A stretch of DNA of 64,000 bases from Oryzomonas sagensis (GTDB lineage: Bacteria; Desulfobacterota; Desulfuromonadia; Geobacterales; Pseudopelobacteraceae): assembly GCF_008802355.1 (NCBI RefSeq), contig NZ_VZRA01000003.1, forward strand, positions 52,196 to 116,195, in the 5' to 3' direction. This document shows, one piece after another, positions 1 to 64,000 of the stretch. The notes under the pieces are model-generated. The model made no database searches. It was not told the origin of the DNA and saw only the letters and a program-made list of their open reading frames with translations. Position 1 is the stretch's first letter. Every line of letters starts with the position of its first letter. Position numbers and translations under genes: made by a program.

Positions 1-437
1 CCACGGCCAAGACCACGGTAACCGGTGTCGAGATGTTCCGCAAGCTGCTGGACGAAGGTCGTGCCGGCGACAACATCGGCGCCCTGCTGCGCGGTGTGAA
101 GCGTGAAGACATCGAGCGCGGCCAGGTACTTGCCAAGCCGGGCAGCATCACTCCGCACACCAAGTTCAAGGCTGAAGCCTATATTCTGACCAAGGAAGAG
201 GGCGGTCGTCATACGCCGTTCTTCAACGGCTACCGTCCCCAGTTCTACTTCCGGACGACGGACGTGACCGGCGTAGCCGAACTTCCCGCTGGTATCGAGA
301 TGGTCATGCCCGGCGACAACGTTGCCATGACCGTGAAACTGATCACCCCGATCGCCATGGACGAAGGTTTGCGTTTCGCCATCCGCGAAGGTGGCCGTAC
401 CGTTGGCGCCGGCGTCGTCAGCTCGATCATCGAATAA
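1..437 (+). CDS. tuf: Elongation factor Tu, C-terminal part (5' end outside window)
   Basis: GTP-dependent carrier of aminoacyl-tRNA to the ribosome, cytoplasmic. The reading frame enters at base 3 and about 145 residues are visible, covering domains 2 and 3 of EF-Tu. Recognisable segments are [32 protein letters not shown] and the terminal [15 protein letters not shown]. The GTPase domain lies upstream of the window. It sits 18 bases before rpsJ, the common bacterial order in which tuf precedes the S10 operon. No hairpin separates the two, so co-transcription is likely. This is a true edge truncation and not a broken gene. Confidence 0.98.
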
Positions 438-455
438 AACGTTACGAGGATATCA

Positions 456-764
456 ATGCAGAGCCAGAAGATCAGAATCCGCCTTAAGGCATATGACCAC
501 AAGTTGCTGGACGTTTCGGTAGGCGAAATCGTTGAAACGGCGAAAAGAACCGGAGCCCGCGTGGCCGGACCGATCCCGCTGCCGACGATCATCAACAAGT
601 ACTGCGTTCTCCGTGGACCGCACGTTGACAAAAAGTCCCGGGATCAGTTTGAAATTCGGACCCACAAACGTCTGATCGACATTCTCGATCCTACGCAGCA
701 GACCGTGGATGCCCTGATGAAACTGGACCTGTCCGCCGGTGTGGACGTTGAAATCAAACTGTAA
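456..764 (+). CDS. rpsJ: 30S ribosomal protein S10
   Basis: S10 is a small-subunit head protein and also the NusE partner of NusB in transcription antitermination. The 102-residue product has the normal family length and carries [14 protein letters not shown] near the N-terminus and the conserved GPIPLPT loop at about residues 38-44. The ATG at 456 follows a GAGGAT ribosome site. It is the first gene of the S10 cluster and is followed by rplC. Confidence 0.98.
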
Positions 765-792
765 CGGCTAATACGACTGAATAGGAATGGCT

Positions 793-1422
793 ATGAAGAA
801 AGGTATCATCGCAAAAAAACTGGGCATGACCCAGATATTCCTGGAAGACGGCACCAAGGTCCCGGTTACGGTTGTTCAGGCTGGCCCCTGCGTCGTCGTT
901 CAGAAAAAGACCACCGATAGCGATGGCTATACGGCGGTTCAGGTTGGATTCGAGCCGGTGAACGCCACCAACACCACGAAGCCTCTCCTAGGGCATTGCA
1001 CGAAAGCCGGCCAGGGTGTCTTCAAATACCTGCGCGAGTTCAAACTTGCGAACGCCGCAGAGTTGAATGTCGGCGATACCCTCACCCTCGACCAGTTCCA
1101 GCCCGGCGACTATATCGATGTTACCGGGACCAGCATCGGCAAGGGGTTCCAGGGTGTCATCAAACGCTGGAACTTCAAGGGCGGGCGTGCTTCCCACGGT
1201 TCGCGCTTCCACCGGGCGCCCGGCTCCATCGGCGCTTCAGCCACCCCGTCCCATGTCTTCAAGAACAAGAAGATGCCGGGGCAGTTGGGCAATGAACGTG
1301 TAACCGTGCAGAGGCTTCAGGTGGTACGTGTGGTCTCTGCCGATAACCTGCTGTTGATCAAAGGGGCGATCCCTGGCCATGCCAACAATATCGTCCTCAT
1401 CAAACAGAGTGTCAAAGCTTAG
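793..1422 (+). CDS. rplC: 50S ribosomal protein L3
   Basis: L3 is an early-assembly large-subunit protein that reaches the peptidyl transferase region. The product reads [16 protein letters not shown] from its start and contains the family signature [12 protein letters not shown] in the middle. I chose the ATG at 793 (209 residues) over the in-frame ATG at 787, because the TAGGA ribosome site at 782-786 overlaps the earlier start but is correctly spaced for the later one. It lies between rpsJ and rplD as in most bacteria. Confidence 0.96.
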
Positions 1423-1443
1423 TAATTAATCGGGAGTAACAGT

Positions 1444-2067
1444 ATGCCTTCGATAGCGGTTTATAACATGAACAAACAGCAGGTTGGCGAGGTGCAATTG
1501 CCGGACACTGTCTTCGGCACCGAGGTGAAAGAATATCTCATTCACCAGGCACTTCGGATCCAGCTTGCCAATAGAAGAGCCGGAACCGTGGCGGTGAAAA
1601 ACCGTGCTGCCGTTTCCGGCGGCGGCAAGAAACCTTTCAAGCAGAAAGGAACCGGCAACGCCCGTCAGGGTTGTAGTCGTGCTCCCCAGTACCCGGGCGG
1701 TGGTGTTGCATTCGGTCCGCAACCCAAGACCTATAGCCTGAGCATGAACAAAAAGGCCCGTGCCGCCGCACTCTGTTCGCTCCTTTCGTTCCAGTACAAG
1801 AGTGAAAGCATCACGGTACTCGACAAGCTCGATTTCGACAAGATCTCTACCAAGGATTTTGCCGGCTTCATGAAGCGGTTCGAACTGGAGAAGTCCCTGA
1901 TCGTCACCGATAGCCCAAGCAATAATCTCTACCTTTCTGCGCGGAACGTACCGCATGTCAAGCTTCTGAAAGTGGGCGCCCTGAACGTTCACGACATGCT
2001 GAAGTACAAGAACATTATCTTCACGCAGGATGCGGTTCAGACCGTTGAAGGAGCGTTGCAGAAATGA
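1444..2067 (+). CDS. rplD: 50S ribosomal protein L4
   Basis: L4 binds 23S rRNA and lines part of the exit tunnel. In E. coli it also represses the S10 operon; whether it does so here cannot be read from the sequence. The 207-residue product has the diagnostic basic loop around residues 60-100 ([14 protein letters not shown], then [10 protein letters not shown]). A GGGAGTAA ribosome site precedes the ATG. The stop overlaps the rplW start (ATGA), which suggests translational coupling. Confidence 0.97.
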
Positions 2068-2348
2068 ACATTTACTCCATTATAAAAAAGCCTCACGTCA
2101 CGGAGAAGACTTCGCTTGGCAGCGACACCTCCAACACAGTCTCCATCGTCGTTGACAGGGATGCCAACAAGATTGAGATCAAGCAGGCTGTCGAAACGCT
2201 CTTCAAGGTCAAGGTAGACGATGTCCGCACCGTCAACGTGGCCGGCAAGGTCAAGCGCGTCGGCAAGAATTTCGGCAAGCGTTCCAACTGGAAAAAGGCC
2301 TATGTGACCCTCCAGAAGGGTCAGTCCATAGATTTTTTTGAGGTTTAA
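2064..2348 (+). CDS. rplW: 50S ribosomal protein L23
   Basis: L23 sits at the tunnel exit and is the docking site for trigger factor and the signal recognition particle. The 94-residue product starts [16 protein letters not shown] and has the usual [10 protein letters not shown] strand and a basic [11 protein letters not shown] segment. It overlaps rplD by four bases and is followed 22 bases later by rplB. Length and order are typical. Confidence 0.97.
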
Positions 2349-2370
2349 TTACTAGTATTCGGGGTTCACA

Positions 2371-3195
2371 ATGGGAATCAAGAGTTATAAACCAACATCG
2401 GCAGGACGCAGACACCAGACCTGCTCGACTTTTGAAGAGATTACAACGACAACGGCTGAGAAGTCCCTTCTTGTTTCACTTACGAAGTCGGGTGGCAGAA
2501 ACGCGTTGGGCCGTGTTACCGCACGTCACATCGGTGGCGGCCACAAACAGAAATACCGTATCATTGACTTCCGTCGTGATAAACGCAATATTCCGGCCAC
2601 AGTGGCAAGTATCGAGTATGACCCGAACCGTAGCGCACGCATCGCCCTGTTGAACTACGTTGACGGCGAGAAGCGTTACATCCTTGCGCCGCTCCACCTC
2701 AAGGTCGGCGATACGGTCATCAGCGGTCCCGAGGCCGATATCAAGCCGGGTAACTCGCTGCCGCTCCGTTCGATACCGCTGGGTACGATCATCCACAATA
2801 TCGAGCTCAAGATCGGCAAGGGGGCTCAGTTGGCCAGAAGCGCCGGCACCTTTGCCCAGCTTATGTCCAAGGAAGGCAAGTACTCCCAGATCAAGCTGCC
2901 GTCGGGCGAAGTGCGCTTGATCCTCCAGGATTGCTACGCCACCATCGGCCAGGTCGGCAACATCGACCATGAGAACGTCAACGTGGGCAAGGCCGGTCGT
3001 TCACGCTGGCTCGGCAAGCGTCCCAAGGTCCGTGGTGTTGCCATGAACCCGGTTGACCATCCCCATGGCGGTGGCGAAGGGCGCACCTCCGGTGGCCGCC
3101 ATCCGGTAACTCCGTGGGGTATCCCCACCAAGGGTTACAAGACCAGGACCAACAAGTCTTCCGATCGCTTCATTGTGAAGAAGCGTACCAAATAA
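2371..3195 (+). CDS. rplB: 50S ribosomal protein L2
   Basis: L2 is one of the most conserved large-subunit proteins and is needed for subunit joining and peptidyl transferase assembly. The 274-residue product has the normal length. It carries [19 protein letters not shown] near residues 53-71 and the family signature [15 protein letters not shown] near residues 224-238, including the conserved histidine of HPHGGG. The ATG at 2371 is well isolated from the preceding gene. Confidence 0.98.
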
Positions 3196-3217
3196 TACGT
3201 TGAGAGGCTGATACATC

Positions 3218-3496
3218 ATGGCACGTTCAATAAAAAAAGGACCTTTCGTCGATGGGCACCTGATCAAAAAGGTGCAAGCTGAAGGGCCCAACTCGAAAAA
3301 AATCATCAAGACATGGTCGCGTCGCTCAACCATTACGCCTGATTTTATCGGCCTCAGTCTTGCCGTCCACAATGGCCGCAAGTTCATTCCGGTCTTTGTG
3401 ACCGAGAATATGGTCGGCCATAAACTGGGTGAATTTTCACCAACGAGAACGTTTCACGGCCATGCCGCCGACAAGAAGAGTAAAGTCAAGAAGTAA
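3218..3496 (+). CDS. rpsS: 30S ribosomal protein S19
   Basis: S19 is a head protein that pairs with S13 at the subunit interface near the A-site tRNA. The 92-residue product starts [15 protein letters not shown], the invariant S19 opening, and contains [15 protein letters not shown] and [14 protein letters not shown]. Length and position between rplB and rplV are canonical. Confidence 0.98.
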
Positions 3497-3511
3497 TCAG
3501 GGGAGTTTGAA

Positions 3512-3847
3512 ATGGAATCCAGCGCAAAATTGACACTTGCACGACTTTCGCCTCGTAAGACTCGCCTGGTGGTGGATCTTGTCAGGGGTAAGGCAATACA
3601 GGATGCACTCAATACGTTGCGTTTTCTTCCGCAACCTTCGGCAAAGCTTATCTCCAAGCTGCTGACGTCTGCGGTTGCCAATGCAGAGCAAAAGGGTGTC
3701 TCCGACGTTGATAAGTTGTTTGTGAAGACCATATACGTCGATGGCGGCGCCGTGTTGAAGCGTTTTACGCCGCGTGCCATGGGGCGCGCCAGCAAGATTC
3801 GCAAACCGACCAGCCACATAGCGGTTACTCTTTCCGATACGAAATAG
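3512..3847 (+). CDS. rplV: 50S ribosomal protein L22
   Basis: L22 contacts all domains of 23S rRNA, and its beta-hairpin forms part of the exit tunnel constriction. The product is 111 residues. It has the opening helix [18 protein letters not shown] and the hairpin-derived segment [19 protein letters not shown] near residues 88-106. The start follows a GGGGAG ribosome site. Confidence 0.97.
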
Positions 3848-3866
3848 TTTTTCCTGGAGGTGTAGT

Positions 3867-4499
3867 TTGGGACAAAAAGTTAATCCGATAGGTTTCAGGC
3901 TTGGTGTCGTTAAAACATGGGACTCCAAGTGGTATGCGGAAGCTGACTACGCGAAGCATCTGCATGAAGACCTGGCAATTCGGAAATTTCTGAAAAAGCG
4001 CCTGTACAATTCCGGCGTTTCCAAGATTGAAATCGAACGTGCGGCCAATAAGACCAAGATCAACATTCATACCGCACGGCCGGGCCTGATCATCGGTAAG
4101 AAGGGCTCCGAGGTCGAGACGATCAAAAAGGACTTGGCTAAACTGACTTCTAAGGAAGTGTTTATCAATATCCACGAAGTCCGCAAGCCTGAACTTGATG
4201 CCCAACTGGTCGCCGAGAACGTGGCTCTCCAGCTTGAGCGTCGGATCGCTTTCCGCCGCGCCATGAAGAAGAGTGTGACATCCGCACTCAAATTCGGGGC
4301 CAAGGGAATCAGGATCACCTGTTCCGGGCGACTCGGCGGCGCTGAAATGTCCCGCACCGAATGGTATCGTGAAGGCCGCGTTCCCCTGCATACTCTGCGT
4401 GCAGATATTGATTACGGGTTCGCAGAAGCCAAGACGACCTACGGCATCATTGGAATCAAAGTTCTGATCTTCAAGGGTGAAATTCTCCCCGGTCAGTAA
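3867..4499 (+). CDS. rpsC: 30S ribosomal protein S3 (TTG start)
   Basis: S3 lines the mRNA entry channel and contributes to ribosomal helicase activity. The 210-residue product starts (fM)[12 protein letters not shown], has a type II KH domain with the GKKG loop near residues 72-75, and ends in the normal C-terminal domain with [21 protein letters not shown]. The start codon is TTG at 3867 behind a strong CTGGAGG ribosome site; the conserved N-terminus leaves no other choice. Confidence 0.97.
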
Positions 4500-4532
4500 C
4501 ATCCTTATTTTGCGCTACAGGAGTATGCATCA

Positions 4533-4955
4533 ATGTTAATGCCTAAAAGGGTAAAACATAGAAAACAGATGAAGGGCCGTATGACCGGCAAGCCGTGTCG
4601 CGGTATCGAACTCTCCTTCGGCGAGTTCGGTCTGCAGGCAACCGAATGCGGCTGGGTGGACTCCCGTCAGATTGAGGCAGCCCGTATCGCCATGACCCGT
4701 TATGTCAAAAGGGGTGGCAAGATCTGGATCCGCGTGTTTCCGGACAAACCGTTGACCGCGAAACCTGCCGAGACCAGGATGGGCAAGGGCAAAGGATCAC
4801 CCGATTCCTGGGTATGCGTTGTCAAGCCGGGAACCGTTCTTTATGAAATGGAAGGTGTCACTGAGGAGATTGCCCGCGAGGCGCTTCGACTCGCCGCTCA
4901 TAAACTGCCCGTTTCCACCAAGTTCATCCAAAGGGGAGGCGACCATGAAGCCTAA
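4533..4955 (+). CDS. rplP: 50S ribosomal protein L16
   Basis: L16 helps organise the A-site and peptidyl transferase centre of the large subunit. The 140-residue product opens [17 protein letters not shown] and has [20 protein letters not shown] in the middle and the [10 protein letters not shown] segment. The ATG at 4533 has a CAGGAG ribosome site. The 3' end overlaps the rpmC start by eleven bases, so the two are probably translationally coupled. Confidence 0.97.
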
Positions 4956-5133
4956 TGAGTTGCGCAATCTGTCGGCCGACGAGCTGTCGAAAAAACATGG
5001 TGAGCTTACCCAGGAACTGTTCAATCTCACGTTCCAACTGCACACCGGCAGGCTCGAGAACACCGCCAAGCTGAAGACTATCCGTAAAGATATTGCCCGG
5101 ATCAGCACCATTATTACCGAGAGCAAGGCATAG
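4945..5133 (+). CDS. rpmC: 50S ribosomal protein L29
   Basis: L29 is a small helical-hairpin protein at the tunnel exit beside L23. The product is 62 residues from the ATG at 4945 and reads [17 protein letters not shown], then [20 protein letters not shown] and [11 protein letters not shown], all typical. The frame is open further upstream, but the GGGGAGG ribosome site at 4933-4939 and the family N-terminus fix the start inside the end of rplP. Confidence 0.96.
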
Positions 5134-5143
5134 GGAGCAACTG

Positions 5144-5401
5144 ATGAGTGAACGTGGCCACAGGAAAACACAGTTAGGTGTCGTGGTGAGCGACAAGATG
5201 GAAAAAACGGTTGTCGTCAAGGTTGACCGTCTTGTAAAACACCAACTCTATAACAAATATATCAAGCGCAGCGTGAAGTACAAAGTCCATGACGAGCAGA
5301 ACGTCTGCAAGGTCGGCGACCGCGTTCAGATCATCGAATGTCGCCCCCTGAGCAAGGATAAGCGCTGGAGCCTGAAGCAGATCATCGAAAGCATCTCTTA
5401 G
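5144..5401 (+). CDS. rpsQ: 30S ribosomal protein S17
   Basis: S17 is an OB-fold protein that binds 16S rRNA early in assembly. From the ATG at 5144 it has 85 residues and shows [22 protein letters not shown] and the [18 protein letters not shown] signature. The open frame extends upstream into rpmC, but the AGGGAGC ribosome site at 5132-5138 and the family length support 5144. Confidence 0.97.
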
Positions 5402-5418
5402 GACAGGGGTACCGAGTA

Positions 5419-5787
5419 ATGATACAGATGCAATCAATACTGGATGTAGCCGATAATTCAGGTGCCAAGAAGCTCTTTTGCATAAAGGTGCTTGGCGGTT
5501 CGAAACGTAAATATGCCGGGGTAGGCGACATCATCGTGGCCTCTGTCCGCGAGGCTTTGCCGAACTCGAAGGTAAAAAAGGGCGATGTCGTCAAGGCGGT
5601 CATCGTCAGGACCGCAAAAGCGCTCGGTCGCCCCGATGGTTCGTATATTCGTTTCGACGATAATTCCGGCGTCGTTATCAATAACCAAAAAGAGCCTGTG
5701 GGAACGCGTATCTTCGGCCCTGTTGCCCGAGAGCTGCGCGCCAAGAAATTCATGAAGATCATTTCCCTCGCACCGGAAGTACTTTAA
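5419..5787 (+). CDS. rplN: 50S ribosomal protein L14
   Basis: L14 is a subunit-interface protein and the binding site of the silencing factor RsfS. The product is 122 residues with the opening [18 protein letters not shown], the [12 protein letters not shown] strand and the conserved [27 protein letters not shown] stretch in the second half, cited here only by its ends because it is long. Length and order are canonical. Confidence 0.98.
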
Positions 5788-5806
5788 TCTGAATCGGAGA
5801 ACGTAG

Positions 5807-6133
5807 ATGCAAGCCATGAAATCTCATGTCAGCAAGGGCGATACCGTAATGGTTGTTGCCGGCAAAGAAAAGAACAAGACCGGCAAAGTTCTTAAATTGC
5901 TGCCCAAAAAGAATGGTGTGATCGTTGAGGGGCTCAACCTTGTCAAGCGCCATGTGAAGGCACGCGGCAACGAGGCGGGCGCCATCAAGGAGAAAGAGGC
6001 CGCGATCCATATCTCCAATGTCATGCCCTATTGTCCCAAGTGCGCCAAGCCTGTCAGGACCAAAATCACGGTGCTGGAAAATGGCGAGAAACAACGGAAC
6101 TGCGTTAAATGCGGCGCTTCCATTGAGAAATAG
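5807..6133 (+). CDS. rplX: 50S ribosomal protein L24 with C-terminal zinc ribbon
   Basis: L24 is an assembly initiator of the large subunit. The 108-residue product begins with a KOW motif ([22 protein letters not shown], residues about 9-30). It ends in a Cys4 knuckle, CPKC near residue 74 and CVKC near residue 100, as in the zinc-binding form. The ATG at 5807 has GGAG seven bases upstream; a second ATG at 5816 is possible but is worse spaced. Confidence 0.96.
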
Positions 6134-6154
6134 TTCGAAGGAGATACCATTACC

Positions 6155-6694
6155 ATGGCCCGTATAAAGGAATTATATGATAACGAAATCATTGCGAAGC
6201 TGCGCAAGGATTTCAATTATAAGAACATAATGGAAGTTCCGCACATCGAGAAGATCGTTGTCAATATGGGTCTTGGTGAAGCTATCCAGAACGTCAAGAT
6301 CCTCGACTCCGCCGCGGTCGAGTTGAACGCCATTACCGGCCAAAAGTCGGTTATCACCAAAGCCAAAAAGTCCATCGCGACCTTCAAGTTGCGCCAGGGC
6401 ATGCCGATCGGTTGCATGGTGACCTTGCGCCGGGATCGCATGTATGAATTCCTGGACCGCCTCATGAACGTGGCGCTCCCCCGGGTGCGCGACTTCAAGG
6501 GCGTTTCCGGCAAGGCCTTCGACGGCAAGGGCAATTACACCCTTGGCATCAAGGAGCAGCTCATCTTCCCTGAAATCAGCTATGACACCATTGACAAGAT
6601 CAAGGGTATGAATATAACGATCGTAACAAGCGCCAAAACCGACGAGGAAGGCAAAGCGCTTCTCAAGTACCTGGGCATGCCGTTCAGGAACTAA
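6155..6694 (+). CDS. rplE: 50S ribosomal protein L5
   Basis: L5 binds 5S rRNA and forms the central protuberance. The product is 179 residues and carries the family segment [11 protein letters not shown], the basic [23 protein letters not shown] and the [22 protein letters not shown] signature. Family length and order are normal. Confidence 0.98.
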
Positions 6695-6711
6695 GATAAC
6701 TGGAGGATTCC

Positions 6712-6897
6712 GTGGCAAAAACCTCAATGATCATCAAGTCGCAGCGTAAGCCTAAATTCAAGGTCCGCCAGCATAACCGCTGCCCGGTCTGCGGGAGACC
6801 CAAAGCATATTATCGCAAGTTCCAGATGTGCAGGATTTGTCTTCGCAAGTATGCGTCTATAGGCCAAATCCCCGGCGTAATCAAGTCCAGCTGGTAA
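6712..6897 (+). CDS. rpsN: 30S ribosomal protein S14, zinc-binding type (GTG start)
   Basis: S14 is a small-subunit head protein. The product has only 61 residues, the short zinc-binding (type Z) form, with CPVC near residues 24-27 and CRIC near residues 40-43 as the metal ligands. The start is GTG at 6712 after a CTGGAGG ribosome site. The common alternative is a 101-residue zinc-free S14, which this is not. Confidence 0.97.
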
Positions 6898-6938
6898 GCA
6901 ATCGAACTTGAAGTACACTAGATAGGAGTGCACGCACG

Positions 6939-7337
6939 ATGTCCATGACAGATCCAATCGCAGATATGCTGACCAGAATACGCAACGCAAATATGGTCAA
7001 GCTGCAGAAGGTCGATATCCCTTCCTCCAACCTGAAGGTCAATATAGCCAATGTATTGAAGCAGGAAGGTTTTATTAAGAATTACAAGGTTATTTCCGAT
7101 AATCTTCAAGGCGTTCTGAGGATTTATCTGAAGTATATTGACGAAAAGGATAGCGTGATCAACGAGATCAAACGCGTCAGTAAACCGGGTGGCCGGGTTT
7201 ACTCGAAGGCTGAGGATATCCCCGTCGTCAAGAACGGTATCGGTGTTGCCATCCTGTCAACATCCAAGGGGATTATTACCGACAACGCCGCCCGTCAGGC
7301 CGGCGTCGGCGGTGAGCTTATCTGTACCATTTGGTAA
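6939..7337 (+). CDS. rpsH: 30S ribosomal protein S8
   Basis: S8 is a primary 16S rRNA binder; in E. coli it also represses the spc operon. The product is 132 residues, opens [17 protein letters not shown] and ends with the conserved [11 protein letters not shown] and GGELICTIW segments. It starts 41 bases after rpsN and is followed by rplF. Confidence 0.98.
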
Positions 7338-7363
7338 ACATTGCGATCAAGGAGTATGCAGAG

Positions 7364-7903
7364 ATGTCGAGAATAGGGAAACTCCCCATAGAGATACCCA
7401 AAGGGGTAAAGGTCGTTCTGGATGATACGCTGGTTTCCGTACAAGGGCCCAATGGTAAGCTGGCTCGCCAGGTAATGTCCTGCGTCACGATCAATGTCGG
7501 CGAAAGCTCGGTAGAAGTCACCAGAAATGATGAGAGCACCGCCGCACGCGCAGCTCACGGCCTGACCCGCACCCTGATCAACAATATGGTCGTTGGTGTG
7601 ACCAAGGGCTTTCAGACCGATCTTGAGATCAACGGCGTCGGCTATCGTGCCGAGGTTAAGGGGAAAGAGCTTGTTATGGCTCTCGGCTACTCCCACCCGA
7701 TAAATTTCCCGATCCCGGAAGGCATCGTCATCGATGTTGACAAGATGACCAAGGTCTCCGTCAAGGGTGCAGACAAAGAGCTGGTGGGTCAGACCGCCGC
7801 CAAGATCAGATCATTCCGCGCTCCCGAACCCTATAAGGGTAAAGGTGTTAAGTATGCTGACGAGACTATCTTGAGAAAAGCCGGCAAGACCGGTAAGAAA
7901 TAG
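7364..7903 (+). CDS. rplF: 50S ribosomal protein L6
   Basis: L6 lies near the sarcin-ricin loop and L7/L12 stalk base. From the ATG at 7364 it is 179 residues: [15 protein letters not shown] at the N-terminus, two repeated alpha/beta domains, and the signature [20 protein letters not shown] near the C-terminus. The frame is open further upstream across the end of rpsH, but the CAAGGAG ribosome site at 7348-7354 and the family start select 7364. Confidence 0.97.
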
Positions 7904-7922
7904 TCTTTATAAGGAGATTTCT

Positions 7923-8288
7923 GTGGCAAAGACCGCACTTAAAACCATCATCCGTCTCAAACGCCAAGTCCGTGTCCGTAAAAAGGTTCGTGGCACCAGC
8001 GAGCGCCCCCGTCTGAGCGTCTTCAAGAGCGCACGCCATATCTATGCCCAGCTGATTGACGATACAAAGGGTGTAACTCTGGTTGCCTGTTCAACCCTGG
8101 CTTCCGACTCTGCAGAGCTTGCTTATACGGGCAACGTTGCTGCGGCAACCCATGTGGGTAAGGAAGTCGCCCGCTTGGCCATCGAAAAAGGTATTTCATC
8201 AGTGGTATTCGACCGTAACGGTTTTCTGTACCACGGCAGAATCAAGGCACTTGCTGACGGAGCCCGCGAAGCCGGGCTTCGTTTCTAA
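7923..8288 (+). CDS. rplR: 50S ribosomal protein L18 (GTG start)
   Basis: L18 binds 5S rRNA together with L5. The product is 121 residues and shows [37 protein letters not shown] and the terminal [24 protein letters not shown] pattern (cited by its ends). The start is GTG at 7923 after an AAGGAG ribosome site. Confidence 0.97.
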
Positions 8289-8308
8289 AGCATACGAGGA
8301 GGCTTTCA

Positions 8309-8797
8309 TTGAGCAGAATCAATCCAGCGGAACTGAATCTCACGGATCGTGTCGTTCACATCAGCCGCGTTGCCAAAGTTGTTAAAGGTGGTCGTCGTTT
8401 CAGCTTTTCCGCCCTGATCGTGGTAGGTGACGGTAATGGCCATGTCGGATATGGTCTTGGCAAGGCGAACGAAGTACCCGAGGCAATCCGGAAGGGTGTC
8501 GAGCAGGCAAAGAAAAACCTCATCAAGGTTCCGGTCAACCAGCATCAGACCATACCTTTTGAAATTGAAGGTAGGTTCGGAGCCGGCCGGCTTCTGATGA
8601 AGCCTGCATCCGCTGGTACGGGCGTTATCGCCGGCGGTGCAGCGCGCGCCATTTTTGAGGCCGCCGGCATCAATAACATCCTTTCCAAATGCCTTGGCTC
8701 CAACAACCCCCACAATGTGGTGAAGGCGGCTTTCGCCGGCCTTGAGCGGTTGAAGACCCCTGAAGAGATCGCCGCACGCCGTGGAATAACCGAATAA
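8309..8797 (+). CDS. rpsE: 30S ribosomal protein S5 (TTG start)
   Basis: S5 lines the mRNA channel and influences decoding fidelity. The 162-residue product has the basic loop [18 protein letters not shown], the glycine-rich [14 protein letters not shown] and the C-terminal domain with [19 protein letters not shown]. Initiation is at TTG 8309, set behind GAGGAGG; the conserved N-terminal region starts too soon after it for a downstream start. Confidence 0.97.
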
Positions 8798-8817
8798 TCG
8801 ATTGAAGTGAGGATACC

Positions 8818-8997
8818 ATGAGCAGCACGTTGCAAATCACACTCATTAAGAGCACTATCGGGAAAACCAAGAAGCATCGCGATATCGTCGCCGGCCTCGG
8901 CCTTTCCCGTCTCAACCAGACAGTTACCCGGCCCGACTCCCCGGAAGTACAGGGTATGATCAATAAAGTCGGCCACATGCTGAAAGTGACGAAGTAA
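8818..8997 (+). CDS. rpmD: 50S ribosomal protein L30
   Basis: L30 is a small large-subunit protein. The product is 59 residues, starting [15 protein letters not shown], with the conserved [11 protein letters not shown] and a final [13 protein letters not shown]. The ATG at 8818 follows GTGAGGAT. It sits between rpsE and rplO as in the usual spc operon. Many bacterial lineages lack L30, so its presence is worth recording. Confidence 0.96.
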
Positions 8998-9011
8998 AAG
9001 GGGTGGAATAC

Positions 9012-9455
9012 ATGGATTTGAACACACTGAGACCCGCACTGGGATCGACAAAAGATAGGAAGCGCATCGGTCGCGGCACCGGTTCCGGGCATGGCAAGAC
9101 CGCCACAAAGGGCCACAAGGGACAGAAGGCCCGTTCCGGCGGCAGCATCAAGGCCGGTTTCGAAGGCGGCCAGATGCCTTTGCAGCGCAGGTTGCCGAAG
9201 CGTGGTTTTACGCCTCTTGAGCGTGTTGAGTATGCTGTGGTGAACCTCAGCCAACTCGACATATTCGAGGCTGGCGCTGAAGTGGATGCCGCGGCGCTTG
9301 CGGCTAAGGGCCTGATAAAAGGCACCAACGGTCTGGTTAAGATCCTTGGTAACGGCGATATTACGAAATCTCTTAAGGTCACTGCCAATAAATTCAGCCA
9401 ATCCGCCAAAGAGAAAATTGTTGCCGCAGGCGGATCTGTCGAGGAGAAGGCCTAG
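9012..9455 (+). CDS. rplO: 50S ribosomal protein L15
   Basis: L15 is a late-assembly large-subunit protein. From the ATG at 9012 it has 147 residues, reads [15 protein letters not shown], and carries the glycine-rich [20 protein letters not shown] and the [15 protein letters not shown] signature. A GTG at 9003 is in frame, but the AGGGGTGG ribosome site at 8999-9006 overlaps it and serves the ATG at 9012. The stop TAG abuts the GTG start of secY. Confidence 0.96.
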
Positions 9456-10762
9456 TGTTCGACGCACTCCAGAATATTTTCAAGATCCCCGAGTTGAAGA
9501 AACGTGTGCTTTTTTCCTTGGGGATGTTGGCTGTCTATCGTGTCGGTTGCCACATACCCACGCCCGGTATCGATAGAATTGCGCTGGCGCATTTTTTCAA
9601 GCAGGCCCAGGGGACGCTCCTCGGCATGTTCGATATGTTTTCTGGTGGTGCACTTGAACGTTTGACGGTATTTGCCTTGGGCATCATGCCGTACATCTCT
9701 TCGTCGATCATCTTCCAACTGCTGACGGTTGTGGTTCCGGCCATAGAAAAGCTCTCAAAGGAAGGGGAGTCCGGCCGCAAGAAGATCATCCAGTATACCC
9801 GCTATGGCACCATCGTGCTCAGTTTTGTGCAAGGTCTCGGCATTGCCATCGGCCTGGAGAGCATGCGCGGCCCCGCCGGCGAACTGGTTGTCCCCAATCC
9901 GGGCTGGAGCTTCCGCCTGATGACGGTCATCACCCTCACAGCCGGTACGGCATTTATCATGTGGCTTGGCGAGCAGATGACCGAGAAGGGGATCGGCAAC
10001 GGTATCTCTCTGATCATCTTTGCCGGGATCGTCGTCAGGATTCCGACGGCACTGAGCAACACCGTCAGGCTGCTGAACGCCGGACAGTTGTCCCTGTTCG
10101 TGCTCATCTTCGTGCTTGCCCTGATGTTCGTTGTCATTGCCGCCATCGTCTTCGTGGAGCGCGGGCAGCGGCGCCTTCCCATCCACTACGCCAAGCGGGT
10201 GGTGGGGCTGAAGACATTCAACGCCCAAACTTCCCATCTCCCGTTGAAGGTGAATATGGCGGGCGTCATACCGCCGATCTTCGCATCATCAATTATCATG
10301 TTTCCGGCAACGGTAGCCAACTTCATCAATGTGCCCTGGGTGCAGAAGGCGGCCAAAAGTTTAACGCCGGGCAATTTTGTCTATGATCTCTTTTTTGTTG
10401 CTTTCATCGTCTTCTTCTGTTATTTCTACACGGCTGTAACATTCAACCCGGTAGATGTTGCCGAGAATGTCAAAAAGCATGGCGGCTATATCCCTGGCAT
10501 CAGGCCGGGTAAGGAGACGTCTGACTTTATGGACAGCGTCTTGACGCGACTCACGTTTGCCGGCGCCATCTATATATCACTTGTGTGCGTGCTGCCCTCG
10601 ATTTTGATCGGGAAGTTCAATCTCCCGTTCTACTTTGGAGGGACCGCCCTGTTGATTGCTGTTGGCGTTGGTATGGATACGGTCGCTCAGATTGAGTCGC
10701 ACCTCATTACCCGCAATTACGAGGGGTTCTTGAAGGGTGTCAGGATCAGGGGGAGAAAATAG
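9455..10762 (+). CDS. secY: Preprotein translocase subunit SecY (GTG start)
   Basis: SecY is the membrane channel of the Sec translocon, working with SecE/SecG and SecA (encoded at 32.4-35.1 kb here). The 435-residue product has the family length and about ten membrane segments. Conserved parts include YRVGCHIPTPGID near residue 28, the GIMPYISSSIIFQLL segment, GERGQRRLP-type cytoplasmic loop as VERGQRRLPIHYAKR, and the C-terminal loop before VRIRGRK. The start is GTG overlapping the rplO stop. It is embedded in the ribosomal operon as usual. Confidence 0.98.
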   Translation: MFDALQNIFKIPELKKRVLFSLGMLAVYRVGCHIPTPGIDRIALAHFFKQAQGTLLGMFDMFSGGALERLTVFALGIMPYISSSIIFQLLTVVVPAIEKLSKEGESGRKKIIQYTRYGTIVLSFVQGLGIAIGLESMRGPAGELVVPNPGWSFRLMTVITLTAGTAFIMWLGEQMTEKGIGNGISLIIFAGIVVRIPTALSNTVRLLNAGQLSLFVLIFVLALMFVVIAAIVFVERGQRRLPIHYAKRVVGLKTFNAQTSHLPLKVNMAGVIPPIFASSIIMFPATVANFINVPWVQKAAKSLTPGNFVYDLFFVAFIVFFCYFYTAVTFNPVDVAENVKKHGGYIPGIRPGKETSDFMDSVLTRLTFAGAIYISLVCVLPSILIGKFNLPFYFGGTALLIAVGVGMDTVAQIESHLITRNYEGFLKGVRIRGRK

Positions 10763-10763
10763 G

Positions 10764-11426
10764 ATGAATGTCATCCTGTTTGGCCCTCCGGGGGCCGGTA
10801 AAGGTACCCAGGCACAGTTTATCGTTGAGCGTTTCGGCATTCCCCAGATTTCGACCGGCGACATGCTTCGTGCCGCAGTTAAGGCGCAGTCGCCGCTCGG
10901 CGTAGCCGCCAAGTCGATCATGGATGCCGGTGGGCTCGTTTCCGACGAGATCGTTCTCGGGCTGGTCAAGGAGCGGATCTCCGAGCCGGACTGCCGTGAT
11001 GGTTTTATTCTTGACGGCTTCCCGCGTACGACGCCCCAGGCTGATGCCCTCACCTCGTTGCTGAAGGGGCTTGGCAAGCACATCGACCACGTGATTTCCC
11101 TCGATGTGGACAGCGCCGAGATCGTTCAGCGGCTCTCCGGCAGGCGCACCTGTCCTGCGTGCGGCAAGGGGTATCATGTGGCCTACGATGCGCCGAAGGT
11201 TGCCGGAATCTGCGACGCATGCGGTTCCGCACTGGTGCAGCGCAATGACGACCGTGTGGAAACGGTTCAGAATCGTCTGGAGGTGTATCGCCAGCAGACC
11301 TCACCGCTTAAAGAGTATTTTGAGCAGCGGGGCTTGATGCGTCATATTGACGGCAACGGTACGATCCAGGACATTCAGGGGCAGATATGCTCCCTATTGA
11401 AAGGCAATGCCGGTGATCGTCCTTAA
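10764..11426 (+). CDS. adk: Adenylate kinase
   Basis: Interconverts ATP plus AMP and two ADP in the cytoplasm. From the ATG at 10764 the product is 220 residues, with the P-loop GPPGAGKGTQA at residues about 7-17, the AMP-binding ISTGDMLRAAV and the DGFPRT motif. The lid is the long bacterial form with CPAC near residue 130 and CDAC near residue 150, the pattern of a zinc-binding lid. It starts one base after secY and its 3' end overlaps map. Confidence 0.97.
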   Translation: MNVILFGPPGAGKGTQAQFIVERFGIPQISTGDMLRAAVKAQSPLGVAAKSIMDAGGLVSDEIVLGLVKERISEPDCRDGFILDGFPRTTPQADALTSLLKGLGKHIDHVISLDVDSAEIVQRLSGRRTCPACGKGYHVAYDAPKVAGICDACGSALVQRNDDRVETVQNRLEVYRQQTSPLKEYFEQRGLMRHIDGNGTIQDIQGQICSLLKGNAGDRP

Positions 11427-12159
11427 ATCTCCTCGTGAGATTGAGAAGATGCGTGACGCCTGCAAGATAGTTGCAGAAATACTCCTCCTGCTCCGCGAAC
11501 GGGTAAAACCGGGGGTAACGACCGCGGAACTTGATGAGTTTGCCGATTCCGAAACCCGACGCCGCAAGGCAAAGCCCGCTTTCAAAGGGTACTGCAAGTA
11601 CCCCAGCGCTTTATGCTGCTCCCCCAACGATGTGGTCGTGCACGGGATGCCAACGAAAGCGCCCTTGAAAGAGGGAGATATTATCAGCCTTGATTTCGGT
11701 GTCCTGTACAACGAGTTTTATGGCGATTCCGCCCTGACCATTCCGGTGGGAACGGTTCCGGCACGTATCAACACGCTGCTCAAGACGACGGAAGAGTCTC
11801 TCTATGCCGGCATAGACAAGGCGGTGGCCGGCGGCAGGCTGGGCGACATTTCCCACGCGGTTCAGACGCACGTTGAGGCACAAGGCTTTTCTGTCGTACG
11901 TGATTTCGTCGGACACGGCATCGGCAGGAAACTCCATGAGGAACCGCAGGTGCCCAACTTCGGCGCCACGGGCACCGGCGTAAGGCTCAAGCCGGGCATG
12001 GTGCTGGCGATAGAACCCATGGTCAACGAAAAGTCGTACGCGGTCGAGGTGCTTGAGGACGGCTGGACGACCATCACCCGCGACGGCGGATTTTCAGCAC
12101 ATTTTGAACACACGGTTGCCATAACCGATAAGGGTCCTGATATTCTGACACGCATTTAG
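11413..12159 (+). CDS. map: Methionine aminopeptidase, type I
   Basis: Removes the initiator methionine from new proteins. The product is 248 residues from GTG 11413, or 250 from ATG 11407. I favour 11413 because AAAGG at 11399-11404 is too close to the ATG and the family opens with a short hydrophobic strand such as [13 protein letters not shown]. The five metal ligands are visible in context: [31 protein letters not shown] and EHTVAIT. It overlaps the 3' end of adk by 14-20 bases. No infA lies between map and rpmJ. Confidence 0.95.
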
Positions 12160-12181
12160 CAAGCACGTGAAGGGGAGTAAT

Positions 12182-12295
12182 ATGAAAGTACGAGCATCGG
12201 TTAAGAAGATTTGCGACAAATGCAAGATTGTCAAACGCAAGGGTGTGGTACGTGTTATCTGTGACATCCCTAAGCATTCTCAGCGTCAAGGATGA
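12182..12295 (+). CDS. rpmJ: 50S ribosomal protein L36, zinc-binding form
   Basis: L36 is the smallest large-subunit protein. The 37-residue product opens [20 protein letters not shown] and has the C-x2-C-x12-C-x4-H zinc knuckle (C11, C14, C27, H32) of the metal-binding form. The ATG at 12182 follows GAAGGGGAG. It is the usual link between map and rpsM, at the head of the alpha-operon genes. Confidence 0.96.
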
Positions 12296-12317
12296 GTAAC
12301 TAAAGGAGGATTTACAA

Positions 12318-12686
12318 TTGGCACGCATTGCAGGTATTGACTTACCAAAAAACAAACGGATCGTGATTGCTCTCACCTATATCTATGGTATCGGTAATTC
12401 GTCAGCAGAGCAGATCCTTGCCTCCACACAGATAGATCCCGACACCCGCACGGACAAGCTGACTGAAGCCGAAGTCTCCCGTATTCGTGACGAAATCGAC
12501 CGCAACTGCAAGGTCGAAGGGGATCTTCGTCGTGATATTTCGATGAATATCAAGCGGCTCATGGATCTTGGCTGTTATCGCGGCCTCCGTCACAGAAAAG
12601 GCCTCCCTGTCCGCGGCCAGCGCACCAAGACCAATGCCCGTACGCGTAAAGGTCCTGCCCGCACCGTGGCCGGCAAAAAGAAATAA
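12318..12686 (+). CDS. rpsM: 30S ribosomal protein S13 (TTG start)
   Basis: S13 sits in the small-subunit head and contacts L5 and the P-site tRNA. The 122-residue product starts (fM)[14 protein letters not shown], has the [13 protein letters not shown] helix-hairpin and ends in the basic [20 protein letters not shown] tail. Initiation is TTG at 12318 with an excellent AAAGGAGG ribosome site at 12302-12309. Confidence 0.97.
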
Positions 12687-12711
12687 TCCCATTTAGCTCT
12701 GGAGAATTCGA

Positions 12712-13107
12712 ATGGCAAGTCCTGCGAAGAAAGTCGTACGCAAGAAGAAGGAACGTAAAAATATATCCAACGGTGTTGCCCATATCCAGGCGACATTCAA
12801 CAATACGATCATCACGATCACCGACCCGGTCGGCAATGTCGTGGCCTGGTCCACTGCCGGCGCCAAAGGTTTCAAGGGCTCCCGCAAGAGTACGCCCTTC
12901 GCAGCTCAGATCGCTGCCGAGGATTGCGTGAAAAAAGCCCAGGAGCACGGCATGCGCAGTGTCGAGGTGTATGTCAAGGGCCCCGGTTCCGGCCGTGAGT
13001 CCGCCCTCCGCGCCCTTCAGGCCGCAGGCTTTACGATCAGTTTCATCAAGGACGTGACACCGATTCCCCATAACGGTTGTCGCCCCCCCAAACGTAGAAG
13101 AGTTTAA
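12712..13107 (+). CDS. rpsK: 30S ribosomal protein S11
   Basis: S11 forms the platform of the small subunit near the mRNA exit. The product is 131 residues: a basic N-terminus, then [39 protein letters not shown], and the terminal [18 protein letters not shown] that is nearly invariant in bacteria. It begins 25 bases after rpsM. Confidence 0.98.
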
Positions 13108-13137
13108 CTCGCGTCATTCATATCAAGGAGGTTTTCA

Positions 13138-13764
13138 TTGGCTCGTTATACAGGACCTTCATGCCGTCTGTGCAGAAGAGAAAACATGGAATTGTTTCTG
13201 AAAGGGGAACGCTGCTACACGGATAAGTGCGCCATCAAACGCCGCAATTATCCCCCGGGGCAGCATGGCCAAGGCCGTTCAAAAACCTCTGATTACGGCG
13301 TGCAGCTTCGTGAGAAGCAGAAGGTCCGTCGTATCTATGGCCTTTTGGAAAAACAGTTCCGTGAATACTTTCAGGAAGCTGACCGCATGAAAGGGGTTAC
13401 CGGTGAAAACCTGCTGTCCCTGCTTGAGCGGCGTCTTGATAATGTGATTTATCGTCTGGGATTTGCCTCTTCCCGCACCGAGTCGCGTCAGCTTGTCCGT
13501 CACGGTCACTTCACCATCAACGGCCGCAAGGTGAATATCCCCTCCATTCAGCTCAAGGTGGGCGATGTCATCGAACTCCGTGAGAAGAGCAGGAAGATCG
13601 TTGCTGTCACCGATTCTCTGGAAGCGGTCGTGCGGCGCGGTGTTCCCCAGTGGGTCGAACTTGATCGCGATGCCTTCAAGGGCCTCATCAAGAGCCTGCC
13701 GGTTCGTGAAGATGTCACGACCCCGATCCAGGAACAGCTGATCGTCGAGCTCTACTCGAAGTAA
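13138..13764 (+). CDS. rpsD: 30S ribosomal protein S4, zinc-binding form (TTG start)
   Basis: S4 is a primary 16S rRNA binder; in E. coli it autoregulates the alpha operon. The 208-residue product has an N-terminal Cys cluster (CRLC near residue 9-12, then C and C around residues 25-31), which marks the zinc-binding form. An S4 RNA-binding domain lies near residues 98-160 ([20 protein letters not shown]). The start is TTG at 13138 after AAGGAGG. Confidence 0.97.
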
Positions 13765-13839
13765 TTCCCGGGAGACCTGCGCGGCGCGTCTGGCGCCTCA
13801 TGTCCATGACCGGACACTAATCCTCCGGAGGAGGTTGTA

Positions 13840-14862
13840 ATGTATAAAAATTGGCGAGATCTGATCAGGCCAAAACAGCTTCAAGTCGAGAAAGAATCTC
13901 TTTCAAATACATATGGCAAGTTTTACGCCGAACCTTTTGAGCGCGGGTTCGGCACCACGCTCGGCAACTCTTTGCGCAGGATTCTCCTGTCAACCCTCCA
14001 GGGTGCGGCCATAACTTCGGTCCGCATCAAGGGTGTTTTACACGAATTCTCCACTATTCAAGGCGTGACCGAGGACGTTACCGATATCATCCTGAATCTC
14101 AAAGGCGTGCGGCTCAAGCTGCATACCGCTGACCAGGCGACTATACGAATCGTACATAAAGGGGAAGGAATCATTACGGCGGGCGATATCCTCGTCGGCC
14201 ATGCCGTAGAAGTAATGAATCCCGAACACCACATCCTGACCTGTGGCAAGGATGCCAACCTCGAGGTCGAGATGACGGTCAAGATGGGCAAGGGGTATGT
14301 CCCGGCCGATCGTAACCGCGATGAAAAGGCCCCGGTGGGCACCATACCCATCGATGCCATCTATTCGCCCATCAAGAAGGTTAACTTCAACGTATCCAAC
14401 GCCCGTGTCGGCCAGATGACGGATTACGATAAGCTGACCCTCGAAGTCTGGACCGATGGCAGTGCGAATCCCGAAGACGCGGTGGCCTATGCCGCCAAGA
14501 TCATGAAGGAACAGCTGAGCATCTTCATCAATTTCGACGAAGAGTCGGAACCTGACCAGGTTGAAGAGTCCCAGGAAGAGAAGGATAAGATCAACGAAAA
14601 CCTGTACCGCACGGTTGATGAACTGGAACTCTCGGTGCGGTCGGCCAACTGCCTCAAGAACGCGGGCATCAAGCTGATCGGCGAGTTGGTTTCCAAGTCC
14701 GAGGCGGAGATGCTGAAGACCCAGAACTTCGGTCGCAAATCCTTGAATGAGATTAAGGACATTCTCAGCGATATGGGACTGACGTTCGGCATGAAGCTGG
14801 ATGAATTCCCCGATCCGGAGATCATGCGCCGCCTGCGTGGCGAAAAGAAGGAAGAAGAGTAA
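13840..14862 (+). CDS. rpoA: RNA polymerase alpha subunit
   Basis: Assembles the RNA polymerase core and contacts promoter UP elements and activators. The 340-residue product has the N-terminal dimerisation domain ([19 protein letters not shown] near residues 32-50), a flexible acidic linker ([17 protein letters not shown]) and the C-terminal domain with [17 protein letters not shown] and [12 protein letters not shown]. The ATG at 13840 follows GGAGGAGG. A spacer of 75 bases separates it from rpsD. Confidence 0.98.
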
Positions 14863-14901
14863 TACCCAGGATTAGCCACTCGTTTCAGAAAGGAATGCGT
14901 T

Positions 14902-15432
14902 ATGCGTCATAACAAAGCGGGCAGGAGACTTGGCAGGAAAACGAGCCATCGCGAAGCGATGTTCCGGAATATGGTCACCTCGCTCTTGAACCATGAAAAG
15001 ATCACGACAACCGATGCCAAGGCAAAGGAAATACGCTCCGTTGCCGAAAAGATGATCACTCTTGGCAAACGTGGCGATCTGCATGCCCAGCGGCAGGCTG
15101 CATCATATATCCGTGAAAAGTCCGTCGTGACGAAGCTGTTTTCGGCTATTGCTCCGCGTTACAAGGACCGCCCCGGTGGCTATACGCGCATCATAAAACT
15201 GGGTATTCGCCAGGGAGACACCGCTCCGATCTCTTTGATCGAGCTGGTGGAGGAAGAGATGAAGAGCGCGAAGGCTCCGGCGACTGCTCCGAAGGCGACC
15301 AAGGCACCTGCCCGTAAGCCTGCGGCCAAGAAGGCGGCACCTGCCGCTGCTGCCGAAGCTGCAACCGAACCGGCTGCCGTTCAGACCACGATCGTGGAAC
15401 CGGAAGAGGTGTGCGAAGCCAAGGCTGACTAA
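14902..15432 (+). CDS. rplQ: 50S ribosomal protein L17 with long Ala/Lys/Pro tail
   Basis: L17 lies at the tunnel exit of the large subunit. Residues 1-120 form a normal L17 ([20 protein letters not shown] at the start, then GYTRIIKLG and [13 protein letters not shown]). The product then continues for about 55 residues of low-complexity sequence rich in Ala, Pro and Lys (such as [17 protein letters not shown]), turning acidic at the very end. The total is 176 residues against about 120-130 in most bacteria. It is the last gene of the superoperon, followed by a hairpin terminator. Confidence 0.95.
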
Positions 15433-15464
15433 GCGTCTGCTGCTCCCGCATGAGATGTTACTAG

Positions 15465-15500
15465 AAAGAGGCAAGGGTTTTCCCTTGCCTCTTTTGTTTG
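15465..15500 (+). terminator. Intrinsic terminator of the ribosomal superoperon
   Basis: A 13-base stem (AAAGAGGCAAGGG at 15465-15477) pairs with CCCTTGCCTCTTT starting at 15482 and runs into a T-rich tract ending near 15500. It stands 33 bases after the rplQ stop. The A-rich left arm means it may also stop transcription arriving on the other strand from the convergent YaaR-like gene. Confidence 0.9.
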
Positions 15501-15530
15501 TCGCGCCAACCAGTTCGGCCCGCGGCATTA

Positions 15531-15983
15531 TCAGGTTAACAGGTCGACCACCAGCCCCTTGATGCCGATGACCTTGGCCGTGATGGCCATATTGTCCCGG
15601 TTGTCCGTCAGGATGAGATTGTAGAGTTTGTCCGCCTCCGCGTTGATGACCGTGATGATCTCGAAGGTGCGTGGGTTCTGCGGCGTCCCCCCGATCTTTT
15701 CCAGGCGATAGGCCTCATTGGAAATCCTCTTGGCCAGTTGGCTCAGGAGGTCGCGGAAACGTTTGAAGTTGGGCAGGGTCGGCTCATTTGCCAGTTTGTC
15801 GCCCACCATTCCTATTTCCTGGCGCAGGTTCTCCACCTCTTGCTCATACGATGTCATATCGAACTGTTGGTTGGTCAACTCGGCTGCGAAGAGCGAACCG
15901 GCGCCGGCGCCACTCTTCGCGGTGGGTGAATTCCTGCTCTGTTTCCCGAGCCCCGGTGTTGCCACTGCATCCCTGATCCGCAT
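15531..15983 (-). CDS. YaaR-like protein (DUF327 family)
   Basis: A soluble 150-residue protein that I assign to the DUF327/YaaR family by length and by its C-terminal ITAKVIGIKGLVVDLLT-like ending. The family has no settled function. Residues 1-35 are a low-complexity Ser/Gly/Ala stretch and the rest is predicted helical (NLRQEIGMVGDKLANEPTL, FRDLLSQLAKRISNEAYRL). The ATG at 15981-15983 is preceded by AGGAGAGG. It runs convergent to rplQ and divergent from the phasin-like gene. No catalytic motif is seen. Confidence 0.7.
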   Translation of the reverse strand: MRIRDAVATPGLGKQSRNSPTAKSGAGAGSLFAAELTNQQFDMTSYEQEVENLRQEIGMVGDKLANEPTLPNFKRFRDLLSQLAKRISNEAYRLEKIGGTPQNPRTFEIITVINAEADKLYNLILTDNRDNMAITAKVIGIKGLVVDLLT

Positions 15984-16258
15984 TCACACCTCTCCTGTCG
16001 AACCGCAATTAAACGCCTGCGTTGTTCGGCCCATCAGCGCACCCCCTGGTACGCCTCCGGCGCTTCCCTCCGTGCCGCCTCGCACCCAGTTCACCTGCAA
16101 CTCGGCGTCCGTCGCGCTTTTCCGCCACCATACCATACTCTCCGCCTCAGAGGCAATTGCGGCAAAAATGCAACAATCACATTTGCATCGTTTGCTGCTT
16201 GTGATATGCTTGCAGCCGTTGCCGCGCTTTATACGTCTGGAAACAAGGAGGGCTGAGC

Positions 16259-16555
16259 ATGCTGGATCTATTGGAAAAGACGGTTATGACCGCTATCGGG
16301 GCCGCTGCCATCACCCAGAAAAAGGCCGAAGAGCTGGTAAACGAGATGAAAGAAAAATACAAGGTCAGCGAGGACGAGGGGCGGAGTTTTGTTGACCGGG
16401 TTCAGGGCATCGCCCAGGAGAGCAAAGACAAGATCAGGGAGATGGCGGAGACCGAGGTCCGTAAGGTGGTGGACAGGCTCGGCCTGGTCTCGCGCGATGA
16501 GTATGAACGCCTGGTCGCCAGGGTGCAGGAGTTGGAGGCCCGCAACAACGAATGA
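16259..16555 (+). CDS. Phasin-like coiled-coil protein
   Basis: A 98-residue, almost wholly helical protein (MLDLLEKTVMTAIGAAAITQKKAEELV). It ends in a leucine-heptad segment (VDRLGLVSRDEYERLVARVQELEARN) typical of polyhydroxyalkanoate granule-associated or phasin-like regulators. The hydrophobic N-terminal helix may bind granules or membranes. The ATG follows AAGGAGG. It lies just upstream of a UbiB-family kinase gene; I infer a functional link only from position. The stop codon is directly followed by a palindromic repeat element. Confidence 0.7.
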   Translation: MLDLLEKTVMTAIGAAAITQKKAEELVNEMKEKYKVSEDEGRSFVDRVQGIAQESKDKIREMAETEVRKVVDRLGLVSRDEYERLVARVQELEARNNE

Positions 16556-16556
16556 A

Positions 16557-16720
16557 CCTAAAGACGACAGTTATTCACCACAAAGGCACAAAGAGCACAA
16601 AGAATTAACAGGGGTAGCGGCGAAAATGTCTTCACTCAAATCACTTAACTAACAGAAATTATTATTTGTGTAGCTTTGTGACCTTTGTGTCTTTGTGGTG
16701 AACGGACTTTTTCTTGATTG
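16557..16720 (+). repeat. Palindromic dispersed element, copy A
   Basis: The element starts CCTAAAGACGAC one base after the stop of the phasin-like gene. Nearly perfect inverted ends of about 29 bases lie at 16574-16602 (TTCACCACAAAGGCACAAAG and on) and 16674-16702 (its complement). They enclose an AT-rich centre with TTCACTCAAA. A TTTTT run follows at 16708-16712. A second copy lies in the opposite orientation at 53.26-53.44 kb. No gene is encoded. The structure suggests a MITE- or REP-like sequence that can fold into one long hairpin. Confidence 0.88.
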
Positions 16721-16825
16721 AATAGGCCTGCTTGAAATCCGTGGTGTTAAACCCGGCAGGAGGATGGCGCCGTGCTTCTCGTGGCACGCTGCGCGATAGC
16801 CGAAATCTGTCGATGGGAATGGCCC

Positions 16826-18511
16826 ATGCTCTCTTTTTTCAAAATTAACCGGAATATCCGCAGCATCCGCCGCTACTGGAATATCGCCCGCGTCCTCTCC
16901 GCCTATGGCTTCGACCACGCCCTGGAGGCGATCGGTTTGAGCGATATCGCGGCCCGGGGCAGGCGGTTTTTGCGTCATGACGCCGTGGATATCGCCCGTC
17001 TCTCGGCCGCCGAACGGATGCGCCTGGCCCTGGAGGAGTTGGGGCCGACTTTCGTCAAGCTGGGGCAACTGCTCTCCACCCGGCCCGATATCATTCCCGC
17101 CCCCTTTGTGCGGGAGTTCGAAAAGCTCCAGGACCAGGTCCCCAGCTTCTCGTTTGCCGAACTGACGGCCCAGGTCGAGCGCGAACTGCACGGCCCGATA
17201 CACGACTTCTTTGCCGAGATCGACCCGGAACCGCTGGCGGCGGCGTCCATCGCCCAGGTGCACCGCGCCCGCCTGTTGACGGGGGAACAGGTGGTGGTCA
17301 AGGTCCGCCGTCCCGGCGTGGTCGAATTGGTCGAGGCGGATATCGGCGCCCTGATGTCGTTGGCCCAACTGACCGAGCGCCACGTATCCGGCAGCGAAAT
17401 CTACGACCCGGTGGGGGTGGTGCGAGAATTCGCCCGCACGATCCGCCGGGAGATGGACTTCACCCGCGAGGGGCACACCATCGAGAAGATCCGGGACAAT
17501 TTCGCCCGGAGCGGGGGGCTGTATTTTCCCCATGTCTATTGGGGGCAGAGCGCGCGGGGGGTGCTGACCCTCGAGTATGTGGACGGGATCAAGGTCTCGG
17601 ACCTGGACCGGCTGGAACGGGGCGGGCTCGACCGGAGGATTATCGCCCAACGGGGCGCCGACGCCTTCCTGGAGATGGTGCTCAAACACGGCTTTTTCCA
17701 TGGGGACCCCCATCCCGGCAACGTCATGATCCTGCCGGGCAACATCATCTGCCTGCTGGACTACGGCATTGTGGGGCGGTTGGATGAAGAGCTCCGAACC
17801 TTCCTGAGCGATATCCTGCTGGCGATCGTCAACCGGGATATGGATCAGGTCGTCTCCCTGCTGCTTTTTGCCGGCGATATCTCCGATAGTCTCGACGTGC
17901 GCGCCCTGAAACGGGACCTTTCGAACTTCATCGACAGCTACTACGAGATCCCGCTCAAAGAGATCGAGGTCGGGCGGATGCTGATGGAGTTCATCGAGAT
18001 CATCACCCTGTACAGCATCCGCATCCAGCCCGACCTGATGCTTTTGGCAAAATCGCTGATCATCATCGAGGGGATGGGGCGCTCCCTGGACCCGGCCTTC
18101 AATATGGTGGAGCACCTGCGTCCCTTCATGGAGAAGGCCATCCGTCGGCGCATGTCGCCCCGGCGCGTCGCCCACGACATCAACGCCGTTGTGGCGTCGT
18201 ATCTCAGCCTGGCCCGCAACCTCCCCCGTGATCTCAAGGAACTCATCAACCGGGTCAATCGCAACAAGTTCAAGATCGACCTGGAACACCGGGGGCTGGA
18301 CAAGTTTACCGCCGATTTCGACCGTTCCATCAACCGCCTCTCTTCCAGCCTCATCCTGGCGGCCCTGATCATCGGCTCGTCGATCATCATGCAGATCGAG
18401 CGGGGACCGCAACTGTTCGGCCTGCCGGCACTGGCCTTCCTGGGGTACACGGCGGCCGGGTTGATCGGGCTCTGGTGGGTCTACGGCATCATCCGTTCGG
18501 GCAGGTTGTAA
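16826..18511 (+). CDS. ubiB: UbiB/AarF/ABC1 family protein kinase-like protein
   Basis: Member of the ABC1 atypical kinase/ATPase family that supports quinone biosynthesis; in a menaquinone organism the exact role is open. The 561-residue product has the KxGQ motif (FVKLGQLLSTRPD near residue 77-89) and the Ala-rich nucleotide loop (AAASIAQVHRA). The catalytic-loop-like HGDPHPGN and the metal-binding LLDYGIVG follow. Two C-terminal membrane segments follow residue about 500. I chose the ATG at 16826, which gives the family length and the MLSFFKINRNIRSIRRY start. An upstream ATG at 16772 adds 18 unlikely residues. Confidence 0.9.
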   Translation: MLSFFKINRNIRSIRRYWNIARVLSAYGFDHALEAIGLSDIAARGRRFLRHDAVDIARLSAAERMRLALEELGPTFVKLGQLLSTRPDIIPAPFVREFEKLQDQVPSFSFAELTAQVERELHGPIHDFFAEIDPEPLAAASIAQVHRARLLTGEQVVVKVRRPGVVELVEADIGALMSLAQLTERHVSGSEIYDPVGVVREFARTIRREMDFTREGHTIEKIRDNFARSGGLYFPHVYWGQSARGVLTLEYVDGIKVSDLDRLERGGLDRRIIAQRGADAFLEMVLKHGFFHGDPHPGNVMILPGNIICLLDYGIVGRLDEELRTFLSDILLAIVNRDMDQVVSLLLFAGDISDSLDVRALKRDLSNFIDSYYEIPLKEIEVGRMLMEFIEIITLYSIRIQPDLMLLAKSLIIIEGMGRSLDPAFNMVEHLRPFMEKAIRRRMSPRRVAHDINAVVASYLSLARNLPRDLKELINRVNRNKFKIDLEHRGLDKFTADFDRSINRLSSSLILAALIIGSSIIMQIERGPQLFGLPALAFLGYTAAGLIGLWWVYGIIRSGRL

Positions 18512-18547
18512 CAGGCCGCGCGCGGAAGAAACAAACCATGCGCAGAC

Positions 18548-20794
18548 ATGGACCCCAAGGTGGAATCGTCTGGAATGGAATCCCAAAAACTGACAACCTA
18601 TGAACGGCGAAAACGGATACGCGAGGCGGTGGTCATCGTCCTGGCGATCATCCTGATCATCTTCCTCACCAGGACGGAGATGCACCTGACCCAGTTGAGC
18701 GCCGACGCGCCCATGGGGAGCAACATCGCCATCTTCGGCGTCATCAACGTCGTCGTCATGCTGGTGATCCTGCTGGTGTACCTGGTCTGCCGCAACGTGG
18801 TGAAGCTCTTTGTGGAGAGCCGCACCAACCCTTTTGCCAAGCGGTTGCGCACCAAACTGGTGCTTTCGTTCGTCGGCCTGTCCCTGATCCCCACCATGCT
18901 GCTCTTCTTCGCCGCCGCCGGGTTCATCAACAATACGGTCCACAACTGGTTCAACGCCCAGGTGGAAACCTCCCTCAGCGAATCCCTGGAGGTCGCCCAG
19001 ACCTACTACAAAAACTCCGCCTCCAACTCGCTCTATTACGGCCGTCAGATCAGTTCCTTCATCAAGTCCCAGAAGCTGCTCAACGAGGCCAACCTGCCCC
19101 GGCTCAAGGAACTGATCCGGCAGAAGCAGGAGGAGTACAACCTGGGGGTGGTGGAGGTCTATTCGGCCCAGCGGGAGGAACTGGTCCGCTCCTCCAATCC
19201 CAATGTGCCCCTGAGCGAATTCACCAACCCCGCCTCCGAAGATATCAAACGCGGCCTGGTGGGGGAGGAGTTGACGCGTATCAACCAGGCCGGCAAGGCC
19301 GACCTGATCCGGGGCATCGTTCCGGTCTACTCCACCTGGAACCAGAAGGACGTGGTGGGGGTCGTGGTGGTCAACTACTACGTCCCCTATTCGCTGGTCA
19401 ACAAGATGAAGGAGATCACCGGCTCCTATCACGAGTTCCGCCAGCTCAAGATCATGAAGAACCCGATCCGGACCGGCTATATCGCCACCCTGTTCCTCAT
19501 TACCGCGGTCATCGTGTTCTTCGCCTACTGGATGGGGGTCTACCTGGCCAGCAGCATGACCAAGCCGCTACAGGACCTGGTGGACGCCACGCGCGCCGTG
19601 GCGGACGGCAATCTGGACATCCACATCGAGTCCTATTCGGCCGACGAGATCGGCATGCTCATTCAGTCCTTCAACCGCATGACCGAGGATCTGCGCGGCA
19701 AGCAGCGGGCGCTCAACACCTCCAACCAGGAGTTGTCCCGCATCAACCAGGAGATCGAAGAGCGCCGGCAGTACATGGAGATCGTGCTGCGCAACGTGGC
19801 GGCCGGGGTGATCTCGGTCGACAAGGCCGGCGTGGTGACCACCATCAACAAGTCCGCCGAGCGCCTCCTGAACATCAACACCGGCAAGGTGCTGGGGCGG
19901 AATTTCCGGGACGTGCTGCGGGAAAAACATCTGGAGATCGTCAAGGAGGTGGTGCGGGACCTGGCGCTCTCGAAGCAGGATACCGTCAGTCGGCAGATCT
20001 TTCTGGATATCCAGGGCTCCCGTCTGGCCCTGCACCTGCACCTCACCATGCTGCGGGACGAGGCGGGGGTCATCCTGGGGACGGTGCTGGTGCTGGACGA
20101 CATGACCCAGATGATGAAGGTCCAGCGCATGGCGGCCTGGCGCGAGGTGGCCCGGCGCATCGCCCATGAGATCAAGAACCCCCTGACCCCGATCCAGCTC
20201 TCGGCCCAGCGCCTGCGCAAGCGCTATCTGTCCCGGTTCAGCGGCGATGAGACGGTCTTCGACGAATGCACCGAAATGATCATCAAATCCGTGGATGAGC
20301 TGAAGAACCTGGTCAACGAGTTCTCCAATTTCGCCCGCATGCCGGCGATCCAGCCGGAGCCCAACGATCTCAATGCCCTGATCCGCGAGACCCTGACCCT
20401 CTACCAGGAGGCCCACCGGGGCGTGGCGTTCCAATTCGAGCCGGACGGGCATCTGCCCCTGCTCAAGATCGACCGGGACCAGATCAAACGGGTGATCATC
20501 AACCTGCTGGAGAACGCCGTGGCGGCCATGAAAGAGCAGGGCGCGGTCAGGATCAGCAGCAGCTATGATGCCGAATTGAAGATGGCGTCATTCGCCGTTG
20601 CCGACACCGGCCCCGGCATCGCGCCCGAGGACAAACCGCGTCTGTTCGAACCCTATTTTTCCACCAAAAAGTCGGGTACCGGGCTCGGGCTGGCCATTGT
20701 CAGCAGTGTCGTCACCGATCACAGCGGCTTCGTGCGGATCAAGGACAACCAGCCGCGGGGCGCCTGCTTTGTCGTGGAACTGCCGGCGGCATAA
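18548..20794 (+). CDS. NtrY-type sensor histidine kinase
   Basis: Membrane-bound histidine kinase, partner of the sigma-54 regulator encoded 54 bases downstream. The 748-residue product has three N-terminal membrane helices (about residues 27-45, 58-82, 100-127), a periplasmic sensor region, and a fourth helix near 309-333. A HAMP domain, a PAS domain (about 400-500) and a HisKA domain follow, with phospho-accepting H540 in HEIKNPLTPIQLSAQRL. An HATPase domain with a DTGPGI-type G1 box and GTGLGLAIV completes it. The helix number and order match NtrY. An in-frame ATG ten codons later (18575) is an alternative start. Confidence 0.9.
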   Translation: MDPKVESSGMESQKLTTYERRKRIREAVVIVLAIILIIFLTRTEMHLTQLSADAPMGSNIAIFGVINVVVMLVILLVYLVCRNVVKLFVESRTNPFAKRLRTKLVLSFVGLSLIPTMLLFFAAAGFINNTVHNWFNAQVETSLSESLEVAQTYYKNSASNSLYYGRQISSFIKSQKLLNEANLPRLKELIRQKQEEYNLGVVEVYSAQREELVRSSNPNVPLSEFTNPASEDIKRGLVGEELTRINQAGKADLIRGIVPVYSTWNQKDVVGVVVVNYYVPYSLVNKMKEITGSYHEFRQLKIMKNPIRTGYIATLFLITAVIVFFAYWMGVYLASSMTKPLQDLVDATRAVADGNLDIHIESYSADEIGMLIQSFNRMTEDLRGKQRALNTSNQELSRINQEIEERRQYMEIVLRNVAAGVISVDKAGVVTTINKSAERLLNINTGKVLGRNFRDVLREKHLEIVKEVVRDLALSKQDTVSRQIFLDIQGSRLALHLHLTMLRDEAGVILGTVLVLDDMTQMMKVQRMAAWREVARRIAHEIKNPLTPIQLSAQRLRKRYLSRFSGDETVFDECTEMIIKSVDELKNLVNEFSNFARMPAIQPEPNDLNALIRETLTLYQEAHRGVAFQFEPDGHLPLLKIDRDQIKRVIINLLENAVAAMKEQGAVRISSSYDAELKMASFAVADTGPGIAPEDKPRLFEPYFSTKKSGTGLGLAIVSSVVTDHSGFVRIKDNQPRGACFVVELPAA

Positions 20795-20848
20795 ACGGAG
20801 TACCGCCGCGGCAGGATCAATACCTTACTGAATGTCGAGGAGTAATGC

Positions 20849-22222
20849 ATGTCGAAAACAATTCTCGTTGTCGATGATGAAAAGGATATCAGAATATCCC
20901 TGACCGGTATCCTGGAGGACGAGGGGTATACGGTGCTTACGGCGGAGAGCGGCGTCGAGGCCCTGGAGTGCGCCCAGCAGGAGTTGCCCGACCTGGTGCT
21001 CCTGGATATCTGGATGCCGGGCATGGATGGCCTGGAGACGCTGGAGCGGCTCAAGGCCCTCTTCCCCCAGATCACGGTGATCATGATCTCGGGACACGGC
21101 ACCATCGAAACGGCGGTCCGCGCCACCAAGCTCGGCGCGTTCGATTTCATCGAGAAGCCGCTGTCCCTGGACAAGGTGCTCATCAGCGTGGTGAACGCCC
21201 TGCGCATGAAGGATCTGAGCGTGGAGAACGAAGAACTCAAGCGGGTGGTGGCCAACGAGTACGAGATGATCGGTTCCGCCCCGGTAATGGCCCGGCTGCG
21301 CGAACAGATCGTGCGTGTCGCCCCCACGACCGCCTCGGTGCTGGTGACCGGGGAGAACGGCACCGGCAAGGAGTTGGCGGCGCGCTCGATCCATTACTAC
21401 AGCCCGCGTCGCGACCGGCCCTTTGTCGCCATCAATTGCGCCGCCATACCGGAAGAGTTGATCGAGAGCGAACTGTTCGGCCATGAAAAGGGCGCCTTCA
21501 CCGGCGCAACCGCCCAGAAGAAGGGCAAATTCGACCTGGCCGACGGCGGTACGCTGTTTCTGGACGAGATCGGCGACATGTCGCTCAGGACCCAGGCAAA
21601 AGTGCTGCGGATCATCCAGGAACGCTGTTTCGAACGGGTGGGGGGCACCCGGCTGGTGACGGTGGATGTGCGGATCATTGCCGCCACCAACAAGGCGCTG
21701 GACGAGGAGATCAGCCGGGGCAGGTTCCGGGAGGATCTCTATTACCGTCTGAATGTGGTGCCGTTCCGGGTCCCCGCCTTACGGGAGCGGCGTGAGGATA
21801 TCCCGTTGCTCGTGCAGTACTTTGTCGCCCAGTTCTATCGGCGGGAGGGACGCGAGCCCAAGGCTTTCCAGCCCGAGGCCCTGGCACTGCTCGCCCGGTA
21901 CGACTGGCCCGGCAATGTGCGGGAGTTGAAGAATATCGTGGAGCGCATCCTGATCATGACCCCGGGCCGGGCCATTACCGGAGCCGATGTCCCCGAACTG
22001 CGCGGAGCCCAACCCCTGCCCGACGTTCCCGACCACCGGCCGGACGGAGGGCAGCCCGTGGCGACCCTGCGGGAGGCCCGGGAGGGATTCGAGCGGGAGT
22101 TTATCATTCACCGGCTGGAGGAAAACGACTGGAACATCTCCCGCACCGCCGAGGTCATCGAACTGGAACGGAGCAACCTGCACCGGAAGATCAAGAGCTA
22201 CGGGATCGACGTCAGGAAATAG
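20849..22222 (+). CDS. Sigma-54-dependent response regulator, NtrX-like
   Basis: Phosphorylation-controlled activator of RNA polymerase with sigma-54. The 457-residue product has a receiver domain (D9, D10, phospho-acceptor D53 in LLDIWMPG) and an AAA+ domain with Walker A GENGTGKE near residue 169. The sigma-54-contacting loop EKGAFTGAT lies near 212-220. A Fis-type helix-turn-helix ends the protein (WNISRTAEVIELERSNLHRKI). GAGGAG precedes the ATG. It forms an operon with the NtrY-type kinase. The signal sensed and the target promoters cannot be seen. Confidence 0.93.
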   Translation: MSKTILVVDDEKDIRISLTGILEDEGYTVLTAESGVEALECAQQELPDLVLLDIWMPGMDGLETLERLKALFPQITVIMISGHGTIETAVRATKLGAFDFIEKPLSLDKVLISVVNALRMKDLSVENEELKRVVANEYEMIGSAPVMARLREQIVRVAPTTASVLVTGENGTGKELAARSIHYYSPRRDRPFVAINCAAIPEELIESELFGHEKGAFTGATAQKKGKFDLADGGTLFLDEIGDMSLRTQAKVLRIIQERCFERVGGTRLVTVDVRIIAATNKALDEEISRGRFREDLYYRLNVVPFRVPALRERREDIPLLVQYFVAQFYRREGREPKAFQPEALALLARYDWPGNVRELKNIVERILIMTPGRAITGADVPELRGAQPLPDVPDHRPDGGQPVATLREAREGFEREFIIHRLEENDWNISRTAEVIELERSNLHRKIKSYGIDVRK

Positions 22223-22247
22223 TTTCGGAACACGACACGGACATACC

Positions 22248-22284
22248 GCGCCAGAGCCCATCACAGCTCTGGCGCTGCTGTTTT
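22248..22284 (+). terminator. Hairpin between convergent genes
   Basis: A perfect ten-base stem, GCGCCAGAGC at 22248-22257 and GCTCTGGCGC at 22266-22275, with an eight-base loop, followed by a short TGTTTT. It stands 25 bases after the regulator stop and overlaps the last codons of the convergent MFS gene. The T-run is weak, so termination on the plus strand is likely but not certain. Confidence 0.6.
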
Positions 22285-23451
22285 GGGGGAAGTCGGTGCG
22301 GGCTGCGGAGCCCAGGCGAGCAGACACAGGGCCGCCAGGCACGCCAGGCCGGCCCCGAAGCCGAACGCCGCCTGGGGCGAGATCTTTTGCCAGATCATGC
22401 CGAACAGGAGGCTGGCCGGCAGGGCGCCGACCCCCACGGCACAGTTGTACCACCCGAAGGCGTTTCCCCGTTCCTCCGGTTTCGCCAGATCGGTCAGATA
22501 GGCCCTCTCCACCCCTTCGGTCATGCCGTAGAACAACCCATACCAGGCAAACAGGAGCCAGATGTGCCACTCCGACGCAGCCATGGCAAAACCGGCATAG
22601 GCTATCGTATAGACCGCCCAGCCGGCGACGATCACCCCGCGCCTGCCGATCCGGTCGGACAGGGTGCCGAAGGGCATGGCCGAGCACATCTTGACGACGT
22701 GGAAGAAGGTCCACAGGAGCGGTATGCGGGCCGGCGTCACGCCCAACTGCCCCGCCCGCAGGAGCAGGAAGACATCGGAGGAGTTGCCCAGGGTAAAGAG
22801 CAGCAGGATCAGCAGGTAGCCCCTGATGCGCCGGGGCGGAGCCATCCTTACCGGTGAAAGGCTTCCGGCGGAGACGGGGTGGGGCATGTCCCGCACCGTG
22901 AAGACGATCAGGGCCACGGCCAGGATGCCGGGAATGGCGGCCAGCCAGAAGACCGTGCGCAGGTCGCTGACGAACCACGCCATGAGGGCGGTTGCCAGCA
23001 GGGGGCCGACAATGGCGCCAGCGTGGTCGAGGGAGCGGTGAAAGCCGAAGGCCTTGCCGCGCATGGCGGCGTCGGTGGAGTCGGCGATCAACGCATCCCG
23101 GGGGGAGGTGCGGATACCCTTGCCGACCCGGTCGGAAAAGCGTACGGCGAGAACGGCAAGGGGGGAGCCGGCCAGGGCGATCAGGGGGCGCGACAGGGAC
23201 GACAGGGCGTAGCCGGCCAGCACGAGCCCCTTGCGCCCCCGGATACGGTCGCAGGCGATGCCCGACACCAGTTTCAAAAACGCCGCCGTGGATTCCGCGA
23301 TCCCCTCGATCATCCCCAGAAAGGCCGGCCCGGCGCCCAACACCCCGGTGATGAACAGGGGGAGCAGGGGATAGATCATCTCGCTGGAGACATCGGTCAG
23401 GAAACTGACCAGGCCGAGCATGAGGACATTGGCGCTGATACCGCTGAACAT
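22261..23451 (-). CDS. Major facilitator superfamily transporter
   Basis: A 396-residue integral membrane protein with about twelve hydrophobic segments. It has the MFS cytoplasmic-loop motif as DRIRGRKGLVLAGY (near residues 87-100) and a second RFSDRVGKGIRTSPRDALIA segment near residue 130, which I associate with drug- or metabolite-efflux type MFS members. The substrate cannot be told. The start is the ATG at 23449-23451. The gene is alone on its strand here, with a hairpin-bearing leader upstream. Confidence 0.85.
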   Translation of the reverse strand: MFSGISANVLMLGLVSFLTDVSSEMIYPLLPLFITGVLGAGPAFLGMIEGIAESTAAFLKLVSGIACDRIRGRKGLVLAGYALSSLSRPLIALAGSPLAVLAVRFSDRVGKGIRTSPRDALIADSTDAAMRGKAFGFHRSLDHAGAIVGPLLATALMAWFVSDLRTVFWLAAIPGILAVALIVFTVRDMPHPVSAGSLSPVRMAPPRRIRGYLLILLLFTLGNSSDVFLLLRAGQLGVTPARIPLLWTFFHVVKMCSAMPFGTLSDRIGRRGVIVAGWAVYTIAYAGFAMAASEWHIWLLFAWYGLFYGMTEGVERAYLTDLAKPEERGNAFGWYNCAVGVGALPASLLFGMIWQKISPQAAFGFGAGLACLAALCLLAWAPQPAPTSPKTAAPEL

Positions 23452-23787
23452 GAAAGGCCCCCGATGGGTTCTGGCGTGGGCTTGAATCGTCCCCCCTCCC
23501 TTGCCGGGAGGGGACTGCCCAAACGTTTGCCACGCCGCTTCTGTTTGGATGGTAGCGCTTTAACGCTCTTGATTCAATACGGAAACCGGTCCGGCTTCCG
23601 CCCGGAAACAGGGCATGCTGCCTGAACAAACGGCAGTTTCGGGACCGTTTCGCATCACTATCGGCCGGCGTTGTGGTCAAACTCAATTATACCTGATGGT
23701 TACGGTAGTGCTGCCCGCTGGCACGCCCTGTGAATCTGTTTCGAGAGGACCACATTCGGACCAGAACGGAAGTTGCGGGGAGGCGGC
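23452..23787. other. Intergenic region with a GC-rich hairpin
   Basis: These 336 bases separate the divergent MFS gene and a small Cys-tail gene. I see no convincing gene. A perfect hairpin, CCCCTCCC (23493-23500) with GGGAGGGG (23506-23513), lies in the leader of the MFS gene. The rest is unremarkable apart from short inverted pieces such as GAAACCGG...CCGGAAAC. Promoters for both genes must be here, but no site stands out. Confidence 0.6.
23493..23513. repeat. Short perfect hairpin CCCCTCCC/GGGAGGGG
   Basis: Eight-base arms with a TTGCC loop, about 40-60 bases upstream of the MFS start on the minus strand. There is no T-run in either direction, so it is not a normal terminator. It could be a REP-like repeat or an mRNA leader structure. 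Only one copy was noticed in this window. Confidence 0.5.
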
Positions 23788-24039
23788 ATGAACGGGACAG
23801 AAGAACAGGCCACGATGATGGCGTTTGACGAGGCGGCGGAAGAACTTGCCACTACCGGCCTCAGGCTGCTGATGCTGCTGCGGGAGGGAACCCTGGAAGG
23901 GGTCGAGCAGGAAGACGGCTCCTGGCTGATCGCCAGGGCGTCCCTGGAACGCCTCAAGGAGCGGGGAGGGGTGCCGCCGGTCAAGCAGAAGGGGTGCGCC
24001 TCGTCGTGCACCGCATCCGGTTGCGCCTCCTGCTCGTGA
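23788..24039 (+). CDS. Small protein with excisionase/MerR-like helix-turn-helix look and a four-Cys tail
   Basis: I do not recognise a named family. From the ATG at 23788 (GGGGAGG upstream) the product is 83 residues. Its middle (LRLLMLLREGTLEGVEQEDGSWLIARASLERL, cited by its ends) has the spacing of the small excisionase-type wing-helix fold: helix, REG turn, short strands around W, then a final helix. The tail ends KGCASSCTASGCASCS, four cysteines spaced C-x3-C-x4-C-x2-C, which could hold a metal ion or iron-sulfur cluster. A redox- or metal-responsive regulator is an inference. Confidence 0.55.
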   Translation: MNGTEEQATMMAFDEAAEELATTGLRLLMLLREGTLEGVEQEDGSWLIARASLERLKERGGVPPVKQKGCASSCTASGCASCS

Positions 24040-24052
24040 CGAAGGAGGGCGG

Positions 24053-24340
24053 CTAGGTGTGGCGTTCCCGAGCCGTTTCCAGAAGACAGGAGTACACCTC
24101 TTCACGCGTGACGAAGAAGCGCGGCATCTCGTTGAGGATATCCTCCAGGAGATGCAGCACCTGGCCGTCACTGCTCCCCAGGGCATCCATGACCGCCTCC
24201 ATCATGGGGAGGATATCGTAGAGGTCGTCCCGGTTGAAGGGGGTCGGATCCGGTATGCCGCTGAACTTCGGCTCCTCGCGGTTTTGCAGGTCCTTCGGAT
24301 ATTTGAACTTCAGGTCGGACGCCTTGACGACGATGCCCAT
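24053..24340 (-). CDS. Hypothetical protein, 95 residues
   Basis: Function unknown. The product is soluble and acidic, starts MGIVVKASDLKFKYPKDLQN and has a helical second half with DILPMMEAVMDALGS and LHLLEDILNEMPRFFVTREE. It has no cysteine pair, signal peptide or membrane segment. An AAGGAG site lies upstream of the ATG (24338-24340). It is convergent with the small Cys-tail gene (13 bases between stops) and lies 33 bases downstream of the DUF4149-type membrane protein, probably in one transcript with it. Confidence 0.65.
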   Translation of the reverse strand: MGIVVKASDLKFKYPKDLQNREEPKFSGIPDPTPFNRDDLYDILPMMEAVMDALGSSDGQVLHLLEDILNEMPRFFVTREEVYSCLLETARERHT

Positions 24341-24373
24341 TCCTTGTCACTCCTTTGCAGTCACGTTTTGAAA

Positions 24374-24811
24374 TTACAACACCACCACCAGAACGATGCC
24401 GCCGGCCACAACCGCCAGATTGCACACGGCCGAGATGCCGTGCAGTTTTGCAAACTCCCGCCGGAGCGGATGTTCCTTGGGAGTTGTGTCGAAGGACGGT
24501 ATCTGCCGTTTGAGGGCAGCGGCCCGCGGTTCGATGGAAAAGGCCTGCACCGAGGTAAGGGCCAGCATGACGACCAGCAGACAGGCCGGCACGAGCGCGT
24601 TGTTGCGCATGACGAGCCGGCAGGCGAGGGCGATGGCGCCGCAGGCCAGGCCCCAGCGGAAATACCCCGGAAAGAGTATGCCGACGATCTGGCCCGCCTG
24701 GTCCCGGGAGAGGGCCTTGAAGAGCATCGGCGTCAGGATGAAGGTGAACAGGGCGATTCCGCCGGTCCAGAAGGTGAGCGACAGGCGGTAGAGTATGGCT
24801 GCGATCTGCAT
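24374..24811 (-). CDS. DUF4149-like integral membrane protein
   Basis: A 145-residue protein with four hydrophobic segments (about residues 3-28, 48-66, 70-90 and 122-145). It has the features I associate with the DUF4149/TMEM205-like family: an N-terminal YRLSLTFWTGGIALFTFILTP helix and the FPGYFRWGLACG segment. A conserved loop before the last helix, HPLRREFAKLHGISAVCN, is also typical. The ATG at 24809-24811 has GGAG upstream; an open frame continues further 5' but lacks a ribosome site. Its role is unknown. Confidence 0.75.
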   Translation of the reverse strand: MQIAAILYRLSLTFWTGGIALFTFILTPMLFKALSRDQAGQIVGILFPGYFRWGLACGAIALACRLVMRNNALVPACLLVVMLALTSVQAFSIEPRAAALKRQIPSFDTTPKEHPLRREFAKLHGISAVCNLAVVAGGIVLVVVL

Positions 24812-24957
24812 GGCAACTCCTTCGGCGTGATGCCGGTTTTGATTCGCGATCCGGTGCAACGATACACCAAGTAGGGGGAGGATGTAAATTAATCGTGGGA
24901 AAAAGGCTCGGAATGATGTAGAACTAGGCCAAACTCACGCTTACGGGATGCCAAGGC

Positions 24958-26307
24958 ATGAAACTACGCTCAAAACTGCTGTTGTCCCTTCTTGTCGTCG
25001 GCATCGTCCTGTGCCTGGCCTTGATCTTCGCCGGCCGTTGGTCTTCGCCCGGCAGGCATTCCGACGCCGCCTACGTGGCGCTTCTGAACGAGGCCTATGC
25101 CGCGGTGGTCCAAAACTACGTGGAAAAGCCCGATACCAAGAAGCTCGTCCAGAGCATGGTGGACGGCATGCTGTCCGCTCTCGATCCCCACAGCGCCTAT
25201 CTGCCCCCGGAACCGTACCATGAGATGGAGGTCCAGATGGCGGGGAGCTTCGGCGGTATCGGGCTGGAATTGGGCACGAAGGACGGCAGGCTGACCGTCA
25301 TCGCCCCGATCGAGGACACCCCCGCCTTCCGGGCCGGCATCCAGGGGAACGACCACATCTACAAGATCGACGGCACCCCCACGGAACGGATGAATATCTC
25401 GGCGGCCGTCAAGCGCATGCGCGGCGAACCGGGGACGCCGGTCGTGCTGACCATCCTGCGCGGGGATTCCCCCCAGCCCCGGACCTTCCGGCTGATCCGC
25501 GCCGTCATCAGGGTCAAGAGCCTCAAATCGCGGCTGCTGGAGCCGGGGTACGGCCTGATACGGATCACCCAGTTCCAGGAGCGTACCGGCGATGAATTCA
25601 GCCAGGCGCTGCAGGGGCTCCGCGCCGCTTCCGGCGGCAAGCTCAAGGGACTGGTCATCGATCTGCGCTACAACCCGGGCGGTCTTTTGGAGTCTTCGGT
25701 GCAGGTGGTCAATAACTTTATCGGCGACGATGCCGCGAAGACGCTGATCGTGTCCATCAGGGGGCGTTCGCCGGACGCCACCCAGAATTTTCACGCCTCC
25801 CTGGGCCCCAAGGAACCCCGCTATCCGATCGTCGTGCTGATCAACGGCGGCAGCGCCAGCGCTTCCGAGATCGTGGCCGGCGCGCTCCAGGATCACCACC
25901 GGGCCATCATCATGGGGAAACAGAGCTTTGGCAAAGGGTCGGTGCAGAGCATCTTCCCGCTGCGGGACAAGGGGGCGCTCAAGCTGACCACGGCGCGGTA
26001 CTATACCCCCAGCGGCCGCTCCATCCAGGCAAAGGGGATCACGCCGGATATCGAGGTCGGCACCACAGGGCCGATGGCCGACAAGGATGCCGGCAAGGGA
26101 ACGGAGCTCAGGGAAAAGGATCTGGAAAACAGGTTGGAACCGAGTGGCGAGGAACGGGACGCGGAAGGGGAGACGGCAATTCCCCGTGGAGCGAAGAAGG
26201 GAGCTGCCGATACGGCCACGGCCAGGGATTACCAGTTGAACCGCGCACTGGAGCTCCTGCGCTCCCTGGATTTGATGCGGGAAAAGGGCGTTACCGCGAT
26301 GCCGTGA
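24958..26307 (+). CDS. S41 family C-terminal processing serine protease
   Basis: Periplasmic or membrane-anchored tail-specific protease. The 449-residue product has a signal anchor (residues about 5-26) and a PDZ domain near 90-175 (GGIGLELGTKDGRLTV and AGIQGNDHIYKIDG). The catalytic domain shows the nucleophile serine in GGSASASEIVAGAL near residue 300 and the general-base lysine in KQSFGKGSVQS near 325. The C-terminal 80 residues are a charged tail. The ATG at 24958 lies 13 bases after a TTACGGGA stretch, a weak ribosome site. The gene stands alone. Confidence 0.92.
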   Translation: MKLRSKLLLSLLVVGIVLCLALIFAGRWSSPGRHSDAAYVALLNEAYAAVVQNYVEKPDTKKLVQSMVDGMLSALDPHSAYLPPEPYHEMEVQMAGSFGGIGLELGTKDGRLTVIAPIEDTPAFRAGIQGNDHIYKIDGTPTERMNISAAVKRMRGEPGTPVVLTILRGDSPQPRTFRLIRAVIRVKSLKSRLLEPGYGLIRITQFQERTGDEFSQALQGLRAASGGKLKGLVIDLRYNPGGLLESSVQVVNNFIGDDAAKTLIVSIRGRSPDATQNFHASLGPKEPRYPIVVLINGGSASASEIVAGALQDHHRAIIMGKQSFGKGSVQSIFPLRDKGALKLTTARYYTPSGRSIQAKGITPDIEVGTTGPMADKDAGKGTELREKDLENRLEPSGEERDAEGETAIPRGAKKGAADTATARDYQLNRALELLRSLDLMREKGVTAMP

Positions 26308-26328
26308 CGGTTGCCCGGGAAGCGGGGC

Positions 26329-26559
26329 TCACGAAAAGCCCCGGTTGCGGAATATCCGCATCAACAGCACCCCCAGTATGGAGAGGCAGAGCCCGGCGCA
26401 GAGAAACAGATACCCGATGGCGCGCCCCTCGCCCCATCCCCACAGGTCGCGCCCCTTCATCAGCATGATCAGCGCGACGCCGGCGAAGGTGCCGATACCG
26501 CCGATGATATATACCACAAAGGCCACTATGGCCAAACCGATCCCGCGTGAACCCGCCAT
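26329..26559 (-). CDS. Small two-helix membrane protein, hypothetical
   Basis: Function unknown. The 76-residue product has two membrane helices (about residues 8-33 and 46-66) joined by a charged loop (MKGRDLWGWGEGRA) and a short basic end. GGGAGG precedes the ATG. It lies 46 bases downstream of trpC on the same strand and may be carried on the trp transcript by read-through. It is convergent with the S41 protease gene. Confidence 0.65.
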   Translation of the reverse strand: MAGSRGIGLAIVAFVVYIIGGIGTFAGVALIMLMKGRDLWGWGEGRAIGYLFLCAGLCLSILGVLLMRIFRNRGFS

Positions 26560-26605
26560 GCACCGTTCCTCCCTTGTGCTTCTTCGTCTGTTGGGGCACG
26601 GGGGC

Positions 26606-27412
26606 TCAGAGCCCCCCCAGCTCCCGGAGTTTTGCGCCCATATCCGTTTCGCGCATCAGCGACTCGCCCACCAGAAAGGCGCGTGCGCCGTCGGCGGTGA
26701 GGCGCTCGATGTCCGAGCGTGAGTTGATGCCGCTCTCGGCCACCAGCAGCCGGTCGGGGGGGAGCATGCGGGCCAGGCGGGCCGTTGTACCCAGGTCGAT
26801 GGCAAAGGTGCGCAGGTTGCGGTTGTTGACGCCGATGAGGGAACAATCGGTGCGGAGCGCCGCTTCCATCTCCGCCTCGTCGTGGACCTCCAGCAGCACA
26901 TCCAGATACAGCTCCTTCGCTATGGCGTGGAACTCCTGCAACTGCCCCAGGTCGAGGGATGCGGCGATCAGGAGGATGGCATCGGCCCCGGCGGCGCGGG
27001 CCTCGTAGATCTGGTACGGATCGACGATGAAGTCCTTGCGCAGGAGCGGCAGGCTGACCGTCTCGCGGATCAGGGCCAGCAGGCGCAGGTGCCCCATGAA
27101 GAACTGCTCGTCGGTCAGCACCGACAGGCAGGTGGCGCCGTTTGCCTGGTACGCCTCCGCGATTTCCAGGGGGTCGAACGCCTCCCGGATGAGCCCCTTG
27201 CTGGGGGAGCCCTTCTTCACCTCGGCGATGATGGCGGTCCAGTTCGAGGCCACAGCACTCCGCAGGGCCCGCTCGAAGCCGCGCGGCGTATCCTCCAGGT
27301 CGGCGATGCGGGCCTGGAGTTCGGCCAGCGGTGTGGCCACCCGGGCCGCCGCCACCTCTTCCCGCTTGTGTCCGTTGATCTTTTTCAGCACATCGGCTGT
27401 ATCCTTATTCAT
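26606..27412 (-). CDS. trpC: Indole-3-glycerol phosphate synthase
   Basis: Closes the indole ring in tryptophan synthesis. The product is 268 residues from the ATG at 27410-27412, an (beta/alpha)8 barrel. It shows IAEVKKGSPSKGLIREAFDP at the first active-site strand, LRKDFIVDPYQIYEARAAGAD in the middle, IGVNNRNLRTF and the late LVAESGINSRSDI phosphate-binding region. The reading frame stays open far upstream across trpD, but only this ATG gives the family N-terminus. It is followed by a small membrane-protein gene and preceded by trpD. Confidence 0.95.
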   Translation of the reverse strand: MNKDTADVLKKINGHKREEVAAARVATPLAELQARIADLEDTPRGFERALRSAVASNWTAIIAEVKKGSPSKGLIREAFDPLEIAEAYQANGATCLSVLTDEQFFMGHLRLLALIRETVSLPLLRKDFIVDPYQIYEARAAGADAILLIAASLDLGQLQEFHAIAKELYLDVLLEVHDEAEMEAALRTDCSLIGVNNRNLRTFAIDLGTTARLARMLPPDRLLVAESGINSRSDIERLTADGARAFLVGESLMRETDMGAKLRELGGL

Positions 27413-27477
27413 GCGCGGCTCTCTGTCTCTTTCCCTGGTTTGTCTGCCGGCGTCCGGGACGGCGCGGGGTAAAAAAG

Positions 27478-28536
27478 TCATTCTCCCTGGTTCGTCAACA
27501 GCACCAGTTTCTCGAGCTGTCCCATGGCGCGGCCCGAATCGATGGCCTCGGCGGCCAGGGCGAGCCCCTCGGCCGGTGCGGCGGCCTTGCCTGCCGCCAT
27601 AAGGGCATAGGCGGCGTTCAACAGGACGATATCCCGCCGGGCCCCTTTTTCCCCTGCCAGGACCGAACGCACGATGGCGGCGTTGGCGGTGGCGTCCCCC
27701 CCCCTGAGGATATCCATGGAGCAGCGGGTAAGTCCCACCTGCTCCGGGGTAACCGTCATCAGCCGCACCCCCGCCGGAGTGACCTCGCCCACCAGGGTCT
27801 CGCCGGTCAGGGTCATCTCGTCCATGCCGTCGCTGCCGAATACCACGAAGCCGTGCTTGCAGCCCAGGCGGTGCAGGACCCCGGCCAGTTTTTCCACCAG
27901 GTCGGCCCGGTAGACCCCCATGACCTGGCAATCGGCCCCCGCCGGATTGGTGAGGGGCCCCAGAATGTTGAAGATGGTGCGGATGCCGATCTCGCGGCGC
28001 GGACCGATGGCGTACTTCATGGCGCCGTGCAGGGCCGGGGCGAACAGGAAACCGATGCCGATATCGGCGATGCATTTCTCCACGGTTTCCGGGGTGACGT
28101 CCAGGTTGATGCCCAGTTTTTCAAGCACGTCGGCGCTGCCGCAGGCCGAGGACACCGAACGGTTGCCGTGCTTGGCCACCCTGACGCCGCAGGCCGAGAC
28201 CACGAACGATACGGTGGTGGATATGTTGAAGGTGTTGGTGCCGTCACCGCCGGTGCCCACCACGTCCAGGATGGTCTCCCGGTCGATGTTGATGTCGTCC
28301 CGGTCGATCCCCAACACATTGCGGCCCACCCGGATCGGTGTGGCCCGTTCGCGCATGACCCGGGCGGCGCCGGCGATCTCCTCCACCGTCTCGCCCTTCA
28401 TGCGCAGGGCGGTGATAAACGAGCCGATCTGGGCCTGGGTGCACTCGCCCGACATGATCTGGTTCATCACCTCGATCATCTCACCCTCGGAGAGGTCCTG
28501 CCTCTCGACGATCTTTGCTATGGCTTTTCTGATCAT
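27478..28536 (-). CDS. trpD: Anthranilate phosphoribosyltransferase
   Basis: Adds phosphoribose from PRPP to anthranilate, the second step of tryptophan synthesis. The 352-residue product has the glycine-rich PRPP loop [15 protein letters not shown] near residues 86-100, [15 protein letters not shown] and the DGMDE metal-binding segment. The start is ATG at 28534-28536 with GGAGGAG upstream. It shares its strand with trpC (65 bases apart). Other trp genes are not in the window. No leader peptide or attenuator is recognisable in the 50-base leader. Confidence 0.96.
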
Positions 28537-28588
28537 GGTCTTACTCTTCTCCTCCGTTCCGCCGATGGGAGAACGGTTGTGATGACAA

Positions 28589-28620
28589 TAAAAAATGGGG
28601 ATGTAGAATCATCCCCATCG
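28589..28620 (-). terminator. Intrinsic terminator of the response-regulator gene
   Basis: Read on the minus strand, GATGGGGAT and ATCCCCAT form an eight-base stem around a short loop and run into TTTTTT (seen as AAAAAA around 28590-28595 on the plus strand). It lies 31 bases downstream of the response-regulator stop. trpD starts 52 bases further on, so trpD needs its own promoter within that interval. Confidence 0.85.
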
Positions 28621-28650
28621 TCGTGATATGTGATTACGGCGGTACGAAGG

Positions 28651-29793
28651 CTAGCGGCCTTCCTTGATCTTGAGGATGGCTTCCCTGATCATGGCCTCGG
28701 CCAGATCCGGCACGATTTCCCACACAATCCGCTCGATCACCTCTTTCGAAGCGCCGGTAATGGCGGCTCTGAGCTGCTCTTCGCTTATGGCGGCGGCTTG
28801 GGGGAGGGGGGCCGGCGCACTCGCTTCGACAACAGCGGCAGGGGGGGGAACTTCGAAAGATGCATGGACCGGCGCGGCAGTGGGGGCCGGTTCGAAGGGG
28901 AGGGGCTGTGGGACGGTCTCCCCGAAGGATATCTCGCCAAAGGCGGCCTCATGTGCCGGAGGCTCAGGCTCGGAAAAGGAGGTGGCTTCCGAGTGGAACT
29001 CGAAGGTCTGCTCCTCGACGGGAATCCATTGGGAACCGGTGCCCGCGGGCGCAGCCGGAGGCTGAATGGCCTCAAACTCGGGCTCTTTGTGGGCTGTGGA
29101 GAAAACGTCGGCCTGCTCTTCGACCGTTTCAAACGCCGCCGCTGCGGGAGGGGCGAACGTTGCTGGTGCGGGAGGCTCGAAAACAGGAGCCGGAGGCGGT
29201 TCGAATGCCGCCGCCGGTGGTGGTTCGAAAGCAGGCGTCGCGGCAGCGACCGCCGCCGCGGGTTCTGCGGCGGGGGTGAAGGCCCCCCAGATGTCGCCCG
29301 GTTTGGCACTCTCCGTGGGCGCAGCTGCAGCCGGAAACGGGGCGGAGGCCGCCAGGGGAGGGGCCTCGAACGCGGGAGCTTCCTGAACCGGTTGGGACAG
29401 CGCGGCGGCTGAGACGCGGGATGTCCCCTGGTCATAGAGCGCTTTTACTTTGGCGACGATCTGTTGGGATTCGAAGGGCTTGGCAAGGAAGTCGTCGGCC
29501 CCGCAGCTTTGGGCCTTGTTCTCGTCAAACGGTTCAAAGGAGCCGGTCAGGAGCAGGATCGGTTTTGCGGCCAGGGCAGGGGTGGCGCGCACGGCTTCGC
29601 AGACCTCGTAGCCGGTCATGCCCGGCATGACCGCATCGATAAGCAGAACGTCGGGGAGGATCTCCCGAGCCTTGTCGAGAGCGTCCTTGCCGTTGTCGAC
29701 TACCGTGAGGGAATAGTCATCGCCGCCGAAAATGATGCCAATCACTTTCTGGATGGTGATGCTGTCATCGGCAAGGAGAATTTTGATGCCCAT
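28651..29793 (-). CDS. Response regulator with long Ala/Pro-rich linker and short C-terminal helix domain
   Basis: The 380-residue product begins with a receiver domain (D9, D10, phospho-acceptor D53 in LLIDAVMPGM, K104-type lysine in FLAKPFES). A low-complexity linker of about 200 residues rich in Ala, Pro, Phe and Glu follows (repeats of FEPPPA/AAFE type). A conserved-looking helix closes the protein (RAAITGASKEVIERIVWEIV then PDLAEAMIREAILKI). There is no DNA-binding or enzyme domain. The ATG at 29791-29793 has GGGAGGG upstream; the frame is open 19 codons further but without a site. The output partner is unknown; protein-protein signalling is inferred. Confidence 0.85.
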   Translation of the reverse strand: MGIKILLADDSITIQKVIGIIFGGDDYSLTVVDNGKDALDKAREILPDVLLIDAVMPGMTGYEVCEAVRATPALAAKPILLLTGSFEPFDENKAQSCGADDFLAKPFESQQIVAKVKALYDQGTSRVSAAALSQPVQEAPAFEAPPLAASAPFPAAAAPTESAKPGDIWGAFTPAAEPAAAVAAATPAFEPPPAAAFEPPPAPVFEPPAPATFAPPAAAAFETVEEQADVFSTAHKEPEFEAIQPPAAPAGTGSQWIPVEEQTFEFHSEATSFSEPEPPAHEAAFGEISFGETVPQPLPFEPAPTAAPVHASFEVPPPAAVVEASAPAPLPQAAAISEEQLRAAITGASKEVIERIVWEIVPDLAEAMIREAILKIKEGR

Positions 29794-29865
29794 CGTTCCC
29801 TCCCTTGTGCGCGCGTACGAAGTGTGTGGAAGTGCGAAGAAAGCTACCATACGGCTGTTAAGGTG

Positions 29866-31071
29866 TCAAGGTTTAAGCAGTTCAATGACTTTGGCGCGAT
29901 TCGGTGGAACGGTTGTGGCTCGTGACGAGAAAACCGCAACGGAAATGGTGGAGATATCGCTCCGTAACTGGTTGAATAGCCGGATGTCCCGATAATCGAG
30001 ACGGTTGGTCAGGAGGATGACGAACAGGTCCCGTTGGGGGTCGATCCAGACGGATGAACCGCTGTAGCCGGTATGGCCGAAGGACGTCTCGGAAAAGAAG
30101 TCCCCCCGGGGCGCCGAGTAAGGGGAGTCCATGTCCCAGCCGAGGCCGCGCACCACGGCGCCGTTGCTGTAAAAATAGGGGGCCGTCATCTGGCGCACGA
30201 CCCGCTCGGAGAAGATGCGTTTGCCGTCAAGTTGCCCGCCCCTCAACAGCATGCGGGCAAAACGGGCCAGGTCCTGGGCCGAGCTGAACAGGCCCGCATG
30301 CCCCGCCACGCCGCCCAGGCGGCGGGCGACGTCGTCCTGGACGATGCCGGTGAGGTATTCGCGGGCCGAACCGAGGGTCGGCGCGATGGAGGGGAGGCGT
30401 TCCGCCGGTGGCAGGAACATGGTGTCGGTCATGGCCAGGGGGCCGTAGAGGTTGTCCCGGCAGTAACGGTCCAGGGAGGCCCCGGTAACGCGTCGCACCA
30501 GTTCGCCCAGCAGGATGAAGTTGGTGTCGGCATAGCGAAAGCGGTTGCCCGGCAGCCGCCACTGCTTTTCGGAGGCCGCCATCCGGATGACCTCGTTCAG
30601 GGGAGCGCCGCCGGAGATGGCGCTGTCGTCCAGGCCCGAGGTATGGGTCAGCAGGTTGAGGACGGTGATGTCCTCGCGTCCGCTCCCCTCGAATTCAGGG
30701 AACCAGCGGGTGAGCGGGTCGGTCAAATTGATGGCCCCTGTTTCCAGCAGCTTCATTACCGCCGGAGCGGTTGCGAATACCTTGGTCAGGGAGGCTATGT
30801 CGAACATGGTCCGTTCGGTGAGCGGTGCCGAGTCGGCCGTCGGAAACCGTCCGCCCCGTGCCGACCGGTACAGGATGCCGTCGTGGTTTCCCACCACCAC
30901 CACGCCTCCGGCGATCAGGCCGCGGGAAATGGCCTGCTCTAGGAGAAAGTCGATGGTGGCGGTCCGACCGGCGTCCATCGGGTCATCGGAGGCGTGCAGC
31001 AACGGGGGGCAGGAGATGAGGGAGAGGATTATGAGAAGTGTGCGGAGTATGCGCACGGTGGACCTTTCCAT
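29866..31071 (-). CDS. Serine hydrolase, class C beta-lactamase/penicillin-binding fold
   Basis: The 401-residue secreted or envelope protein has an N-terminal hydrophobic export signal ending in LISC at residues 18-21 (a possible lipobox) and an alternative cleavage site near HAS. The catalytic SxxK is SLTK at S94. FRYADTNF supplies the YxN-like motif and SFGHTGYSG the third (KTG-like, here HTG) motif. It resembles esterase or peptidase members of the family more than antibiotic-hydrolysing enzymes, but the substrate cannot be told. It lies downstream of the argJ terminator and seems to be a single gene. Confidence 0.85.
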   Translation of the reverse strand: MERSTVRILRTLLIILSLISCPPLLHASDDPMDAGRTATIDFLLEQAISRGLIAGGVVVVGNHDGILYRSARGGRFPTADSAPLTERTMFDIASLTKVFATAPAVMKLLETGAINLTDPLTRWFPEFEGSGREDITVLNLLTHTSGLDDSAISGGAPLNEVIRMAASEKQWRLPGNRFRYADTNFILLGELVRRVTGASLDRYCRDNLYGPLAMTDTMFLPPAERLPSIAPTLGSAREYLTGIVQDDVARRLGGVAGHAGLFSSAQDLARFARMLLRGGQLDGKRIFSERVVRQMTAPYFYSNGAVVRGLGWDMDSPYSAPRGDFFSETSFGHTGYSGSSVWIDPQRDLFVILLTNRLDYRDIRLFNQLRSDISTISVAVFSSRATTVPPNRAKVIELLKP

Positions 31072-31083
31072 TCTGCGGACGTG

Positions 31084-31109
31084 AAAAAGCCCCCGTCAGG
31101 GGGCTTTTT
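31084..31109 (-). terminator. Intrinsic terminator of argJ
   Basis: AAAAAGCCCCC and GGGGGCTTTTT form an eleven-base perfect stem with a GTCA loop. It sits 28 bases after the argJ stop and 12 bases before the start of the serine hydrolase on the same strand. The A and T arms make it work in either direction. Confidence 0.88.
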
Positions 31110-31136
31110 CAGGGAAATTCTGCCGGTCTTGGCGCA

Positions 31137-32318
31137 TCAGGAACGGTAATCGGCGTTGATGCTCACATACTCGTGGGACAGGTCCGAGGTGTAGACCGTT
31201 GCGGCCCCGGCCCCCAGGCCGAGATCGACGCTGACGGTGAATTCCCGCTTCCTGAGCACCTCGGTGCCGAGCGCTTCGGCGTCGCCGCCGGCAAAGACGC
31301 CGTTTTTTGCCATGCAGACCGTATCGAAACAGAGGGAAAGGAGCGATTGGTCCACCTCTGCCCCCGAGTAGCCCACAGCGGCAAAGATGCGGCCCCAGTT
31401 GGCGTCCTGCCCGAAGAAGGCGGTCTTGACCAGGCTGGAGTTGGCGATGGCCATGGCCGCCCGCTTGGCGTCGGCATCGCTTTTGGCTCCGGTGACCCGG
31501 ATTTCCACGAATTTGGTGGCGCCTTCTCCATCCTTCACGATCTGTTTGGCCAGGGAGAGCAGCACGTCCCGCAACAGTGCCTCGAACGCCAGGGCTTCGG
31601 GTGTTTCTCCTGCAATGGCTTGGTTTCCCGCCATGCCGTTGGCCAGCGCCAGGCAGGTATCGTTCGTGGAGGTGTCGCCGTCCACGGTGATGGCGTTGAA
31701 GGATGTCGCCACCGCGCGCCGGAAGCATCTGTCCAGGGTTTGGGCTTCCACCGCGGCGTCGGTGATGATGAAGGAGAGCATGGTCGCCATGTTGGGCATG
31801 ATCATGCCGGAGCCCTTGGCAATGCCGGCCACCGTGTAGCTGACCCCGCCCGCCTCGCCGCTCCTGGCCTCCATCTTGGGGAAGGTATCGGTGGTCATGA
31901 TGGCTTCGGCAACGTCATCCAGGGTGCCGGAGGCCAGTCCCTCAACCAGGGCCGGGATTGCCGACCGCATCCTGTCCATGGGGAGTTGTACGCCGATGAC
32001 CCCGGTGGAAGAAACCTGAACCGCTTCGTCCGGGAGCCCCAGCCCCTCGGCAACCAGGCGCGAGGTCTCCCGGGCCGCCCGCATCCCCTGTTCGCCGGTG
32101 CAGGCGTTGGCGTTGCCGCTGTTGACCACCAGAGCCTGAGCCCGGCCGCCTGTGATCCGCTCTGCGGAGAGCAGCACCGGTGCCGCTTTGACGGCATTGG
32201 TGGTGAATACCGCCGCCGCCTGGGCCGGCACCTCGGAAAAAATCAGGGCCAGGTCTTTTCTGCCCTGCTTCTTGATGGCCGCTTCGACGGCCGAGAATAG
32301 AAAGCCTTTTATGTCCAT
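31137..32318 (-). CDS. argJ: Bifunctional ornithine acetyltransferase / N-acetylglutamate synthase
   Basis: Recycles the acetyl group in arginine synthesis by moving it from acetylornithine to glutamate. The 393-residue precursor cleaves itself between Ala178 and Thr179 in MPNMATMLSF, which leaves Thr179 as the nucleophile of the beta chain. Also visible are VVNSGNANACTG and STGVIGVQLPM of the alpha chain and GQDANWGRI of the beta chain. The ATG at 32316-32318 has GAGGTTACG upstream; a longer open frame upstream has no family similarity. It is followed by a strong terminator. Confidence 0.95.
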   Translation of the reverse strand: MDIKGFLFSAVEAAIKKQGRKDLALIFSEVPAQAAAVFTTNAVKAAPVLLSAERITGGRAQALVVNSGNANACTGEQGMRAARETSRLVAEGLGLPDEAVQVSSTGVIGVQLPMDRMRSAIPALVEGLASGTLDDVAEAIMTTDTFPKMEARSGEAGGVSYTVAGIAKGSGMIMPNMATMLSFIITDAAVEAQTLDRCFRRAVATSFNAITVDGDTSTNDTCLALANGMAGNQAIAGETPEALAFEALLRDVLLSLAKQIVKDGEGATKFVEIRVTGAKSDADAKRAAMAIANSSLVKTAFFGQDANWGRIFAAVGYSGAEVDQSLLSLCFDTVCMAKNGVFAGGDAEALGTEVLRKREFTVSVDLGLGAGAATVYTSDLSHEYVSINADYRS

Positions 32319-32404
32319 GACGTAACCTCGAAAAACATCTCGTAGTTTGGAAACCGCACCGGGCCGGGAACGATCCCGCCGGTGCCGGTCATGGGGATGG
32401 GCTG

Positions 32405-35095
<2,691 letters not shown>

Positions 35096-35557
35096 TACAA
35101 TCTCCCGCGAAAGTTAGTAACGACAAAATAGCTTTTAAAACTAACATAAGTTGGCATGGCACTTCAATAAAAATAAGGGGCGGCCGGCGGTGAACGGCTC
35201 CGGTTACGGCTTGCGGCGAGGGGATCTGCTTTTGACGGTGCGTCTGTCCGGCGGTTGCCTGGCTGATCCTGCTGCCGTGGGGGTGTCGCGTTGTAGGGCA
35301 ATGATGGTTAATGGTATCGGCAAAAACGACTAATAAAACAGTGGTTATTATATGGGTATACTTTATTTTCATTGCTGTTATTGCACGCAGGTTTGTTTAT
35401 AACTAACATTAATTATTTGGTAATTTGTGTCACATGCGGTTTTGCGTAAAAATGCGTTGACATTTATAAAACGTTGTATTAGATAATAAATAAATCGGTT
35501 GCATTGAATGTTTTAAAACGATAGTTATCATTTGTTGCGGAATGCCGCGGAGATGCT
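35096..35557. other. AT-rich divergent intergenic region between secA and the IclR gene
   Basis: 462 bases without a convincing gene. The first 150 bases upstream of secA and the final 220 bases before the IclR gene are strongly AT-rich compared with the neighbours. The middle (about 35.16-35.30 kb) is GC-rich and could carry only a 60-residue frame with no ribosome site or family likeness. Near 35.44-35.46 kb, TTGCGTAAAAATGCGTTGACA contains a TGCGT direct repeat that overlaps a possible -35 box. It must hold the secA and acetate-unit promoters. Confidence 0.65.
35457..35487 (+). promoter_or_regulatory. Possible sigma-70 promoter for the IclR regulator and acetate unit
   Basis: A perfect TTGACA at 35457-35462 is followed by an AT-rich spacer and candidate -10 boxes TAGATA (35480-35485, 17-base spacing) or GATAAT (35482-35487, 19-base spacing). 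It lies about 70 bases before the IclR start. Neither -10 is ideal, so the call is moderate. Confidence 0.5.
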
Positions 35558-36334
35558 ATGGACAGGGCAAGGGGAGCATACTCGGTTCAGTCGGTTCTCA
35601 AGGCGTTCGATCTCCTGGAGGCCCTGGCGGCTGAGGGGGCGCGCGTAACCGTTCCCCTGCTGGCTCAAAAGCTCGACTTGAGCAGGAACAAGGTCTTCCG
35701 GCTGCTTGCGACGCTCGAGGATAGCGGGTTCATCGAGCGGGATGGCGACGGGGTTTACCGGCTCGGTCTGCATGCCTTCGAGATGGCGCAACACATCCTG
35801 AAGAGCGCGAGCCTTATCAGGCTCGCTCATCCGGTGATGGAGGCATTGGCCCGCAAGCACGACGAAGCGGTATACATTACCGTGATGAACAACGATGAGG
35901 TCCTTTTTCTCGATATGGTGGACTCGTTCCAGCAGATAAAGGCCATGGACATGGTGGGGCAACGTTTCCCCTTCTTTACCAATGCCGCCGGCAAGGCCAT
36001 CAAGGCCATGAGCTCTCCCGACATTATCAGGCATATGGGGCGGCGGCGCGTCGGGGGGAACGGGGTGCCCGACCTGAAGCAGCTTGAGAAGGAACTGCAT
36101 GAAATACGCAAAAACGGCGTGGCCATCGATTTCGGCGGGGTAGGGGATGGCATCTGCGCCGTGGCGGTGGCTATCCGCGACTATGCCGGCAAGGTCGTGG
36201 GGGCGCTCACCATGCTGGCCCCCTCGTTCCGCATGCTTCATGAACGTCTTGAACGGGAAATCGTGCCTTCAATGCGTGAAGGCGCAGAGGTTATTTCGAT
36301 GAAATTCGGCTATGCCAGGATGCCGGCCTTATAG
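35558..36334 (+). CDS. IclR family transcriptional regulator
   Basis: DNA-binding regulator with an N-terminal winged helix (YSVQSVLKAFDLLEAL, then LAQKLDLSRNKVFRLLATLED near residues 36-56). A ligand-binding GAF-like IclR domain follows (FFTNAAGKAIKAM, GVAIDFGGVGDGICAVAVAI). The product is 258 residues, the usual family length. GCGGAG lies before the ATG. It stands directly upstream of a DUF485/acetate symporter pair on the same strand, so control of that pair in response to a small organic acid is a fair inference. Confidence 0.88.
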   Translation: MDRARGAYSVQSVLKAFDLLEALAAEGARVTVPLLAQKLDLSRNKVFRLLATLEDSGFIERDGDGVYRLGLHAFEMAQHILKSASLIRLAHPVMEALARKHDEAVYITVMNNDEVLFLDMVDSFQQIKAMDMVGQRFPFFTNAAGKAIKAMSSPDIIRHMGRRRVGGNGVPDLKQLEKELHEIRKNGVAIDFGGVGDGICAVAVAIRDYAGKVVGALTMLAPSFRMLHERLEREIVPSMREGAEVISMKFGYARMPAL

Positions 36335-36431
36335 AAACATAATCCATGAAATGTGAAAGGAGGGGCTTGAAGGCGGATACCCGTGAAGGATGGATGAGCC
36401 GACCGCGTTTATAAAGAGAAAGGAGCAACCC

Positions 36432-36740
36432 ATGGCAGAGAGACAGTACGACTGGTCAGCAATTGCGAAGAATCCCAAGTTTATCGAACTGCATCACAAA
36501 AAATCCGCTTTCCTCTTCGGCTGGTGGATATTCTCCTGTGTGTATTACTTCCTGCTTCCCATCGGGGCAGCGTATGCGCCGGGCCTGTTCAGGATCAAAA
36601 TCATCGGCGTCATCAACTTCGGCTATCTCTTTGCACTTTCCCAATTTTTTGTGTCGTGGGGGCTGGCTCATTACTACGCTCACGTGGCCAACAAGGACTT
36701 TGACCGGCTGACCAGGGAACTGGTCGAAGAAATCCAGTAA
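36432..36740 (+). CDS. DUF485 family membrane protein
   Basis: Small partner of acetate-type SSS symporters. The 102-residue product starts MAERQYDWSAIAKNPKFIEL and has two membrane helices (about residues 23-47 and 57-78) and a final VANKDFDRLTRELVEEIQ helix, all typical of DUF485. The ATG at 36432 has AGGAG upstream; an upstream in-frame ATG at 36390 has none. It starts about 100 bases after the IclR gene and 14 bases before the symporter gene. Confidence 0.92.
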   Translation: MAERQYDWSAIAKNPKFIELHHKKSAFLFGWWIFSCVYYFLLPIGAAYAPGLFRIKIIGVINFGYLFALSQFFVSWGLAHYYAHVANKDFDRLTRELVEEIQ

Positions 36741-36754
36741 AGGAGGGATACGAC

Positions 36755-38740
36755 ATGACTATCAAAAATATCATCATTGCCACCGGTCTGGTTCTTTCCG
36801 TCGCAGCGGCCGCCTTTGCTGAGGAGCCTGCCAAGGCTCCTGCAGGCCCCGGTGCCACGACCGCCGCAACCGCTCCTGCCGCAGCCCCGTCCGCCATGAC
36901 CGCGCCGGCCGCCCAGGCTCAGGCCCCGGCCGCAGCGCCCGCCCCGGCCAAGAAGAGGGAGCTCAAGGCAGACAAAACCATTACCCTCACCATGTTTGCC
37001 GTCATCATCGGCATCACCCTGGGCGTTGTCGTCTGGGCCGCCCGGCACACCAAGACCGCCTCCGACTTCTACGCCGCCGGCGGCGGCATCACCGGCACCC
37101 AGAACGGCTGGGCCATTGCCGGCGACTACATGTCGGCGGCCTCCTTCCTGGGGATTTCCGGCCTGATTTCCCTCTACGGCTATGACGGCTTCATGTACTC
37201 GGTCGGCTGGCTTGTGGCCTACATCACCGTGCTCCTGATCGTGGCCGAGCCGTGCCGTAACGCCGGCAAGTACACCCTGGGGGATATCCTCTCCTTCCGC
37301 ACCGAGCCCAAGCCGGTACGCGCCGTGGCCGCCATCTCGACCGTGGCTGTCTCGACCTTCTACCTGACCGCCCAGATGGTCGGCGCCGGCAAGCTGATGG
37401 CGCTCCTGGTCGGCGTTCCCTACAAGACCGCCATCATCGGCGTCGGTATCCTGATGGTCGGCTACGTCGTGTTCGGCGGCATGACCGCCACTACCTGGGT
37501 CCAGATCATCAAGGCCGGCCTGCTCATGTCCGGCGCCTTTCTGTTGTCGGTCCTGGTTTTGGCCAAGGCAGGCTTCAATCCGATCGGTTTTTTCAACGAC
37601 ATCGTCAACAGCCCCGACATTCAGGACCACGTATCCAAGCTGGCGTTAAAGGATGGGATTGCCCTGGCCGGTACGGAGGCGGGCCAACGCTTCCTTGAGC
37701 CCGGCCTGTTCATGAAGGCGCCGCTGGACCAGATCTCCCTCGGTATGGCCCTGGTGTTCGGAACCGCCGGCATGCCGCACATCCTGATGCGCTTCTTCAC
37801 CGTGCCCACGGCCCAGGCCGCCCGCAAGTCGGTCATCGTTGCCATGTGGCTCATCGGTCTGTTCTACGTCCTGACCACCCTGCTCGGTTTCGGCGCCGCC
37901 ATCCACGTGACCCCCCAGGGCATCACACAGGTTGACCCGGGCGGCAACATGGCCACCTTGCTCCTGGCCCAGCAGTTGGGCGCGGACATCGCCCCGATCG
38001 TCGGTGACCTCTTCCTGGCCTTCCTCTGCTCGGTCGCCTTCGCCACCATCCTGGCGGTCGTCTCCGGTCTGGTTCTGGCCGCCTCTGCCGCCATTGCCCA
38101 CGACATCTACGTCAACGTGATCAAGGACGGCCATGCCGACCAGCACGAGCAGGTCATGGCTGCCCGCATCACCTCGCTGGTCGTCGGCGCAGTCGGGATC
38201 ATCATCGGTCTCATGGCGGAAAAAGCCAACGTCGCCCACCTGGTGGCCCTGGCCTTCGCCGTGGCTTCCTCCGGCAACCTGCCGGTGGTCATCCTGTCGC
38301 TCTTCTGGAAAAAATTCAACACCGCCGGCGTCATCTCCGGCCTGGTGGTCGGCACGGTCGCCTCCATCGGCCTGGTGATGGTCTCCCCCAATATGACCTA
38401 TCCCAAGGTGGTTGCAGCCGGGGCGCAGAAGGTCATCACCGCCCTGGAGAAGAAGCAGGCCGCTCTGCCCATGGGCGCCCAGCTTGACGAGAAGGACGCC
38501 AAGGCCCTCGCCAAGGCAAAGGTCGATTACGAGAAGAACAAGGGCGGCACATCCATCATGGGGCTGGACAAACCGATCCTGACTCTGAAGAACCCGGGCA
38601 TCATCTCCATCCCGCTCGGCTTCCTGGCGGCTATCTTTGGAGCCCTGGCATTCCCCAGCAGGCGTTCCGAAGAGATGTTCGACGAGATCTACGTCCGTCA
38701 GAACACCGGCATCGGCATGGCCAAGGCCATCGACCACTGA
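36755..38740 (+). CDS. actP: Sodium/solute symporter, ActP-type acetate permease
   Basis: Takes up acetate or a similar monocarboxylate with a cation. The 661-residue product starts with a signal peptide (residues 1-22, cut near AFA-E) followed by a 50-residue Ala/Pro-rich stretch. About thirteen membrane helices follow. SSS-family signatures include SDFYAAGGGITGTQNGWAIAGDYMSAASFLG (cited by its ends) and GGMTATTWVQIIKAGLL. There is an extra charged loop near residues 560-610 (KKQAALPMGAQLDEKDAKAL). AAGGAGG lies before the ATG. Family and neighbour suggest acetate, a key donor for Geobacter-type metabolism. Confidence 0.88.
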   Translation: MTIKNIIIATGLVLSVAAAAFAEEPAKAPAGPGATTAATAPAAAPSAMTAPAAQAQAPAAAPAPAKKRELKADKTITLTMFAVIIGITLGVVVWAARHTKTASDFYAAGGGITGTQNGWAIAGDYMSAASFLGISGLISLYGYDGFMYSVGWLVAYITVLLIVAEPCRNAGKYTLGDILSFRTEPKPVRAVAAISTVAVSTFYLTAQMVGAGKLMALLVGVPYKTAIIGVGILMVGYVVFGGMTATTWVQIIKAGLLMSGAFLLSVLVLAKAGFNPIGFFNDIVNSPDIQDHVSKLALKDGIALAGTEAGQRFLEPGLFMKAPLDQISLGMALVFGTAGMPHILMRFFTVPTAQAARKSVIVAMWLIGLFYVLTTLLGFGAAIHVTPQGITQVDPGGNMATLLLAQQLGADIAPIVGDLFLAFLCSVAFATILAVVSGLVLAASAAIAHDIYVNVIKDGHADQHEQVMAARITSLVVGAVGIIIGLMAEKANVAHLVALAFAVASSGNLPVVILSLFWKKFNTAGVISGLVVGTVASIGLVMVSPNMTYPKVVAAGAQKVITALEKKQAALPMGAQLDEKDAKALAKAKVDYEKNKGGTSIMGLDKPILTLKNPGIISIPLGFLAAIFGALAFPSRRSEEMFDEIYVRQNTGIGMAKAIDH

Positions 38741-38768
38741 TGGTGTAATATTCGATAGCAGGTGTATA

Positions 38769-38803
38769 ATGGGGAAAGCTTTTGGCTTTCCCCATTTATT
38801 TTG
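38769..38803 (+). terminator. Intrinsic terminator after the symporter gene
   Basis: ATGGGGAAAGC (38769-38779) pairs with GCTTTCCCCAT (38785-38795) around a five-base loop and runs into TTATTTTGT. It lies 28 bases after the symporter stop and about 20 bases before the next gene, so that gene depends on read-through or on its own promoter. Confidence 0.85.
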
Positions 38804-38823
38804 TACCGTTCAGGGGTCCACCA

Positions 38824-40089
38824 ATGAGGCGAATGTCACGGCATGTACCGGCAACCGTGGAGCCGGCGGCAGCCCGTCATCCCGGCGCCGGGGGAGGGGA
38901 GCGCGATGTCCTGGGAGCGCTGCCCGATCCACGCCGTATCGGCCGCTACTGCACGGCCGACGAGATCGGCCGTTTCCTGAGGAGCATCTCCGCTCTCCTG
39001 GATGAGGATCGCCGGCGTATGGTGGCGTGGCGCGCCGAAGGCGACCGGCTCATGCACGGCATTGCCGCCGCCGGGCAGAGTGAACTGAAAGACATCCATG
39101 AGGCCCTGAACCGGATAGAGGTTGAGCGTTTCCTCCTGCTTTTTTCCGTTGCGTCCCTTCATCGCAACTGTACCCATTATCGGGACGAATTGGCCAAGCG
39201 CGCCATGACGGGGGTGGCCGAAGAGCTTGAAAGCAGAGGCCGCCCCGTGCCGCCGGTCCCGTTCGCCCTGGTCAGCATGGGCAGCGATGGGCGCGAGGAA
39301 CAGACCCTGATTACGGATCAGGATTACCTGATCGTCTACGGCGACGGTGGCGGCGAGGAGGCGGACAGCTATTTCCTGGATTATTCCACGCTGTTGGTGG
39401 ACCGGTTGGAGGAGGCCGGTTTCAAGCGTTGCACCGGCGGCATCATGCCGACAAACCTGACCTGGCGTGGTTCTCTTGCCCAGTGGCGCAAGCGCCTTTT
39501 GGCCATTGTCAGGTATGAGGTGGATGATTACGGCAAGAATATGATGGATCTGATCGTTCTCTCCGATGCGCGCCACGTTGCCGGAGACCGCTCCATAGCC
39601 CAGGAACTCATCGGATTGATCAGGGGAATGGAGCGGGATTACTTTCAGGTCTTGTGGGGGATGGCCCGGGCGGCAACGGAGATGAGGCTGGCGCTGGGAT
39701 TCATGAAGCGGCTCTGGACCGAGGGGAGCGGCGAGCATAAGGGGGAATTCAATCTGAAGCTTTTGGCCTGGGCTCCCTTGGTGATGAATATACGCATTCT
39801 CGCCATTAACCAGGGGGTGCCGGCGACAAATACCGTGGAGCGTATCGCTTTTCTCGAAAAGGAAGGGAGCTTTTCGGCGGAGATGGCCCAAGGTTTACGC
39901 GAGGCGTATTACATCCTGACCAAATACCGCATCCTCATGCAGATCAACGTGATCAAGGGGATCCAGAGCGATTCCCACTATCTGAACCCCTACCGGCTGC
40001 CAGCCGAAGAGCACGAAAAGATCCGTCGTGCGATTGTCGGAATCGAGGAACTGCAGAAGATCATCCATACGAATTTTTCGATCATGTAG
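38824..40089 (+). CDS. DUF294-type nucleotidyltransferase-like signalling protein
   Basis: A 421-residue protein carrying the DUF294 putative nucleotidyltransferase domain, with the signature GSDGREEQTLITDQDY near residues 152-167. This resembles the GlnD-type nucleotidyltransferase motif, with two acidic residues in TDQD. The second half matches the DUF294 C-terminal substrate-binding domain (GFMKRLWTEG, LAWAPLVMNIRILAIN). Cyclic-nucleotide and CBS domains that often precede DUF294 are not visible. The ATG at 38824 has AGGGG seven bases upstream. Such proteins often lie beside acetate-type symporters; a control role is inferred. Confidence 0.82.
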   Translation: MRRMSRHVPATVEPAAARHPGAGGGERDVLGALPDPRRIGRYCTADEIGRFLRSISALLDEDRRRMVAWRAEGDRLMHGIAAAGQSELKDIHEALNRIEVERFLLLFSVASLHRNCTHYRDELAKRAMTGVAEELESRGRPVPPVPFALVSMGSDGREEQTLITDQDYLIVYGDGGGEEADSYFLDYSTLLVDRLEEAGFKRCTGGIMPTNLTWRGSLAQWRKRLLAIVRYEVDDYGKNMMDLIVLSDARHVAGDRSIAQELIGLIRGMERDYFQVLWGMARAATEMRLALGFMKRLWTEGSGEHKGEFNLKLLAWAPLVMNIRILAINQGVPATNTVERIAFLEKEGSFSAEMAQGLREAYYILTKYRILMQINVIKGIQSDSHYLNPYRLPAEEHEKIRRAIVGIEELQKIIHTNFSIM

Positions 40090-40182
40090 AGGTCCGTGCC
40101 GATTCCGGCAGAGGCGTATCGCATACGCGCCGGATTGGGCGAATACCGGTTCGCCGCTACAGGTGGAACAGGGCCTGAATAG

Positions 40183-40214
40183 AAAAAGGGAGTGTCTTGG
40201 GACACTCCCTTTTT
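40183..40214. terminator. Bidirectional terminator between convergent genes
   Basis: A perfect fourteen-base stem, AAAAAGGGAGTGTC at 40183-40196 with GACACTCCCTTTTT at 40201-40214, and a TTGG loop. The A- and T-rich outer arms suit both strands. It serves the DUF294 gene (stop at 40089) and the cytochrome gene (stop at 40243). Confidence 0.9.
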
Positions 40215-40242
40215 GCTTGGGCAGACCTTGTTGTTGCCGAAA

Positions 40243-41076
40243 CTACTGACGTTTTTTGCCGGCGGCCTTTTTGGCTTTTACTGCCGGCGCCTTGCTCGTC
40301 CAGTTGTTCAGGTCATGGGCGATGTTGTGGCAATCCTGGCATTTGGGGAACTTGGTCAGGATGCCTGCCGGATGCGGGGTGCCGTGGCAATCCTGGCACT
40401 TGGGCAGCATCTTGTGTTTGTTCTGGTGGCACGTTACGCACAGGAGCTTGCCATGCTTTGTTTTGCTGGCCGACAGGAACGACATGGCGTTCTTGTGGCA
40501 GGCGGCGCAGTCCTTGTTGGGAAGAGACGAGCCATAGGTGACCACCTTCGGCATGTGGGCCTTATGGCAGTTCTTGCAATCGGCAGCGGTCATGTCGCTG
40601 GAGTGGGGCTTGTGACATTGGGTGCACAGGGGGATCTTGCCATGCACGTCGTGACAGAAGGAACAGTTCAGGGCGGTGTGTTTGCTCTTGTTCTCCCTGA
40701 GTTGCTTGATCTGGCCGCTGTGGCAGGAAAGGCATGGGTCGGTCACGTTGCGGCCGAAGGAGATGTCCTTGGGCTTATGCGGATTCTTGTGGCAGGAAAG
40801 GCATCCCGAAAGCTTGTAGTGCGGCTTGTCGGAGTGGCACATGCTGCACTTGGGAATCGGTTTTTTGACCGCGGGGGGGTGGCCGATGTGGCAGTCCAGG
40901 CAGGATACGCTTGTTTTGTGAGCTCCCCCGGCAGCCGCAATGTCTGCCGGAGGCTGTGCATGGCACTTGACGCAGTCAAGGTTGACAAGCGCCGTAGCGG
41001 AGTCTGCTGCCCATGCGCCACCAGCGAGGCTGACGGCCAGGGAGAGTGCTGCCAAAAAACGAGCTGCAATTTTCAT
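40243..41076 (-). CDS. Dodecaheme c-type cytochrome
   Basis: Periplasmic electron-transfer protein. The 277-residue precursor has a signal peptide cut after AWA (residue 24) and twelve CxxCH heme sites: CVKCH, CLDCH, CSMCH, CLSCH (twice), CSFCH, CTQCH, CKNCH, CAACH, CVTCH and CQDCH (twice). Spacing is about 15-25 residues, with many extra His that could be distal ligands. The last 20 residues form a Lys-rich tail (KAPAVKAKKAAGKKRQ). AAGGAGG precedes the ATG. It is transcribed away from the pil operon regulator. It is not obviously one of the named Geobacter cytochromes. Confidence 0.93.
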   Translation of the reverse strand: MKIAARFLAALSLAVSLAGGAWAADSATALVNLDCVKCHAQPPADIAAAGGAHKTSVSCLDCHIGHPPAVKKPIPKCSMCHSDKPHYKLSGCLSCHKNPHKPKDISFGRNVTDPCLSCHSGQIKQLRENKSKHTALNCSFCHDVHGKIPLCTQCHKPHSSDMTAADCKNCHKAHMPKVVTYGSSLPNKDCAACHKNAMSFLSASKTKHGKLLCVTCHQNKHKMLPKCQDCHGTPHPAGILTKFPKCQDCHNIAHDLNNWTSKAPAVKAKKAAGKKRQ

Positions 41077-41114
41077 TTTTCCTCCTTCATGTCAATTGAA
41101 TAAAATCGGGGCTA

Positions 41115-41144
41115 ATTATAGACAAAATAAGGCTAATTTTGCAA
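41115..41144 (-). promoter_or_regulatory. Sigma-70-like promoter of the cytochrome gene
   Basis: On the minus strand TTGCAA (41139-41144) and a perfect TATAAT (41115-41120) are separated by 18 bases, about 40 bases before the cytochrome start codon. The surroundings are AT-rich. Confidence 0.65.
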
Positions 41145-41260
41145 CAGGCATTTTGTCGGTCCGGGGCGCTTGGTTGTTGTCACGATGATGTGTGCGTCTC
41201 TATTTTATGGGATATTATGTAATTAATAGTGTTTTTATGTATTAATTATATAAAAAATAG

Positions 41261-41288
41261 TTGACAGTTTTTCAAATTGTTGTAAATA
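41261..41288 (+). promoter_or_regulatory. Possible promoter of the Xre-pilMNOPQ operon
   Basis: A perfect TTGACA at 41261-41266 is followed at 16 bases by TAAATA (41283-41288), in a stretch from about 41.20 to 41.29 kb that is almost pure A/T. It lies about 40 bases before the Xre regulator start. The -10 match is weak. Confidence 0.5.
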
Positions 41289-41326
41289 GATGATCAAGCT
41301 AAAAAAAGAGGCGGAATGGTATTGAT

Positions 41327-41527
41327 ATGAAATGCACAAATCAAGTGAAGACGATCCGCGAATCAAAGCTCATGAGCAAGTCGGAACTTGCCCGCAAAGC
41401 TGGCGTGTCTGCGCTCACGGTGGACCGGATCGAGCGGGGGGAAAGCTGCCGCCTTGAAACCAAGCGAAAAATTATCCTCGCATTGGGCTACTCGCTAGAT
41501 GACAAAAACAAGGTTTTTCAGGATTAA
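41327..41527 (+). CDS. Small Xre-type helix-turn-helix regulator
   Basis: A 66-residue protein made of a single lambda-repressor-like helix-turn-helix (VKTIRESKLMSKSELARKAG, then VSALTVDRIERGESCRLETK). It has no sensor domain. It starts ATGAAATGCAC after GGCGGAATGG, a weak ribosome site. It is the first gene before pilM, 18 bases away, so it is probably in the pil operon and may regulate it. The rest of the intergenic region upstream is AT-rich. Confidence 0.85.
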   Translation: MKCTNQVKTIRESKLMSKSELARKAGVSALTVDRIERGESCRLETKRKIILALGYSLDDKNKVFQD

Positions 41528-41545
41528 CGACAACGGGAACCTGAT

Positions 41546-42601
41546 ATGTTTCTTTTTAGAAAGCAAAAGGACGTCATCGGAATAGACATTGGCTCCAGTT
41601 CGGTAAAGCTGGTGCAGATCAAATGCCTCAAAGATGCTTTTCAGCTTCTCAATGTGGGCATTGTGCCGCTTCCGCCGGAAGCTATCGTGGACAACACGCT
41701 GATCGATAGCTCATCTATTGTCGCGGCGCTGAAGAGCCTGACGGCAAGCCTGGGGGTCAAGGTCAGGGACGTCGCCTGCTCGATCTCGGGCAACTCCGTC
41801 ATCATCCGCAAGATCACCCTTGCCGCGATGCCGGTCGAGGAGTTGGAAGACCAGATTACGTGGGAAGCGGAACAATACATCCCGTTTGACATCAATGACG
41901 TCAATATGGATTTTCAGATACTTTCGCCCGACAGTATCGATTCCGCCAAGATGAACGTGCTGCTCGTTGCCAGCAAAAAGGATATCATCAACGACTATGT
42001 GGCTGTTTTCAACGAAGCGGCCATGCAGTTGTCCGTGGTTGATGTGGATTCATTCGCCGTGCAGAATGCCTTTGAAATCAATCACGATGTCGGCCCGGAC
42101 GAGGTTGTGGCGCTCATAAATATCGGCGCCAACATCATGAATATCAACATCGTCAAAGACGGCATCACGCTTTTGACCCGCGATGTCCAGATGGGCGGAA
42201 ATCTCTACACGGAAGAGATTCAGAAGCAGATGGGCCTGGGCAGCGCTGAAGCGGAATCGGCAAAGCTCCTGGCCCATGAAACGCAGAACAGCGCCCTGCT
42301 GGATGTGCTGGGCAAGGTGAACGACACCCTTACCCAGGAGATACGCCGTTCGCTGGATTTTTACAACTCTACGGCAAACGAGGACCGTATTACCAAGATA
42401 TTCGTGAGCGGGGGGTGTTCCAAGGTTTATCGTTTGAATGAAACGGTGAGTGATAAGCTGAGCTTACCGGTTGAGATCATTAACCCGTTTGCAAAGCTCA
42501 AGTATAATGAAAAGGATTTTGACCCTGAATACCTTCAGGAAATCGGCCCGCTCATGGCGGTAAGCGTTGGGCTTGCCATAAGGAGGGTAGGGGACAAATG
42601 A
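41546..42601 (+). CDS. pilM: Type IV pilus assembly protein PilM
   Basis: Actin-like cytoplasmic ATPase-fold protein that anchors the pilus alignment complex by binding the PilN N-terminus. The 351-residue product opens with the nucleotide-binding strand VIGIDIGSSSVKLVQIK and has LINIGANIMNINIVKDG and the late IFVSGGCSKVYRLNETVSDKL segment. The end overlaps pilN by four bases (ATGA). Confidence 0.96.
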   Translation: MFLFRKQKDVIGIDIGSSSVKLVQIKCLKDAFQLLNVGIVPLPPEAIVDNTLIDSSSIVAALKSLTASLGVKVRDVACSISGNSVIIRKITLAAMPVEELEDQITWEAEQYIPFDINDVNMDFQILSPDSIDSAKMNVLLVASKKDIINDYVAVFNEAAMQLSVVDVDSFAVQNAFEINHDVGPDEVVALINIGANIMNINIVKDGITLLTRDVQMGGNLYTEEIQKQMGLGSAEAESAKLLAHETQNSALLDVLGKVNDTLTQEIRRSLDFYNSTANEDRITKIFVSGGCSKVYRLNETVSDKLSLPVEIINPFAKLKYNEKDFDPEYLQEIGPLMAVSVGLAIRRVGDK

Positions 42602-43173
42602 TCAAGATCAACTTATTGCCGGTTCGTGCCGCGAAAAAGAAAGAGACGGCCGTCCAGCAGATCTCCATCTTCTGCGTTAGTCTGCTGCTGGTGGCTGTGA
42701 TAGTCGTGTCCTTATATATCGTTAAGCGGATGCAGATCGCTTCCGCACAGGCGGACATTACAACGGCCAACGAAAAAATCGGGGCGTTGAAGAAGAGGAT
42801 CGGCAAGCTCGAAGAACTCAAAACCCTGAAGGACCAGGTGAAGAAAAAGCTGGATGTCCTGGCACAGCTGCGCAAAAACAAAACCGGACCGGCCGAGCGT
42901 TTGTCCACGTTAAGCGACGTTACCCCCGAGCAACTTTGGCTTACCGGCTACACGGAAAACGGCGCCGACATCAAGTTGTCGGGCATCGCTTATACGGAAG
43001 AGTTGATAGCCTCTTTCATGCGCAGCCTCGAGGCATCCCGTGATTACATGGGGGTCGAACTGGTCGTGTCCGAGCAGATGGAGTTGGGCGGGACCAAATT
43101 GAAAAAGTTTGAGTTGACATGCAAGTTGAAGGCAGCTGCCCCGCCGCAGCCCGCGGCCGCCCCTAAGAAATAG
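42598..43173 (+). CDS. pilN: Type IV pilus assembly protein PilN
   Basis: Inner-membrane protein of the pilus alignment complex. The 191-residue product begins with MIKINLLPVRAAKKKE, the PilM-binding motif, then one membrane helix (about residues 20-42), a coiled coil (TTANEKIGALKKRIGKLEEL) and a periplasmic ferredoxin-like domain. The short C-terminus is Ala/Pro rich. It is translationally coupled to pilM. Confidence 0.95.
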   Translation: MIKINLLPVRAAKKKETAVQQISIFCVSLLLVAVIVVSLYIVKRMQIASAQADITTANEKIGALKKRIGKLEELKTLKDQVKKKLDVLAQLRKNKTGPAERLSTLSDVTPEQLWLTGYTENGADIKLSGIAYTEELIASFMRSLEASRDYMGVELVVSEQMELGGTKLKKFELTCKLKAAAPPQPAAAPKK

Positions 43174-43202
43174 CATTTTATTTGAACTAGGATGGACTGG
43201 CT

Positions 43203-43811
43203 ATGGATCCGCAAGTCGAAAAAATTCTAAAGCTGCCGACAAAACAAAAGATCCTCATACTTGTGCTTGTGATGGCCGTGGAAGCCGCTGCGCTGCTCTA
43301 TGCGCTGTACCTGCCCAAGTATAAAGAGCTGAACGCCCTGGAGGCGGACTTGTCGAGGCTCCAGAACGAGATCGATGAGAAGACCAGGGTTGCCAACAAT
43401 CTTCCCCGGCTCCAGCGGGAATACGACCAACTCAACCGGGAACTCGCCCAGGCGCTGACCGAACTCCCCAACTCCAAGGAAATTCCCTCGCTCTTGACAA
43501 GCATCACCACCCTGGGCAAAGGGGCGGGACTCGATTTCCTCGTTTTCAAGCCCAAGGGGGAGTCGCCCAAGGATTTCTATGCCGAGGTGCCGGTTGACAT
43601 TACCGTGTCCGGGTCGTATTACAGCGTTGCCAACTTTTTTGCCGCTGTTGCCAACCTCCCCCGCATCGTCAACATAACCAACGTGGCTTTTGCCGATATC
43701 AAGAATGTCAACAACAGGATGATGACAAAGGTTACCTGTCTCGCGACCACATTCCGCTTCCTTGATAAGAAAGAGATTAAGGATGATAAGAAGAAGCCTG
43801 CTCCCAAATAG
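43203..43811 (+). CDS. pilO: Type IV pilus assembly protein PilO
   Basis: Inner-membrane partner of PilN. The 202-residue product has a short cytoplasmic start, one membrane helix (residues about 18-38), a periplasmic coiled coil (ELNALEADLSRLQNEIDEK) and a globular domain with VDITVSGSYYSVANFFAAV. The final residues are lysine-rich. Its 3' end overlaps the start of pilP. Confidence 0.95.
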   Translation: MDPQVEKILKLPTKQKILILVLVMAVEAAALLYALYLPKYKELNALEADLSRLQNEIDEKTRVANNLPRLQREYDQLNRELAQALTELPNSKEIPSLLTSITTLGKGAGLDFLVFKPKGESPKDFYAEVPVDITVSGSYYSVANFFAAVANLPRIVNITNVAFADIKNVNNRMMTKVTCLATTFRFLDKKEIKDDKKKPAPK

Positions 43812-44352
43812 CCGTTTTGTGGCGATCATTGTTGTCATGGGCATCGTGGCTGCCACACTGCCGGGCTGCAAGAAAAAAGAGCCGCCCGCAACGGTTGCCC
43901 AGCCGGCCAAGGCCGCTGCGCCGCAACAGCCCAAACCGGTGCAGAAAGCGGTAAGTTCGGCGCTTAAGCTCCAGCCGCCGCCGGTAAATCAATTCGACTT
44001 CAGCAACAAAAAAGATCCTTTCAAGCCCTTTCTGGTCGTCAAACAGCACCCTGCGCCGGCGGCGGGCATTGTGAGCAGAGCCGTCCAAGGTAGCGGCCTC
44101 CCTATCCACAGCTTCGATGTCGGCCAGTTCAAGCTGATCGGCGTGGTGACGGGTGACCGGCAAAACAAGGCAATGGTTGTTGACCCCAACGGCAAGGGAT
44201 ATGTCCTCAAGGTGGGCATGACGATCGGCAAGAACGACGGTCGCATCACCTCGATCAGCAATGCCGGCGTGAATGTGCTGGAGCAATTCAGAGACGACAA
44301 CGGTCGGGTGCGCAAGGAGACCATCAAAATCACCCTTCCCAGGAAACAATAA
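43783..44352 (+). CDS. pilP: Type IV pilus lipoprotein PilP
   Basis: Periplasmic lipoprotein that links the PilNO complex to the PilQ secretin. From the ATG at 43783 it has 189 residues, an export signal ending in the lipobox LPGC, and an Ala/Pro/Gln-rich spacer. A beta-rich PilP domain follows, with KKDPFKPFLV, FDVGQFKLIGVVTG and GYVLKVGMTIGKNDGRI. The reading frame could start at TTG 43762, but the ATG gives the normal signal peptide. It overlaps pilO by 29 bases. Confidence 0.93.
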   Translation: MIRRSLLPNSRFVAIIVVMGIVAATLPGCKKKEPPATVAQPAKAAAPQQPKPVQKAVSSALKLQPPPVNQFDFSNKKDPFKPFLVVKQHPAPAAGIVSRAVQGSGLPIHSFDVGQFKLIGVVTGDRQNKAMVVDPNGKGYVLKVGMTIGKNDGRITSISNAGVNVLEQFRDDNGRVRKETIKITLPRKQ

Positions 44353-44362
44353 GGAGTTCCGC

Positions 44363-47131
44363 ATGAAGTGGTTAATGAGACAATCTATTGTTCTAGCCTT
44401 TGTCTTGACTGTGTCGGCAGTCTTTCTTGCGGGTGGGGCAGGCAGTGCGGAATCCGCCCCGGAGCCCGCTAAAGTCAAACTTGCCGCCATCGAATCGATA
44501 AACGCATCCGGTGAAGGCGAAGCTGCGGAGCTTGTCGTCAAACTTTCCTCGCCCGCCACCTATACAAGCTATAAGACCACCGCCCCGCTTCGCCTGGTGA
44601 TAGACCTGTCTCAAACGACTCAAGGCGCCGTTACTGCTCCGGTTGCCGTCAATAAGGGCAACATCAAAAACGTCAGCGTCAGCCGCTTTGACACCGCGGC
44701 CGGCACACTGACACGTATCAGCGTGGAACTGGTCAACGATATCGACGCGGTTATCTCCGCCTCCCCGGCCCAACCCGGCGAGTTGCATATCGCCTTTCCG
44801 GTTCAGCATGCTTCGACTGCGGGAACGGTAACGGCCGAGAAAACGGCCGGCATCCCTGGGGAAAATTCCGCCCCGGCTGTCATGCCCGTTTCCGGTGGGG
44901 CAAAGGCTACGGAACCTGCCCAAGCCGGCGCCAAGTTGCAGCCGGTCGTGCCCGGGGCGGTCACGAGGCGCGCCTTGAACGCCGTTACGGCAAAAGATGG
45001 CGCCATAATCCTTGCCGTCGATGGCGGCGTAGAAGAATTCAAGACGTTCAGGCTCAATAAACCCGAGCGTTATGTCATCGACCTGTTCGGCGTCACGAGT
45101 ATCCTGCCCAACCGTTTTATTCCCCTGAACGCAATCGGGGTCGCCTCGGCCCGTATCGGCCTTTACCCCGACAAGACCCGCGTCGTGCTCGATGCCGTCA
45201 ACGGCAGTTTCCCGGAAGCCACAACCACGAAAGCTGAGGAGGGAGTGAGGGTTATCCTCGCGGGTGCGGCCGATCAGGGAGCTGTTTCCAAAACTGCCGC
45301 GGCCGCCGTGGCAAAAGCAGACGAACAGCCTGCCCCGCACAAAGCGCCTGACAAGGCGGTTACAGCGCCGCCCGCGCAAAAGGCGGTCGTGCCGTCTGCG
45401 CCTTCCGCCGCCGCAACGCCCAAAATGGAGACGCGCACGGCAACCGGCCCCGCCATTGTAGAGATGATCGACTTCCAGGTGATCGACAGTGTGTCCCGCG
45501 TTGCTGTCAGGGTAAGGGGCGATGTTGACGCCGAGCAGCCGGTCAAGACTCCGGGGTATGTTACCCTGACGCTGCGGAACGCCACGCTGGCGAAGCGGCT
45601 GCAACGCTCCCTGGATGCCCAGGCCTTCGTGACGCCGGTTCTCCGGGTTACCCCCTTCATGGTCAAGACCCGCAAAGGCACCGACACCAAGGTGCGTATC
45701 GCGTTGCGCGTCGCCGCACCGTATGAATTCCGCCATGAAGGCGATATGCTCTACATCGATTTCAAAAATCCCGAAGGACTCACGGCAGGGGCTTTGGACC
45801 TGGGGACCCCGGAAGCACATTTCCATCCCCGGCATCCGGTCGCAAAAGATGCGGATATAACCTCGGAACTGGCGCCCGCACCGGATTCTCCGGCCAAGTC
45901 GGGTGAACTGGTGAAACACTACAAGGGGCGGAAGGTCACCCTTGAGTTTGCCGATGCCGAGGTGCGCAAGATCTTCCAACTCCTCTCCGAGGTCAGCAAC
46001 AAGAACTTCGTGCTTGGCGACGATGTCACCGGGACGATCAGCATCAAGCTGGTCAACGTGCCCTGGGACCAGGCCCTGGACATCATCCTCGACACCAAGG
46101 GGCTCGACAAGCGCGAAGAGGGCAACATCATCATCATCAAGGGCAAAGGGAAATTCAAGTCCCAGGCAGAGGAAGAGCAAGAGATCAGAAAGGCTTTGAC
46201 GAAATCCATCGAGCTTAAAACCGAAACCTACAGTATCAATTATGCCGATATTGCGACTATTGCCGCCCAGTTCAACGGGCTGAAAAGCGAACGTGGCGTG
46301 ATTTCCCCGGATACGCGCACCAACAAGGTGATCGTCAAAGATATCCCCCAGGCTCTTGACGACATGCGCAAGCTGTTGCAGCAACTCGATGTGCCTGAAA
46401 AACAGGTCATGATCGAAGCCCGGATTGTGGAGGCAACCTCTACTTTTACCCGTTCCCTGGGCGTAAACTGGGGTATCCATTACCGGGACGGTTCCGCGTC
46501 ATTCTTGGGGATCAATTCCCTTGACACCACGTTCGGCGGCGCGGTCTCGACGGTCCCTTCCACGTCCGGTGCCAGCAGCAACTCCGGGACGGCGACCGGT
46601 ATTTCCTTCGGCTCCCTCACCAGCAATATTCAGCTTGATATGCGTCTGAACGCCGCGGCAACCGCCGGGCTTGTTAAAATCGTCTCAACGCCGAAGGTCG
46701 CGACATTGAACAACAAGACCGCCAAGATCACCCAGGGGCAGCAGATTCCCTACACGTCCTCAACCTCCGATAAGGTTGAAACCAAGTTCGTCGAGGCGGC
46801 CCTGGCGCTGGAGGTAACCCCGCATATCAACGCCAATGGGACGATCAGCATGAAGATCGACGCCAAAAACGACTCTCCCGGCTCCTCCACGAGCGGCAGC
46901 ACCGCACCATCGATCAATAAAAAACAGGCCACGACCGAGATGCTGCTGCGTGACGGAGAGACCACGGTTATCGGCGGGATCTACGTGGACAACGATACGG
47001 AAACCGATGAAGGCGTCCCCTTCTTGATGGATATCCCTTTTCTGGGAAAATTCTTTAAATCGAATTCAAAGCAGAAGACAAAGACCGAATTGCTGATATT
47101 TATTACGCCAAGAATTTTGAATACGATATAA
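44363..47131 (+). CDS. pilQ: Type IV pilus secretin PilQ
   Basis: Outer-membrane secretin through which the pilus passes. The 922-residue product has a signal peptide and two or three AMIN-type beta domains for peptidoglycan binding (about residues 40-135, 205-300 and 355-450), split by Ala/Pro-rich linkers. An STN domain follows (VTLEFADAEVRKIFQLLSEV), then the N1-type domain (IKDIPQALDDMRKLLQQLDV) and the secretin barrel (MIEARIVEATSTFTRSLGVNWG, PFLMDIPFLGKFFKSNSKQ; cited in parts). AAGGAG lies upstream of the ATG at 44363. It is the largest gene of the operon. Confidence 0.96.
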   Translation: MKWLMRQSIVLAFVLTVSAVFLAGGAGSAESAPEPAKVKLAAIESINASGEGEAAELVVKLSSPATYTSYKTTAPLRLVIDLSQTTQGAVTAPVAVNKGNIKNVSVSRFDTAAGTLTRISVELVNDIDAVISASPAQPGELHIAFPVQHASTAGTVTAEKTAGIPGENSAPAVMPVSGGAKATEPAQAGAKLQPVVPGAVTRRALNAVTAKDGAIILAVDGGVEEFKTFRLNKPERYVIDLFGVTSILPNRFIPLNAIGVASARIGLYPDKTRVVLDAVNGSFPEATTTKAEEGVRVILAGAADQGAVSKTAAAAVAKADEQPAPHKAPDKAVTAPPAQKAVVPSAPSAAATPKMETRTATGPAIVEMIDFQVIDSVSRVAVRVRGDVDAEQPVKTPGYVTLTLRNATLAKRLQRSLDAQAFVTPVLRVTPFMVKTRKGTDTKVRIALRVAAPYEFRHEGDMLYIDFKNPEGLTAGALDLGTPEAHFHPRHPVAKDADITSELAPAPDSPAKSGELVKHYKGRKVTLEFADAEVRKIFQLLSEVSNKNFVLGDDVTGTISIKLVNVPWDQALDIILDTKGLDKREEGNIIIIKGKGKFKSQAEEEQEIRKALTKSIELKTETYSINYADIATIAAQFNGLKSERGVISPDTRTNKVIVKDIPQALDDMRKLLQQLDVPEKQVMIEARIVEATSTFTRSLGVNWGIHYRDGSASFLGINSLDTTFGGAVSTVPSTSGASSNSGTATGISFGSLTSNIQLDMRLNAAATAGLVKIVSTPKVATLNNKTAKITQGQQIPYTSSTSDKVETKFVEAALALEVTPHINANGTISMKIDAKNDSPGSSTSGSTAPSINKKQATTEMLLRDGETTVIGGIYVDNDTETDEGVPFLMDIPFLGKFFKSNSKQKTKTELLIFITPRILNTI

Positions 47132-47155
47132 AGTAAAAACAGTCTGGGAGGCTTC

Positions 47156-47803
47156 ATGAAGTCGTTACGCTATTTCTCTCTTATATCACTTGTTTTGATC
47201 GCTTTTATACTGCAGTCATGCGGTGGCGACAAAAACACGAACGGTTCGCTTACCATAACATCCCCAACGGTTACCGGCCCGACTGGCGGATTGTACACAA
47301 TTTCGGAAACAGTCACATATACGCCGCCATCAGGAAAAGACCCAAATGGTCTGGAAGTCGACGTTACTATAACCAACCCAAACTATACGCCAGCAACAAC
47401 AACAAAAAAATATAACCTCGATTCTACCGGATCTTTTACAATTACGGATTACTCCATACAAGGTGTCGATTCGGTAGCATACTTTGTGACTGCATCAACC
47501 GGTGGGCTGTCGAGTTCTGTTGCCACTATACTTACCGGCAGCTCCCCTCTGAATGCGAGCCCATCTCCGATCGTGTTTGCGTCAACTGACGCGGCTGGGA
47601 CTGTAAAAACCTCAACTATTGCCGGTGGTATCACGCCATATGCGGTTACTGCAAACACCAGCGCTGATCTTGTTGCAACTATTGCAGGGACAACGTTGAG
47701 TGTGACTAAAACATCTATAACCGGAGTTACACAGAAATCGGGAACTATCACGGTTACAGACTCCTCTGGTTCCCAAATAACGATACTTGTTTATTATTAT
47801 TAG
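47156..47803 (+). CDS. Ser/Thr-rich outer-membrane or periplasmic lipoprotein, function unknown
   Basis: Not recognised. The 215-residue product has a clean lipoprotein signal (FILQSC, acylated Cys22 after a 16-residue hydrophobic core). The mature part is beta-rich, full of Thr, Ser, Gly, Val and Ile, with no Cys or His. It looks like two immunoglobulin-like or cadherin-like beta domains (GSLTITSPTVTGPTGGLYTI; IAGGITPYAVTANTSADLV). Base use is visibly more AT-rich than that of pilQ. It starts 24 bases after pilQ with GGGAGG upstream and precedes the operon terminator, so it is likely co-transcribed with the pil genes. Confidence 0.75.
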   Translation: MKSLRYFSLISLVLIAFILQSCGGDKNTNGSLTITSPTVTGPTGGLYTISETVTYTPPSGKDPNGLEVDVTITNPNYTPATTTKKYNLDSTGSFTITDYSIQGVDSVAYFVTASTGGLSSSVATILTGSSPLNASPSPIVFASTDAAGTVKTSTIAGGITPYAVTANTSADLVATIAGTTLSVTKTSITGVTQKSGTITVTDSSGSQITILVYYY

Positions 47804-47880
47804 AATTATTGTGTGTGAAATATGCGGTGAGCGGGTCTTATTCACAAGGCTGACCGAGAGATAAAAAGATATGCTTTTTG

Positions 47881-47915
47881 CAGGGGGATGTTGCATAATC
47901 CCCCTGTTTTTTTTA
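47881..47915 (+). terminator. Intrinsic terminator of the pil operon
   Basis: CAGGGGGAT (47881-47889) pairs with ATCCCCCTG (47898-47906) around an eight-base loop and is followed by eight T bases. It lies 78 bases after the stop of the lipoprotein gene. Confidence 0.93.
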
Positions 47916-48018
47916 TAGTGTCTGTTCGGGTGCGGCGATGGCGTGTGCTGCCGCGAGGCGTTGCCGGCCGGCACCCCGAATTGCTTGAAATTCATTACGT
48001 TAAAGGTGTTATGCAACC

Positions 48019-50679
48019 ATGAGCAAAGAACTGGCAAAAGGCTACGAGCCGCACGACGTGGAAAAGAGATGGTACGCGGAATGGGAGGCCAAGGGATACT
48101 TCCGTGCCGCCGCTACGTCGGATAAGAAACCCTTCAGCATCGTCATCCCCCCCCCGAACGTTACCGGCGCCCTGCACATGGGGCACGCCCTCAACAATAC
48201 CCTGCAGGATATCCTCTGCCGCTGGAAGCGGATGCTGGGGTACAACGTGCTCTGGATGCCGGGTACCGACCATGCCGGCATTGCCACGCAAAACGTGGTG
48301 GAGCGCCAGCTTGCCGCCGAAAAGAAGGATCGCCACGAACTGGGGCGCGAGGCATTCATCGAGCGGGTCTGGAAGTGGAAGGCCGAGTCGGGCGGCCAGA
48401 TCATCGGCCAGTTGAAACGCCTGGGCGCCTCCTGCGATTGGGAGCGGGAACGCTTCACCATGGACGAGGGGTTGTCCAAGGCGGTGCGCACCGTGTTCGT
48501 CAAGCTGTACCAGGACGGTCTCATCTACCGGGACAACCGCCTGATCAACTGGTGTCCCCGCTGCCATACCGCCCTGTCGGATATCGAGGTGGAACACGAG
48601 GACAAGAAGGGGCACCTGTGGCACATCCGCTACCCGGTGGCCGGTGAACCGGGAAAATACGTGGTGGTGGCCACCACCCGTCCCGAAACCATGCTGGGCG
48701 ATACGGCTGTGGCCGTGCATCCCGAGGATGAACGCTACCGGGCTCTGGTCGGCAAGAAGGTGATCCTGCCCCTGGTCAACCGGGAGATTCCGGTGGTGGC
48801 CGACGACTACGTGGACCGGGAGTTCGGCACCGGGGTGGTAAAGATCACGCCGGCCCACGATTTCAACGACTTCGAGGTGGGCCAGCGTCATGGCCTGGAT
48901 AAGATCAATGTATTGGACGAATCCGGTATCATCAACGCCGAGGGGCGCCAGTACGAGGGGATGGACCGCTTCGAGGCCCGCAAGCGGATCGTCGAGGACC
49001 TGGAAGCGGCCGGGCTGCTGGAAAAGATCGAGGACCACGCCATGGCGGTGGGGGGGTGCTACCGCTGCAAGACCGTGGTGGAACCCTACCTCTCCCTGCA
49101 GTGGTACGTCAAGGTCGCCCCCCTGGCGGAACGAGCTCTGGCGGCGGTGAAGGAGGGCAAAACCCGCATCCTCCCCAAGCAGTGGGAGAACACCTATTAC
49201 GACTGGATGGAGAACATCCGCGACTGGTGCATCTCGCGCCAGATCTGGTGGGGGCACCGCATCCCGGCCTGGTTCTGCGACCACTGCGGCGAAGTGACCG
49301 TGGCCATGGAGGCCCCGGCGACCTGCTGCAAGTGCGGGAGCGATGAGCTCCGCCAGGAGACCGATGTCCTGGATACCTGGTTTTCCTCGGCCCTGTGGCC
49401 CTTCTCCACCATGGGATGGCCCGAAAAAACGGCGGAACTGGCTACCTTCTACCCCACCTCCTGCCTGGTGACCGGCTTCGACATCCTCTTCTTCTGGGTG
49501 GCCCGCATGATGATGATGGGGCTGCACTTCATGGACGAGGTCCCCTTCGGGGATGTGTACATCCACGCCCTGGTGCGGGATGCCCATGGGCAGAAGATGA
49601 GCAAATCCAAGGGGAACGTGATCGATCCGCTGACGATCATCGACCAGTACGGCACCGACGCTTTCCGGTTCACCCTGGCCGCTTTTGCCGCCCAGGGACG
49701 GGACATCAAGCTGGCCGAGGAGCGTATCGCCGGCTACCGCAATTTCTGCAACAAGGTGTGGAACGCCGCCCGTTTCACCCTGATGAACCTGGAAGGGTTC
49801 GATCCCGACACCCTGAAATTGCAGGAGTTGCCGCTCTCCGAAGGGGATAAGTGGGTCCTGCACCGCCTGAACGAGACCGCCCGGGAGACCGGCACGGCCC
49901 TGGCGGAGTACCGCTTCAACGAGGCGGCCATGGGGCTGTACCAGTTTACCTGGAGCGAGTTCTGCGACTGGTATCTGGAACTCTCCAAGAAAGACCTGTA
50001 CGGCGACGACCCGCTGCGCAAGAAAACGGCCCGGTATGTGCTCTGGTACACCCTGGAACAGCTGCTGCGGCTGCTGCACCCTTTCATGCCCTTCATCACC
50101 GAGGAGATCTGGCAGGCCCTGCCCGGTACGAAGGGAGCAACCATCATGCTGGCCCCGTACCCGGAACCGGCCCCGGAGCGTTCCCACCCCGAGGCGGCCG
50201 CCAACATGGAGCGGGTCATGGCGGTCATCGGCGGCATCCGCAACATCCGGGGCGAGATGGAGGTGCCCCCTGCACGCGAGATCAGCGTGATCCTCTCCTG
50301 CGGCAGCGACGAGAGTCTCAGGCTGATGAAACACAACGAAGGGGCCATCGTCAGCCTGGCCCGGGTCGCCGACCTGGCCATGGGACAGGGGATCGAGAAG
50401 CCGGAGGATGCCTCCATCCAGGTGGCGGGAGACGTGCAGATCTTCGTGCCGCTCAAGGGGCTGGTGGATGTGGAGGAGGAAGAGAAACGCCTGCTCAAGG
50501 AAATCGCCAAGATCGAAAAAGAGATCGACCTGTTTTCGAAGAAGCTGGAGAACCCCAGCTTCGTCGAGCGCGCCCCGGCGGATGTGGTCGCCAAGGAGCG
50601 GGAAAAGCTGGCCGAGGTGACCGACAAAAAGCTGGTGTTGGAAGCGAGCCTGGAAAAGATCAGACACCTGAAGGGCTGA
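48019..50679 (+). CDS. valS: Valyl-tRNA synthetase
   Basis: Charges tRNA-Val with valine and edits threonine. The 886-residue class Ia enzyme has the HIGH-type motif in PPPNVTGALHMGHALNNTL near residues 41-59 and an editing domain near 190-340 (TTRPETMLGDTAVAVHPED). The KMSKS motif GQKMSKSKGN lies near residue 525-534. An anticodon-binding domain and a C-terminal coiled coil (KEIAKIEKEIDLFSKKLEN) complete it. The length is normal. It ends three bases before nadK. Confidence 0.97.
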   Translation: MSKELAKGYEPHDVEKRWYAEWEAKGYFRAAATSDKKPFSIVIPPPNVTGALHMGHALNNTLQDILCRWKRMLGYNVLWMPGTDHAGIATQNVVERQLAAEKKDRHELGREAFIERVWKWKAESGGQIIGQLKRLGASCDWERERFTMDEGLSKAVRTVFVKLYQDGLIYRDNRLINWCPRCHTALSDIEVEHEDKKGHLWHIRYPVAGEPGKYVVVATTRPETMLGDTAVAVHPEDERYRALVGKKVILPLVNREIPVVADDYVDREFGTGVVKITPAHDFNDFEVGQRHGLDKINVLDESGIINAEGRQYEGMDRFEARKRIVEDLEAAGLLEKIEDHAMAVGGCYRCKTVVEPYLSLQWYVKVAPLAERALAAVKEGKTRILPKQWENTYYDWMENIRDWCISRQIWWGHRIPAWFCDHCGEVTVAMEAPATCCKCGSDELRQETDVLDTWFSSALWPFSTMGWPEKTAELATFYPTSCLVTGFDILFFWVARMMMMGLHFMDEVPFGDVYIHALVRDAHGQKMSKSKGNVIDPLTIIDQYGTDAFRFTLAAFAAQGRDIKLAEERIAGYRNFCNKVWNAARFTLMNLEGFDPDTLKLQELPLSEGDKWVLHRLNETARETGTALAEYRFNEAAMGLYQFTWSEFCDWYLELSKKDLYGDDPLRKKTARYVLWYTLEQLLRLLHPFMPFITEEIWQALPGTKGATIMLAPYPEPAPERSHPEAAANMERVMAVIGGIRNIRGEMEVPPAREISVILSCGSDESLRLMKHNEGAIVSLARVADLAMGQGIEKPEDASIQVAGDVQIFVPLKGLVDVEEEEKRLLKEIAKIEKEIDLFSKKLENPSFVERAPADVVAKEREKLAEVTDKKLVLEASLEKIRHLKG

Positions 50680-50682
50680 TGC

Positions 50683-51546
50683 ATGGGGATACGCAAGGTC
50701 GCCATATTCGCCAAAAAGCATGACCCGCGCTGCCAGGGGGTTGCCGACGACCTCATCAACTGGCTGGAGGAGAGGGGGTGCCGCCCCCTGGTGGAGGCGC
50801 ATCTGGCCCGCCACATCGGCTACCACCAGGGAACCACGGCCGAGAACATCCGCGAGCAGGCCGAACTGGTGGTGGTGCTGGGAGGGGACGGCACGCTGAT
50901 CTCGGTGGCCCGGCTCTTCAGCGGCAGGGAGGTCCCCATCGTGGGGGTCAACCTGGGGAGCCTCGGCTTTCTGACCGAGGTGACGGTGGAGGAACTCTAC
51001 CCGGTCCTGGAACTATGCCTGAAGGGGCATCCCCACGTCTCGGAGCGGATGATGCTGGAGGTGAGCGTCCGCCGGGAGGGGCGGGAGATCGAGAAGCACC
51101 ATGTGCTGAACGATATCGTCATCAACAAGGGGGCGCTGGCCCGGATCATCGACCTGGAAACCAAGGTCAACGGCCATCCCCTGACCACCTACCGGGCCGA
51201 CGGGCTGATCATCTCCACGCCCACCGGCTCCACCGGCTATTCCCTGTCCGCCGGCGGTCCCATCATCCACCCCCAGATGAGTTGCATCGTCATTACCCCC
51301 ATCTGTCCCCACACCCTGACGAACCGCCCCATCGTGGTTTCCGATGCGTCCAATGTTTCCATTACCGTAGCGTCGTCCTACGACGAAAAGGTCTACCTGA
51401 CCCTGGACGGTCAGGTAGGTTTCGAGTTGATGGAAAAGGATTCGGTGGATGTGCGGGCCGCTCTCAAAACCACCGCCCTGGTCATGTCCCGCAGCCGGGA
51501 TTATTACGAGGTGCTGCGGACCAAACTGAAGTGGGGAGGGCAGTAG
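50683..51546 (+). CDS. nadK: NAD kinase
   Basis: Phosphorylates NAD to NADP. The 287-residue product has the family signatures VVLGGDGTLISVARL near residue 65, the NDIVINKGALARI segment and DGLIISTPTGSTGYSLSAGG (position about 168-187). The ATG lies three bases after valS. recN follows, a common bacterial nadK-recN pairing. Confidence 0.96.
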   Translation: MGIRKVAIFAKKHDPRCQGVADDLINWLEERGCRPLVEAHLARHIGYHQGTTAENIREQAELVVVLGGDGTLISVARLFSGREVPIVGVNLGSLGFLTEVTVEELYPVLELCLKGHPHVSERMMLEVSVRREGREIEKHHVLNDIVINKGALARIIDLETKVNGHPLTTYRADGLIISTPTGSTGYSLSAGGPIIHPQMSCIVITPICPHTLTNRPIVVSDASNVSITVASSYDEKVYLTLDGQVGFELMEKDSVDVRAALKTTALVMSRSRDYYEVLRTKLKWGGQ

Positions 51547-51580
51547 TGGTGTTCCGGCGTACGTTGTGGAGCGTGACCCT

Positions 51581-53242
51581 ATGTTGACCGACCTGACCAT
51601 CAAGAACATCGCCATCATCGACACCCTGCATATCTCCTTCAGGCAGGGGCTCACCGTGCTGACCGGCGAAACCGGCGCCGGCAAGTCGATCATCATCGAT
51701 GCCGTCGGCCTCATCATGGGGGGGCGCGCCTCGGCCGACCTGATCCGCTCCGGGGCCGACGAAGCGGTCGTTGAAGCGCTGTTCGACATATCGGGCCAAC
51801 CCGAGGTGGCCCGGAAACTCCGGGATTCGGGATTTGACTGCGACAACGAGCTGCTCGTGAAACGCTCCATCTCCCGGGCCGGGAAAAACCGGATTTTCAT
51901 CAACGCGAGCATGGCCACCCTGGCGCTGCTCACCGACATCGCCCCCCGCCTGATCAATATCTACGGCCAGCATGAGTCCCAGACCCTGCTTCGCCCGGAG
52001 AACCATCTCCTGCTCCTGGACGCCTACGCCGGGTTGACTCCGCAGCGGGAGGAGTTCGCCCGAAGCTTTGAACGCTTCCGCGCCCTTCAGGAGCGTCTTG
52101 CGACCCTGGATGAAGAGGAACGGGAGGCGGAACGGCGGCTCGATCTCCTGTCGTACCAATCCGATGAGATCGGCCGGGCGGAGTTGCGGGCCGGGGAGGA
52201 GGAGGAGTTGGAGGCACGCCGCCAACTGCTTGCCGGTGCCGAAAAGCTGGGGAGCGTCAGCGCAGAGGCCTTTGAACGGCTCTATGAGGGGGATGGGGCG
52301 ATCCTCGGGCAATTGCGGCGCATCAAAAACTCCATCGCCGAGATCTCTGCCATCGACCGCAGTCTGGAGGGAGTGGCGGCCTCCCTGGAAAACGCCTACC
52401 TGCAGGCGGAGGATGCCGCCATCATGCTGCGCGATTATGCCTCCCGCATCGAGGCCGACCCCCTGGCGTTGCAACAGGCCGACGACCGCCTCGACCTGAT
52501 CCACCGGCTCAAAAGGAAGTACGCCCCCACTGTGGAGGCTATTCTCGAATTCAAACAGGGGCTCGATCGCGAGATAGAAACGTTGATGAATCGGGAACAG
52601 GACAAGCACAACCTGGAAGAGGAACGGGAGCGGCTTGCCCATGACGTGCGAAAGCGGGGAAACGACCTCACAAAGCGGCGTGCGGCCGCCGCGGGCGCCC
52701 TCTCCAAGGCGCTGGCCGCGGAGGTCCACCAGCTTGCCATGAAGAACGCTGTTGTGGAAACGCTCCTGGAACCGTTGGCGGAGCCGCGTTCCACGGGGTA
52801 CGAACGGGTTGAACTCCTCTTCTCACCCAATCCGGGCGAGCCGCCCCGGCCCCTGGCCCGGGTCGCCTCCGGCGGCGAGTTGTCGCGGCTTATGCTGGCA
52901 TTCAAACAGGTGCTGCCCGAAGGGGATGTGCCGACATTGATCTTTGACGAGGTGGATACCGGGATTGGCGGCGCAACCTCGGAGATGGTGGGACAAAAGC
53001 TTAAAAAGGTCGCTTCGGTTCAACAGGTGCTCTGCATCACCCACTTGGCGCAGGTGGCTGTTTTTGCCGGTCAGCATCTGCGGGTGGAGAAACAGGTGGC
53101 AAACGGCAGAACGACCACCCGGGTCGTTCCGCTGGTGGCCGGCGAGCGCACCCATGAGGTCGCCCGGATGCTGGCCGGCGCCAAAATTACCGATTCGGCC
53201 CTGACCCACGCCGCGGAGCTGCTGGCGGCAACCGGCGGCTAA
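51581..53242 (+). CDS. recN: DNA repair protein RecN
   Basis: SMC-like ATPase that handles double-strand breaks. The 553-residue product has Walker A GETGAGKSIIIDA near residue 29-41, two long coiled-coil arms (about 150-350), the ABC signature LARVASGGELSRLMLA near residue 427 and Walker B TLIFDEVDTGIGG. I chose the ATG at 51581, correctly spaced from GGAG at 51568-51571, over an in-frame GTG at 51566. The C-terminus is close to the palindromic repeat copy B. Confidence 0.95.
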   Translation: MLTDLTIKNIAIIDTLHISFRQGLTVLTGETGAGKSIIIDAVGLIMGGRASADLIRSGADEAVVEALFDISGQPEVARKLRDSGFDCDNELLVKRSISRAGKNRIFINASMATLALLTDIAPRLINIYGQHESQTLLRPENHLLLLDAYAGLTPQREEFARSFERFRALQERLATLDEEEREAERRLDLLSYQSDEIGRAELRAGEEEELEARRQLLAGAEKLGSVSAEAFERLYEGDGAILGQLRRIKNSIAEISAIDRSLEGVAASLENAYLQAEDAAIMLRDYASRIEADPLALQQADDRLDLIHRLKRKYAPTVEAILEFKQGLDREIETLMNREQDKHNLEEERERLAHDVRKRGNDLTKRRAAAAGALSKALAAEVHQLAMKNAVVETLLEPLAEPRSTGYERVELLFSPNPGEPPRPLARVASGGELSRLMLAFKQVLPEGDVPTLIFDEVDTGIGGATSEMVGQKLKKVASVQQVLCITHLAQVAVFAGQHLRVEKQVANGRTTTRVVPLVAGERTHEVARMLAGAKITDSALTHAAELLAATGG

Positions 53243-53260
53243 CCAGCCTCTCTCATTGAC

Positions 53261-53435
53261 TCAGAAAAAAGCTGTTCACCACAAAGGCACAAAGGTCACA
53301 AAGTTACACAAATAATTTAAATAAGTTATGTGGTAATTTTATAGTGGGCCGGACTCGCCTTTTGAGTGAATGCCGGTTTATCGATAACTCTTTGTGTTCT
53401 TTGTGCCTTTGTGGTGAATGGTTGTCGTCTTTAGG
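53261..53435 (-). repeat. Palindromic dispersed element, copy B
   Basis: Same family as the element at 16.56 kb but on the minus strand. Inverted ends lie at 53275-53303 (TTCACCACAAAGGCACAAAG and on) and 53390-53418. The CCTAAAGACGAC border is at 53424-53435 (seen as GTCGTCTTTAGG) and a T-run in its own direction is at 53265-53270 (AAAAAA on the plus strand). TTCACTCAAA and an ATTATTTGTGTA motif in the centre are shared with copy A. The stop codon of the ParA-like gene (TAA) lies inside the border. Confidence 0.88.
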
Positions 53436-54831
53436 CTGATTGTCCAAGCTGTTCGGCGATCCTGGCATGAACCTGCCGTATGGCGCGATAACGCTCATCC
53501 TGAAGGACCGTTTCCGGGGCGTCGGCATCCACGGGATGCACCGCCAGCCAGGTTTCTTCACGCAACGAGCCCTCATACCCTGCCAGGGATTCATTCAAGA
53601 GCAGGAAGAGCCGGTCGTTCATACCGTCGAATTCCCCCTCGCTGAACCCCTGCATCGACAGTTCCTTCCTGAAAAGCTGGTCCCCATCATGGCTGAACTG
53701 CCGATAATCGAGCAGGGCCGTTGCCCCCTGGGATTGGGGCAAGAACAGGGAGACCGTTTTCTGCGCCCGGTCGGCAATCACCATGCGCGCTGCGCCGTAG
53801 GCCTGGGATTGGTCGGTCATGCCATAGAGCGCCGCGCAGAGCAGGTCGGTGAAACAGTCGCTATGCAGGAAGCCGCGGCTGGCCCGGTCGGACGACTCGT
53901 AATAGAATCCCCGCCGCTCCGGCTGCTCCGACAGGAGCGCCCCGCAGACCAGGCAGCGCTCGGCAAGCCCCTCCAGCCGGGCAAGGTACGACTCCTTCTT
54001 TTTCCCTTCCTTTTCCCTCAGCCAGGCCGCATACAGACAGGAGCGGGGCTCCGGGGTGGCATCGTAATTCCGCAGAATATCCCGGGCGATCTCGGTGAAC
54101 TGGCCGTGGACATCGGTGCCGCGGGCATGGGTCAGGATCGGATAGATCTTGCCGTCCGGGTTGGTATTGAGGCTCTCCACCTTGGGACTTTTGGAAATGT
54201 AGGTATCCATGCAGCGGTAGCCGCGATTTATGGCAAAGGCCCGCAGCAAAGTCTTCTGGTCCTTGAACAGCCCGTCGAATTTGATGCGTGAGTCGATCAG
54301 GCAGGGGATGAGCGAGAGCGATTTCTTGTCGATGCCGCGCTGGTCGAACAGGGCGAAGATATTCTTGCAGTTCTCCAGGCTGGGCATGTCCTTGACCGGG
54401 ATCAGCACCCGGTCGGCGGCATAGAGGGCGTTCTGGGTCAGGATGTTCAGGTCCGGCCGCGTGTCGATGATGACGATGCCGCCAAAGCCGCATTCGGCGA
54501 ACATGCGCGTCAGGCTCATGGGGCCCCGGAAGTTTTCGTTCATCTCCCCCAACTCGGTCGAGGAAGGGATATAGCTGACGCCGTACTGGCCGACATGTAC
54601 CAGTTCCCGTGCCGGGACACCCTTCAGCATCTCGAAGACCGTGCCCGTCAGATTCTGGCCCGGCAGCTCGAACATCCGGTCAATGGTGAAGTGGTTGTCG
54701 AAGGAGAAGATCGTGACCGGCAGGTCGTCGCGCATGGCCTTCAGGTAGATGGCCAGGTTGGAAGCCAGGGTGGTTTTGCCGACCCCGCCTTTTTCCGAAG
54801 AAATGGTAATGATGTAGGGATAGTTCTGCAT
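53431..54831 (-). CDS. ParA/MinD-type ATPase with a LIM-like zinc-finger segment
   Basis: The 466-residue product starts with a deviant Walker A, EKGGVGKTTLAS (signature K14, K19), and a ParA fold up to about residue 260, including IVIIDTRPDLNILTQNAL. Next comes a basic helix (AAWLREKEGKKKESYLARL), then C293-x2-C296 ... H323-x2-C326 (ERCLVCGALL, GFLHSDCF), which looks like half a LIM or treble-clef zinc site. The last 140 residues are not recognised. It is 44 bases downstream of kdsA on the same strand. Plasmid-type ParB or parS is not seen. Spatial positioning or regulation is inferred. Confidence 0.75.
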   Translation of the reverse strand: MQNYPYIITISSEKGGVGKTTLASNLAIYLKAMRDDLPVTIFSFDNHFTIDRMFELPGQNLTGTVFEMLKGVPARELVHVGQYGVSYIPSSTELGEMNENFRGPMSLTRMFAECGFGGIVIIDTRPDLNILTQNALYAADRVLIPVKDMPSLENCKNIFALFDQRGIDKKSLSLIPCLIDSRIKFDGLFKDQKTLLRAFAINRGYRCMDTYISKSPKVESLNTNPDGKIYPILTHARGTDVHGQFTEIARDILRNYDATPEPRSCLYAAWLREKEGKKKESYLARLEGLAERCLVCGALLSEQPERRGFYYESSDRASRGFLHSDCFTDLLCAALYGMTDQSQAYGAARMVIADRAQKTVSLFLPQSQGATALLDYRQFSHDGDQLFRKELSMQGFSEGEFDGMNDRLFLLLNESLAGYEGSLREETWLAVHPVDADAPETVLQDERYRAIRQVHARIAEQLGQSA

Positions 54832-54875
54832 GCATATCCTTCAAAGCAGTGTTGATACCGGGAGGAAAGGCGAAC

Positions 54876-55694
54876 CTATTTGACCAGGGCATCGATCGAC
54901 TTGAGCAGCTTCAGGAGCGTCGGCAGATCGTCCAGGGGGATGGAGTTGGGGCCGTCGCACAGCGCCTTGTCCGGGTCTTCGTGCACCTCCATGAAGATCC
55001 CGTCTATGCCCGCCGCAACGGCGGCACGGGAGAGGTATTCCACGTACTCCCGCTGGCCGCCGGAACACTCCCCCTGGCCTCCGGGAAGCTGCACGCTGTG
55101 GGTGGCGTCGAAGATGACCGGGAAGCCGGTGGCGCGCATGATCGGGAAGGTGCGCATATCCACCACCAGATTGTTGTAGCCGAAGGAGGCGCCCCGTTCG
55201 GTGAGGATGATATTCTCATTGCCCGAGGCCACCGCCTTGGCGGCCACGTTTTTCATGTCCCAGGGGGCCAGGAATTGCCCTTTTTTGATGTTGATGACCC
55301 GGCCGCTCTGGGCCGCCGCTATAATGAGGTCGGTTTGCCGGCAGAGAAAGGCCGGTATCTGCAGCACGTCCAGCACTTCTGCCGCCGGCGCCACCTGCTC
55401 GATGGAATGGATATCCGAGAGCACCGACAGGCCGAGGGAGTCCTTCACCTTGGCCAGGATCTTCAGGCCGTCCTTGATGCCCGGTCCCCGAAAACCGCCG
55501 ATAGAGGTGCGGTTGGCTTTGTCGTAGGACGCCTTGAAGATGAGCGGTATGGACAGGCCGTTGCAGATGGTCAGCAGCCGCTCGGCGTGGCGCAGGGTTG
55601 CCGCCTCCGACTCGATGACGCAGGGGCCGGCCACCAGCACCAGCGGCCTGCCTCCGCCAATCTTCACATCGTTGATTGCGATCTCGCGGGTCAT
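54876..55694 (-). CDS. kdsA: 3-deoxy-D-manno-octulosonate 8-phosphate synthase
   Basis: Condenses arabinose 5-phosphate and phosphoenolpyruvate into Kdo-8-phosphate for LPS inner core. The 272-residue product shows [11 protein letters not shown] near residues 21-31, [42 protein letters not shown] and [17 protein letters not shown]. The Cys in GPC is the metal ligand of the metal-dependent (Aquifex-type) class, so the enzyme is probably metal-dependent. The start lies three bases after pyrG, so the two are coupled. Confidence 0.96.
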
Positions 55695-55697
55695 GGT

Positions 55698-57302
55698 TTA
55701 CCTCTTATTGCGGTACGCAAGTGCCGCCCCGACGAAGGCCCGGAAGAGCGGGTGGGGCTGGAGCGGTTTGGATTTGAACTCGGGATGGAATTGGCACCCC
55801 AGGAACCAGGGGTGGTTGGGGAGTTCGATAATCTCCACCAGATCTTTGTCCTTGTAGATGCCGGACAGGATCATTCCTTTTCCCGTGAGGGCGGAACGGT
55901 ATTTGTTGTTGAATTCGTAGCGATGGCGATGCCGCTCGGAGATCTCGGTGGCGTTGTAGGCCGCATGGGCGAGGGTCCCCTTGGTGACGGCGCAGGGGTA
56001 TGCCCCGAGCCGCATGGTCCCCCCCTTTTTGCTGACGGATTTCTGGTCCTCCATAAGATGGATGAGTGGAGAGCCGCAGTCCGAGAACTCGCTTGAACAG
56101 GCATCCTTGACGCCGCAGACGTTGCGGGAAAATTCGATGACCGCCATCTGCAGCCCCAGGCAGATCCCGAAGAAGGGGATGTTTGCGGTGCGGGCGAACT
56201 GGATTGCGATGATTTTCCCCTCGGTCCCGCGCTCGCCGAACCCGCCCGGCACCAGGATGCCGTCCACATCGTCGAGATGGCCGTCAATGCCGTCCCGTTC
56301 GATCTTTTCCGAGTCGACATACTTGAGGTATACCCGGCAGTCGTTGGCGATGCCGCCGTGGGTCAGGGCCTCGGCCAGGGATTTGTAGGACTCGGTCAGG
56401 TTGACGTACTTGCCGACCACCGCGATGCGCACCTCCCCGTGGCTGGGGTGCCGCAGGGTCTCCACCACATCCTGCCACGGGGTCAGGTCCGGTTCCTTGG
56501 TCCAGATGTTGAGCTTGTCCACCACCTGTTCGTCCAGCCGCTCCTTGTTGAGCGACTGGGGCACGGCATAGATGTGTTCCGAGTCAACCACCGGGATGAC
56601 GTCCTTCTCTTCGACGTTGCAGAACAGGGCGATCTTTTTCTTCATCTCCTGGGGCAGTTCCCGCTCGCAGCGGCAGAGCAGGATATCGGGCTGGATACCG
56701 ATCTTGCGCAGTTCCATGACCGAATGCTGGGTCGGTTTGGTCTTCAGTTCTCCGGCGGTGCGGATGTAGGGCACCAGGGTAACATGGATATAGAGGGTAT
56801 TGCCGTGGCCGCGGTCGTAACGGAACTGGCGAATCGCCTCCAGGAAGGGGAGGGATTCGATATCGCCCACAGTACCCCCCACCTCGACGATGGCCACGTC
56901 CGCCCCTTTGGCGTTCTCGATGATCTTGTTCTTGATCTCGTCGGTGATATGGGGGATGACCTGTACCGTGCCACCCAGGTAGTCGCCGCGCCGCTCCTTG
57001 TCGATAACGGAGAAATAAACCTGGCCGGTGGTGAAGTTGCTTTTCTTGGAGAGGCGGGCGTTGGTGTAGCGTTCGTAGTGCCCCAGGTCCAGATCGGTTT
57101 CGGCGCCGTCGTCGGTGACAAAGACTTCGCCGTGCTGGAACGGAGACATGGTGCCGGGGTCCACGTTGATATAGGGGTCCAGCTTCTGCATGGTAACGCG
57201 CAGACCGCGCGCCTCGAGCAAGGCGCCCAGGGAAGCGGCCGCCAGTCCTTTGCCGATGGACGAGACAACCCCGCCGGTGATGAAGATAAACTTGGTTTTC
57301 AT
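55698..57302 (-). CDS. pyrG: CTP synthase
   Basis: Makes CTP from UTP, ATP and glutamine. The 534-residue product has the synthetase domain with [20 protein letters not shown] (near residue 7-26) and an [14 protein letters not shown] segment. The class I glutaminase domain follows, with VPGGFGERG, the catalytic Cys in [11 protein letters not shown] and the final His-Glu pair in [11 protein letters not shown]. The gene order kdsB-pyrG-kdsA links CTP supply to CMP-Kdo synthesis. Confidence 0.97.
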
Positions 57303-57333
57303 AAAATCTGCTCCTGTGGAAAAGGCTAGAAAA

Positions 57334-58098
57334 TTATTGCGTCACTATGCGGTAGCGCTCCTGCGCCTTGGCCAGGTCATCGGGGGTATCTACACCGATG
57401 GATTCGAACTCCGTTTCGATCACGCGGATATGTATGCCGTTCTCTATGGCCCGCAACTGTTCCAGTTTCTCCGAGATCTCCAGGAATGTCGGCGGCATGG
57501 CGGCGTACTCGAGCAGAAAGTCCCGGCGGTAGACATAGAGGCCGACATGCTTGTAGCAGAGCAGTTTGCCGTTGGCAAAGGATTCGTCTTTCAGGTCCTG
57601 CCACTTGTCCCGGAAAAAGGGGAGGGGGGAACGGGAAAAGTACAGGGCGCAGCCGTCGGCGCCGGTCACCACCTTGACCACGTTCGGACTCAAAAAGTCG
57701 TGCAGGCACTTGATGCGCGTCTTCAGGGTCCCCATCTTCAGGGCTGGGTCATGGAGAAAGGGCTCGATGGCCTGGTCGATCATCTCCGGGGAGATGAGCG
57801 GCTCATCGCCCTGTACATTGACGATGATATCCGTATCCAGGCTGTGCGCCACCTCTGCCAGACGGTCGGTGCCGGTCTCGTGGCTGGTGGAGGTCATGAC
57901 CGCCTCGCCGCCGATCAGCCTGATGGCATCGGCGATGCGCGTGTCGTCCGTTGCCACGATGACCCGCGAGACCAGGGATGCTTTGCACGCCCGTTCGTAG
58001 ACATGCTGGATCATCGGTCTGCCCCCGATATCGGCCAGGGCCTTCCCCGGAAAACGCGTGGAAGCGTATCGGGCGGGAATGATTGCTGTGATTTTCAT
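57334..58098 (-). CDS. kdsB: 3-deoxy-manno-octulosonate cytidylyltransferase
   Basis: Activates Kdo with CTP to CMP-Kdo. From the ATG at 58096-58098 the product is 254 residues, with [19 protein letters not shown] at the N-terminus, VATDDTRI, the VQGDEPLI metal-binding motif and [10 protein letters not shown]. The open frame runs further upstream (to 58260), but the family start and AAGG ribosome site select this ATG. First gene of the kdsB-pyrG-kdsA operon. Confidence 0.95.
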
Positions 58099-58259
58099 AC
58101 TGACGTGACCTTGCAAGGAATTTCGAGTGGTACACCACGGGGCGGATTCAAAGGAAAACAGGCAAACAAGGAGCATGGCAGCGCCGTACGAACCGGTACG
58201 CCGAAAAAACGCCAGGAAGCCTGCAAGCGTGTTGTTTGAATGCGCCCTGGAATCAGGCA

Positions 58260-58276
58260 TGTCCTATGGTAGGACA
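58260..58276. promoter_or_regulatory. Perfect 17-base palindrome TGTCCTA-N3-TAGGACA
   Basis: TGTCCTA (58260-58266) and TAGGACA (58270-58276) flank a TGG centre in the 267-base gap between the che operon end and kdsB. It is not followed by a T-run on either strand. It lies about 160 bases upstream of the kdsB start. It could be an operator for kdsB or a weak hairpin in the 3' tail of the EAL-HDOD transcript. Confidence 0.5.
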
Positions 58277-58365
58277 TAATAGGCTACCTCAAAAAGAATG
58301 GGGTGTCAAGGATGGAAAGGCTTAGCTTTAGCCCGGCTGCCGCACCGGACCATGTCGTCGGCGCA

Positions 58366-59604
58366 TCAGTGGGCTATGACGCCGGACCGCCAGTTGAAGG
58401 CCTCGAGTTGGGCTGTCAGGAGTTCGTCGAGTGTTATGCCGCACCGCTCGAGTAACGGCGTGACCGCGTCGAAATCGGTCACTTCCAGTTTTTCGGCAAG
58501 CAGGAGCAGTTCGCCCAGTCGCCCGGAGCGATCGAGGAGGGCGGCGCATATCTCCTCGTTGAGGTTGAGGTTCGAGATGATCTCGTCCATGGGCGTTTCG
58601 AACAGGACATCGAGAAGGGACAGGATGCCGGTCATAAAGGCCTCTTCCGATTGTTCGGAGGAAGAGGCGTGTTGCAGCTTTTGCAGCACCAGTGTTTCCA
58701 TCAGGCGCCCCCGTACCGCCGCCATCTCCAGGAGCGGATTGTCGATGCCGCGGGAATCGTTGCCGGAGAACAGGGATAACTGGATCCAGCGCCGCAGGTG
58801 GTTGGTCCCCAGCATGAGGATTGCGTGCCGGAGGGTTTTGATCTTTTCGCGCATGCCCAGGGCAACGGAGTTGACCAGACGCAGAAGGTTATAGGAGAGG
58901 CTCGGGTTCTCCTTGAAGGTCTGTTCCAGCTCTTCGGGGGGGGCGTCCATGGTAAGCTGTTGGAGCAAGGTGAGCATGGCCCTGCTCGAGACATCGAACC
59001 GCTTTTTGTTGAGCACCACCGGACGTTCGAAAAAATACCCCTGAAAGTAATCGAAGCCAAGTGCGGCGCAGGTTTCGAACTGTTCGAAGGTCTCGACCTT
59101 TTCCGCCAGGAGCTTAAGCGGCCACTGACGCAGCTTGCGGACGATCTCGGGAAGTTGTTCCGGGCTGGTTTCCAGGATATCGATCTTGACGTAATCGACA
59201 GCGGAGTAGATCTCGTGATATTTGGGGCTGTACACATGGTCGTCCAGGGCCAGCTTGAAACCGAGCTTTCTCAACTCGCGGCAGCGCTCGGCAACATGGT
59301 CGTCGAGCTCGATGGTTTCCAGAAGTTCGAGAACCGATTGCCTAATGGGGAGCAGTTCGAGCAATTCCGAGAGAAACAGGCCGAGGTAGACGTTGATGAA
59401 ACCGAATTTTCCGCCCAGGACCTCCTGGAGGCCGAAATTCGACAGGGCGCTGGTGATGACGCTGGTGCTGGCCTGGGAGCAGCTTTCGAATTCCGCGCGG
59501 TTTACCGTGGTGGCGCGGAAGAGCAACTCGTAGCCGACGATCTCCTGTTTGCGGTTGAGGATCGGTTGCCGGCCCAGAAAGAAATTTTCGTTGTTCTGCC
59601 CCAT
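58366..59604 (-). CDS. EAL-HDOD signalling protein
   Basis: A 412-residue cytoplasmic protein with an N-terminal EAL-like domain (FLGRQPILNRKQEIVGYELL; LALDDHVYSPKYH; YVKIDILET; LLAEKVETFEQF) and a C-terminal HDOD domain from about residue 205 (NPSLSYNLLRLVNSVALGM). The EAL motif reads ELL and the loop after LDD has lost the GTGYS pattern, so cyclic-di-GMP hydrolysis is doubtful, although several metal-site residues remain. The start is 12 bases after cheB, which makes it the last gene of the chemotaxis operon. Confidence 0.9.
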   Translation of the reverse strand: MGQNNENFFLGRQPILNRKQEIVGYELLFRATTVNRAEFESCSQASTSVITSALSNFGLQEVLGGKFGFINVYLGLFLSELLELLPIRQSVLELLETIELDDHVAERCRELRKLGFKLALDDHVYSPKYHEIYSAVDYVKIDILETSPEQLPEIVRKLRQWPLKLLAEKVETFEQFETCAALGFDYFQGYFFERPVVLNKKRFDVSSRAMLTLLQQLTMDAPPEELEQTFKENPSLSYNLLRLVNSVALGMREKIKTLRHAILMLGTNHLRRWIQLSLFSGNDSRGIDNPLLEMAAVRGRLMETLVLQKLQHASSSEQSEEAFMTGILSLLDVLFETPMDEIISNLNLNEEICAALLDRSGRLGELLLLAEKLEVTDFDAVTPLLERCGITLDELLTAQLEAFNWRSGVIAH

Positions 59605-59616
59605 AGCGTTAACCCG

Positions 59617-60687
59617 TTACCCGCACAGCTTCAGTACTTCCGTGGCAATGTTCTGAAGTGAGAGCGTCCTGTGGACGCCGCCCCGCTTGACCGCTTCGTT
59701 CGGCATGCCATACACCACGCAGGTCGCTTCATCCTGGGCCAGGGTCATTGCGCCGGCGTCGAACAGTTCCTTCATGCCGTGGGCACCGTCGTCCCCCATG
59801 CCGGTCATGATGACGCCCACGGCGTTTTTCCCCGCGTAGCGCGCGGCTGACCGGAACAGGACATCCACCGAAGGACGGTGGCGGGACACCAGGGGGCCCT
59901 CCTTGATCTCCACATAATACCGGGCGCCGCTACGTTTGAGCAGCAGATGGTGGTTTCCCGGCGCGATCAGTACCCGCCCGCGGACCACCGAATCGTTGTC
60001 GGCCGCCTCCTTTACCGTTACGCGGCAGATGCCGTTGAGGCGCTTGGCAAAGGCGGCCGTGAAATGTTCCGGCATGTGCTGGACGATGACGATACCCGGG
60101 GCATTTTCCGGCAGCATTTCGAGAAAGGTCTTGAGGGCCTCGGTGCCGCCGGTGGAGGCCCCCACCACCACGACCTTTTCCGTGGTCTGTATCATGGCCC
60201 GGGTCGTGGGTTTTTCCATGATGACATCGGCGGACAGCTTGGGGGGCACCGTGTGGGTCGCCCGCATTGCCAGCGGCCGGGGCCTGGACATGGCCGCCGC
60301 CTTGATCGTATCGCAGATGCGGACCCGCGATTCCTCGATAAACTGCTTGGTCCCCATCTTGGGCTTGGCGATGATCTCGACCGCGCCGTACTCCAGGGCC
60401 TTGAGGGCCGTTTCGCTGCCCGAATCGGTCAGGCTTGAGCACATGACCACCGGGATGGGGTGCTGGGTCATGATCTTCTGAAGAAACGTCAGGCCGTCCA
60501 TGCGCGGCATCTCGACATCGAGTGTGATGACGTCCGGGACACCTTCCTTCATGCGCTCCGCTGCCACAAACGGGTCTGAGGCGGCGGCCGTGACCTCGAT
60601 GTGGGGGTCAGACGACAGGATTTCGGTCAACGCCTGCCTGACGAGGGCAGAGTCGTCGACGATCAGCACCTTGATCCTGGTCGTCAT
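59617..60687 (-). CDS. cheB: Chemotaxis response regulator and protein-glutamate methylesterase CheB
   Basis: Removes methyl groups from (and deamidates) chemoreceptors. The 356-residue product has a receiver domain with D57 ([11 protein letters not shown]) and the methylesterase domain with catalytic Ser in [10 protein letters not shown], His in VQHMPEHFT and Asp in [18 protein letters not shown] precedes the ATG. It lies 34 bases after cheD. Confidence 0.96.
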
Positions 60688-60721
60688 GATGATCTCCTCT
60701 TGGTAATCTGGACGCCGATCA

Positions 60722-61210
60722 TCAGAAGATCTTTCGTACCTGGCGCACGAAAACCTCGCCGCTGCGAGAATAGAAAAACAGCTTTCTGCCCTGGTTGCCG
60801 CCGGTATCGGCCGCCGATACCTTCAGGCCGAGCCCGTCGAGCGCCTGCAAGGCGGCTTCGATGTTCTGGCCCCCAACCGACCCCGCTCCGTCGTTGCGGA
60901 CGGTGAAGTTGAGCACGTTCGCCCCCCCGAAGAGCTTGGCCTCGATGTCGTTTGGGCCGCCGCACAGGGCGCTTATCCGGTTATACAGATATGATACGGC
61001 TCTGTCCACATAACGAAAATCATCCTGCTCCGCTTTTCCGCCGGGGAGCATGGCGTGGCAGATGGCCCCTACGCCGATCCGGGGCGCATGCAAAATCACC
61101 GCAACGCAGGAACCGAGCACCGTGGAGACAAGGGCAGGGCTCCGGGCGACGAAAATCTCCCCGGGTTTCAAGTATACGTTGCACACATGCTTGTCGTACA
61201 GGTTTTTCAT
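60722..61210 (-). CDS. cheD: Chemoreceptor glutamine deamidase CheD
   Basis: Deamidates glutamines on chemoreceptors and in some bacteria binds CheC. The 162-residue product has the catalytic Cys in LGSCVAVI and His in CHAMLPG, and the GGANVL segment. The ATG at 61208-61210 overlaps the cheR stop (ATGA). The frame is open upstream inside cheR, but the family length supports this start. Confidence 0.94.
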
Positions 61211-62136
61211 AGTTTCCGATACACGGTCGATGCCACCGGCGTCAAGGGGACATTCAGGCCGCTCAAAGTTTCGGAGTGCCCGAGAAAGAGATACCCCCCG
61301 GGGACCAGTTGGCGGCAGAATTTGTTCAGCAGCCGCTCTTGGGTCGGCTTGTCGAAATAGATGATGACATTGCGGCAGAAGATGATCTCCATCTGTTCCC
61401 GCATGCCGAAATCCTCCATGAAGTTCAGGCGCCTGAACTGGACCAGGGAACGCAGGTGGGGAGCCACACGTACCAGCCCCTTGCTCTTGTCGCGGCTTCT
61501 CAGTAGGTATTTTTTCTTCATCTGCAAGGGGATGGGGTCGACGCGATCTTCGGTGTAGATGGCGTTTTTTGCCTTTTCCAACACCGCCGTCGAGATATCC
61601 GTTGCCAGGATGGAAACGCGAAACCCGGGATTGTTCGCCATGAACTCCGATAGGACCATGGTCAGAGTGTACGGTTCTTCGCCGCTGGAACAGCCGGCGC
61701 TCCATATCTTGAGCGGCGACCGGTAACCGGCCTCCCGCGCCTCCACCAGCGCAGGAAGCGCCGATTTCACAAGGTAGTCGAAATGGGCGGGCTCCCGGAA
61801 GAAATCGGTCTTGTTGGTCGTCACCACGTCGATCAGGTGGATCAGCTCACTGCTCTTCTCCGCGCCGCTGAAAACGTGCTCCGCGTATTCCTCGAAGGTA
61901 CGCATGCCGAGGGCTTTGAGCCGCTTTTGCAAGCGGGCCTCCAACATGGTCTTCTTGGCCGCCGGCATCTTGATGCCGACCTCGTCATAGATAAAACCGC
62001 TGAACCTGTTGAATTCCCTGTCTTTGAGTACTGCAGGAATACCGGGGGTATGGAAGGCCTCGTCGTGCGGGTTCATAAAAGCGTTCCAATACGGGGAGAG
62101 GTCATAATCGACCGCCGGTGCACACTCATAGGCCAT
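61207..62136 (-). CDS. cheR: Chemotaxis protein methyltransferase CheR
   Basis: Methylates glutamates on chemoreceptors with S-adenosylmethionine. From the ATG at 62134-62136 the product is 309 residues with the N-terminal domain (FNRFSGFIYDEVGIKM), VTTNKTDFFREP, the SAM-binding SAGCSSGEEPYTLTM, ATDIST and FCRNVIIYFD. An ATG at 62074-62076 is a possible shorter start and also gives a full family domain. With the longer start it overlaps the preceding gene by eleven bases. Confidence 0.94.
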   Translation of the reverse strand: MAYECAPAVDYDLSPYWNAFMNPHDEAFHTPGIPAVLKDREFNRFSGFIYDEVGIKMPAAKKTMLEARLQKRLKALGMRTFEEYAEHVFSGAEKSSELIHLIDVVTTNKTDFFREPAHFDYLVKSALPALVEAREAGYRSPLKIWSAGCSSGEEPYTLTMVLSEFMANNPGFRVSILATDISTAVLEKAKNAIYTEDRVDPIPLQMKKKYLLRSRDKSKGLVRVAPHLRSLVQFRRLNFMEDFGMREQMEIIFCRNVIIYFDKPTQERLLNKFCRQLVPGGYLFLGHSETLSGLNVPLTPVASTVYRKL

Positions 62137-62953
62137 CCCTGTCAAGAAGAATAGTGTTCGTAAGAAGCTCCAGCTCGTGGGGGAGTTGGGCGGTCCATTG
62201 TGCACAGTCGTCCAGATTGCCGCCGTCAAGGCTCGACTGAATGTGGCTGCACAGATGTGCGAGACGCTTGGCGCCGATGGTCTCGGCGGATACCATCAAT
62301 CTGCGGATGTGCCTTTTGGCCGCCTCCGTATCACCGGCCCTGACAAGGTCGGCAAGATGATCGATCAAATGAGGGGCTTGGTCGATGAACATGTCAACAA
62401 GCTCATCATAGAGGGGGCGGACCCCCCCCAGGTTCTCCAGCGCCTCTTCTTCGTCCAGGATGGGGAGCGTTCCGCAGGCTTCCAGTTCTGACCCTTCACC
62501 GGGGGGAAGGACGCAAAACAGGCCGCACACCGCCCGCAACTCCCTGGCCGACATCGGCTTTGAAAGATACCCGTTCATGCCGACACTACGGCACTTGTCC
62601 TGGATCGCCTTGAGGGAGTAGGCGGTCAGGGCGATGATCGGCACAGTGCCCCCGCCGACGGCTTGCTCCTCTTCGCGGATTTTGAGGGTGGCCACAAAAC
62701 CGTCCATCTCCGGCATGAGGATATCCATCAGGATGAGGTCGTAACTTCCGCTTCTGGCCTCGTCCACGGCGTCGCGGCCGTTATCGACGCAGTGGACCTG
62801 CACGTTGCCCTTTTCCAGCAGCTTGCGGATGCTGACTTGGTCCAAGGTGTTGTCTTCGGCCAGGAGGATGCGCGGTATTTTATCGTCCGCAAGCCCCGCC
62901 TGGGGCGACGTGGGATAACTCCATACCTGGTATTTTATCGCTTCGTGCTGCAT
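62126..62953 (-). CDS. Response regulator fused to a degenerate HPt domain
   Basis: A 275-residue protein. Residues 28-145 form a receiver domain with phospho-acceptor D77 (LILMDILMPEMDG) and KPMSA after it. Residues about 165-265 form a helical bundle resembling HPt (LYDELVDMFIDQAPHLIDHL, then HIRRLMVSAETIGAKRLAHL). Aligned on the IGA turn, the usual phospho-accepting His is R218, and the following LKG-like residues are LMV; a His lies two or three positions earlier (H215). Phosphotransfer is therefore doubtful. It lies between cheW and cheR. Confidence 0.82.
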   Translation of the reverse strand: MQHEAIKYQVWSYPTSPQAGLADDKIPRILLAEDNTLDQVSIRKLLEKGNVQVHCVDNGRDAVDEARSGSYDLILMDILMPEMDGFVATLKIREEEQAVGGGTVPIIALTAYSLKAIQDKCRSVGMNGYLSKPMSARELRAVCGLFCVLPPGEGSELEACGTLPILDEEEALENLGGVRPLYDELVDMFIDQAPHLIDHLADLVRAGDTEAAKRHIRRLMVSAETIGAKRLAHLCSHIQSSLDGGNLDDCAQWTAQLPHELELLTNTILLDRDGL

Positions 62954-62989
62954 GGTCGTTGCTGCCCCGCCATACGTGGAATCGGGCTG

Positions 62990-63475
62990 TCACCCCACGT
63001 CCTGCTGCACCGTGTACAACTCTTCATCGGTAAATATTTTATCGCTGTCCAGGATCATGATGAATCTGTTGTCGTGTTTGCCCATGCCCTTGATGAAGTC
63101 GGTGTTGAGGTGGGTGCCGATGTGGGGCGCGGCCTCGATCTGCTCCGGCTCCATCTCGATCACCTCCTGAACCGAGTCGGCCAGAACACCCAGGATAAGG
63201 GTCTCGTCCTCCAATTCCACCTCCACCACGATGATACAGGTGTTGACCGTGCGCTCGGTGGCCGACATGCCGAATTTGAGCCGCAGGTCGATGACCGGGA
63301 CGACGCTGCCCCGCAGGTTGATGACCCCCCGCATGAAGTCCGGGGTCTGGGGCACCTTGGTGATGCCGGTGTACTCCAATATCTCCCTGACCTTGGCCAC
63401 GTCGAGGGCAAAGACCTCCTCGTCGAGCTTGAAGGTGAGATACTGGACCGTTTCGATGATGTCCGCTGCACTCAT
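62990..63475 (-). CDS. cheW: Chemotaxis adaptor CheW
   Basis: Couples chemoreceptors to CheA. The 161-residue beta-barrel product has YLTFKLDEEVFALDVAKVRE, FMRGVINLRGSVVPVIDLR (the conserved NLRG and DLR) and the LADSVQEVIEM strand. The start is ATG at 63473-63475, nine bases after the receptor gene stop. It lies 36 bases upstream of the receiver/HPt-like gene. Confidence 0.96.
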   Translation of the reverse strand: MSAADIIETVQYLTFKLDEEVFALDVAKVREILEYTGITKVPQTPDFMRGVINLRGSVVPVIDLRLKFGMSATERTVNTCIIVVEVELEDETLILGVLADSVQEVIEMEPEQIEAAPHIGTHLNTDFIKGMGKHDNRFIMILDSDKIFTDEELYTVQQDVG

Positions 63476-63484
63476 GGCGCCCCC

Positions 63485-64000
63485 CTAGAATTTCTCGAAT
63501 TCGTCGTCAAGACGATCCGGCCCCGGGGTTCCCAGGTCGAGACTGATCCCGCTGCCTTTGCGGACCGCCGGCGCGGAAACGTTCCGGGCGACGTGGGCGA
63601 TTTGGACGTTCTTGCGGGCCGGACGAGGGCTCTGCGAACCCCGGGACTGGCCTGCGTCGATGCGGAAGAAGCTGATGGAATCCTTCAACTGCTCGGCCTG
63701 ACCCGAAAGCTCTTCCGAGGTGGAGGCCATCTCCTCGCTGGCCGAGGCGTTCTGCTGGATGACGCTGTCCAGTTGCTGGATGGCCTTGTTGATCTGCTCG
63801 GCCCCAGTGTCCTGCTCCTTGCTGGAGGCGCTGATCTCCTGCACCAGTTCGGCGGTCTTCTGGATGTCCGGCAGCATCCTGTCCAGCATGTCGCCGGCGG
63901 CCTCGGCCACCTGGACGCTGCGGGTGGAGAGCTCGCTGATCTCGCCGGCCGCTGCCTGCGAGCGCTCGGCCAGTTTGCGCACCTCCGAGGCGACCACGGC
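63485..64000 (-). CDS. Methyl-accepting chemotaxis protein, C-terminal part (5' end outside window)
   Basis: The visible 171 residues cover the C-terminal half of the signalling domain: VVASEVRKLAERSQAAAGEI, then GAEQINKAIQQLDSVIQQNA, ASEEMASTSEEL and the FFRID end. A basic tail (SPRPARKNVQIAHVARN) leads to an acidic end, DDEFEKF. The sensor part lies beyond the right edge. It is the first visible gene of the chemotaxis operon, but not necessarily its first. Confidence 0.95.
   Translation of the reverse strand, partial: AVVASEVRKLAERSQAAAGEISELSTRSVQVAEAAGDMLDRMLPDIQKTAELVQEISASSKEQDTGAEQINKAIQQLDSVIQQNASASEEMASTSEELSGQAEQLKDSISFFRIDAGQSRGSQSPRPARKNVQIAHVARNVSAPAVRKGSGISLDLGTPGPDRLDDEFEKF

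What the first reader, a model, noticed from the sequence alone, without database searches (positions are those of the whole stretch)
16557..16720. Dispersed palindromic element that may act as a mobile transcription terminator (copy A)
Seen: a 29-base inverted repeat (TTCACCACAAAGGCACAAAG and on) encloses an AT-rich centre. The element begins with CCTAAAGACGAC one base after a stop codon and ends in TTTTT. Copy B at 53.26-53.44 kb has the same border, ends, centre motifs and T-run. In both places the element is oriented the same way as the gene whose 3' end it touches. A long hairpin followed by T bases is what an intrinsic terminator needs. Known: small non-autonomous repeats (MITE or REP type) spread in bacteria. 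Inference: this family lands at gene 3' ends and terminates or protects transcripts.
Basis: partly seen in the sequence, partly recalled or inferred. Interest (0 to 1): 0.6.

Follow-up and report, generated by a model that had tools for sequence, protein, structure and literature searches.

The report
Jumping hairpin element at gene ends
The window holds two copies of a short non-coding mobile DNA element that forms a long hairpin, shares its ends and insertion footprint with a known class of jumping gene (IS1380) found in related bacteria, and tends to sit right next to stop codons, where it could act as a transcription terminator, although no RNA data show that it does.

Summary
Copies A (16557-16717) and B (53260-53435, minus strand) belong to a family of about 20 copies in this 3.6 Mb genome, each about 160-190 bp. 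It is a MITE, not a REP element. Its ends (left CCTAAAAACGGCAGTT, right CCTAGAAAAAGCAGTT) and 5-bp target duplication WTNAW match a 1.6-kb insertion sequence with an IS1380-like transposase found in related genomes; the 18-nt majority ends of 30 IS termini and 80 MITE left ends are identical. This genome itself has no such transposase, so its copies look stranded. Clean empty sites exist in sister species, including copy A's site.

The claim of an orientation bias does not (16 versus 9, p=0.23). The hairpin is strong (z about -6) and the conserved ends place T-runs beside it, so a terminator role is plausible but untested. The inner arms are covarying tandem repeats that change type under constant ends, which I cannot explain. 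Whether the published Geobacter MITE Chunjie is the same family could not be tested.

The parts
16557..16717 (+). Copy A, IS1380-type MITE, 161 bp, left end to right end on + strand
   Evidence: Alignment to the family, TSD analysis, absent at this place in sister genomes G002 and G004
16552..16556 (.). Left target duplication ATGAA; contains the TGA stop codon of the upstream gene
   Evidence: G004 has a single TTGAA at this place
16718..16722 (.). Right target duplication TTGAA (4 of 5 match the left)
16557..16572 (+). Left terminal inverted repeat CCTAAAGACGACAGTT
   Evidence: 2 mismatches to the family TIR; IS consensus CCTAAAAACGGCAGTT
16702..16717 (-). Right terminal inverted repeat, degenerate
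16574..16602 (+). Left hairpin arm, tandem CACAAAG repeats
16674..16702 (+). Right hairpin arm, complementary
   Evidence: fold z -5.8
16708..16712 (+). T-run TTTTT beside the hairpin; part of the transposon end, terminator-like
   Evidence: conserved in other copies
16259..16555 (+). Upstream gene (98 aa, phasin-like by eye) whose stop lies in the target duplication
53260..53435 (-). Copy B of the same MITE family, between the 3' ends of recN (+) and a ParA-like gene (-)
   Evidence: shared only with sister genome G002
53275..53303 (-). Copy B hairpin arm
53390..53418 (-). Copy B hairpin arm
53265..53270 (-). Copy B T-run (T6 on minus strand)
53431..53433 (-). Predicted stop codon TAA of the ParA-like gene, supplied by the element's left end
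   Evidence: orthologues in G001 and G004 end at stops of their own nearby

Best explanation
[quoted passage not shown] The transposase recognises a 16-bp end (CCTARAAAMRGCAGTT) and inserts at WTNAW, duplicating 5 bp; the TNA core can be a stop codon (TAA or TGA). This genome has no such transposase, so its copies look stranded. Copies persist mainly in spacers and strikingly often beside stop codons, probably because insertions there do least harm. Once there, the long hairpin followed by the T-rich transposon end may form a terminator or 3'-end-protecting structure. Shown: family, ends, duplications, matching IS, empty sites, bias to stops, strong predicted hairpin. Inferred: trans-mobilisation by this IS subfamily, loss of the transposase, and any effect on transcripts.
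For: Own genome: 38 arm hits versus 0 control. TSD: 30 of 85 elements have identical 5-mers, permutation mean 2.4, maximum 9 in 2000. Matching IS: transposase matching NF033539 (155.7 bits), PF13701 and PF01609 inside elements with ends CCTAAAAACGGC and TSD TTTAA/TTTAA; the 18-nt consensus of 30 IS ends (CCTAAAAACGGCAGTTGA) equals that of 80 MITE left ends. TIR plus WTNAW found in 99 of 141 genomes of the order, up to 80 ends per genome, control 0-3. Empty sites: copy A in G002/G004, other copies in G002 or G004. No IS1380 transposase hit in the own genome or its genus. Stop-codon enrichment: 24/55 versus 6.0%, p about 2e-15.
Against: No transposition was observed and transposase and MITE were not tested together; several own copies have imperfect duplications (copy A 4/5, copy B only the TGA core). 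The NF033539 score is below its curated cut-off of 180. The hairpin arms are not part of the IS. The stop-codon null uses only about 460 kb of the own genome and a home-made gene finder. The loop is about 71 nt, far longer than in canonical terminators, and the simple terminator scan did not call the hairpin.
Confidence: 0.85

Rival explanations
1. Retention for function: copies are kept at gene 3' ends because the hairpin plus T-run works as a mobile, often bidirectional, terminator or mRNA 3' protector.
For: Enrichment at stop codons; strong hairpins; T-run of 5 or more beside the hairpin in 62 of 68 non-own copies in the L->R direction and 34 of 68 in R->L; arms pair better with their own partner than with others (20.2 versus permutation maximum 17.3).
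Against: No orientation preference, though own-genome copies have a good T-run mostly in one direction (9 versus 2 of 13); harmless-site survival explains the same bias; the T-run is part of the transposase recognition end; no RNA data.
Confidence: 0.35
2. Safe haven only: the transposase inserts at any WTNAW and only insertions at stops and in inert spacers survive; the hairpin has no host function.
For: WTNAW can contain TAA/TGA; none of 67 copies outside the own genome lies inside a predicted gene; of four same-place cases in G002 three carry inserts with the ends of another IS1380 group and one a MITE with the same kind of ends but other arms; autonomous IS copies show no obvious stop adjacency (small sample).
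Against: The arms keep complementarity while changing sequence, which a purely inert passenger would not need, unless the hairpin serves transposition or arms are copied from one another.
Confidence: 0.5
3. REP/REPIN-type palindrome moved by a RAYT (Y1 transposase).
For: Palindromic, short, intergenic, dispersed.
Against: 5-bp target duplications and DDE-type TIR shared with an IS1380-like element; far longer than a REP.
Confidence: 0.03
4. Paired binding sites for a nucleoid protein or global regulator, as proposed for other multicopy paired-repeat sequences in Geobacter metallireducens (PMC2700814).
For: Arms are tandem 7-9 nt repeats in two opposite-strand blocks.
Against: No binding data; repeat unit differs between genomes (CACAAAG, CACAGAG, CACGAAA, CGCCGAT); the published classes have other consensus repeats.
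Confidence: 0.1

Closest known systems
IS1380-family insertion sequences (e.g. ISEcp1)
   Same: Ends begin CCTA (ISEcp1 IRL CCTAGATTCTACGT) and ISEcp1 insertions carry 5-bp direct repeats (PMC7864471); the candidate partner matches NF033539/PF13701
   Different: The MITE is about 165 bp, non-coding, with long hairpin arms absent from the IS; the partner's transposase scores below the curated IS1380 cut-off
Chunjie MITE of Geobacter uraniireducens Rf4 (as reviewed in PMC10969869)
   Same: MITE with TIRs and direct repeats, intergenic, same order; the genome here called G086 (5,136,364 bp, identified as Rf4 only by size from memory) carries 66 family ends
   Different: Reported sizes 178-235 bp against 144-183 bp in G086; original paper not held, so identity is unresolved
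Correia/NEMIS elements, ERIC, SPRITE (PMC10969869)
   Same: Small dispersed palindromic elements; Correia processed by RNase III, ERIC at gene 3' ends affecting transcripts, SPRITE terminator-like
   Different: Compared only through the review text; no sequence relation was tested
piggyBac transposons (PMC10813416)
   Same: Ends often begin with CCC motifs, TTAA-like target; the paper uses IS1380 transposases as outgroup
   Different: Bacterial, 5-bp WTNAW

Membership tests
MITE | Short, non-coding, multicopy | tested here: met
   About 20 copies of about 160-190 bp in 3.6 Mb
MITE | Terminal inverted repeats | tested here: met
   16-bp CCTARAAAMRGCAGTT at both ends
MITE | Target-site duplication | tested here: met
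   5-bp WTNAW, 30/85 identical versus 2.4 expected
MITE | Autonomous partner with same ends | tested here: met
   IS1380-like element in related genomes; none found in the own genome
MITE | Past mobility shown by empty sites | tested here: met
IS1380-derived | Partner transposase belongs to IS1380 family | tested here: inconclusive
   Best NCBIfam match NF033539, 155.7 bits, cut-off 180; PF13701 80.3 bits, above its cut-off
IS1380-derived | Transposase acts on MITE ends | not testable with these tools
   Needs an experiment
REP/REPIN | No target duplication, RAYT-linked | tested here: not met
   Target duplications present; RAYT linkage itself was not searched
Intrinsic terminator | Stable hairpin followed by T-run | tested here: met
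   but long loop, and not called by the simple scan
Intrinsic terminator | Ends transcripts | not testable with these tools
   No RNA data
Chunjie | Sequence identity with published element | not testable with these tools
   Paper not held

The most novel reading that the evidence does not exclude
A modular, widespread class of MITE in which IS1380-type ends enclose interchangeable hairpin arms of covarying tandem repeats, targeting or being kept at stop codons, so that transposition itself distributes ready-made, often bidirectional terminators at gene 3' ends.
Probability: 0.25. Interest if true: 0.65.

Novelty: new member of a known kind. Interest (0 to 1): 0.42.

Why it matters
It ties a common palindrome of the Geobacter relatives to a concrete transposase family, with exact ends, target motif and empty sites, so mobility can be tested directly. 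If the terminator role holds, it would be a case in which a mobile element supplies gene 3' ends, and the swapping of arm sequences under constant ends would need an explanation.

Tried and rejected
RNA family: no Rfam match in the window. REP/RAYT: rejected on target duplications. GxxExxY as mobiliser: one copy of the arms encloses a GxxExxY gene, but that cassette lacks the CCTA ends (read), so it is not the partner. TNA 3-bp duplication: first reading, replaced by 5-bp WTNAW. Orientation rule: tested, not significant. A CCTAAATTCTGC class of MITE with both ends: none found in the fetched loci. Literature search with six arm repeat strings found one unrelated paper, and a seventh string found none. 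A copy B empty site could not be defined because that spacer differs in every sister genome except G002.

Full report
Observation. Copy A spans 16557-16717 with 29-nt arms 16574-16602 and 16674-16702; copy B spans 53260-53435 on the minus strand. The arm pattern occurs 38 times in the genome, control 0, and alignment resolves about 20 elements plus one cassette with a GxxExxY gene. The RNA folds are strong (z -5.8 and -6.1).

What it is. The outer ends of copies across the order share CCTAAAAACGGC (left) and CCTAGAAAAAGCAGTT (right), and identical 5-mers flank many copies. Among 85 elements chosen by ends and arms alone, 30 have identical flanking 5-mers and 45 match at 4 or more positions; permuting partners gives means of 2.4 and 14.4, and maxima of 9 and 25. 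The consensus is WTNAW. The pattern WTNAW+TIR is found in 99 of 141 genomes of the order with almost no control hits. These are MITEs.

The partner. A search for IS1380 transposases found none in the own genome but several in the order. One subfamily of about 500 aa sits in 1.6-kb elements with CCTAAAAACGGC at both ends and TTTAA on both sides. Nearly all IS ends read in the related genomes are flanked by WTNAW-type 5-mers. Over 18 nt the majority sequence of 30 IS ends is identical to that of 80 MITE left ends. The other IS1380 groups examined have different ends, so the match is specific to this subfamily. That this transposase moves the MITEs is an inference from shared ends and target.

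Mobility. Copy A is absent at the same place in G002 (flanks 96-97% identical) and in G004, which has a single TTGAA there. Other copies have single-target places in G002 or G004; at one place (C1:68964) own genome and G002 carry different MITEs of the same TIR type while G004 is empty. At three further places G002 carries elements with the ends of another IS1380 group (CCTGAATCCGTGA, compare). Copy B is shared with G002 only.

Position. In the own genome 14 of 20 copies have an end within a few bases of a predicted stop codon (my reading). Among 55 order-wide elements with 4-5/5 duplications, 24 are within 8 bp of a stop (6.0% of 1079 intergenic WTNAW sites, p about 2e-15), and in 12 the stop codon is exactly the TNA of the duplication (3.8% expected, p about 9e-7). 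None of 67 copies outside the own genome lies inside a predicted gene. Orientation relative to the gene is not significantly biased. Autonomous IS copies show no obvious stop adjacency, but contexts are few and gene prediction there is poor. The bias can come from survival at harmless sites or from benefit; the data do not separate these.

Mechanism at the RNA level. The right TIR read outward from the hairpin is AACTGCTTTTTCTAGG, so insertion places a T-run next to a long stem. T-runs of 5 or more occur in 62 of 68 non-own copies in one direction and 34 of 68 in the other. This is terminator-like, but the loop is long, part of the T-run can pair with the A-rich left end, and the simple terminator scan did not flag it. 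In G086 a group II intron has entered the 3' arm of four family copies at the same point, showing that another mobile element uses the hairpin arm as a site.

Arms. The arms are tandem repeats whose unit differs between genomes (CACAAAG, CACAGAG, CACGGAG, CACGAAA, CGCCGAT, CACGAAT) while both arms stay complementary: own-partner score 20.2 against a permutation mean of 13.9 and maximum of 17.3. Similar arms without CCTA ends form a second, more numerous family in this genome. How arms change together is unexplained; selection on a hairpin and copying between arms are both possible.

Limits. Gene calls are from a codon-usage script, not annotation. The Chunjie paper was not held.

Noticed in passing
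G000:C1:182217-182673 (L037, L068): CACAAAG-type arms enclose a GxxExxY gene (TIGR04256, PF13366 PD-(D/E)XK superfamily) without the CCTA ends; a similar cassette, GxxExxY by eye, lies in G012 (L043).
   Followed up: partly
L189 9295-9414, L194 11668-11833, L201 1668-1764 and others: A second palindrome family, TCTGCCACAGAGACACAGAG arms, 97-204 bp, about ten copies in 400 kb of the own genome, no CCTA ends and no clear target duplication.
   Followed up: partly
G086:C1:1746057-1748294, 2400508-2402734, 3392948-3395193, 1758822 onward (L346-L349): A group II intron with maturase (TIGR04416, RF00029) sits at the same position in the 3' hairpin arm of four copies of this MITE family, in copies of either orientation.
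   Followed up: partly
L308, L314, L298 (G002): MITE-like inserts with ends CCTGAATCCGTGA, matching another IS1380 group of the order, sit where the own genome has this family.
   Followed up: partly
L349 (G086:C1:1758600-1762400): One family copy with intron lies next to a PstS-like phosphate-binding gene (identified by eye); Chunjie was reported in a phosphate uptake operon of G. uraniireducens.
   Followed up: no
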